Source: a virus
IMG/VR virus record: IMGVR_UViG_3300030107_004286
Coordinates: 1 to 32,596 of that record
DNA length: 32,596 bases
Strand: one strand, 5' to 3'
A program made the position numbers and the translations under genes. Positions 1-32,596 of this stretch are shown here, piece by piece. Each line of letters opens with the position of its first letter. The first letter of the stretch is position 1. A model generated the notes under the pieces. The model was not told where the DNA came from, searched no databases, and saw nothing but the letters and a program-made list of their open reading frames with translations.

Positions 1-6
1 ATTATA

Positions 7-82
7 ATGTTAATAACTAATATTATAACCCTTATATTTGGACTCTGAGATATAGCAGTCCTATCCCTAAACTTTATATTTA
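7..82. repeat. Left copy of 76-base terminal direct repeat
   Basis: Bases 7-82 are identical to 32521-32596. Just outside, the two copies differ by a 4-base AT insertion (attataat-gttaat here against attataatatatgttaat at the right end). This indicates a circular or circularly permuted genome assembled with a small overlap; the mismatch is either an assembly or read slip in an AT run or real population variation. Confidence 0.9.
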
Positions 83-257
83 GAGATGACTGCTATTATA
101 ACCCTCACATTGTGGATCTTCGCATAGCTTATAATATTTTCAAGGTTTACAGGTCTATTATAATTCGTCCTAACCTTTGAAGCTGTGTAAACAATCCCTT
201 TTGGTAGCTTCTTTTATAATTGTTATCGCCAAAAGTAATTACCCAAACCAATAACAA
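40..257 (+). promoter_or_regulatory. Chain of inverted repeats; putative structured RNA or attenuator
   Basis: Read directly: a hairpin at 52-96 pairs 52-60 with 88-96 perfectly and 63-71 with 79-87 with one mismatch, leaving a 7-base loop. A competing stem pairs 40-44 with 57-61, so the two cannot coexist. Further downstream, complementary arms interleave: 142-147/172-177, 145-151/186-192, 179-184/206-211, 198-204/229-235 and 220-226/251-257. Each 3' arm lies beyond the next 5' arm, as in pseudoknots or switching structures. The first hairpin is too long to be chance; single 6-7 base pairings in AT-rich DNA could be. Function unknown. Confidence 0.5.
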
Positions 258-278
258 GGATTATAATATAAACAAACA

Positions 279-315
279 TTATAATTATAAACAAACTATT
301 TCTTATAATTATAAA
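279..315. repeat. Two copies of palindrome TTATAATTATAA, 24 bases apart
   Basis: The 13-mer TTATAATTATAAA occurs at 279-291 and 303-315. Its first 12 bases are a perfect palindrome. Partial versions lie upstream (about 157, 214 and 261). The spacing is a little over two helical turns, so proteins bound to both would be on nearly the same face. Candidate operator or iteron pair near the Cro-like gene, but low-complexity AT sequence makes this weak evidence. Confidence 0.35.
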
Positions 316-330
316 TAAATAAAATAAATG

Positions 331-366
331 TTGCATAAATGAAATATCCATTATAGATTTATGCAA
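331..366 (+). promoter_or_regulatory. Palindromic operator overlapping a promoter for the Cro-like gene
   Basis: A perfect 10-base inverted repeat, TTGCATAAAT at 331-340 and ATTTATGCAA at 357-366, is separated by 16 bases. The left arm contains a -35-like TTGCAT (331-336), and 17 bases later TAGATT (354-359) can serve as -10, so the palindrome covers the whole core promoter. Transcription would begin about 366, leaving a leader of about 20 bases with a GGAG site before the ATG at 387. The layout fits autoregulation by the HTH protein encoded next. Binding is inferred, not shown. Confidence 0.55.
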
Positions 367-386
367 AGAATATATGGAGATTATAA

Positions 387-605
387 ATGAATAACATAAA
401 AAAAATTATAAAAGAAAAGAGAATACGACAGACTGAAATATGTGAGGCTCTTGACATTAATGAAAGTGTTTTATCTTTGATCATAAGTGGAAAGAGAAAG
501 CCAAACCAAGAAAGGCTTAGAGCCTTAGCTAAATATTTAAAAGTCAGTATAAAAGACTTATATCCAAATGTAGAAGTAAAACGAATAAACTATTATTATA
601 TATAG
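387..605 (+). CDS. Cro/C1-type (XRE) helix-turn-helix regulator
   Basis: A 72-residue protein that is almost entirely one HTH_3/XRE domain. The helix-turn-helix runs about residues 15-40 (RQTEICEALDINESVLSLII, then SGKRKP before the next helix), with the usual following helices ending at DLYPN near residue 60. It is the size of a Cro-like repressor without a C-terminal dimerisation or cleavage domain. It is preceded by GGAG and by a perfect palindrome that overlaps the probable promoter, so it probably represses its own early transcript. Without an integrase in the window, it need not be a lysogeny repressor. Confidence 0.85.
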   Translation: MNNIKKIIKEKRIRQTEICEALDINESVLSLIISGKRKPNQERLRALAKYLKVSIKDLYPNVEVKRINYYYI

Positions 606-616
606 GAGAATAAAGA

Positions 617-1228
617 ATGATACAAGAAATATGGAATAAATTATCTGCAATAGATGTTAATAAACATAAGAAAAAAAGAGGGCAATTTGATTATTTGCCT
701 TGGAATGTTGCTATATCTACTCTAATGGAGCATTATCCTAATGTAAATTATGATTTCTTACATTATACTGATAATAATGGTATGGTTAAGGATTATATTG
801 TTGCACCTGACGGCTCTTGTTCTGTTGAATGTGTGGTTACTATAAATGAGATAACCAAAAAAATGTGGTTAGCAGTTACTGATTATAATAATAAAGCAAT
901 TAAAAATCCAAGTTCAGTAGATATAGCTAATACTAAAATGAGATGTTTAACTAAATGTATTGCGACTGGCTTCGGATTAGGTTGGTATATATATCTTGGC
1001 GATGCCTTACCACAAGAAGATACTCCAGAATTTTATACTGAGCAACAAACTGCTAAATATGATGAGTATAAAAACCATAAAGTTTTTGATGGATTACGAC
1101 AAAAGAAAAAACAAGAACTATCAAAACTATTAACAGACAATAACAATTCTTATAAAGTATATCAAGACTTTTTAGATGAGATGAAAAAAGATATTGATAA
1201 ATTTGAAGAATTAGATGGGATATTTTAA
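617..1228 (+). CDS. Single-strand annealing protein, Sak3 (DUF1071) family
   Basis: 203 residues. The first 140 match the Sak3/DUF1071 pattern: an N-terminal KLSAIDVNKHKKKRG, a YLPWNVAI segment, a central beta region with VTINEITKKMWLAV, the characteristic DYNNKAIKNP block near residue 90, and an IANTKMRCLTKCIA segment followed by GLGWYIYLGDALPQ. This family anneals complementary single strands during phage recombination and replication. The C-terminal 60 residues are charged and helical. An SSB-tail protein and a Holliday-junction-type nuclease follow in the same operon, which supports a recombination module. The stop overlaps the next start (ATGA-type coupling). Confidence 0.85.
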   Translation: MIQEIWNKLSAIDVNKHKKKRGQFDYLPWNVAISTLMEHYPNVNYDFLHYTDNNGMVKDYIVAPDGSCSVECVVTINEITKKMWLAVTDYNNKAIKNPSSVDIANTKMRCLTKCIATGFGLGWYIYLGDALPQEDTPEFYTEQQTAKYDEYKNHKVFDGLRQKKKQELSKLLTDNNNSYKVYQDFLDEMKKDIDKFEELDGIF

Positions 1229-1425
1229 TGAAATGGATAGAAGAACATAGAGCAATATGCGATAAAGACGAAGATACTTGTGAACAATGTTATCATATAG
1301 GAGAATCATTATGGGCATTATCACAAGCACAAGAAGAAATAGATCAAAAGAAAAACCAACCTAAACCTAAACCTCAGACTAAACTCACTTATAATTATAG
1401 GTTAAGAGAATGGAGAAATGAATGA
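1228..1425 (+). CDS. Small hypothetical protein with CxxC pair
   Basis: 65 residues, start overlapping the last base of the annealing-protein stop. It contains three cysteines in CDKDEDTCEQC (about residues 11-21), a helical middle, and a proline/lysine stretch (NQPKPKPQTK) followed by a basic C-terminus. No family recognised. Tight coupling to the genes on both sides and use of the same strand argue that it is expressed. Confidence 0.6.
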   Translation: MKWIEEHRAICDKDEDTCEQCYHIGESLWALSQAQEEIDQKKNQPKPKPQTKLTYNYRLREWRNE

Positions 1426-1565
1426 AGAATGAATTGTTAATATCAGAAATTCAAGCAGAGTGTAAAGATTTTGCAGATAAAGTTATGGACATTTATAAAG
1501 ATTATGGTATAATGATAGAGTTTAGCGTTTATGATCCAGAAGAAATGAGAAAAAATTGTGAATAG
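1422..1565 (+). CDS. Small acidic hypothetical protein
   Basis: 47 residues from ATG at 1422, overlapping the previous stop by 4 bases (ATGA), and overlapping the next GTG start by 8 bases. Predicted mostly helical (ISEIQAECKDFADKVMDIYK). No recognised family. Supported only by operon position and the tight overlaps. Confidence 0.55.
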   Translation: MKNELLISEIQAECKDFADKVMDIYKDYGIMIEFSVYDPEEMRKNCE

Positions 1566-1722
1566 TCTTGACGAAATTATAGAAGAACTTGACTACCACC
1601 TGCTTTGGTATAAATGGTTTAGTAAATATCCACCAAACAAAGAAATAGTTAAGTATAATAAAATGAGTAAATCCGAACAAATGGATTTTCTAAAACAAAA
1701 GGAGAAAGAAAATGGAAAATAA
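1558..1722 (+). CDS. Small hypothetical protein with GTG start
   Basis: 54 residues from GTG at 1558. Aromatic-rich N-terminal half (YHLLWYKWFSKYPP) then a helical charged tail. It overlaps the upstream ORF by 8 bases and the SSB-like gene by 11 bases; its 3' end carries the AGGAG site for that gene. No family recognised. The non-ATG start lowers certainty. Confidence 0.45.
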   Translation: MNSLDEIIEELDYHLLWYKWFSKYPPNKEIVKYNKMSKSEQMDFLKQKEKENGK

Positions 1723-1927
1723 AGATATGACTGGTGTATTATTTATGGTGGAAGATAGAGCCTCAGATAAACACCCTAACCTTACAGGCAATGTACTTAT
1801 AAAAGGCGAGAAGTATTATATCTCGGCTTGGACTAATACTGCTAAAGAAAGTGGTAAAAAGTATATTAGACTTATACTAAATGAAGAACAAAAACAAACC
1901 AAAACGGATAGCGATTTGCCGTTTTAA
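1712..1927 (+). CDS. Mini single-stranded-DNA-binding-like protein with SSB-type tail
   Basis: 71 residues. The body (TGVLFMVEDRASDKHPNLTG, then KYYISAWTNTAKESGKKYI) resembles short phage OB-like proteins that are usually unannotated. The protein ends in DSDLPF, very close to the acidic-aromatic tip (DDDIPF) that bacterial SSB uses to recruit repair and replication partners. Its position two small genes after the annealing protein fits ssDNA binding or partner recruitment. The tail is seen directly; the OB fold and ssDNA binding are inferred. A good AGGAG site lies 8 bases upstream. Confidence 0.6.
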   Translation: MENKDMTGVLFMVEDRASDKHPNLTGNVLIKGEKYYISAWTNTAKESGKKYIRLILNEEQKQTKTDSDLPF

Positions 1928-1942
1928 GAAAGGGGTTAAAGA

Positions 1943-2212
1943 ATGGTAAGAACTACATCAATAATTGCTTATAATGACTTAAAATTAAGTGGTAAGCAAC
2001 CTACTCAAAAACAAATCATCTTAAACACTTTAAGGGATAATAAAGAACCTATGAGTTTACAGGAGATTTGTGATAGAACTAACTTTCAGATAAATGCAGT
2101 AAGTGGTAGAGTTAATGACTTAAAGAAAGCAAATCAAGTTGTTGAAGCCCCCACTCGTAAATGTAGTATAACTAGAAAAACAATAACTCCAGTTAGGGCA
2201 TTACGATTCTAA
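1943..2212 (+). CDS. Winged-helix DNA-binding protein
   Basis: 89 residues. Residues about 20-75 form a winged-helix pattern: PTQKQIILNTLRDNKEPMSL, a recognition-helix region ICDRTNFQINAVSGRVNDLK, then a wing (NQVVEAPTRKCSITRKT). Such proteins in phage replication modules can be origin-binding or regulatory. AGGGG lies about 8 bases upstream of the ATG, and its stop overlaps the next start, coupling it to the replication-type protein. Exact role unknown. Confidence 0.65.
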   Translation: MVRTTSIIAYNDLKLSGKQPTQKQIILNTLRDNKEPMSLQEICDRTNFQINAVSGRVNDLKKANQVVEAPTRKCSITRKTITPVRALRF

Positions 2213-2685
2213 TGGAGATAGCAATCAGAGAAAAAGGTAAAGTTCGTTGGGTTAAACTTGATAAAGTAATAAGCAAATTTATTAATAAAAAGGCAACCAC
2301 TTTGCCTCTTTCCTCTGATAAAGATTTTGAAAGATTCTGGACACTATATGGAAAGAAAACCACGAAGAAGCAAAGTCTCGCTTATTGGAAAAAACATATT
2401 ACAAAAGATTTAATACCAAAGATTATGAACCATACAAAGAATTATATTAAAGATAGAGAGAGAGTTTACAGATTGGATCCAATTAGATATTTAAAGAGAG
2501 CAACTTGGGAAGACGAGATTATATCTGATAGTAAAGAATATGAAAATTATAGATTAGATACAAGAGGAGCATCAAGATTTGGTTATTGTTCAAAATGTGG
2601 AGATACTTATTTCGGAGGGATTAAGACTATCCACTTAGAAGAAACTAAATGTTGTAATGCTAAGGTCTTAACAAAAAGAGGATAA
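2212..2685 (+). CDS. Replication-initiation-like protein with C-terminal zinc ribbon
   Basis: 157 residues. Residues about 35-100 carry the pattern found at the C-terminus of phage replication (O-like or DnaD-type) proteins: FERFWTLYGKKTTKKQSLAY then WKKHI, a helix of KIMNHTKNYIKDRE, and a closing RYLKRATWEDE. A second part (about 120-150) has CSKCGDTYFGG and CC, a probable zinc ribbon. Likely loads host replication proteins or binds the origin; no helicase or primase motif is present. The O-like block is usually preceded by an N-terminal DNA-binding domain; here the preceding gene supplies one, as if the two were split. Confidence 0.6.
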   Translation: MEIAIREKGKVRWVKLDKVISKFINKKATTLPLSSDKDFERFWTLYGKKTTKKQSLAYWKKHITKDLIPKIMNHTKNYIKDRERVYRLDPIRYLKRATWEDEIISDSKEYENYRLDTRGASRFGYCSKCGDTYFGGIKTIHLEETKCCNAKVLTKRG

Positions 2686-2686
2686 A

Positions 2687-2821
2687 ATGGAATTATATAT
2701 TGATTCTGAAAAACTAAAGATAGCTATACAAGGATTACAGGCGATTATAGAAGAAGCAGTTGAAAATTCGCCTTCAAGAAATATAGCCGAAAAAACTTTA
2801 GAAGAAATTAATAACTTATAG
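2687..2821 (+). CDS. 44-residue acidic helical protein
   Basis: ATG at 2687, one base after the previous stop, to TAG at 2821. The peptide is almost all amphipathic helix (LKIAIQGLQAIIEEAVEN, then AEKTLEEINNL). No family recognised. Its stop codon sits at the base of the hairpin element that follows. Confidence 0.5.
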   Translation: MELYIDSEKLKIAIQGLQAIIEEAVENSPSRNIAEKTLEEINNL

Positions 2822-2880
2822 GGCAGGTAACATCCGAGTCTCGCACACTCACTTTCTCCCTCCTTAGAGATACTTGCCCT
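2820..2880 (+). promoter_or_regulatory. Intergenic stem-loop with anti-Shine-Dalgarno-like loop
   Basis: Bases 2820-2829 pair with 2871-2880 (10 pairs, one G-U), enclosing about 40 bases that include the pyrimidine run TTCTCCCT at 2854-2861. This patch is GC-richer than its surroundings and cannot be coding in frame with its neighbours. The loop could pair with the AGGAG site before the gene at 2898, giving a translational switch, or the element could be an RNA end-processing signal. A similar element lies at 3939-4008. Confidence 0.4.
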
Positions 2881-2897
2881 CCAAATTAGGAGTATAA

Positions 2898-3119
2898 ATG
2901 AAAAGAAAATGCCCACGATGTAAAATGCCTAAAAATAAAGAACAATGGGCAGATGGTGGTTGGACTAACACAACTTACTGCAAGGAATGTCAGAAATATT
3001 ATAATAATATAAAAAGAAACAAAGCACAAGAAAAGATTATGAAAGCAACAAACAATGGTAAATGTTGGTGGGTATTACAAAGCATAAATGCTCAAAGACA
3101 CTCTAGGAAGGAAGAATAA
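2898..3119 (+). CDS. Small zinc-ribbon protein
   Basis: 73 residues. Two CxxC pairs, CPRC at residues 5-8 and CKEC near 28-31, separated by a tryptophan-containing loop, form a classic zinc ribbon. A basic helix (YYNNIKRNKAQEKIMKA) follows. The arrangement resembles the short recombination-endonuclease-VII-like or HNH-related zinc proteins of phages, but the nuclease residues are not evident. AGGAG lies 7 bases upstream; the last base of the stop overlaps the next start. Confidence 0.65.
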   Translation: MKRKCPRCKMPKNKEQWADGGWTNTTYCKECQKYYNNIKRNKAQEKIMKATNNGKCWWVLQSINAQRHSRKEE

Positions 3120-3424
3120 TGCCGAACAAAAGCAAAGCTAAAGGAAATAGATTTGAAAGAGAAATAGTAGATGCCGTTGAATTGCACGAAGTTAAATGTG
3201 TTCGTGCTTGGGGGAGCAACGGCAGAGCATTAGGTTGTCACGAAGAAGTAGATATTTTAATTGATGATGATATTAAGGTTCAGGCGAAAGTAAGAAAGGC
3301 TTTGCCGAAATGGATCAAACCCTCTGAAGAAGTAGATATACAAGTAATAAAAGAGGATAGAGGCAAGATTTATGTAGTACAAGAATTGAATGATTGGTTA
3401 GTTAATTTAAAGGAGAAAAAATGA
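3119..3424 (+). CDS. PDDEXK-type Holliday-junction resolvase-like nuclease
   Basis: 101 residues. N-terminal KAKGNRFEREIVDAVE carries the conserved Glu of the core, RAWGSNGRALG is the glycine loop, EEVDILID supplies the catalytic Asp, and KVQAKVRKALPKW the Q-x-K motif of the active site. This order and length match the phage/archaeal Hjc-like PDDEXK nucleases that cut branched DNA. It likely acts on recombination or packaging intermediates together with the annealing protein upstream. Start ATG overlaps the previous stop by one base, and its own stop overlaps the next ATG. Confidence 0.8.
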   Translation: MPNKSKAKGNRFEREIVDAVELHEVKCVRAWGSNGRALGCHEEVDILIDDDIKVQAKVRKALPKWIKPSEEVDIQVIKEDRGKIYVVQELNDWLVNLKEKK

Positions 3425-3681
3425 CATTATTTATAGACACACAAACAGATGATAAAAGTATAACAGAAGTTTTGTTATCAGATAATAATTGGTATAAAGT
3501 AAAAAGTCAAACTTATTGTATGAATGATGCTTTAGAAATAGGTTATTATGATAGTGATAACGAAAAATACTACCAACAAACAGATTTGGGGGAAGGTTTT
3601 GCATTTTCGTTAAAAGATGGTTCTGTTATTTATTGTAGACTTTCTGAAATAAAAGCATTTAAGATTAAGTATAAAAAATGA
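3421..3681 (+). CDS. Hypothetical acidic protein
   Basis: 86 residues, start overlapping the nuclease stop by 4 bases (ATGA). Rich in Asp, Tyr and Lys, with alternating beta-like segments (EVLLSDNNWYKV, YYQQTDLGEGFAFSLKDGSV, IYCRLSEIKAFKI). No family recognised. Part of the same translationally coupled chain. Confidence 0.6.
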   Translation: MTLFIDTQTDDKSITEVLLSDNNWYKVKSQTYCMNDALEIGYYDSDNEKYYQQTDLGEGFAFSLKDGSVIYCRLSEIKAFKIKYKK

Positions 3682-3947
3682 AAGTATATGATAAAATATG
3701 GAACTATTCTCTTGATGATATACCAAATATTAATGATAAAATAATGATATGTCAGCACAACCAAGATAATGATTTTCCTTATTTAGTTGAAGATATAAAA
3801 TATGAAAAAAGAGATGATTATAATTTTTACATAGCAAGAGGAAGACAACTTAAAAAAAATGGACAAATTAGAAGGTTTGCAGATTTTGAAATAGAATTTG
3901 AATTATATTTTACTGACAAACCAAAAGATGAATTTATAAAGAGATAG
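3678..3947 (+). CDS. Hypothetical acidic protein
   Basis: 89 residues, start overlapping the preceding stop by 4 bases. Composition is similar to the previous gene (many Asp, Tyr, Lys), with two beta-rich blocks (IMICQHNQDNDFPYLVED and FADFEIEFELYFTD). No family recognised. Its TAG lies inside the 5' arm of the stem that closes the following intergenic RNA-like element. Confidence 0.6.
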   Translation: MKVYDKIWNYSLDDIPNINDKIMICQHNQDNDFPYLVEDIKYEKRDDYNFYIARGRQLKKNGQIRRFADFEIEFELYFTDKPKDEFIKR

Positions 3948-4008
3948 GTGGTAGGTTTTTATTCATTCTCCCTGCCTTTGGTACACCCCTTTCGGTACAC
4001 TATCTCTT
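3939..4008 (+). promoter_or_regulatory. Three-way-junction-like intergenic element
   Basis: A perfect 9-base stem pairs 3939-3947 with 4000-4008. Inside it, 3950-3955 pairs with 3971-3976 (one G-U), with TTCTCCCT at 3966-3973 in and next to the loop, and GGTAC occurs twice (about 3980 and 3994) and can pair through GTAC. The shape, position just after a stop codon and the CTCCCT tract parallel the element at 2820-2880, suggesting the same type of RNA regulator. Function inferred only. Confidence 0.4.
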
Positions 4009-4022
4009 AAAATTGGAGAATT

Positions 4023-4163
4023 ATGATTTCACACGAATTAGCACAGATTTGGATAACAAGTGACGGCAAGAGATTCTTAACTAAAGATGAAGCCGTTAAA
4101 CACGAAGAAACAATTCAACCTACTATAACTGAACAATGGTTGGATAGATTAAAAGGAGAATAA
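4023..4163 (+). CDS. Small hypothetical protein
   Basis: 46 residues from ATG at 4023 with a GGAG site 7 bases upstream. Sequence is a short beta unit (QIWITSDGKRFLTKDEAVKH) then a helix (ITEQWLDRLKGE). The pattern W-x-T-x-DG-x-x-F-x-x-x-x-EA is common in small phage proteins of unknown role. Abuts the next start directly. Confidence 0.55.
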   Translation: MISHELAQIWITSDGKRFLTKDEAVKHEETIQPTITEQWLDRLKGE

Positions 4164-4289
4164 ATGAATGTAGATGTTAAGAGCCTTATAATAGGTATGT
4201 TAATTATAATAGCATTATTAGTATTAACTGGATTCGGTGGTGGTCTTGGTTCATCGCCTTATAATCCATTATATGTAAAGGTGGTTTAA
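4164..4289 (+). CDS. 41-residue single-pass membrane protein
   Basis: ATG immediately follows the previous TAA. One clear hydrophobic helix (LIIGMLIIIALLVLTGFGGG, about residues 7-26) then a short polar tail. First of three consecutive one-helix membrane peptides. Role unknown; possibilities include inner-membrane modification during infection or superinfection exclusion. Confidence 0.55.
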   Translation: MNVDVKSLIIGMLIIIALLVLTGFGGGLGSSPYNPLYVKVV

Positions 4290-4290
4290 T

Positions 4291-4410
4291 ATGGAAATTA
4301 TATTTACAACATTATTAGCTACGATTGGTGTGTTTCTCATAGCAGGGATCATCATAGAATCAATAGAAAAGTATTTCGATATTAAAGAGAGGTTTAATAA
4401 TGAAGGTTAA
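4291..4410 (+). CDS. 39-residue single-pass membrane protein
   Basis: ATG one base after the preceding stop, with an upstream AAAGG site in the previous gene. Hydrophobic residues 3-22 (IIFTTLLATIGVFLIAGIII) form a membrane helix, followed by a charged amphipathic tail (ESIEKYFDIKERFNNEG). Overlaps the next gene by 11 bases. No family recognised. Confidence 0.55.
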   Translation: MEIIFTTLLATIGVFLIAGIIIESIEKYFDIKERFNNEG

Positions 4411-4522
4411 TTGGGTTAATTTCCTTATATATTTAGGTATGATAATATTGGGAACATTATTTTGGTGGTGGGTTATAAAATACCTATGTATAGTTATAGC
4501 TTGGTTAATGATGTGCCTATGA
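4400..4522 (+). CDS. 40-residue Trp-rich membrane protein
   Basis: ATG at 4400 with AGAGG upstream, in a different frame from the gene it overlaps. Nearly all hydrophobic, with WWW near residues 22-24 (LGTLFWWWVIKY) and a second hydrophobic part (CIVIAWLMMCL) reaching the C-terminus. Its TGA overlaps the ATG of the HNH gene (ATGA), which supports it as a translated gene. Confidence 0.5.
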   Translation: MKVNWVNFLIYLGMIILGTLFWWWVIKYLCIVIAWLMMCL

Positions 4523-4785
4523 ACACTAAGGATTATATTAAATATATAAAATCTAAACATTGTTTGGTATGTGGTGGTTCGCCTGTAGATGCAGACCACC
4601 AAGATACAATAGGTATGGGTGGCGATAGAAAAAAACAATCTATTAAAGACTTTACTTGCATACCATTGTGCCGTAAACACCACACAGAAAGACATAACAT
4701 AGGTTCTTTTCAATTTGAACACAAACATAGCCTTAACCTATGGAAAGAAGCTTTTTATTTATTAAGGGGGTATTTCGCAGAATGA
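4519..4785 (+). CDS. HNH nuclease, Ref/DUF968-like
   Basis: 88 residues from ATG at 4519, chosen over in-frame upstream ATG codons (4462, 4486) because it overlaps the previous stop as ATGA, as elsewhere in this operon. Zinc ligands CLVCGG near the start and CIPLCRKHH near residue 55 frame the HNH core: DADHQDTIGMGG (first His), then CRKHHTERHNIGSFQFE. The DHQ...GMGG...PLC-x-x-HH pattern is that of the DUF968 group, which includes the RecA-dependent phage P1 nuclease Ref. Likely an accessory nuclease in recombination. Confidence 0.75.
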   Translation: MNTKDYIKYIKSKHCLVCGGSPVDADHQDTIGMGGDRKKQSIKDFTCIPLCRKHHTERHNIGSFQFEHKHSLNLWKEAFYLLRGYFAE

Positions 4786-5132
4786 AATTCGCAGGTAAAG
4801 TAAAGAATGGAAAATTAACACTTGATGATAATCTTGGATTTAAGGACTACTTATATCTAATTGAGGGTGATGTTCACCTAGAGATAAAACCTGCCGAAAA
4901 GGTGCGTTCTCCACAACAAAATGCTTACTACAGGGTTATAATTAGGATATTATCTAAAGAATTAGGTTATACTGAACAAGAAATGCACGAAACTATCAAA
5001 GAAAAATATGATATTGGATCTACTAAACAATTATCTGTAGAAGAATTTACTGAACTTATTGAGATAATCAAAAGATGGGCAGTAATAGATATGGGTATTG
5101 TTCTACCTAATGCTAGGCAACCTCATCAATAG
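4782..5132 (+). CDS. NinB/Orf-like recombination accessory protein (probable)
   Basis: 116 residues from ATG at 4782, which overlaps the HNH stop (ATGA). After a beta-rich N-terminus (MKFAGKVKNGKLTLDD) comes RSPQQNAYYRVIIRILSKEL, GYTEQEMHETIKEKYDIGST, LSVEEFTELIEIIKRWAVID, ending GIVLPNARQP. The RS-x-QQN start and the following four helices are typical of a widespread phage family related to lambda NinB (Orf), a recombination mediator. Family assignment is from pattern memory. It is the last gene of the + arm and its end overlaps the converging late operon by 20 bases. Confidence 0.55.
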   Translation: MKFAGKVKNGKLTLDDNLGFKDYLYLIEGDVHLEIKPAEKVRSPQQNAYYRVIIRILSKELGYTEQEMHETIKEKYDIGSTKQLSVEEFTELIEIIKRWAVIDMGIVLPNARQPHQ

Positions 5133-6186
5133 TAATACTTAAAGTATAAGTATTATAAGCCACTTGTTGAACACTTAGGGTTTTTTGGTTAAATGTACAT
5201 ATTGAGAATTGGTCAGGATTATTATTAGTGTTATCAGGTTGAAATATAAACGGCAAAGTTCCACCTAAAGTACAATTCCACACAAAATTAAAACTATCAT
5301 CTGTAAGCATAGGATTAGGTATATCATCATTAGGTGTCACATCATCTGAAGTAAGTGTATTAGATACTTCATTTTCCATCCACATATTATCTTCACTTAT
5401 ATATGAAAATGTCAGATTCCAACTCCTTAATCCTTTTCTACCTAAACCACTTTTTGGTATTTGATTAAAATTATTTGCACTACCATCTCTAGAAGTTGTA
5501 TCTAATTCAAATGGAGGATATTTATAAGTTCCATCTTCTCTATGATACATAGTCCATTCTGTTGGTCCGTCATAATAAATATTAGATAGTGTTTTACCAC
5601 CCATTGTTTTTTTAGTTTTAATACCTTCAAATCGTCTAGACATTGTAAGTGATAAGTCAGGCGAATTAGGAGCATCCCAATATCTCCCTAACACCATAGA
5701 TCCTAATTGATGTTTTCCTTCATCAATAGGATTTGAACTATTATAATATATACTAAAACTCCTCCAATATTCATCTGTAGAAGTAAAATCAAAAATAGTT
5801 GTTCCATTGTAAGTAGGGTCTATCAAATCACCTTCGTGATTAGAATTTAAAATTTCGTTTACTGGATTAAATATTACACTAGTTCCAGATGTTAGTCCTT
5901 TCTTACCAAAAAGTTGAAATTTTTTAGTATTAGAACCTAAGTTGTGATTAAGTAAAGCACAAAAATTAACAGGAAAAGATGTTTTAGGTGTGTTATTTGC
6001 ACTACTTCCTATACTAAAAGGAGTTAATTCGCCTGAAGTCTGTGCATTAGCTGTGTATGGATTAGAGGGATTCATATACAATAATTCTGCACCACCTTTA
6101 ACATCATCCCAACCTACTTGTCCTGTTGCGTGTAAAAATGTAGGTATATCTACATAAAATCTTGGCGTTTTAACTTGTGCTCCCAT
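5113..6186 (-). CDS. Tail-tip associated structural protein, last gene of the late operon
   Basis: 357 residues, beta-rich, with many Asn, Ser, Thr and aromatic residues, as in receptor-facing tail proteins. Segments such as PRFYVDIPTFLHATG (N-terminus), FCALLNHNLG, SGLGRKGLRSWNLTFSYISE and the C-terminal LSVQQVAYNTYTLSITIDEV suggest beta-sandwich modules, but no family is recognised with confidence. It directly follows the cohesin-like protein (ATG overlaps that gene's final base), so it may be part of the same tail-tip assembly. Minor tail or receptor-binding protein is the best guess. Confidence 0.55.
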   Translation of the reverse strand: MGAQVKTPRFYVDIPTFLHATGQVGWDDVKGGAELLYMNPSNPYTANAQTSGELTPFSIGSSANNTPKTSFPVNFCALLNHNLGSNTKKFQLFGKKGLTSGTSVIFNPVNEILNSNHEGDLIDPTYNGTTIFDFTSTDEYWRSFSIYYNSSNPIDEGKHQLGSMVLGRYWDAPNSPDLSLTMSRRFEGIKTKKTMGGKTLSNIYYDGPTEWTMYHREDGTYKYPPFELDTTSRDGSANNFNQIPKSGLGRKGLRSWNLTFSYISEDNMWMENEVSNTLTSDDVTPNDDIPNPMLTDDSFNFVWNCTLGGTLPFIFQPDNTNNNPDQFSICTFNQKTLSVQQVAYNTYTLSITIDEVA

Positions 6187-6740
6187 TAATATCCTCCTAT
6201 ACTACCTGAACTTGTTGTAGTAGCTGTTCTAGTTCTTCTTTGTTTTTTAATTTGTTTTTTATCTACTTCAGGTAGATTATAATCAGGTAAATTATAAATT
6301 GTCTTTTTAATTTTATCTTCTGATTTTTTAATTTTCATATCATCCCAATATATGTATTCAGAAGCGAATACTTCACCTTGTGTATCCCAATTAACTTTAT
6401 TTCTTATTATTTTACAAGTTATCTTTGTTGCGTTTTTATCAGAAATTATTAAATCCCTAATATCAAATTCTCCGTTATAAGTAAATAAAATTTGTTTTTG
6501 TATTGGAACACCTGAAAGTGCAAACATTATCATTTTATTGTTATTACCTTGCAATATCCACCCTTCTGGAAGTTGTGGCGTAAATTCTGCTTTACCTTTA
6601 AAATGTATTTGAATACCCATTATATCAACATTAGAATCTATTACACATACACCTTCTTCAAAAGATATATTAGCTGCTGATGGTTTTGCCATATCTCTAT
6701 TAAATTTTTTAACTTTGCCTGTTCTTATTGCTTTTGCCAT
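6186..6740 (-). CDS. Cohesin-like tail protein
   Basis: 184 residues. Residues about 22-110 follow the strand order of cohesin domains: ANISFEEG, then NVDIMGIQIHFKG (the cohesin A-G-F-Q-F strand), PEGWILQGNNNKMIMFALSG, ILFTYNGEFD and DIRDLIISDKN, matching the pattern V-D-[IV]-x-G-[FI]-Q ... F-S-x-[ST]-G ... L-x-[FV] ... [IV]-x-[IL]-S-D of marine cohesin modules. The remainder is a charged linker and a Thr/Ser/Gly tail (TATTTSSGSIGG). The gene starts 4 bases after the stop of a tail protein that ends in a dockerin, the known binding partner of cohesins. Probably docked on the tail tip. The fold is inferred from motifs, not proven. Confidence 0.6.
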   Translation of the reverse strand: MAKAIRTGKVKKFNRDMAKPSAANISFEEGVCVIDSNVDIMGIQIHFKGKAEFTPQLPEGWILQGNNNKMIMFALSGVPIQKQILFTYNGEFDIRDLIISDKNATKITCKIIRNKVNWDTQGEVFASEYIYWDDMKIKKSEDKIKKTIYNLPDYNLPEVDKKQIKKQRRTRTATTTSSGSIGGY

Positions 6741-6744
6741 TTTA

Positions 6745-9700
6745 TTATCCTAAAATTATTTGAATTAACATTATCACATCTTGTACATTTACAAATCCAC
6801 TATTATTTAAATCTCCTCTTGCTCTTTCAGATGCTTCTTGTTCGTCACTTTCAAACTCAGCAAAACCAAGTACAATATTTACCAATCTTACAACATCTAA
6901 AACATTAACAATATAATCACCATTTACATCACCAACAGGATATTGTCCTTCTTCCCATTCTCCTTTTTGTGAAAAAGTTCCATACTTAATTAATTCTTCT
7001 TCATTATCTTGTGATCCACTAAGAGAATATACTTTTAGACTAGCTTCAATATTACAATTATGAGGAAAGATTGAATATTTCTTATTAATCTGTACTTGAC
7101 CATTATAATTATCAGCCATATTAGATGTCTGTTTATAAATATGGAAGAAATGTTCTAATCTAAAGTCATCTTCTTCAATAAAGGTACCTGTCTCTAATGG
7201 TTGTTCATCACCATTCTCATCTTCATAATATATTGGACTGCCGTCATTACTTTCAATCTTAGTAGCAAATATTTTATAATCCCATTCAGATGAGTGCGAA
7301 GTATTTACAGTACCTGTAACCTGACCATTATTTACAAAAATATTTTCACTCATAGATAAATTAAAATAACTATAATCAGGTTCTTCTTGATTTATATTAT
7401 CATCTTCGTATGAAGGATCATCAAATGGGTCTGGCATATCAAAATTACCTTGACCATCATTACCACCATTATCAAGAACTGTTCCACCTTCTTCATCTTC
7501 TTCTATAATCACTTCATCTACACCATACTCTCCACGATGAACTTGAATTGCTTCTATACTAATCTTTTCGATACTTTTATTAATAGTTGTAATGAAAAAT
7601 ATTGGATAAATGTATTGTCCATTTTTCATACCTGCTTCTGTATAGTCATAACCAAACACTTTAACCCCACCTAACAGTTCATCAAATTTAAAATAATCAC
7701 CAGCTTCTAGATTAAGATAAGAAACAGGTAAATCCATTTTAACCATAAGGTGTTGATTAGCATACCAACATAAAAGCCTTTTTTGTAACATTCGTGCCAC
7801 ATTATCATCTCTTATATATTCTGATTCTACCTCTAACATTGATTCTAAATTATTATTATTTAAACCATAGTAATTAACATCATACCAAAGTTCAGGATTA
7901 TTAGGATAATTATTTTCAGTAAGAGAATCAAAAGTTTCGTATGTGTTTTCATTGTATAATAATGAATATCCAGTTTCTTTTGTTAATTCACCACTTGCAT
8001 AATCTTTATAATATTTAACATTAACTCTATTTTTTACATCATCTAATTTTGATAAAGTAAATTCATATTTAATAACATCAATAGCTCTTACTTTTCTATA
8101 ATTAACATTTTCTAAAGTTTGGTGTATAGGTATCAATTTGAATTGTCCAAAATTATCATAAGAAGGTATTGCTATTGAAGATTTAAATAAATCCCCAAAT
8201 AATTGTTTAACCTCTTTTTGTTCAGTTAAAGTAAAATCAAATTTCCACCCATTAAAAGCTGTATCAAGAGAAATTATTTGTTCAAAACCCAATTCATTAT
8301 CTAAAACATCAACCATAATATCTTCTATTCTTGTAATTTGATTACCGACATTATCTACCCTACCTGCAATATTTCCAAAAAAATCTTGATTTTCTAAATC
8401 ATCTATTAAAACATCTTGTATTACATATAAATTTTTTAAATTAGCTATTGCCCAAGAGGTGTCTGCTGCAGTATAACTCCCTCCTTGATGTGTAATGTAT
8501 GAAAAACCCCATTGAACACTATCATATTGTGTAGTATTATTAAAGTCTTTTAAAATATTATGATAATAAAAACTTGAATTTGTAAATTGAGATTGATGGT
8601 CAGTTTCTACTCTTTTTGCCTCTTGATCTATTGTAATTACATCACCAAAAGAATGTTGTGAATTAGGAACATTTGCCCAAGTTATCCAATCATCAGGTGG
8701 CACACTTTGGGTGCTTCCTCTATTTCTTTCCCAAAGTACATGATCGTCATTTAAAAGTCCACCTCCCGGCTGACTACCATCTATACTATTATCCCCTCTT
8801 TGATCTCTTTGAACTAATTGTTTTTCAACCCAGAATGATGTAGGATATACATTATATTCTAAATAATCAACATTACCCACCCCAAATTTAGGTGTTATAT
8901 AATCCATTTCATAAAATATCTTTGTAATACAAGGGAAAGAACCTACGCTAGGTTCAAGATGGAATCTAACAAAATTTCCTCCAGCTTTATAATAATTAAC
9001 TGCATACATATGTATTCCACTTGTTGTTAAACCATTTTGCACCCAACTAACATCAAATTCTGATTGCATACCTGCGTCTCTCCAATTAGTATCAATACTT
9101 GACCATCTACTAATTCTATCATCGTCAGAAGTTATATTGTTTACATAAGTTGGTTCCCACCAATACATTTCAGGACCGTTAGTGTTTCCCCAATCAGTAC
9201 GATAATGTTCTTGCATCACAGAAGTTTCATATTTATCTCTTTGAACAGAAAAACCGTCTGCATCATCATCCCACGATACAGGTCCTTTAGCTTCTCTATA
9301 AACTTCTTGAACTACATCATCGGCTAAATCAGAATTATTTTGATAACCAATAAATTTATTAACAGTATCAGCTATTGTTTCTTGACCTTGAATCCAACCA
9401 CCATCATCATCAGAAGCTTGGACATTCCAACCAATATTTCTATTTTTTTCATTATAACTAAAAAATGATGCTTTAATTATTGGTCTATAAGTTCTAGCTG
9501 GTATCCCTATATTACCAGTTCCAGAAACTTCTCCCTCTGCTGTTTCTTGATATTCTTCATAAACAAAAGAATCACTATTAATTTCAATTCTAGCAGGAAT
9601 ATCATTGCCATTTACATCTGTTTCAGCGTCTATAAAATCATAAAATTGTAAATCTTCTAATTTATAATCTCTTGAACCCCAACCTTTTACACCATTTTGA

Positions 9701-10479
9701 AAAATATATAAATGATTACCTTCATATACTGATAAAAAAGAATTGTCACGTAAAAATTCTTGCACTCTAAATGGATGATTTTCATCAATAGTCTCATTTT
9801 GATAATCTATTGTTGTTCCAAAATTCCAAAAACCATAAACCTTTTGTGCTGGTTTATCTATTTCTAATCTACCTAATTTATTATAAACTAATGGACTTGC
9901 GTCAATATTTCCATATATCATAGGATATGGTTTATTAAACATTTTTTCATCGTATTGAACAAAGTCTTCAGGTATTAATGTGCTTGGAACTTTAGCAGAT
10001 AAAACTTGTTGTGTGAAATCTTCTAATTCTAATTTTAAACTATCAAATGTTTGTGAGAATCTTCTTATTGTACCTGTGTAGATCAATAAAGAATCATCAA
10101 TACTATCAATACCATTTGAAGTATAAAATACTTGACAAACTGATTTTAAGTATTCTATAACATTATCACTAAACTTCTTGCCGTTATATGGTGCGTTAGA
10201 TATAGTTAAAGATAAACTTGATATAGTGTATTTGTTATTTATAATATCGGCAGAGGTTTTTAAAGAAGGGGAACTTAAAAGTAAAGGAAGGTATGGTTGC
10301 CCATCTAAACTTGTTTCTTTAATAGATAGATTAACAATATTATCTTCACCAGCAGCACCTGCAAAGTCTTGGTTAGGCGTATCAATAGTAACACCTTTAT
10401 AAATCCTAAGAACAGGATAAAGGGAAGTTCTTTGTCCATCACCTATTGCTTGTTTTAACTTATCTGGTAATTCAATCAT
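6745..10479 (-). CDS. Large tail-tip protein with C-terminal dockerin
   Basis: 1244 residues, the largest protein. The N-terminal several hundred residues (LYPVLRIYKGVTIDTPNQDF; SLTISNAPYNGK; LLIYTGTIRRFSQTFD; PYPMIYGNID) resemble the baseplate-hub proteins of long-tailed phages. The middle (about 690-960) has the Tal-like pattern around DYFKFDELLGGVKVFGYDY. An acidic linker follows (VIIEEDEEGGTVLDNG onward), then an Ig-like beta domain, then a two-repeat dockerin at 1183-1244. It comes directly after the tape measure (TAATG, 1-base overlap), the normal place for the tail-tip hub. The dockerin probably binds the cohesin-like product of the next gene. Confidence 0.75.
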   Translation of the reverse strand: MIELPDKLKQAIGDGQRTSLYPVLRIYKGVTIDTPNQDFAGAAGEDNIVNLSIKETSLDGQPYLPLLLSSPSLKTSADIINNKYTISSLSLTISNAPYNGKKFSDNVIEYLKSVCQVFYTSNGIDSIDDSLLIYTGTIRRFSQTFDSLKLELEDFTQQVLSAKVPSTLIPEDFVQYDEKMFNKPYPMIYGNIDASPLVYNKLGRLEIDKPAQKVYGFWNFGTTIDYQNETIDENHPFRVQEFLRDNSFLSVYEGNHLYIFQNGVKGWGSRDYKLEDLQFYDFIDAETDVNGNDIPARIEINSDSFVYEEYQETAEGEVSGTGNIGIPARTYRPIIKASFFSYNEKNRNIGWNVQASDDDGGWIQGQETIADTVNKFIGYQNNSDLADDVVQEVYREAKGPVSWDDDADGFSVQRDKYETSVMQEHYRTDWGNTNGPEMYWWEPTYVNNITSDDDRISRWSSIDTNWRDAGMQSEFDVSWVQNGLTTSGIHMYAVNYYKAGGNFVRFHLEPSVGSFPCITKIFYEMDYITPKFGVGNVDYLEYNVYPTSFWVEKQLVQRDQRGDNSIDGSQPGGGLLNDDHVLWERNRGSTQSVPPDDWITWANVPNSQHSFGDVITIDQEAKRVETDHQSQFTNSSFYYHNILKDFNNTTQYDSVQWGFSYITHQGGSYTAADTSWAIANLKNLYVIQDVLIDDLENQDFFGNIAGRVDNVGNQITRIEDIMVDVLDNELGFEQIISLDTAFNGWKFDFTLTEQKEVKQLFGDLFKSSIAIPSYDNFGQFKLIPIHQTLENVNYRKVRAIDVIKYEFTLSKLDDVKNRVNVKYYKDYASGELTKETGYSLLYNENTYETFDSLTENNYPNNPELWYDVNYYGLNNNNLESMLEVESEYIRDDNVARMLQKRLLCWYANQHLMVKMDLPVSYLNLEAGDYFKFDELLGGVKVFGYDYTEAGMKNGQYIYPIFFITTINKSIEKISIEAIQVHRGEYGVDEVIIEEDEEGGTVLDNGGNDGQGNFDMPDPFDDPSYEDDNINQEEPDYSYFNLSMSENIFVNNGQVTGTVNTSHSSEWDYKIFATKIESNDGSPIYYEDENGDEQPLETGTFIEEDDFRLEHFFHIYKQTSNMADNYNGQVQINKKYSIFPHNCNIEASLKVYSLSGSQDNEEELIKYGTFSQKGEWEEGQYPVGDVNGDYIVNVLDVVRLVNIVLGFAEFESDEQEASERARGDLNNSGFVNVQDVIMLIQIILG
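6748..6933 (-). other. Type-I dockerin domain encoded at the end of the tail-tip gene
   Basis: Residues 1183-1244 consist of two 23-residue F-hand repeats: GDVNGDYIVNVLDVVRLVNI and GDLNNSGFVNVQDVIMLIQI, each ending with VLG or ILG and separated by a 16-residue Glu-rich linker. Calcium ligands of the loop at positions 1, 3, 5, 9 and 12 read D-N-D-N-D in the first and D-N-S-N-D in the second. Both repeats are intact, including the hydrophobic D-V-x-x-L helix. Dockerins bind cohesins in cellulosomes and in non-cellulosomal surface proteins. Confidence 0.85.
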
Positions 10480-13232
10480 TAATTAAGTCCGAAATCGCTA
10501 CCTCTACGGACAGCTTCTTTAATTGATTCTGCAAGTTCCCCTTCAACAAAATCTTGTGTTAAAACATTACCTGATACATTTACATTAACACTTCCACCAC
10601 CACCTGATTGATTCATTTGATTAAGCGTCTCTAAGCCGATAGAATCTACTGCGTTTTTACTCATAACAAATTCGCCACGTTCTGCTTCTATTAATGTTCC
10701 ACCTTGAGAGTGTGGTCTTCCACCTACATAACCACCTTCAGCAAAACTTCCAACAACAGGGTCTGTAGTATCACTTATACCTCCACCACCACCACTAGTA
10801 CTACCACCCATTTGGCTTAAAGCATCTTTAATTGTTGTTACTTGTGCATAGCCTTGAGCTAAAACAGCAGTCATACCAAGTATTTTTCCAGTTAATCCTA
10901 ATTTTGGATCAGCTAATACTTGAGCTCCAGCAGCTGCTGTACTTGCAATAGCACCAAGATATTTTATATTAGCAACCTCTTTAGCGTTTTTCTTTTCCAT
11001 ATCTCCGACTTGAGCAAAAGAATCAGCTATGTTAGATACAAAACCCAAATTTTGTGAAGTGGCTTTTAAAAAATCTAAAGTGCCTTTGCTCATACCTTCT
11101 GTCGCAGCTGCATCAGCTTCTTTAGCTTTTACTAATTCATTATATTTTGCTATTAAAGCGTCAAGACCTATTAGTTGTTCTGGCGATAATTCATTATTAG
11201 CTTTAGCTAACTCACCAGCTTCCTTATCTGCTTTTAAAAGTGCTATTTGTGCGTCTCTTGTTTTTTTATAAGCAGCTGTTAATTTATCTTGGATAGTTAA
11301 TGTAGTTTCCCCTTCATCATTATTGTTTGCTGCTTCTTCTTTTCTTTTTACATTTAAAGCAATTTCTTCTATTGCTTCTTTATTTAATGCTGTTTTTTGT
11401 GTCCTCATAGCTTCTAAAACAGCCATAAGCTGTTCTTCAGATTGTATTACAGTTCCTATAGATTCTGCTAAAGCTAATTCTTCTCCACCTTGAAATAATT
11501 CTGCACTAACACCTGTTATTTTTTGAAATTCTTCTTTAAAGTTTGATGACGCTTTTATTGAGGATTCTGACCATTTATTTATTGCATCTTCATAGTGTAT
11601 CAACATAGCTTCTGCGTCTGCTATATCTTTATCAAGCTGTGCTATTTCTTCTTCACTTAAAGGAACCAATTCACCTGAGTGTCTTTTATTTATATCATCC
11701 CAAAATTGCACATATGTTTCACCAGAAGCTTTTAGAGCTTTCATATTTGCTAAACTTGCTGAATCTTCGTCAAAAAATACCTGATAATCTTCTACAGTTA
11801 AACCTTCACCAAAAATATCATCAGCACTAGGTGGTTTAATACCTGTAAATGATGCCATTAAATCTTCTTTTATTGCTCTAGCTGTTAAATCTAAAAACTG
11901 ATTTGCTACTTTTAACTCATCAATAAATTTTTGCATTTCTGCACTAACTGGCTGAGTATTGACAAAACTTAAAGTTTTTGTTACATCTTTTACAGCTTCA
12001 TCTACTTTTCTTATTGGTTCTTCAGTATCATCAAATGCTCCTCCTGCTATTAGTATTTCTGTTCCCACAGCACCTATAGCAGTTGCTATAAGACCAAAAC
12101 CTGTTCTTGCTTGTGCTATTTTAAGTTTTTTTAATGATTTAATATACGCAGCTATAGCAATAACCATTGTAACACCTATAGCCTTTGCGTATGCTTCAAT
12201 CCTAGTTGAATCAAATGCGTTAAAAATAGCAGTCATAGCATTTGCTACTTTAGTGATTAAAGGCAAGAAAGCATCACCTATAGCTTGATTTAAATTAGCT
12301 GTAGCAGCAGCAAATTGTTGGAAGGATTCATTAGCACCAGAAACTCCTTCTGGTAAATCTTTAATTTTTTGTCTTGCAGCTTCTAAGGTAGCGTTCATAA
12401 ACGCTTGTTTTCTCTCTGCGTCTGTTAAATCTGAAGCATTTTTCTTTAATTCTGACGCATAATCTTTGTAAGCCTTTTCTGTATCAACAATAATACCAAG
12501 GTTATCAAGCATCATTCTTGATTGACGACCAATACCAGTTACTAAAGATTCTACTGATGAAGCTACATCTCTACCTAAAGCATCACCAAGTTTTTTAGCC
12601 ATACCAAATAAATCAGCCATTTCATCTGAATTTCTAGTAACACCAAGAATCATAGCATTGTTTGCTTGTTGGAACATATCAAAATTACTTAATGTTCCAT
12701 TAGTAGCTTCACCTAATTTATCTATTGCTACTGAAGCATTTTCAGATCCACCAGCTAAAGTATTAAAAGCTGTCTCCATAGCTTCAACTTTTGCAGCAGA
12801 TTGTGCAAATTTAGCCATTTGATTAATACCCATACCAAGAGCAAAGTTTACTAAAAGTAATTTAGAACGCATTGTAGAGAAAGATAAAGCTAAGTTACTT
12901 GCTCCAGCAGCGTTTCTTTTTGTTAAAGTACCAAATAAACCCATAGATACAGTTGCTTTTTTAAGACCTGCATTAACTAAGTTTATAGCACTAGCTTGAC
13001 CCTTTAAAGCTCTCCTAAATATTTTAGAACTAACTCCAGCAGCTTTAGCAGCTTTATCGGTTGTTCCGTATCTAGCAGCTAATTCTACCATTTTAGCATT
13101 TAATGCTTGTGTAGTTTTAGTTGTTTTTTTATTAGTATTACCTAAGCCTTTTTGAGCATTATCTAATAATTTTATTGCTTTAAGTAATCCTGTTTCACCT
13201 TGTGCTTTAAAACTTACTATAATATCAGACAT
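10479..13232 (-). CDS. Tape measure protein
   Basis: 917 residues, second longest gene. Helical, Ala/Lys-rich throughout, with a hydrophobic stretch about residues 340-400 (VTMVIAIAAYIKSL; LIATAIGAVGTEILIAGG) of the kind seen in tape measures that cross the host membrane. The C-terminus has the typical glycine-rich ending: SFAEGGYVGGRPHSQGGTLI, GEFVMSKNAV and SVNVNVSGNV. It sits between the chaperone pair and the tail-tip hub, the canonical order. At about 1.5 angstrom per residue it predicts a tail near 140 nm. Confidence 0.9.
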   Translation of the reverse strand: MSDIIVSFKAQGETGLLKAIKLLDNAQKGLGNTNKKTTKTTQALNAKMVELAARYGTTDKAAKAAGVSSKIFRRALKGQASAINLVNAGLKKATVSMGLFGTLTKRNAAGASNLALSFSTMRSKLLLVNFALGMGINQMAKFAQSAAKVEAMETAFNTLAGGSENASVAIDKLGEATNGTLSNFDMFQQANNAMILGVTRNSDEMADLFGMAKKLGDALGRDVASSVESLVTGIGRQSRMMLDNLGIIVDTEKAYKDYASELKKNASDLTDAERKQAFMNATLEAARQKIKDLPEGVSGANESFQQFAAATANLNQAIGDAFLPLITKVANAMTAIFNAFDSTRIEAYAKAIGVTMVIAIAAYIKSLKKLKIAQARTGFGLIATAIGAVGTEILIAGGAFDDTEEPIRKVDEAVKDVTKTLSFVNTQPVSAEMQKFIDELKVANQFLDLTARAIKEDLMASFTGIKPPSADDIFGEGLTVEDYQVFFDEDSASLANMKALKASGETYVQFWDDINKRHSGELVPLSEEEIAQLDKDIADAEAMLIHYEDAINKWSESSIKASSNFKEEFQKITGVSAELFQGGEELALAESIGTVIQSEEQLMAVLEAMRTQKTALNKEAIEEIALNVKRKEEAANNNDEGETTLTIQDKLTAAYKKTRDAQIALLKADKEAGELAKANNELSPEQLIGLDALIAKYNELVKAKEADAAATEGMSKGTLDFLKATSQNLGFVSNIADSFAQVGDMEKKNAKEVANIKYLGAIASTAAAGAQVLADPKLGLTGKILGMTAVLAQGYAQVTTIKDALSQMGGSTSGGGGGISDTTDPVVGSFAEGGYVGGRPHSQGGTLIEAERGEFVMSKNAVDSIGLETLNQMNQSGGGGSVNVNVSGNVLTQDFVEGELAESIKEAVRRGSDFGLN

Positions 13233-13644
13233 CTTTTTTCGCTTTCTCTTGTATCATATTCTGCTTTTTCGCCATCGCATTTTTAATTATAAAAAAATAT
13301 TGTACCCATCTTGCAGGTTGCTCACCATAACAACCGTTATGTGCTGGTATCCCTGTCTCAGTACAATATAAATATTTGTTAAGAAGTTTAAGATATTTCT
13401 CATCTCTTATATGATTAAAACAAGTAAAGAATGGAATTTGACTTCTTATACTTTTTCCCACGTCAAAATCCTTTCCTTTTTCTTCGTTAAATTTTTTAGT
13501 TTCTTGGGCAATTAAATCAATAACTGCCCAAACATCATCTTGTGACTTAAACTCTCGTGTTTCGTATCCGTTTCCTGTATTTACAGGTATCTGTGCCTCA
13601 TATGGAAATTCACAATATTGACAGCCTCCACAGCTATCAGACAA
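13225..13644 (-). CDS. Tail assembly chaperone, T-like part (probable -1 frameshift product)
   Basis: 139 residues if begun at TTG (13644), but no Shine-Dalgarno precedes that codon. The same frame is open upstream, back into the end of the preceding gene, and lies in the -1 frame relative to it, with a run of five G at 13676-13680 as a possible slip site. This is the G/GT arrangement of siphovirus tail chaperones, always placed before the tape measure as here. The protein has an unusual N-terminal CGGCQYC cysteine cluster and a helical C-terminus (FFIIKNAMAKKQNMIQEKAK). Its end overlaps the tape-measure start by 8 bases. Confidence 0.6.
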   Translation of the reverse strand: MSDSCGGCQYCEFPYEAQIPVNTGNGYETREFKSQDDVWAVIDLIAQETKKFNEEKGKDFDVGKSIRSQIPFFTCFNHIRDEKYLKLLNKYLYCTETGIPAHNGCYGEQPARWVQYFFIIKNAMAKKQNMIQEKAKKDV

Positions 13645-13655
13645 TATAGTCAGTT

Positions 13656-13937
13656 CTACTTGGAGGCTTTCTCTTCCCCCACCATAAGATATTCCTGCAT
13701 TTTAATAAAAATCTCAGTTCTATCTTCTAGTGAAAGTGTTTTTAGAAACTTATCAGATGTATCGCCATCAACACCAACACGGATCCATTTAGTCATTGTG
13801 GTATTCATCATCTTCATACCTTTAGGACTTCCTTTTTCATCATATTGATATTGTACAGAATCAAGCATTTCATCTCTCTCATCTATAGATACATCTTTTA
13901 ACTTAATTTTCTTTCCAGATTTAAGTTTCATTTCCAT
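13656..13937 (-). CDS. Tail assembly chaperone, G-like part
   Basis: 93 residues. Begins MEMKLKSGKKIKLKDVSIDE, like many tail chaperones that start with a basic beta hairpin, followed by helices (DERDEMLDSVQYQY; KFLKTLSLEDRTEIFIKMQE) ending LMVGEEKASK. Placed between the tail tube and the tape measure. It probably makes a normal product and, by -1 slippage at G5 near its 3' end, a longer fusion with the downstream frame, as in lambda G/GT. Confidence 0.7.
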   Translation of the reverse strand: MEMKLKSGKKIKLKDVSIDERDEMLDSVQYQYDEKGSPKGMKMMNTTMTKWIRVGVDGDTSDKFLKTLSLEDRTEIFIKMQEYLMVGEEKASK

Positions 13938-13962
13938 TGTTTTATTCCTTTATTTTATTTTA

Positions 13963-14976
13963 TTAAGATGCCCAATCTAATACAAGTAAAGGCTCAGTTC
14001 CATCATCTAATGCTTTTCCTGATATATCTAACATCATTAAGTCACCTTCAGATAAAGCTACATTAGTAAGGACATAATCATTAATAGCTATATCAAAGTT
14101 CGCACTATTAACAATATTTAAACCTACACCATCAACTGCAGCACTTTGTCCATCAAATGTATTTATTAATTCATCAGTAAGGTCATCATATTTTACTTGA
14201 GCATCAAATGTTATAGAACATTCTTGTGCTCTATTACATATCTCATATCCTAAAGAACCTGCTCCTGTCCATACTGCAGGAAAATCTACTGCAACTGAAA
14301 AAGAATTTAAAGTTGCGTTAATATCTGCAACTTTCAGTGTACTAGCATTAATTCCACCCATTGTAACATTTGTGGTATTTAAATATGAAGCACTTGGTCC
14401 AATTGAGGTCTGATTAGCTAATGCTTGATAATTTCCACCTGTAGAAAATGTTGCACTATACTTATATCTACCCCCATCCGTTCCTATATCAGCAGATATT
14501 TGAAAATTAGTGCATACACAATTATGAAAGAGCATATGCTTAGCATTTGTAGTCTCTGGTGCAGCTAATGCTATTGTAAATAAATGATGTGAAGCCATAG
14601 TTCCTGCAGATATACTTACTCCGTTACCTAAACTTTGAGGTTGATGTCCTGCTGCAAACGGTACTGTATCATTAGATGTTGCTTGGTTTGATAAATTAAG
14701 AAAAGGATACTTATGTGCTGAATCAGTATGAAAATTTCCAGAAAAAGTCATTTCTCTAACAGTCATCTTATTATCCTGAAAGAAATCTTCATCATTAAAT
14801 GTTCTTCCACTTGTATTTCTTAAATCAATAGATTGGTTTACACCTAAAGAAGGCATTGATACAGAATCAACATCTAATTGAAACATATCTGTTCCTGCTT
14901 CTGTTTCACCCCATTCAGTTTGTGGTCTAATTAATACTGTCCATTCTTTTGGTGAAAAACCTATATTACTCGCCAT
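13963..14976 (-). CDS. Tail tube protein, copy B
   Basis: 337 residues. Starts MASNIGFSPKEW and shares that N-terminus, the block MFQLDVDSVSMPSLGVNQSI, a GRT-x4-DFFQDN segment and the C-terminal ALSEGDLMMLD-x-S-x-KA-x-DDG with the adjacent upstream gene. The paralogues therefore arose by tandem duplication. Beta-rich composition and position upstream of the chaperones identify a major tail-tube type protein. One copy may form the tube and the other a decorated or terminal ring. Confidence 0.75.
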   Translation of the reverse strand: MASNIGFSPKEWTVLIRPQTEWGETEAGTDMFQLDVDSVSMPSLGVNQSIDLRNTSGRTFNDEDFFQDNKMTVREMTFSGNFHTDSAHKYPFLNLSNQATSNDTVPFAAGHQPQSLGNGVSISAGTMASHHLFTIALAAPETTNAKHMLFHNCVCTNFQISADIGTDGGRYKYSATFSTGGNYQALANQTSIGPSASYLNTTNVTMGGINASTLKVADINATLNSFSVAVDFPAVWTGAGSLGYEICNRAQECSITFDAQVKYDDLTDELINTFDGQSAAVDGVGLNIVNSANFDIAINDYVLTNVALSEGDLMMLDISGKALDDGTEPLLVLDWAS

Positions 14977-14987
14977 ATTCTACCCCC

Positions 14988-15980
14988 TTAAAAGTCTAGT
15001 GTTACTAATGCGTCTGATCCATCATCTACAGCTTTCATTGAAACATCAAGCATCATTAAATCGCCTTCACTTAAAGCGACATTAGTTATTATAGCGTTAT
15101 CAATTTCAACACCACCAGCATTTGATGCTGTTATTTTAAAAGGATAGTTTGTTGTAAATGCAGCTGTTTGAGTGTCAAATACATTAATAAATTCATCTGT
15201 ATTAGCATCATATTTAACTTGACAATCAAGACTTACACCAAATTCAGCACCTCTATTTATTGTATCATATCCTGCACCACTTAAATTAGTGCCATTAAAT
15301 ATTACTGGATTATCTAATGTAAGACTAAAAGAGTTAAGAGAAGCGTCAGCGTTTAATACCTCTGTTGCAGTAGCAGAAGATAATTTGAAAAAGTCTGTAT
15401 TAACATAAGCAGTACCACTAGCAGCTGTATCTTCTGCAAAATCACAAGCACATCCTGTTTGTATAGTAGCAGACCATTTATACATTCCACCATCTGTACC
15501 TGCATCGGCAGATAAAACAAAGTTTGTAACTACACATCCCGGCATCTCTATATTTTTAGCATTTGATTGACTTGGAGCTTTTACTACAAGAGTAAAAGTA
15601 TCAAAGTCAGCAGCAGTTTCACTTTCTCCATATTGTAATGCTTCAGGCGTATATCCTGATGGTACAGTAAAATCAGGACCTGCTTCTGATGTTATATTTT
15701 CAATTAATGCTTTATGACCTACATCATCGTGAAATCTCCCTGATAAAGATATTTCAACAACTCTCAAATTATTATCTTGAAAGAAATCTTTTGTTTTTAA
15801 TGTTCTTCCTGCACTACTCCTAACGTCTAATTGTTGTGTTACATTTAAACTTGGCATAGAAACAGAATCAACATCAAGTTGATACATACCACTTGTTGCT
15901 GTGACTGCTGTTCCTAGAGTGCTTTCTCCTAATATCCATACTTCCCACTCTTTTGGTGAAAAACCTATGTTACTTGCCAT
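14988..15980 (-). CDS. Tail tube protein, copy A
   Basis: 330 residues, paralogue of the next gene downstream: identical first 12 residues (MASNIGFSPKEW), MYQLDVDSVSMPSLNVTQQL, GRTLKTKDFFQDNN and the ending ALSEGDLMMLDVSMKAVDDG. The variable middles differ in cysteine content (this copy has CAC near residue 175). Overlaps the preceding 84-residue gene by 11 bases and carries its own AGGAGG site. Either copy could be the major tube subunit. Confidence 0.75.
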   Translation of the reverse strand: MASNIGFSPKEWEVWILGESTLGTAVTATSGMYQLDVDSVSMPSLNVTQQLDVRSSAGRTLKTKDFFQDNNLRVVEISLSGRFHDDVGHKALIENITSEAGPDFTVPSGYTPEALQYGESETAADFDTFTLVVKAPSQSNAKNIEMPGCVVTNFVLSADAGTDGGMYKWSATIQTGCACDFAEDTAASGTAYVNTDFFKLSSATATEVLNADASLNSFSLTLDNPVIFNGTNLSGAGYDTINRGAEFGVSLDCQVKYDANTDEFINVFDTQTAAFTTNYPFKITASNAGGVEIDNAIITNVALSEGDLMMLDVSMKAVDDGSDALVTLDF

Positions 15981-16224
15981 CTTTTACCTCCTGTTTTTTT
16001 ATTGAAGAAGGTTTTTTTGCTTTAGCTTTAACTCCTTCTATCTTATTTTTGTTTTTTCCTTTAACTTGTTCTATATAACTTTTGCTTTTTTCAGGTATGT
16101 TATCAACCTCTACTGTATCTCCATTATTTAAGGATTGCCAATTTTTTTTAGTAAACCCTTGATGAGACCCTACTGAAGATAAACCTCCTGATTCTAAAAC
16201 CTCTTTTTTTAATTTTATTTTCAT
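15970..16224 (-). CDS. Small basic protein before the tail tube
   Basis: 84 residues, Lys-rich. A short folded part (LESGGLSSVGSHQGFTKKNW, NNGDTVEVDNIPEKSKSYIE) leads to a disordered basic tail (VKAKAKKPSSIKKQEVKDGK). Lies between the tail terminator and tail-tube genes. The first half resembles small phage proteins with an N-x-GD-x-V-E-V motif whose role is unknown. May assist tail-tube assembly. Confidence 0.55.
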   Translation of the reverse strand: MKIKLKKEVLESGGLSSVGSHQGFTKKNWQSLNNGDTVEVDNIPEKSKSYIEQVKGKNKNKIEGVKAKAKKPSSIKKQEVKDGK

Positions 16225-16233
16225 AAAATCTCC

Positions 16234-16671
16234 TTATCCTATATTACCTAGATGTTGCCCACGCCATTCAAATTGGACAACATATTCGTTTTCGTCTTCT
16301 AAGGCATTTAGTTCAGTTGATTCAACTCTACAGTTAAAACAATTACTATTATCTGTTAATACCATCGCTGTGTTATCGTGTATTAACGCCTCAATTCTTG
16401 ATACAAATCTTAAAACGTGATCTAATGATGATTTATTCACATTAGGGTCAGCAAAGTAATAAAACATATTAATTTGATATTCCCTCGTTTCAGAAGTTAC
16501 ATTATACTCACTTAGTGTACTACCTATAGGGTCAAGACGTAAATACTGTGTCGCCACTTCTTTAGTCTCGTGTCCTATGTAAATAGGCATAGCACCCTTA
16601 AATTCTGTTCTTAATACATTACGTAATTTATCTAATATATTCTTAAATGTATTTTCAGGAGTTATAGCCAT
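16234..16671 (-). CDS. Tail terminator / tail completion protein
   Basis: 145 residues. Pattern of tail terminators (gpU-like): N-terminal helix NTFKNILDKLRNVL, strand MPIYIG, central REYQINMFYYFADPNVNKSS, helix LDHVLRFVSRIEALIHDN, and final beta pair ENEYVVQFEWRGQHLG. It lies between the connector gene and the tail tube, the canonical place. Terminators cap the tail tube and join it to the head. Start overlaps the connector stop by one base. Confidence 0.65.
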   Translation of the reverse strand: MAITPENTFKNILDKLRNVLRTEFKGAMPIYIGHETKEVATQYLRLDPIGSTLSEYNVTSETREYQINMFYYFADPNVNKSSLDHVLRFVSRIEALIHDNTAMVLTDNSNCFNCRVESTELNALEDENEYVVQFEWRGQHLGNIG

Positions 16672-17645
16672 TAGTTATACTTCCTTTTATATGAAGCTCT
16701 ACCTGTTCTTGTCATTTTAACGGCTTTACCTTCTGATACATCTACAACCTCGTGTCTTCCAAATACTTCTATTTCCCATTCATCATTAGCAGCAGCTTGT
16801 GTAGAATCTGTGCTACCTGCAAATCTAATCTCTAATCCACCTGCTAAAGATTGATAATCACCATTGATTACTTCATTAGTAATAATTTGTTGGTTTTTAA
16901 GTCCATCACCATCTTTAACCCATACTGAATATGTAGCCGTTCCTAAAACGCCACCAGTACCTATTTTAACCTTAATTAAGTCATAAGTACCTGACCATTC
17001 ACCTCTTGTATCTACAGGTCTAATTTTACCTGAAGTGTAAGTTACGTCTCTAACTATTCCTTGAGATGAATCTCTTGATACTTGCCAAGATAAAGCTGCT
17101 CTACCTTGATTGATATTTTCAATGTTATTGTTAGCTTCTTCCATTAAAGCATTAGCAAGTTCACTATTAGGATCGTGGCTTTTAATCATAAAATTAGCAG
17201 CTATCAAAGCCGTAGTACGTATAATAATGTAATCAAAGTTACCTTCTTTATCTTTATATGCTTCTTTAGGCATATTAGGATCAAGCATACTATCAAGGTA
17301 TCTACTTGCATCAGTTCTATATTGTGTAACCATAGTAGTAAATTCTTCTCCACCTTCCATTAATTTATCTAATGGAGTGTTAGCCGAATAATAATAACAT
17401 ACATCTTCAGCAGAATTATAAAACCATTCGCCTTCAACATTTAAATCAGTATGTGCTGATTGAGCAGGTCCTAAGTCCTCTCCATCTGCAAATAATTGAC
17501 TTACTATACCACTATTATGAGCAGCATACTTATTACTTGAAACTTCTGTCCAACCATAAATCTGTTTTTTATTATCAAAACTATCAAGTTGAGGAAATAC
17601 TCTCTTTAATTCTTTATGTGTACAATATATCGCTGCTGTAGCCAT
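16671..17645 (-). CDS. Head-tail connector (neck) protein with beta insertion
   Basis: 324 residues. The N-terminal CTHKELKRVFPQLDSFD and the helical block YRTDASRYLDSMLDP ... IIIRTTALIAANFMIKSHDP ... ANALMEEANNNIENIN are typical of head-tail adaptor proteins (gp6-like). Beyond residue 200 a beta domain (TYSVWVKDGDG, GGLEIRFAGSTDSTQ, DEWEIEVFGRHEV) adds about 120 residues to the usual length, and the C-terminus is basic (RTGRASYKRKYN). Preceded by an AGGAGG site that lies inside the 19-residue peptide gene. Connector assignment is by position and pattern. Confidence 0.6.
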   Translation of the reverse strand: MATAAIYCTHKELKRVFPQLDSFDNKKQIYGWTEVSSNKYAAHNSGIVSQLFADGEDLGPAQSAHTDLNVEGEWFYNSAEDVCYYYSANTPLDKLMEGGEEFTTMVTQYRTDASRYLDSMLDPNMPKEAYKDKEGNFDYIIIRTTALIAANFMIKSHDPNSELANALMEEANNNIENINQGRAALSWQVSRDSSQGIVRDVTYTSGKIRPVDTRGEWSGTYDLIKVKIGTGGVLGTATYSVWVKDGDGLKNQQIITNEVINGDYQSLAGGLEIRFAGSTDSTQAAANDEWEIEVFGRHEVVDVSEGKAVKMTRTGRASYKRKYN

Positions 17646-17704
17646 TACTTCCTCCTGTTTCTACTCTTAGTCTTTTTAGTTTTTTTCTTTTTCTTATATG
17701 GCAT
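17645..17704 (-). CDS. 19-residue Lys/Arg-rich peptide
   Basis: ATG at 17704-17702 to TAA at 17647-17645, encoding MPYKKKKKTKKTKSRNRRK. Its ATG shares a base with the stop of the upstream gene (TAATG) and its stop shares a base with the ATG of the next gene (TAATG), so it fills the gap exactly as a translationally coupled gene would. Thirteen of 19 residues are basic. A DNA- or capsid-interacting peptide is possible; alternatively it only places the AGGAGG site for the connector. Too short for codon statistics. Confidence 0.5.
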   Translation of the reverse strand: MPYKKKKKTKKTKSRNRRK

Positions 17705-19323
17705 TATACAAATCCTAGTATTTCTACTTCTGCATCTATTTTACAATTTAAACTTCTTGCAGATATTGTTTTAATAGTGTTATTGCTAGTCAATCCACCA
17801 CTATGAGCTGAATCACAATTAAAACTTACTGCAAACTCAGCATTAGCAGGACCTGTTAAATCAATAGCACCTGTTTGATAATTAATAGTTCCAGTCATAA
17901 CACCTTTAATATTTCCTTTACCATCATCATAAGCGAATTGTGATTTATTAGATTTTTCTATATTGAATGTTTTATCATAAACAACATCATCAGGTAATTT
18001 AGCTGCAACTGCTGTTTCAGGTGAAGCAGGGAATCTAGCTATTATGTTAGTTCCATCAAAAAGTTCATCTGTATTAGCAGTACCACTTGTTCCTGCTGTT
18101 AGTGCTATTGCAGAATTTCTTGTTCTGTTATGTGAGGTAAATCTAATATCGCCATTAACAATTCCTACAGTAACTCCTTTTTCATATAAATTACCTTCTG
18201 TATAGTATTGAGTATCAAGAATAGCTTGAATTTTACTTATAATACCATTGTTTCCACCAAAATTTAAATTAGAAGCATCAGTTGTAAAAGCTACTTCATA
18301 TGCTGAACCTCCATCTACTGCTATTTTAAAATAATAAGTAGTAGAAGCAGTTAAACCTGAGTGAGTTGAAGGTGTAATACCTGATAAACCAACTTCTTGA
18401 TAACCAGCATTGTACACTTTAGCAGCAAAAGAACCTTTAACTATACCTGAAGCTATACCATCAGCATTTCTGCTATAACTAAATAAATTTTGTGCTGTAT
18501 ATCTTCCACTTTTGTTTGTTTGTGCTATACCTAAAGCATTAGCATCATCGTGATATTTATCATAATCTTCTTGTGTATTAAACCAAGGAAACCATACTGT
18601 TGCACCATTAACGTGCCCAGTTGTTTGTGATGATGAATTACCTGTTGTAGAACCAAACAATCCTCTTTCTACCGTTAGTGTATTAGTTGCAATTCCTGTT
18701 ATTCTCATTATTTCAATTAGTGTAGCAGCAGTTCCTGTTGTTGTTCCAAGTTGAATTAAATCACCCACTTCAAAATAATCTCCATCATTTACATCTATAG
18801 CAACTTCACTTCCATCTACATCTTCAGCTAATGTTGCTCCAGATGTTTTATAAAGTTTCCCAGCATTAATATCATAACCAGCTTGATTCTTAACAGTTAC
18901 TGCATTTCCTGCTGAATGTGCTTCTGCATAACTTACCATCCAAGTGCTAGGAAGAACCATATATTCATTAGCTGCAAGTATATAAGAAATTTGTCTATCT
19001 GATGTTGCAGAATCTGGACCTAAATCCACACTATTTAATTCATCTACATTAGAATTATCTTTCCATTCAGTAGTTTTAATTTGTAGTTCAACTGGTATGT
19101 CAGATTTATTTTTTACAATAATTAATTTTGCACCTGACATTCTAAGTCCAGCAGTACCACCAATACTACTTGATGTACCAAAACTAGCAAGTTGTGTGTA
19201 TTCATCTCCATTATCTACCGTTTTTTGTGCTGTAAGAATATCAGAATATTGTTCCGTCATTTCGCATAAATAATCTGCTCCCTGCCCTGTCTTTACCGTT
19301 AAATTCGCCTCTAAATTTGCCAT
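17704..19323 (-). CDS. Large virion structural protein, fibre/neck type
   Basis: 539 residues, beta-rich and low in cysteine, with many Gly, Ser, Thr and Asn. Blocks include MANLEANLTVKTGQGADYLC, an RGLFGSTTGNSSSQTTGH loop of the type seen in tail-fibre repeats, a fibronectin-like segment GLTASTTYYFKIAVDGGSAY, and a final beta part SLNCKIDAEVEILGFV. Located with two smaller fibre-like proteins between the lysis and neck genes. Possibly neck whisker or capsid-decorating fibre. No specific family recognised. Confidence 0.55.
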   Translation of the reverse strand: MANLEANLTVKTGQGADYLCEMTEQYSDILTAQKTVDNGDEYTQLASFGTSSSIGGTAGLRMSGAKLIIVKNKSDIPVELQIKTTEWKDNSNVDELNSVDLGPDSATSDRQISYILAANEYMVLPSTWMVSYAEAHSAGNAVTVKNQAGYDINAGKLYKTSGATLAEDVDGSEVAIDVNDGDYFEVGDLIQLGTTTGTAATLIEIMRITGIATNTLTVERGLFGSTTGNSSSQTTGHVNGATVWFPWFNTQEDYDKYHDDANALGIAQTNKSGRYTAQNLFSYSRNADGIASGIVKGSFAAKVYNAGYQEVGLSGITPSTHSGLTASTTYYFKIAVDGGSAYEVAFTTDASNLNFGGNNGIISKIQAILDTQYYTEGNLYEKGVTVGIVNGDIRFTSHNRTRNSAIALTAGTSGTANTDELFDGTNIIARFPASPETAVAAKLPDDVVYDKTFNIEKSNKSQFAYDDGKGNIKGVMTGTINYQTGAIDLTGPANAEFAVSFNCDSAHSGGLTSNNTIKTISARSLNCKIDAEVEILGFV

Positions 19324-19332
19324 TATCTTCTC

Positions 19333-20118
19333 CTAATTAAAGTGGTATAAAACCTGTGTTTGTAACATTATTGAATCTGTGTTTGTTTCATTCTCAACAA
19401 AACAAGCAATTACTTTATTTGCTGTAACACTTGCTGAATCTATTGAGCAAGTTACTGTTTTGATAACATTTCTATCTACTGATGTTGCTTGTCCATTTGC
19501 AAGTAAAGTTCCATTTGATAAATTACCATCATTTGTTCCACCTGTGTTAGCCATATCAAAACTATATAAGTGTACATTAATAGTAGTATCAGTATCTGTT
19601 GTTGTAGAAACCATAAATTTTACTGCATCTATTGTTAAATTAACAGGTACTATAAATAAATTTTGCAATAAATCATCAGTAGTTGCACCTGCATCTAAAG
19701 AAGTATCAGGGTCTGTTCCTGTTCCACAGGCAGTTTCTACAGAAGTTCCAAAATATGCAGAACTTCCTTTACCAACAAAATAATGTGTACCTGATGAAGC
19801 TGGAACTAATGTTTTTGCGTGAAATTCTAATAATTGACTATTAGCAGGAGTTGCTGTGGATCCTAAATTAATTACAGCATTACTTGTATCAACTTTTAAT
19901 AAATATGTACCATCAGCTTGTCTAATACCAAAAGTATTTGTGGTATTATCATTTTGTGGTTGAATAATTATTTGATCATCACTTATAGATAAACAACTTG
20001 CTGTGCCTTCACCATCTTCTAATTGAGATACTGAAGTAGATATACCATTTGTTTCATCTGCTACTTTTAATAAACTTTTATATGTACTTGCTGGTGATTT
20101 TCCTGCTAAAGTTCCCAT
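19333..20118 (-). CDS. Fibre-like structural protein with C-terminal jelly-roll
   Basis: 261 residues. The first half has a phage-fibre character (DQIIIQPQNDNTTNTFGIRQ, ADGTYLLKVDTSNAVINLGS, LEFHAKTLV), and the last 110 residues (LLQNLFIVPVNLTIDAVKFM to IMLQTQVLYHF) form a beta-sandwich whose strand order matches the C-terminal half of the 205-residue neighbour. Both are likely trimeric fibre heads. The start lies one base before the neighbour's stop. Confidence 0.55.
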   Translation of the reverse strand: MGTLAGKSPASTYKSLLKVADETNGISTSVSQLEDGEGTASCLSISDDQIIIQPQNDNTTNTFGIRQADGTYLLKVDTSNAVINLGSTATPANSQLLEFHAKTLVPASSGTHYFVGKGSSAYFGTSVETACGTGTDPDTSLDAGATTDDLLQNLFIVPVNLTIDAVKFMVSTTTDTDTTINVHLYSFDMANTGGTNDGNLSNGTLLANGQATSVDRNVIKTVTCSIDSASVTANKVIACFVENETNTDSIMLQTQVLYHFN

Positions 20119-20736
20119 CTAAACTCCTCTGTATTCAAAAACTGCTGTCCAAACTAAATCATTAACTGCTAATTCAGGGGTTACTGATATTGCTAAAATA
20201 TCTCCTGCTAAAAATGCAGCATCTTGGTTATCAAAAGTAAAAGTATATGCAGTATCATCTACAGGCATTTCTTGTTCTTCTGTTGCTGATGCAGTTGCAT
20301 TAGGAACTTCTGTTCCTTCAGAACTTTTATGAAAACCTACAGCAACAGTATCTGCTCTTGCTTCACTTCTTAAAACTACTTTTTTTAATACTCCATCATA
20401 AGGAGAAACTATCGTATTAAACTCGTTTCTACCTGAAGAAGATGTTTGTTCTAAATTATAACCAACAAGTGGTAAGTAAAATTTTGATGTACCTGTATTA
20501 TAAGCACCACCATTTAATATATGTATAAGAGGTTGGTTAAGTATAGTACCTGTAACCTCTAAATCGCCTGCAACTTTAACTTTTGCATTATTACTGTTAT
20601 CTGGGTAGGGGATAGACATCTCAAGTGGAGACGTCTTACCACCTACCTTTAATGCTTTTAAATTAGAAGATAAAGGGTAACCATCACCTAAAGTGACTTC
20701 ATTTAACAAACGACTACCTTTCATCTTGTATGGCAT
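20119..20736 (-). CDS. Fibre-like structural protein
   Basis: 205 residues. N-terminal MPYKMKGSRLLNEVTLGDG, then the fibre-shaft motif NAKVKVAGDLEVTGTIL seen in many phage fibres. From about residue 105 a jelly-roll (FNTIVSPYDGVLKKVVLRSE, DTAYTFTFDN, FLAGDILAISVTPELAVNDL, WTAVFEYRG) resembles the end of the preceding-listed 261-residue protein. Overlaps the membrane-protein gene start by one base. Candidate host-recognition or decoration fibre. Confidence 0.55.
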   Translation of the reverse strand: MPYKMKGSRLLNEVTLGDGYPLSSNLKALKVGGKTSPLEMSIPYPDNSNNAKVKVAGDLEVTGTILNQPLIHILNGGAYNTGTSKFYLPLVGYNLEQTSSSGRNEFNTIVSPYDGVLKKVVLRSEARADTVAVGFHKSSEGTEVPNATASATEEQEMPVDDTAYTFTFDNQDAAFLAGDILAISVTPELAVNDLVWTAVFEYRGV

Positions 20737-21017
20737 TACTTATCGCACCTCAATCCTCTGATTAAACCTCTTAGTGCTCCACCTACAAAATTATCTATTA
20801 AATCAATAAACCAAGGCTCTACAGTCTTGTTCCATATATTTTTAGTAAATTTCCATTGAGATAACCCTAAAGTCATAAATCTACCTGCTGCGAAGCATAT
20901 TCCTTCAACCCAAGCACAAATCTCCTTATTTGGTATCTTTTTAAGCACATAAAGCACAATTCCACCACCTGTTCCACCTACTAATAATCCTGCGTTATTT
21001 GATATAAAATCTAACAT
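20736..21017 (-). CDS. Small membrane protein, holin candidate
   Basis: 93 residues. A hydrophobic N-terminal segment with glycines (NAGLLVGGTGGGIVLYVLKK) forms one membrane helix, a second weakly hydrophobic region (WVEGICFAAGRFMTLGLSQW) follows, and the C-terminal half is amphipathic (FIDLIDNFVGGALRGLIRGL). The size and gene order near the lysozyme fit a holin or other lysis helper, but no holin family is recognised with confidence. Confidence 0.5.
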   Translation of the reverse strand: MLDFISNNAGLLVGGTGGGIVLYVLKKIPNKEICAWVEGICFAAGRFMTLGLSQWKFTKNIWNKTVEPWFIDLIDNFVGGALRGLIRGLRCDK

Positions 21018-21018
21018 A

Positions 21019-21186
21019 TTATTTCTCCTTTATAATAGTCTCTAATATTTCTATACGGCTTCTAAGTCTTTCAACTTCTTTATCTAACTCATTAGGTTCT
21101 TCAACATAGTGAAGAATCTTGTCTAGTTTAAATTGCTTTCTGATCAGTTTGGCAACTGCTTTGATAATCATACTCTGCACTAACAT
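21019..21186 (-). CDS. 55-residue coiled-coil protein
   Basis: ATG at 21186 overlaps the end of the phosphoesterase gene; TAA at 21019-21021. The N-terminus is amphipathic-basic (MIIKAVAKLIRKQFKLD) and the C-terminal half is a heptad-rich coiled coil (DKEVERLRSRIEILETIIKE). Might associate with the adjacent membrane proteins, in the manner of small spanin or holin regulators, but this is only inferred from position. Confidence 0.5.
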   Translation of the reverse strand: MLVQSMIIKAVAKLIRKQFKLDKILHYVEEPNELDKEVERLRSRIEILETIIKEK

Positions 21187-21962
21187 TTTCCGTTCCCATC
21201 TATAATCTCACCCCATAATGAAGTTTTGCCGTTTATTATTTGTATAATATGGACTGTAAACAGTCCTCCTTTAAAAAAATCTACAATAGCAAAAGCGTGT
21301 GCCCAATTAATCCTTCTATGGTCAAGCCAGTCATTAGCTTCTGCTGCCATATCCTTTAAACATCCGATACTCCACGCAGACTTTGGTCCGTCCATATGTG
21401 TAGCAGACATTTGTTGTAAATCGTGCCAATGTCCATACATAACATTGCAACCAAGTTTACGTAAATGGTTACTTGTATGGTATTGACCACCATATTGATG
21501 TCCGTGATATAGGTATAATTTACCTAATTTTAAGTGTTTTCCAAAGGGAATATATTTGTAACCTCTACCTTTTAAATCTACTGCATTTTTAAACTTATAT
21601 TGAGGTATGTAAGGATACTTCTCAACAGCCATATTTAACCAGTTATCGTGGTTACCTTCTGTGATGTAGCGTTCCTCACAATTCACTTTGTCTAAACTCT
21701 CGTCAATCTGATCCATACCAGCATTGACATCTTTTACGTCTTTTTCAAAATCTTCTATTAAGAACTCAAGAGGTGGTGCTTTTTTACGTTTATATTTCCA
21801 AGCACTAAAAGCCGACCATTCACCTACATCACCTAAATCAACATAAGCGTCAGGTTTGACTATTTCAATAGTCTTTTTTAATACGTTTATAGCAGGTTGG
21901 TCGTGTAAAGGAAAATGTTTATCAGGTGTTACTATTACTCGTTTAACTACACCTGTTGTCAC
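21180..21962 (-). CDS. Calcineurin-like metallophosphoesterase
   Basis: 260 residues with GTG start (TAGTG overlap with the previous gene). All metal-site motifs are present and in order: D-x-H (TPDKHFP, residue 14), GD (DLGDVGEW), GNHD (ITEGNHDNW), then H in YHGHQYG and the final GHWHD. The family hydrolyses phosphoesters with two metal ions. Substrate unknown; it might act on nucleic acid, nucleotides or the cell envelope. Its location inside the lysis/structural operon is unlike the early location usual for nucleic-acid enzymes. Confidence 0.85.
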   Translation of the reverse strand: MTTGVVKRVIVTPDKHFPLHDQPAINVLKKTIEIVKPDAYVDLGDVGEWSAFSAWKYKRKKAPPLEFLIEDFEKDVKDVNAGMDQIDESLDKVNCEERYITEGNHDNWLNMAVEKYPYIPQYKFKNAVDLKGRGYKYIPFGKHLKLGKLYLYHGHQYGGQYHTSNHLRKLGCNVMYGHWHDLQQMSATHMDGPKSAWSIGCLKDMAAEANDWLDHRRINWAHAFAIVDFFKGGLFTVHIIQIINGKTSLWGEIIDGNGKC

Positions 21963-22120
21963 TATTTAATCTCGCTTTTTATTTTTTTAATTTGATATAA
22001 AAAGTAAGCAATAAGAACAACCATATAGCTTAATTCAATTAACGGACTAAAAACATCTATCCATTGAACTATATAGCCACTTAACCCAAGTCCACCAGCC
22101 TTTAAACTCTCAATGTCCAA
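21962..22120 (-). CDS. 52-residue one-helix membrane protein, holin/lysis candidate
   Basis: Begins with TTG at 22120 overlapping the lysozyme end by 11 bases; TAG overlaps the GTG of the phosphoesterase. The N-terminus (LKAGGLGLSGYIVQWIDVFS) is followed by one membrane helix (LIELSYMVVLIAYFLYQI) and a short basic tail (KKIKSEIK). Small proteins of this build often sit beside phage lysozyme genes. The non-ATG start lowers confidence in the exact N-terminus. Confidence 0.45.
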   Translation of the reverse strand: MDIESLKAGGLGLSGYIVQWIDVFSPLIELSYMVVLIAYFLYQIKKIKSEIK

Positions 22121-22523
22121 CTTCTACCTCTTTAACTCTATTACTTAATTCTTTTGCTCTATTAGGTGTTTGTTTCGCCCAAAGGCTATCAAGCATTTCT
22201 ACTGAAGCATCGTGAAACTGTTTGTTTTGTAAATAGGCTATTGTTTTCTTAAACTTAGAAAACCCACCTACACCTAATTGATAACACATCTCCATAACAA
22301 CATCTTTAATCTCTTGTGGCATATAACCATACCATTTAAACTTAATCTTGATCATATCGTGTAATGCTTTAAGTTTACGTTCAAGAATGATGTCGCATAT
22401 ATCTGCATCTAATTCTAAATCTTTAATGGCGAAGCCGTAGCCTATAGTATCAATTCCTAAAGAATCTTTATAGACTACGCCTACATAACCTTCGTGTTTT
22501 TTAATACTCTCTATTAAACTCAT
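22110..22523 (-). CDS. Endolysin, T4-type lysozyme (GH24)
   Basis: 137 residues from ATG at 22523. In this frame the catalytic triad falls on E11 (KKHEG), D20 (VYKDSLG) and T26 (DTIGYG), exactly the numbering and spacing of phage T4 lysozyme, which supports this start over an upstream ATG at 22607. Later blocks (VVMEMCYQLGVGGFSKFKKT, SLWAKQTPNRAKELSNRV) match the GH24 C-terminal lobe. It cleaves peptidoglycan between MurNAc and GlcNAc. No signal peptide from this start, so release needs a holin. Confidence 0.85.
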   Translation of the reverse strand: MSLIESIKKHEGYVGVVYKDSLGIDTIGYGFAIKDLELDADICDIILERKLKALHDMIKIKFKWYGYMPQEIKDVVMEMCYQLGVGGFSKFKKTIAYLQNKQFHDASVEMLDSLWAKQTPNRAKELSNRVKEVEVGH

Positions 22524-22623
22524 CTCTGTCTTTCTTGAAAATTTTATCATAATTTTCTTTATACTTCTTATCAGTAATAGGAATCCTATATGAATCGCCT
22601 TTACCATTTCTAGTTTCAGACAT
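22501..22623 (-). CDS. 40-residue conserved-type small protein
   Basis: ATG at 22623-22621 overlaps the previous stop as TAATG; ends 22501. Sequence begins MSETRNGKGDSYRIP, then KKYKENYDKIFKKDRDEF. The S-x-T-RNGKGD-x-x-R pattern recurs in short phage proteins of unknown role. It overlaps the lysozyme start by 23 bases in another frame. Confidence 0.5.
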   Translation of the reverse strand: MSETRNGKGDSYRIPITDKKYKENYDKIFKKDRDEFNREY

Positions 22624-22826
22624 TAATCGCTATCTAATACTACTAATGTAAATATTTTGCTACCAAATTGTGTGCAAGTAACATTTAAATTTGTAGTAGC
22701 TACTAATTCAGCATCTTGTGAAGTAATCCAATCTTGTATATCTTCTGCTAAATTACCATCTGCATCACCTGAAGTACCAACTATTTTATCATCATTGTGT
22801 AAAAAACTTTTAGCTACTATTGGCAT
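22623..22826 (-). CDS. 67-residue protein in late operon
   Basis: A beta-rich small protein (MPIVAKSFLHNDDKIV, DIQDWITSQDAELVATTNLN, GSKIFTLVVLDSD). Could be a small virion or head-decoration component given its place downstream of the capsid gene. No family recognised. TAATG overlaps bind it to both neighbours. Confidence 0.5.
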   Translation of the reverse strand: MPIVAKSFLHNDDKIVGTSGDADGNLAEDIQDWITSQDAELVATTNLNVTCTQFGSKIFTLVVLDSD

Positions 22827-22990
22827 TATTTACCTTCCTTTTTAGCTTTTTTAGCTACTTTTTTAACTTCTTTTTTAATTTCTTTTCCATTTTCATCACA
22901 TTCAGTAAATCTATCTTCTAAAGACTTTATATCGTGATTAGCATTTGCTTCAATAATTGTTCCATTACCTTTTTTAAAAAATCTTTTCAT
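22826..22990 (-). CDS. 54-residue Lys-rich protein
   Basis: ATG at 22990 with a GGAG site, stop TAA at 22828-22826 overlapping the next ATG. The first half (MKRFFKKGNGTIIEANANHD) is a small beta/loop motif; the end is a Lys-rich helix (GKEIKKEVKKVAKKAKKEGK). The first gene after the terminator-like hairpin behind the capsid gene. No family recognised. Confidence 0.5.
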   Translation of the reverse strand: MKRFFKKGNGTIIEANANHDIKSLEDRFTECDENGKEIKKEVKKVAKKAKKEGK

Positions 22991-23004
22991 ATTATCTCCA
23001 TATT

Positions 23005-23030
23005 AAAGGGGGCAGTTACCCACCCCCTTA
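23005..23030 (-). terminator. Hairpin downstream of the capsid gene
   Basis: AAGGGGG at 23006-23012 pairs with CCCCCTT at 23023-23029 across a 10-base loop; on the - strand the stem is followed by TTTAAT. Such a strong GC stem is exceptional in this AT-rich genome. The T tract is short, so it may be a partial terminator or processing site that keeps capsid mRNA more abundant than the rest of the late operon. It could also act on the + strand (CCCCCTTATTTT). Confidence 0.6.
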
Positions 23031-23043
23031 TTTTCGTTAAGAA

Positions 23044-23925
23044 TTAAGAAACGTCAGATAAGATATAAACACCATAAGCGTCTTTTATCTCAACTTCACC
23101 CCAGAATCCTGTAGCTACATAGTTAGTTGCTCTTAGCATTTCGTCTCTTTCTGCTGCGATTCTAAATAAGCCATCAGCACCAACACCAAGACCAATACCA
23201 CCTTGTGAGAAAGCAAAACCAGCAGCATCGCCACCAGAACTAACATCCTCATCTATTTGGTCAGACCAATAAACATTGAATCCTGCAATAGAACCAACAT
23301 AACCTGTAGAAAATGCTTCTTCACCTTTATTGCCCATCATAGACATTGGTTTAGCATTTGAACCTGTTACAGCATCATCGTGTAATAAGCTAATTAAACC
23401 TTTAGCACCCCACACCTGTTTAGGTGAAAGAACTAAATTGTAAGGCATTGGAGCACCTGCTGATCTTAATTGTCTCATAGAACCAAATATATGAGATAAA
23501 GCAAGAGCAGTACCAGCACCACATTCTGTTTGAGAGAATCCTTTACCTAATTCTACTAAGTCATCATCAAGTTTAGCAGCAACTGCGTTACCTAAAGCAG
23601 GACCTGCTTGACCTTCAACATCATCGCCTGAACCCATAAGAACTAAGTCACTTACTGTAGAAGCAATAACGTGTTCTGATATAGTTGCAGTTCTAGCTGC
23701 TGTTGTAATAGCTACAGCTGTTGTAGTAGTAGCCTGTGTAGCAGCAGTTACATTACCTGATGTTAATCTTGTCCAATCTGAGAATTGAACGTGATTTGAA
23801 CCTCTTGCAGCCTGTTGTACAGTTACAAGTGGAAACATTACGTTTACGTGATTAAAAGCAATTACAGCGTCGCCTATAGTTCTTCCTAAGCCACCAGCTG
23901 CTGTGCTTGTATTTGTTAAAGCCAT
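23044..23925 (-). CDS. Major capsid protein, HK97-fold type
   Basis: 293 residues. Order scaffold - 83-residue protein - this gene, opposite the terminase/portal pair, is the expected head cluster. The N-terminus (MALTNTSTAAGGLGRTIGDA) is followed by FPLVTVQQAARGSNHVQFSD, a central NLVLSPKQVWGAKGLISLLH, and the C-terminal domain with NYVATGFWGEVEIKDAYGVY typical of HK97-like capsids. Ala/Gly-rich and less AT-biased codons fit high expression. Flanked by AGGAGG at its start and a terminator-like hairpin after its end. Confidence 0.85.
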   Translation of the reverse strand: MALTNTSTAAGGLGRTIGDAVIAFNHVNVMFPLVTVQQAARGSNHVQFSDWTRLTSGNVTAATQATTTTAVAITTAARTATISEHVIASTVSDLVLMGSGDDVEGQAGPALGNAVAAKLDDDLVELGKGFSQTECGAGTALALSHIFGSMRQLRSAGAPMPYNLVLSPKQVWGAKGLISLLHDDAVTGSNAKPMSMMGNKGEEAFSTGYVGSIAGFNVYWSDQIDEDVSSGGDAAGFAFSQGGIGLGVGADGLFRIAAERDEMLRATNYVATGFWGEVEIKDAYGVYILSDVS

Positions 23926-23977
23926 TTAAGCCTCCTAATTTTATCCTCTATCAACTGCCGAAGCCTTCAAGTAGGAA

Positions 23978-24229
23978 TTAATGTTCGTATGCTTTTTTTA
24001 AAGTACCTTTACCAAAACCACCAAACAATCCCATTTGAGATTTTACAGGAGATTTACCCTCACCTTTACGAGTTGCTCTTTCTTCCATAATATCAATATA
24101 ATCCATATACCTTATTTTTTCTCCCTTATGAGTAACTTTAACGTCACCATCAGGTTGAGGTGTATGAGTTAAATCATTATTAGGGTCTAAATCAACCCCA
24201 AAAGGTTTATGTGGGTCTTTATTCGCCAC
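23978..24229 (-). CDS. 83-residue head-associated protein
   Basis: Between scaffold and capsid. N-terminal HKPFGVDLDPNNDLTHTPQ is disordered-looking, then a helix (YMDYIDIMEERATRKGEGK) and GLFGGFGKGTLKKAYEH. Start overlaps the scaffold stop by 11 bases. Possible head decoration or assembly co-factor. No family recognised. Confidence 0.5.
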   Translation of the reverse strand: MANKDPHKPFGVDLDPNNDLTHTPQPDGDVKVTHKGEKIRYMDYIDIMEERATRKGEGKSPVKSQMGLFGGFGKGTLKKAYEH

Positions 24230-24770
24230 CGTAACCTATCTTAATACCTTTAGCACCACTGCTAGTATTATTTGATGCGTATCCAATAGGATCTTTTTCT
24301 GCCCACTCAGCAAAAGAACTATAACCACCAAATTCTGTATTTTTAGTGCCTACAAGATTTCTTGCTGAAGGTTCTTGAGTTTTGGTTTTTAATTCAGATA
24401 CCATAAATTCTAAAACATCTAAATCTTTATTTTTAAAAGTTTCACGCTTATCTTCAGGAAGCCTTTCTAATAAAACGTTACGTCTTTGCTCAACTAAACC
24501 TTCATATTTTTCCTTATAGGGATTGAGTTCATTAACTTGAGCTTCATATTTTTCAGCTAAAGTTTTATATTCCTCTTTCTCTTTAAGTTTTTGATTTTGT
24601 TGAGTTTCTAATTGTTTTTGTAGATTTGCTAACTTATTTTCAGCGTCTTGAGCTCTTTTTCTATACTTCTTGCTTTCTGCTATGTACTCATTCTGAGCTG
24701 ATTCCTGAGTAACATTCTCCGTACCCTGTTCCACTACTGTTTCGTTTGATACTTGATTTTCTTCGGACAT
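24219..24770 (-). CDS. Capsid scaffold protein
   Basis: 183 residues. A long Glu/Lys/Gln coiled coil occupies about residues 30-95 (ESKKYRKRAQDAENKLANLQ; KEEYKTLAEKYEAQVNEL), followed by a helical part (RRNVLLERLPEDKRETFKNK) and a flexible Ser/Gly C-terminus (ASNNTSSGAKGIKIGYGGE) likely to touch the capsid. Gene order scaffold then capsid is canonical. First gene of the late - strand operon, with GGAGG before the ATG. Confidence 0.8.
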   Translation of the reverse strand: MSEENQVSNETVVEQGTENVTQESAQNEYIAESKKYRKRAQDAENKLANLQKQLETQQNQKLKEKEEYKTLAEKYEAQVNELNPYKEKYEGLVEQRRNVLLERLPEDKRETFKNKDLDVLEFMVSELKTKTQEPSARNLVGTKNTEFGGYSSFAEWAEKDPIGYASNNTSSGAKGIKIGYGGE

Positions 24771-24858
24771 ACTGCCCTCCTATGTTGTATATTTTAAATT
24801 AAAAACACAATATCTTGCGTTTGTCATACATTGTAACTTAAATTAAAATGGTGGAAAT
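24771..24858. promoter_or_regulatory. Divergent promoter region between head and terminase operons
   Basis: An 88-base gap between divergent starts. On the + strand TTGCGT (24815-24820) and TAAATT (24839-24844), 18 bases apart, match the pattern seen at 331 and 30177; TTGTCA (24821-24826) with TAAAAT (24844-24849), 17 apart, is an alternative. On the - strand TTACAA and TATTGT, 18 bases apart, is a weak candidate. The + leader would be only about 8 bases, so start-site mapping is needed. Promoters in AT-rich DNA are easily over-called. Confidence 0.45.
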
Positions 24859-26169
24859 ATGCAACATTTAAATAATTATAAAAAGAAATGGTTTGATTAT
24901 TTAGGTTACGAACCCCACGAAGGTCAGCGTAAATTGCATTTTCCTACCAAAGAATCTGCAAGGTTTTTTGTAATGATTTGTGGGAGGCGATTCGGGAAGA
25001 CTACGGCATCGGCAATGGAAGCGACATTCTACGCCTCCCAGCCGAACAAACGTATTTGGTTGGTTGGTCTTTCGTATGATAAAGCCGACTTGATGTTTAG
25101 AGAAATCTGGGAAAGGATGGTCAAAGGACATCAAAACGATATTATCAAGGCTTCAGAGAAAGAAAGATATATCAAATTCAAATGGGATACAGTTGTAGAA
25201 GCTAAATCGGCAGATAATCCTGATTCACTTGTTGGTGAAGGATTAGACTTGTTGATTATAGATGAGGCAGCCAAAGTAAGACCCAGGATTTGGGATATGT
25301 ATTTATCTCCCACTCTATCTGATAGAAAAGGTAAGGCGATTTTCATTTCAACGCCAGAAGGGTTTAATTGGTTATATGATTTATACCTGCTTGGAAAAAG
25401 TGATGAACTTTGGGAATCTCATCAAGCACCATCTTGGGATAATAACTTCGCTTTTCCTGAAGGTGCAGATGACAAATTTCTCGTTGAGAGAAAACGTAAT
25501 ATGTCTAAAGAGCTTTTTGACCAAGAGTATGGAGCACAATTTACATCGTTTGAAGGTAGGGTTTATCCTTTTGACAGAAATATTGATGTTGGCTATTATC
25601 CTTATAACCCCCATCTTCCTACTTTTTGCAGTATTGATTTTGGGTACAGGATGCCTTCTGTGGGATGGTATCAGACGCACAGAGTAAATGGTGAATGGCA
25701 TATTAATATGATTGATGAGATAATACATCAAACAAATATAAAAACAGATGAACTTGCAGATATGATTAAAGGTAAACCATATATAGTATCAAGGTATTAT
25801 GGTGATCCAGCAGGGTTACAAGCACAAGGGCAATCAGGTGTAGGAGATATAGAGATTTTTAGAAAAAAAGGTATAGATGTTAGAACAATAACAGATAAAG
25901 CCTCAAGAAGTATCACAGCAGGTGTTAATCACGTTAGAAGTTACATAGAAAACGCTAACGGAGAAAGATACCTTCATTTAAATAATAATTGTACAGGTAT
26001 GGCAGAAGATTTAGAAAGTTACAGGTATCCTGAAGCTCAAGACAATAAACCATTAAAACAAGAGCCACTAAAAGACGGTTACCACGACCACGGCTGCGAC
26101 CAATTAAGATATTTTTTTATTAACCATTTTCCAATTAAAAACAGAGAGATAAAAGTGAGGAACAGATGA
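24859..26169 (+). CDS. Terminase large subunit
   Basis: 436 residues. Walker A GRRFGKTT at residues 42-49, Walker B LDLLIIDEAA near 130, an ATPase coupling region FISTPEG near 160, and an RNase-H-like nuclease domain from about residue 255 (FCSIDFGYRMPSVGW; YYGDPAG; YHDHGCDQLRYFF). It drives DNA packaging and cuts genome ends. Its stop overlaps the portal start (ATGA). Unusually its small-subunit partner is not adjacent but lies 3 kb away on the opposite strand. Confidence 0.95.
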   Translation: MQHLNNYKKKWFDYLGYEPHEGQRKLHFPTKESARFFVMICGRRFGKTTASAMEATFYASQPNKRIWLVGLSYDKADLMFREIWERMVKGHQNDIIKASEKERYIKFKWDTVVEAKSADNPDSLVGEGLDLLIIDEAAKVRPRIWDMYLSPTLSDRKGKAIFISTPEGFNWLYDLYLLGKSDELWESHQAPSWDNNFAFPEGADDKFLVERKRNMSKELFDQEYGAQFTSFEGRVYPFDRNIDVGYYPYNPHLPTFCSIDFGYRMPSVGWYQTHRVNGEWHINMIDEIIHQTNIKTDELADMIKGKPYIVSRYYGDPAGLQAQGQSGVGDIEIFRKKGIDVRTITDKASRSITAGVNHVRSYIENANGERYLHLNNNCTGMAEDLESYRYPEAQDNKPLKQEPLKDGYHDHGCDQLRYFFINHFPIKNREIKVRNR

Positions 26170-27482
26170 TATATAAGTACGGAGAACAAGCTATAAAGGA
26201 TAGTTTAAATGTCCTGAAGATAGAAAACCATAGAAAACGAGAAAGTTATGTACATAAGCTATTAGATTACTACAATGGTAGTAATACTAAGTATTATATA
26301 GAAAAGAAATTTGATCTAGATGCTTTTAGAGAAGTTCCTCCGTATGAAGCGAACATAACTAAGAAATTTATAAATAAAATGTCACGTATCTACACAGTAG
26401 GTGCTGATAGGAATGTTAGTAAAAAATATGATAATCTCTCTGTATTAAAAGATGCTAAAATGAAGCATATTGAAAGAATGACACGTTTAGTTGGAACAAT
26501 AGCTGTAAGAGTAATGTATGTTGATGGTGAAATGCCTTACTTTGATTATCAACCTATTTATTATTTTCATCCTTTCTTTGGTTCTGATCCTTTTAAACCA
26601 GTAGCAATCTCTTATCCTTTAATGCACTACACGGAAGATGCTTCTAACTCTGATTCTTGTCAATATATACATTGGAATGCAGAAAGTTACATTATTTTTG
26701 ATGAATCAGGTAAGGTTATAGAAGAAAAAGAACACGGATATGGTACTTTACCATTTGTTTTCACTCATAGAGAACATCAAAGTGATTCTTTTTATGTTGA
26801 GGGTGCAAATGATATTTGTAACGCCAATGAGCATATAAATATTACAATGACAGAGATGCAACTTGGTTTAAGATTCCAAATGTTTGGACAGCCTGTAGTT
26901 TCAGGAGCAGATTTAGGAAATAATCAAAGATTTGGTTCAGATGTTATATTAGAGCTTCCAGATAACGCAAATTATGACATTAAGTCGCCATCAGGTGATA
27001 TTGAGAAGGTTATTGAGAATGTTAAGTTCCAAATGGAGCTTGTAGCACAAAATAACCACTTATCTGTTCAATTTGCACAAGATGGTGGTGAAACACCAAG
27101 TGGAATTGCATTAAAAATCAAAGATTTGGAAAGTTTTGAAGATTATCAAGATGATTTGGCTTTATGGACACAATACGAGCACGAAATTTACCAAATTGAG
27201 AGAAATATAGCAAGAACTTTTAATATAGGCTTACCACAAGGCTTAAAACTTGATTTTAATGAGCCTGAGTATCCAATGACGGTACAAGATCAAATAGCTC
27301 TTGATAATCACAGATTAAATCTAGGACTTGTAAATAAAGCCGAATTAATGGTAGAATATAATAAAGACTTGACTTTAGATGAGGCAAATGCTAAATTAAA
27401 AGAGAATAAAGCACAAATGGAGCCTGTAAAAGAAGAACCAATAGAGGTGGAGTCTGAAGATGAAGATAGAAGTCAAGTATAA
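26166..27482 (+). CDS. Portal protein
   Basis: 438 residues, start overlapping the terminase stop by 4 bases. Pattern of SPP1/HK97-class portals: N-terminal HKLLDYYNGSNTKYYIEKKF, KKFINKMSRIYTVGADR, the central MYVDGEMPYFDYQPIYYFHP beta region, NDICNANEHINITMTEMQLG, and a helical clip/stem part with SPSGDIEKVIENVKFQMELV and ETPSGIALKIKDL. Acidic Glu-rich C-terminus. Forms the dodecameric ring at the head vertex. Confidence 0.9.
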   Translation: MIYKYGEQAIKDSLNVLKIENHRKRESYVHKLLDYYNGSNTKYYIEKKFDLDAFREVPPYEANITKKFINKMSRIYTVGADRNVSKKYDNLSVLKDAKMKHIERMTRLVGTIAVRVMYVDGEMPYFDYQPIYYFHPFFGSDPFKPVAISYPLMHYTEDASNSDSCQYIHWNAESYIIFDESGKVIEEKEHGYGTLPFVFTHREHQSDSFYVEGANDICNANEHINITMTEMQLGLRFQMFGQPVVSGADLGNNQRFGSDVILELPDNANYDIKSPSGDIEKVIENVKFQMELVAQNNHLSVQFAQDGGETPSGIALKIKDLESFEDYQDDLALWTQYEHEIYQIERNIARTFNIGLPQGLKLDFNEPEYPMTVQDQIALDNHRLNLGLVNKAELMVEYNKDLTLDEANAKLKENKAQMEPVKEEPIEVESEDEDRSQV

Positions 27483-27891
27483 TATAGATTTTGGTAAAGC
27501 TCTTAAAGAATTAGAAGAAAACAAGCTATCAGAGACTTTAAATGAAGGTGTTTCTGATAAATTTGCTAAAAATTCGTTTAAATTTATTCAATCAGGTAAA
27601 GTAGAGCCTAAATTATCTAAAAACAATCCAAGAGGACAAAAAGCACCACCTTTATTTGATACAGGTAAACTTGCAAAAAGTTTAAAGGGTAGTTCACGAG
27701 GTGTTACTGGCGTTAGTTATGCAAAAGAACATATAAAAGAAGGTGGTTATACTTGGAAGGGTTTTAAAGTACCACAAAGAAAATTTATTACAGCAGATTT
27801 ACCTACTGAAAAATCAGCTAATAATAAAATTTACAAGGAATTTGAGAAAAAATTCACTAACTTATTAAGTAAACGGATAAGGAAAAGATGA
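27460..27891 (+). CDS. Neck/tail completion protein, gp10/gpG-like
   Basis: 143 residues. The middle has the morphogenesis-protein signature PPLFDTGKLAKSLKGSSRG (DTG-x-L-x-x-S), then VSYAKEHIKEGGYTWKG and PQRKFI, comparable with HK97 gp10 and the Mu G-like family P-x-R-x-F pattern. C-terminus is basic (FEKKFTNLLSKRIRKR). Overlaps the portal end by 23 bases. Likely helps join tail to head. Confidence 0.65.
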   Translation: MKIEVKYNIDFGKALKELEENKLSETLNEGVSDKFAKNSFKFIQSGKVEPKLSKNNPRGQKAPPLFDTGKLAKSLKGSSRGVTGVSYAKEHIKEGGYTWKGFKVPQRKFITADLPTEKSANNKIYKEFEKKFTNLLSKRIRKR

Positions 27892-28121
27892 TGAAAAAAT
27901 CAGAACGTGAATTAATGGAAATACTCCTTAAAAATGTAATCAATATGCACGAGAAATTAAACATAATGATTGATTTTATGGCTCAAGAAATGAATGAAGA
28001 AGAATATAGTAAACAATTCTACAAAGAAGAAGATAAGTTAGTAGATATAGACAAAAATACTTATGAAACAATGTGCGATTTAATGGGAACTGGACACATC
28101 CCTTTTATGGGGATAGCGTAA
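27888..28121 (+). CDS. Small acidic helical protein
   Basis: 77 residues beginning at ATG 27888 (a second ATG follows directly at 27891), overlapping the previous stop. Helical and acidic (LMEILLKNVINMHEKLNIMI; MAQEMNEEEYSKQFYKEEDK). No family recognised. Ends one base into a segment that carries the Shine-Dalgarno of the next gene. Confidence 0.55.
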   Translation: MMKKSERELMEILLKNVINMHEKLNIMIDFMAQEMNEEEYSKQFYKEEDKLVDIDKNTYETMCDLMGTGHIPFMGIA

Positions 28122-28130
28122 TGGAGAATA

Positions 28131-28427
28131 ATGGATATTTTACAAGTATTGGAACAATTTGGAATACCAGTAGCGATGTCAATAGCGTTCGGATTTTTTA
28201 TATGGAAACAGAACAGATTCATACAACAAACTCTGATGCAAGAGTTAGACCAAGACTTCAAGAGGTTGGAAGGTATTATTATTAAGCTGATTGATCAGCA
28301 GAAACTGGTACAAATGGAAGTAAAAAAATTTCACGGAATATACAAATCACTAATAGAGATATACGCAAGAAAAGACGAAAATACTGACAAAATTATGAGA
28401 ATAATGGAGAAAGAAAGAAATGAATAA
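28131..28427 (+). CDS. Membrane-anchored coiled-coil protein, holin-like
   Basis: 98 residues. One N-terminal membrane helix (FGIPVAMSIAFGFFIWKQN, residues 10-28) is followed by a helical charged domain (LDQDFKRLEGIIIKLIDQQK; KSLIEIYARKDENTDKIMRI). This build matches small BhlA/UviB-like holins. GGAG lies 5 bases upstream. It is far from the lysozyme but in the terminase operon; a lysis role is inferred. Confidence 0.55.
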   Translation: MDILQVLEQFGIPVAMSIAFGFFIWKQNRFIQQTLMQELDQDFKRLEGIIIKLIDQQKLVQMEVKKFHGIYKSLIEIYARKDENTDKIMRIMEKERNE

Positions 28428-28563
28428 GATTAAAAAAGTGCGTATAGAGACACCTATGGGTACTATTGAAAGTGATTCAGGTAATCATTTAGTGGATGTA
28501 GGTACTGTAGTATTATTAACTTTTATTTTATATTTATTTATAAGATTTATAAAGCAGCGTTAG
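28420..28563 (+). CDS. 47-residue tail-anchored membrane protein
   Basis: ATG at 28420 overlaps the previous gene by 8 bases. The N-terminal half is polar (VRIETPMGTIESDSGNHLVD) and the C-terminal part is a membrane helix (VGTVVLLTFILYLFIRFIKQ). Its TAG overlaps the end of the converging oxygenase-like gene by 4 bases, so the two transcripts collide with no obvious intergenic terminator. Confidence 0.5.
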   Translation: MNKIKKVRIETPMGTIESDSGNHLVDVGTVVLLTFILYLFIRFIKQR

Positions 28564-29096
28564 ATTTTTCTAAATCCAATAGATATTCTATCTGTAAAAC
28601 TCCCCACACAATGCCAAGTAGGTGGCGTAAAAACATTAACTTGCCATCCCTTTTTTTCCCATTTAGTAACAACTTCCCCTGTTTCTAAGTCTTGGTACCT
28701 AAAAAAACTTTTATTGTCTTCTTTTGCCCATACTAGATACACCCTTTGTACTTTTCTATTACTATTTGTATGCCATCCACAATAACCGTTTGGTGGACAC
28801 CAAAACAATCCAGATGAAGTATATTCAGATTTATATTGCTTTTTAACTTCTTCTAATAAGTATTTAGTTTCATTTATTTCAAATGTAAATCTATTTGAAT
28901 TTTCAATAGAAACTGAAGGTGTTGCTTGACTAGGGAAACAAACATCTTTATACATTAATTGATAAAACTTTAATCTTTCAGGCGATAATGGTTCATCAAT
29001 ATCAATATTAGGTTTGTATTTTGCTTTTGTAGGTAAAATTTCTTCATTCAATATAGAATCTTTTACTTTATTAGCTAAATTGTATAGTTTATCCAT
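28560..29096 (-). CDS. 2OG-Fe(II) oxygenase-like protein
   Basis: 178 residues. The C-terminal 80 residues match a widespread marine-phage family of 2-oxoglutarate/Fe(II) oxygenase fold: NGYCGWHTNSN, VYLVWAKEDNKSFFRYQDLE, WEKKGWQVNVFTPP, TWHCVGSFTDRISIGFR. The first metal His is in WHTN, where the canonical HxD is HxN, and the second in WHCV with Arg in the final GFR. The D-to-N change may lower or alter activity. It overlaps the end of the small-terminase gene by 8 bases, so it is expressed with it. Substrate unknown. Confidence 0.6.
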   Translation of the reverse strand: MDKLYNLANKVKDSILNEEILPTKAKYKPNIDIDEPLSPERLKFYQLMYKDVCFPSQATPSVSIENSNRFTFEINETKYLLEEVKKQYKSEYTSSGLFWCPPNGYCGWHTNSNRKVQRVYLVWAKEDNKSFFRYQDLETGEVVTKWEKKGWQVNVFTPPTWHCVGSFTDRISIGFRKI

Positions 29097-29724
29097 TTTC
29101 TGCTTTTACAATAGAATCTTCCCACTCTTTTCTTTGACCTTTAGTAGGCTTTCTAGCAGGTAATGGTGGTATTCCCACAGCTTCTGCTCTTTTCTTCCAT
29201 CTATACCACTCTCTACGCTGCTGGTTACGTTTAGGGGAAGTATGTTTACGTCTATCCTTATCAATCTCTTTTTTTAAGGCAATCTTTTCCTCTTTAACAG
29301 TTTTTTGAGGTTTTCTCTCAGGTAAGTCCTCAGGAATAACCACATCTTCAAATACCTCTATAACTTCGGCGTCTTGTACATCCTCAGCCTTTAAAAACTT
29401 CTCAAAAGGACTATCAATAGTAATATTTACATTCTTTACCAGTTTACCACTATGCTCTAGTACTAATCTAGCAGCTTGGACATTGCCGTGCTTAGCTTCT
29501 CTTACCATAGCATTAATAACAGCAGGTAACTGTGAGCCAAACTCAGTCATATACCTTTCATAAATCTTATCTATAAACATTGGATCTTGTCGCCATTTAG
29601 CAACACATATATCAGATACTCCAACTTTAGCAGCAACTTCCTTAACCGTAATAGCAGGATTTAGTGCGAAAAGCTCTATTGCGAGGACTTTGTGGGGTTT
29701 TCTCTGTGCAGGGGTTGTTTCCAT
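29089..29724 (-). CDS. Terminase small subunit-like protein
   Basis: 211 residues from ATG at 29724; an in-frame TTG at 29760 adds 12 residues but has no Shine-Dalgarno and overlaps a palindrome. N-terminal HTH (KVLAIELFALNPAITVKEVA, AKVGVSDICVAKWRQDP) is the DNA-binding module of small terminases, followed by an oligomerisation-like helix (AVINAMVREAKHGNVQAARL) typical of phBC6A51-type HTH proteins. The C-terminal 90 residues are strongly basic (ALKKEIDKDRRKHTSPKRNQ; RREWYRWKKRAEAVG). It is unlinked to the large subunit. Confidence 0.7.
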   Translation of the reverse strand: METTPAQRKPHKVLAIELFALNPAITVKEVAAKVGVSDICVAKWRQDPMFIDKIYERYMTEFGSQLPAVINAMVREAKHGNVQAARLVLEHSGKLVKNVNITIDSPFEKFLKAEDVQDAEVIEVFEDVVIPEDLPERKPQKTVKEEKIALKKEIDKDRRKHTSPKRNQQRREWYRWKKRAEAVGIPPLPARKPTKGQRKEWEDSIVKAENG

Positions 29725-29751
29725 AGTACATAATGTAGTACTTATGGTACT
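29725..29751. promoter_or_regulatory. Near-palindrome upstream of the small-terminase gene
   Basis: AGTACATAA (29725-29733) and TTATGGTACT (29742-29751) are inverted copies with one extra base, around a central GTAGTAC. It lies immediately upstream of the ATG at 29724 (on the - strand). It could be an operator for the small-terminase unit, or a packaging recognition site bound by the small terminase. If the TTG start at 29760 is used, it is coding instead. Confidence 0.4.
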
Positions 29752-29760
29752 TTTATCCAA

Positions 29761-30238
29761 TTATTTTTTTGTTTTGGGATTATGGTAGTAAAGTTTTACA
29801 TTTTTTGTGGTAGGGGTTCCGACAAGGTTTTAGCGAATCACATCCCCCCACGCCCCAATACAAGCAAATATACGCTTTAAGGCTATTAAGGTATCAATTT
29901 AGTAGATATTATGGGGACAATAAGGGGATCATTAACGCATATTATCACATTAGTTTAATTTAAAGATAAATATATAATTAAATAAGTTGTTCAAGATATA
30001 CCAAACCAAACCCCCAAACAAAAACAAAATACAATACAATCTTTTATTGTGTCTTACTATGTATTAAATGTATCATTAACGGCTCAATATCACGGCTTTA
30101 AATGACATTAATTACATTAAAAACATATTAAAATAAATAATCTATTGACGAGAAATAAAAATAATTTATCTTTTTGTTGCATTTAATCTTTGCTTTAATG
30201 TAAATTAAGTATCAATTAAAATAACAATAGGAGATAAA
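29761..30238. other. Non-coding region; candidate packaging or replication site
   Basis: 478 bases between divergent units, with no credible gene. A GC-rich patch at about 29808-29856 (GTGGTAGGGG ... CCCCCCAC, then GCCCC) stands out against AT-rich flanks and can fold. ATCATTAACG occurs twice (29928-29937, 30072-30081), GTATCAATT twice (about 29891, 30209), and TTACATTAA-type words recur. It lies next to the small-terminase gene and contains the promoter-like pair at 30177-30206. Possible cos/pac or origin; nothing here proves either. Confidence 0.5.
30177..30206 (+). promoter_or_regulatory. Promoter-like sequence for the 30239 operon
   Basis: TTGCAT (30177-30182), 18 bases, TAAATT (30201-30206). 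The same element order and near-identical boxes are found before the terminase gene (TTGCGT, 18, TAAATT) and the Cro-like gene (TTGCAT, 17, TAGATT). A start near 30213 would leave about 26 bases of leader with AGGAG before the ATG. TTGACG at 30145 is an alternative -35. Confidence 0.5.
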
Positions 30239-30430
30239 ATGGAATTAGTAACAATACAAAATATAGTTTTAACAATCTTAATGGGTGTTATGCCCTTGTT
30301 AAGTTTGTGTATAGTTTTAACAATAGTATTCAATCTTAATAGAGTAGATACTAGAACGGTTTTAATATGCGTTGTTATGGGCCTTTTATTAGTAACACCA
30401 GCATTAACAATATTAACAGTATTAATTTAA
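30239..30430 (+). CDS. 63-residue two-helix membrane protein
   Basis: AGGAG 7 bases upstream. Two hydrophobic segments (IVLTILMGVMPLLSLCIVLT and LICVVMGLLLVTPALTIL) with a short loop (NRVDTRT) that would form a hairpin in the inner membrane. First gene of the + accessory arm, behind a good promoter. Function unknown; holin-like topology is possible. Confidence 0.65.
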   Translation: MELVTIQNIVLTILMGVMPLLSLCIVLTIVFNLNRVDTRTVLICVVMGLLLVTPALTILTVLI

Positions 30431-30452
30431 CTAAATAAAGGAAATAAATAAA

Positions 30453-31232
30453 ATGAATAAATATAATCAATTACTTTCAATCAATAGTGACTATAAAACG
30501 TCAAAAGGAACTAAAAAAGGCTATTTAACTGGCATCTTGTATTTATCACCAGCTAATGAAAGCGGTAAGAATTTTTGTTCTAGTGCTAGTGCTGGATGTA
30601 TTTCAAGCTGTTTAAACACGGCTGGACGTGGTGCGTTCAATAGTGTACAATTAGCACGTTACAACAAATCTAGGTATTTTATAGAAAATAAACACGGCTT
30701 TATGTTTGATCTTGTTAAGTCAATAATACGTCTAAAAATAAAAGCTAAAAATAAAAACTTAATTCCAGTTGTAAGATTAAACGGAACTAGTGACTTATTA
30801 TTTGAACTTATTAAAATAGATATTAAAACTATATTAAATGATAAATACATATTAAATAATATAGATAAATTAAATATTAATGTTTTAAATAATGATGCTT
30901 GTAATATATTTGATCTTTTTAATAATATTACTTTTTATGATTATACAAAACATAATATAAAAATACGTAAAAAAGCACTAAAAATACAAAATTATCATTT
31001 AACGTTTTCACGTTCTGAGAATAATGAAAATCAGGCTATTTCATATTTAATTAATGGATTAAACAGTGCGTTTGTGTTTTCTGGTCAAATACCTAAAAAA
31101 TATAAAGGATTTAAAGTATTTAACGGTGATGATACTGACTTAAGATTTTTAGACCCTAAAAACGTAATTATAGGATTATTAGCTAAGGGTCAAGCTAAAA
31201 AAGATAATTCTGGATTTGTAATTCATAACTAA
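30453..31232 (+). CDS. GP88 family protein
   Basis: 259 residues. The family pattern is clear: YLSPANESGKNFCSSASAGC then ISSCLNTAGRG (cysteines spaced C-x6-C-x3-C), VQLARYNKSRYFIE, VVRLNGTSDLLFE, ITFYDYTKH, YHLTFSRSENN, and the ending FNGDDTDLRFLDPKNVIIGL with LLAKGQAKKDNSGFV. The family is widespread in phages and plasmids with unknown biochemical function; the invariant Cys cluster suggests metal or Fe-S binding. Start ATG is preceded by AAAGGAAA. Confidence 0.8.
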   Translation: MNKYNQLLSINSDYKTSKGTKKGYLTGILYLSPANESGKNFCSSASAGCISSCLNTAGRGAFNSVQLARYNKSRYFIENKHGFMFDLVKSIIRLKIKAKNKNLIPVVRLNGTSDLLFELIKIDIKTILNDKYILNNIDKLNINVLNNDACNIFDLFNNITFYDYTKHNIKIRKKALKIQNYHLTFSRSENNENQAISYLINGLNSAFVFSGQIPKKYKGFKVFNGDDTDLRFLDPKNVIIGLLAKGQAKKDNSGFVIHN

Positions 31233-31245
31233 AAAGGGGTAAAAA

Positions 31246-31512
31246 ATGTATCAATACAACAATTCAATTAATGATATAAATTTTCGATATATTGTTAATG
31301 TACCTAAAGATAACGGCTTTATTGCTAAACGTGTAAACATTAAATACTTGGAATTAATTAAGTTATTAGAACTAAAAAAAGATGACTTAGGCATAAATTA
31401 TAATCAAGGTAACACTAGGCAATTACAATTAATACAGCATCTTTTATTAAAAACTAAAGATTTAAACATTATAAAGTGTAATGTTTATATAAATGATGAA
31501 ATAATATTATAG
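31246..31512 (+). CDS. 88-residue hypothetical protein
   Basis: Short folded-looking protein with mixed beta/helix (FRYIVNVPKDNGFIAKRVNI; YLELIKLLELKKDDLGINYN; QLQLIQHLLLKTKDLNIIKC). No family recognised. An AAGGGG site lies upstream and the gene sits 13 bases after the GP88 stop, so it is probably co-transcribed with GP88. Strong AT codon bias shared with the whole arm. Confidence 0.6.
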   Translation: MYQYNNSINDINFRYIVNVPKDNGFIAKRVNIKYLELIKLLELKKDDLGINYNQGNTRQLQLIQHLLLKTKDLNIIKCNVYINDEIIL

Positions 31513-31523
31513 GAGCTAAAAAA

Positions 31524-31685
31524 ATGAAAAAAGTTATATTAATTAAAAAGCGTATTAACGGAATTGAAACAATAAAAGCAGATAATTCATACACGCCAAA
31601 AAGCTATTTAAAATATAATCTATTATATATGAACATATTATTAATTGGTTATGCTTTAATACTATTAACGGTAATTAATCTTTAA
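31524..31685 (+). CDS. 53-residue membrane protein
   Basis: AGGAG about 10 bases upstream of the ATG. A basic cytosolic N-terminus (MKKVILIKKRINGIETIKAD) and a C-terminal membrane helix (LYMNILLIGYALILLTVINL). No family recognised. Confidence 0.55.
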   Translation: MKKVILIKKRINGIETIKADNSYTPKSYLKYNLLYMNILLIGYALILLTVINL

Positions 31686-31695
31686 AAGGCTTAAT

Positions 31696-31758
31696 ATGAT
31701 CGATTTAATAACAATACTATCATTAGTTACTATAATACTATTTATTAAAATAACATAA
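31696..31758 (+). CDS. 20-residue hydrophobic peptide
   Basis: ATG at 31696, AAAGG upstream, TAA at 31756-31758. Peptide MIDLITILSLVTIILFIKIT is a single membrane helix with almost no other residues. It fits the run of back-to-back small genes. Very short, so chance is possible. Confidence 0.4.
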   Translation: MIDLITILSLVTIILFIKIT

Positions 31759-31770
31759 GGACGGCAAAAA

Positions 31771-31896
31771 ATGAACTTTTATAATTACTATACAAAAACA
31801 CAAATAAATAATATTTGTTGCTATTATGGGCAAATTATGGAGAATTTAAGCTATAATCAAATAGCTTTATTAATTGAGAGGTATGAAAATGAATAA
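31771..31896 (+). CDS. 41-residue hypothetical protein
   Basis: Preceded by AAGGACGG. Tyr/Asn-rich with a CC pair (INNICCYYGQIMEN) and a C-terminal helix (YNQIALLIERYENE). Its end overlaps the next start by 8 bases. No family recognised. Confidence 0.5.
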   Translation: MNFYNYYTKTQINNICCYYGQIMENLSYNQIALLIERYENE

Positions 31897-32029
31897 ATTA
31901 ATTAAGATATTAAAATACTTTGATAATCATACTATAAAACAAGTTTATAATTTATTGCTGGAATTTGATAATAATAAACATACGTCAAATTTTAAAGAAT
32001 TTGTTAAAAATTATAATGAATATAAATAG
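31889..32029 (+). CDS. 46-residue hypothetical protein
   Basis: ATG at 31889 overlaps the previous gene; GAGAGG precedes it. Helical (LIKILKYFDNHTIKQVYNLL) with a charged tail. No family recognised. The next ATG has TAGGAG about 9 bases upstream. Confidence 0.5.
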   Translation: MNKLIKILKYFDNHTIKQVYNLLLEFDNNKHTSNFKEFVKNYNEYK

Positions 32030-32040
32030 GAGTTTAAAAA

Positions 32041-32181
32041 ATGAATAAAAAGTATATTTCAGACTTAACTTTAAAAGAGTATAAATTATATAATACTTTA
32101 GCAAAGTTAAAAAGTGAAGGTAAAATAACACAGGATCAATTTGATTGTAAACTAAAACAAATATTAACTAAAGGGGAATAA
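32041..32181 (+). CDS. 46-residue hypothetical protein
   Basis: Good AGGAG site. Lys-rich helical peptide (LKEYKLYNTLAKLKSEGKIT then QDQFDCKLKQILTK), which reads as a helix-turn-helix-like pair of helices of the short SHOCT type (x-x-L-x-x-L-x-x-x-G-x-I-x-x-x-E/Q-F-x-x-x-K-x-x-I/L). SHOCT-like similarity is pattern-level only. Confidence 0.5.
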   Translation: MNKKYISDLTLKEYKLYNTLAKLKSEGKITQDQFDCKLKQILTKGE

Positions 32182-32185
32182 TAAA

Positions 32186-32332
32186 ATGAAAAAAGATAAA
32201 TTATTAGAATTATATGCAGATGATTTTGAAATTGAAGAATGGTGGAAACAAGTTTGTAACGATTTAGGTGTAGATTATAAGAAAGCCGATAAAGTTACTA
32301 TATCTTATAATAAAGTTATAATTAATAAATAA
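32186..32332 (+). CDS. 48-residue hypothetical protein
   Basis: AAGGGG site 8-10 bases upstream. Helix LLELYADDFEIEEWWKQVC then a beta-like tail (KVTISYNKVIINK). No family recognised. Confidence 0.5.
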   Translation: MKKDKLLELYADDFEIEEWWKQVCNDLGVDYKKADKVTISYNKVIINK

Positions 32333-32359
32333 TATTAATAACTAATAGAGAGGCAAAAA

Positions 32360-32527
32360 ATGAATGAATGTGATACTTGTAATAAATTAGGTTATATTTT
32401 TACATATAACGACAAAAACAAAAAAGACGAAATACAAAAATGTGATGAATGTAATATATTTAAAACTGATAAACACGCAGAATGGTATGTTATATTTAAT
32501 AATATTAATAATTATAATATATGTTAA
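32360..32527 (+). CDS. 55-residue zinc-binding protein
   Basis: Preceded by AGAGAGGC. Two CxxC pairs (CDTC at 4-7 and CDEC at 28-31), the second in IQKCDECNIFKTDKHAEW, form a probable zinc ribbon. The build (CDTC-x-x-LGYI-x-T ... IQKCDEC) resembles short phage/plasmid DnaJ-type zinc motifs. Ends at 32527, within the terminal repeat; the equivalent left-end sequence shows the stop at bases 11-13. Part of the small-ORF cluster. Confidence 0.55.
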   Translation: MNECDTCNKLGYIFTYNDKNKKDEIQKCDECNIFKTDKHAEWYVIFNNINNYNIC

Positions 32528-32596
32528 TAACTAATATTATAACCCTTATATTTGGACTCTGAGATATAGCAGTCCTATCCCTAAACTTTATATTTA
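32521..32596. repeat. Right copy of the 76-base terminal direct repeat
   Basis: Identical to 7-82. The unit length between copies is 32514 bases. This marks circularity of the assembly, so the small-gene cluster runs on into the leader at the left end. Confidence 0.9.

Follow-up and report, generated by a model that had tools for sequence, protein, structure and literature searches.

A dockerin-ended tail-tip protein and its cohesin-like neighbour in marine phages: a putative connector for an exchangeable arm

Cohesin-dockerin pairs are textbook partners in cellulosomes, and phage tail tips are known for their swappable receptor-binding modules. In the DNA studied here a gene of the phage tail was found to end in a dockerin, and the next gene encodes a small protein with a predicted cohesin-like domain. 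The question raised by this locus is what the tail dockerin binds: the product of the neighbouring gene, a cohesin on the host surface, or some other partner. The window is the whole analysed stretch, an IMG/VR virus record of 32,596 bases, in which the tail cluster lies on the minus strand. Our preferred answer, to which we give a probability of about 0.6, is that the dockerin of the hub protein (protein A) and protein B associate directly and non-covalently at the tail tip.

Tail cluster and the dockerin of protein A

The tail cluster was found to contain, in the order of the minus strand, the genes of the tail tube (PF18906 in Pfam), the tape measure, protein A, protein B, and protein C (Table 1). 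Protein A was assigned to the tail tip because its gene comes next after the tape-measure gene, in a cluster that also encodes a tail-tube protein; the position after the tape measure and a conserved hub core, which characterise a phage tail-tip hub, were both present. A weak Phage-tail_3 match (E=0.02) was found for the hub of a probable prophage of the Neomarinimicrobiota phylum. The gene coordinates, calcium loops, and spacing of 4 bases between the two open reading frames, as given in a preliminary description of this DNA, were found to be correct. Protein C matched phrog_8610, a family with no function assigned (E=9e-6). Its gene lay 3' of B in every contig reaching that far, and from position and sequence style it is probably a distal-tail-like protein. 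One relative (L085:4314-6128) contained a second dockerin, besides that of the hub, inserted in the middle of gene C (residues 230-284).

Table 1. Features of the tail-tip locus, with positions in the window
Feature	Position	Strand	Basis
Tape-measure protein, upstream of A	10479..13232	-	phrog_3779, E=3.8e-8
Protein A, tail-tip/hub protein, 1244 aa, dockerin at C-terminus	6745..10479	-	ORF; directly downstream of tape measure; 94 distinct hub relatives
Exchangeable C-terminal arm of A, hub core to dockerin, ~residues 990-1182	6934..7512	-	Alignments A2 and A4; boundary approximate
Type I dockerin, A residues 1183-1244	6748..6933	-	PF00404, E=2e-8; E=4.6e-11 in the record search
Calcium loop 1, DVNGDYIVNVLD, D-N-D-N-D, A residues 1184-1195	6895..6930	-	Sequence and alignment A6
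Calcium loop 2, DLNNSGFVNVQD, D-N-S-N-D, A residues 1223-1234	6778..6813	-	Sequence and alignment A6
Protein B, 184 aa, predicted cohesin-like domain and flexible tail	6186..6740	-	ORF; 77 distinct complete homologues
Cohesin-like core of B (predicted), residues 21-113	6402..6680	-	AlphaFold2, Foldseek, phage profile matching host domains
Tail of B, residues 114-184	6189..6401	-	Predicted disordered; YNLPDYNLPEV motif, basic stretch, C-terminal GGY
Protein C, 357 aa, third cassette gene, probably distal-tail-like	5113..6186	-	Position and sequence style; phrog_8610

The C-terminus of A had been described as a canonical two-repeat type I dockerin, and the proposed profile search bore this out: Dockerin_1 (PF00404) of Pfam matched residues 1183-1243 at E=2e-8, with 34.8 bits against the curated cut-off of 22.9, and both calcium loops were as written. 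The loops contained D or N at positions 1, 3, 5, 9, and 12, with S at position 5 of loop 2; the D1, N3, D5, N9, and D12 residues of loop 1 were invariant in alignment A6. The dockerin fold was found in a model of the relative L044, where Foldseek gave a TM score of 0.86 to 1ohz_B and 0.80 to 2ccl_B. The dockerin was C-terminal in all distinct 3'-complete relatives first examined, save one truncated frame. A search of the whole record found it to be the sole dockerin there; of 10 related records that gave a match, 9 likewise contained a single dockerin. A cellulosome, with a multi-cohesin scaffoldin and dockerin-bearing enzymes, is thus not encoded by the window record with its one dockerin.

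Protein B and its relation to cohesins

In the AlphaFold2 model of B, built from a 34-sequence alignment, the core of 93 residues (21-113) was all-beta with a pLDDT of ~90, and the remainder was of low confidence. When the model was compared by Foldseek with 350,542 PDB chains, the four best matches were all cohesins (4dh2, 2xdh, 4dh2, and 5k39; probability 1.00), followed further down by CBM2/3 domains. The E-values of these cohesin matches were modest (1e-3 to 1e-4), and the TM scores normalised by target were 0.3-0.44, low because the core of B is shorter than classical cohesins. In L044 a single TAA separates the hub from B in the same reading frame, so that dockerin and B can be read as a single chain; in the model of this read-through the pLDDT was ~90-95 for the dockerin and ~95-97 for the B core, and the top 11 PDB matches were all cohesins.

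With E-values as high as 5 allowed, none of the 34 B proteins was matched by the cohesin profile PF00963, a sequence-profile search of B against the PDB gave nothing credible, and single-protein searches of B in Pfam, PHROG, and PDB sequences found no credible match. A profile-profile comparison of phage B with the cohesins of Neomarinimicrobiota scored 25.7 (P=4.5e-4, probability 33%), and a deeper phage B profile scored 26.2, whereas none of 60 column shuffles scored above 13.6. The B-like domain of Neomarinimicrobiota proteins, described below, reached a probability of 87% (P=3.6e-6) with the same cohesins, and the joint phage-plus-host B profile scored 34.7, with no score above 16.8 in 60 shuffles. 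The core of B is cohesin-like by predicted structure, not by sequence alone. The earlier proposal of a cohesin-like B, for which failure to fold as a cohesin had been set beforehand as the refuting outcome, was supported by the predicted fold, with cohesins as the best Foldseek matches; Pfam and the PDB sequence profile did not show it, and B did not qualify as a strict cohesin of PF00963.

The tail of B, with a pLDDT mostly below 65, is probably flexible; its YNLPDYNLPEV motif was conserved as invariant columns in alignment A3. The last residue of B was tyrosine in 67 of the 77 distinct B proteins, 60 of which ended in GGY (6189-6197 in the window), and this ending was kept though the C-terminal parts of the B homologues differ widely. 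One homologue of 523 aa (L081:5204-6775) contained the predicted cohesin-like core fused to a lectin-like Laminin_G_3 domain (E=1.8e-23). A histidine-rich module, Y-H-x-H ... M-T-G-x-x-H, followed the core in the distant relatives L104, L105, L109, L127, L131, and L137, and had no Pfam match in the two B proteins that were scanned (L104 and L127).

Pairing of dockerin and B, and exchange of the hub arm

Viral contigs were scanned with the alignments of A, B, dockerin, and hub, and 94 distinct hubs that were complete at the 3' end were obtained. Co-occurrence was counted in the 87 distinct hubs followed by at least 250 bases. A C-terminal dockerin together with an adjacent B homologue was found in 81 of the 87, and a dockerin without B in none; these phages are related, and the counts are not independent events. 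Retention of the dockerin without its neighbour, which would have spoken against the pair as first described, was absent from the hub family. The only clear exception, L278 (4111-8294), was found to keep B beside a hub arm devoid of a dockerin, and no dockerin was found anywhere in its 25-kb record, which is possibly incomplete. In L291, B was present and the hub, its frame read by hand, ended in a decayed dockerin-like sequence. L259, L260, and L263 contained neither dockerin nor B, and their hub adjoins gene C directly; the truncated frame of L057 was uninformative. Among the contigs found by the hub only, which are unbiased by the dockerin search, 38 contained both, two contained B without an intact dockerin, one contained neither, and one was truncated. 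All 77 distinct complete B homologues lay immediately downstream of a hub, and the start of B ranged from 43 bases before to 23 bases after the hub stop codon, usually within ~20 bases. A large group of marine phages has conserved the pairing of dockerin and B.

The regions L259:5656-10115 and L260:6220-10565 are probable prophages with a related tail cassette in two genomes of the Neomarinimicrobiota phylum. A close provirus was not found when the genome collection was scanned with the hub, and with the search sensitivity applied no INPHARED phage was found to contain A, B, or the hub core. Dockerins were also found in apparently hub-unrelated proteins of the marine phages L098/L100, L107, L111, L113, L115, L120, L123, L128, and L129, with no detectable B neighbour.

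The dockerin could be a calcium-stabilised end cap, acquired by recombination with the pool of host dockerins, with B as an unrelated tail protein. Host genomes contain dozens of dockerins as a source, dockerin sequences recombine, and some phages carry them in non-hub proteins without B; we nevertheless consider this explanation very improbable, as the two features are jointly absent from L259, L260, and L263, no hub has the dockerin only, and the same two domains occur in tandem in host proteins.

The part of A before the dockerin was found to be exchanged between close relatives. In the pair L091/L270 the hub core was ~100% identical and B 100% identical at the DNA level, the whole arm with its dockerin was replaced by an unrelated one, and from the hub stop codon onwards the DNA was again 100% identical. 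The same pattern was found in L022/L023. The swapped arms differ in content and every arm ends in a dockerin, with a dockerin identity of ~39-50% between the swapped-arm pairs. At positions 10 and 11 of the loops, the recognition positions of classical dockerins, almost every phage dockerin had V/I and L. A connector would be expected to show this pattern, in which the arm varies while its end is conserved and the neighbouring protein stays the same.

The exchange also bears on a second explanation and main rival, that the hub dockerin is a host-recognition tip which binds a cohesin of the host surface, B then being an assembly cap or a tail component of its own. A host-surface cohesin as the target was the alternative named in the preliminary description. 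Dockerins exchanged between near-identical phages with B unchanged are what a receptor-binding element would give, and many cohesins (in 68 of 120 genomes) and many dockerins are encoded by Neomarinimicrobiota. The constancy of V/I and L at loop positions 10 and 11, while the preceding arm varies completely, and the failure of any member of the hub family to retain the dockerin without B, make this explanation unlikely.

Direct binding of the hub dockerin by B is opposed by several observations: L278 keeps B without a dockerin, and B is below every Pfam threshold and shorter than classical cohesins. The L044 fused model, the only model holding both parts, was confident for each domain singly, not for their relative placement, and its pTM was 0.46; therefore no interface, the third point on which the preliminary description was to be judged, can be claimed from it. 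The divergence of dockerin and B sequences was weakly correlated (rho 0.30; 0.17 as a partial correlation controlling for hub divergence), and this co-variation gave no signal of a specific, co-evolved dockerin-B interface.

Direct association, as we prefer it, would work as follows. The hub protein would carry an exchangeable arm with a calcium-binding dockerin at its very end, and the predicted cohesin-like core of B would hold this dockerin in trans, with no covalent bond and in a calcium-dependent manner. B would present its C-terminal module at the tip, i.e., the basic GGY tail in the window, LamG in L081, and the histidine-rich module in others, and the arms and B may serve host recognition. 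For this split dockerin/cohesin-like dyad the data show the two predicted folds, the conserved adjacency, the arm exchange, and the host tandem; the binding, its calcium dependence, and the recognition role of arm and B are inferences. If true, a simple rule for the exchange of whole arms would follow, with the junction at the hub stop codon and the dockerin kept. The dockerin and B are both small and probably soluble, so that the central claim is directly testable.

Neomarinimicrobiota and comparison with known systems

The profile built from phage B only was found to match proteins in 25 of 245 Neomarinimicrobiota genomes, with E-values down to 7e-19 and up to 10 matches per genome, and in 0 of 24 other dockerin-rich genomes; some of the nine checked among these 24 hold up to 140 dockerins. 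All 21 B-like domains in the 20 fetched regions were directly preceded by a dockerin in the same polypeptide, with a linker of 9-17 residues. The ~90 residues after the host B-like domain were identified by Pfam as Por_Secre_tail, the type IX sorting domain, in 6 of 6 proteins scanned. The N-terminal parts of these proteins vary, and include gingipain-type peptidase, dioxygenase-like, and other domains. A looser search of more Neomarinimicrobiota loci gave 32 B-like matches, four of which were weak or partial and had no dockerin before them. Phage B and the host B-like domain matched in profile-profile comparison at P=7.7e-27, and the phage B domains formed one clade in the tree (support 98/89). 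The host loci are L333-L352 (e.g., L333:1349-3796), and their middle, cohesin-like domain has no Pfam family. A specific derivation of the phage dockerins from the dockerins of the host dyads was tested and was not supported.

To judge from these sequences, the phage pair resembles the host dyad with a stop codon placed between its two domains. One ancient acquisition is likely, presumably from the bacteria to the phages, and Neomarinimicrobiota are probably the hosts. The partner gene suggested in the preliminary description for a cohesin-dockerin pair in the tail is thus backed by the predicted fold, the co-occurrence, and the host tandem; a strict match to PF00963 was not found. A fuller version, in which the dyad was taken from surface proteins of Neomarinimicrobiota, split over two genes, and made into a calcium-dependent snap connector that leaves the arm free to be exchanged as long as it ends in a dockerin, is tentative, and we place it somewhat below even odds.

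The short linker of the host proteins fits equally well two neighbouring domains which do not bind each other. The dockerin and B-like domain may instead jointly bind a third partner, e.g., a surface-anchoring or type IX component of the host, with no tight mutual binding, the phage mimicking the C-terminal region of a host surface protein. The position of the host dyad before the type IX sorting tail, the short linkers, and the lack of confident mutual packing in the L044 model agree with this. The phage parts, however, are separate polypeptides that lack a sorting tail and must be brought together by something, and for a cohesin-like fold next to a dockerin the simplest way to achieve this is direct binding; we regard the third partner as improbable, more so than a host cohesin as the target.

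The pairing links Neomarinimicrobiota with a large group of uncultivated marine phages. It also brings to light a domain without annotation, located between the dockerin and the type IX sorting tail of secreted proteins in this phylum. No phage tail with a dockerin/cohesin-type connector, and no link between Marinimicrobia and dockerins, was found in the full-text literature searched, with many subscription papers lying outside it. The mentions of phage dockerins in PMC5967307 and PMC3558961 are isolated similarities, not a pair. As judged from the domain searches, the tandem of dockerin and B-like domain before the type IX tail in Neomarinimicrobiota is new here. The clip principle is known; our results suggest its use as a phage tail pair, which would be new, with the binding putative.

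The type I pair of the cellulosome (Clostridium thermocellum; 1ohz, 4dh2) resembles the phage pair in its two-calcium-loop dockerin (PF00404), its beta-sandwich partner, to which the phage partner is similar in predicted fold, and a non-covalent calcium-dependent clip, which is presumed for the phage pair. Unlike it, the phage pair is located in a tail, with one dockerin and one partner gene and without enzymes or scaffoldin; the core of the phage partner is ~93 aa against ~140 and below PF00963, and its binding is putative. The Neomarinimicrobiota cassette of dockerin, B-like domain, and Por_Secre_tail contains both domains in the same order (E down to 7e-19), whereas the host has one polypeptide with a type IX sorting tail and the phage has two genes with other C-terminal modules. 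The non-cellulosomal cohesin of Archaeoglobus fulgidus (2xdh), among the top fold matches of B, is a cohesin fold outside cellulosomes, but is cellular and has no connection with virions. Phage tail tips with exchangeable receptor-binding modules likewise comprise a conserved hub bearing a variable arm, whereas in the present phages the dockerin that follows this arm and the gene next to it are both constant.
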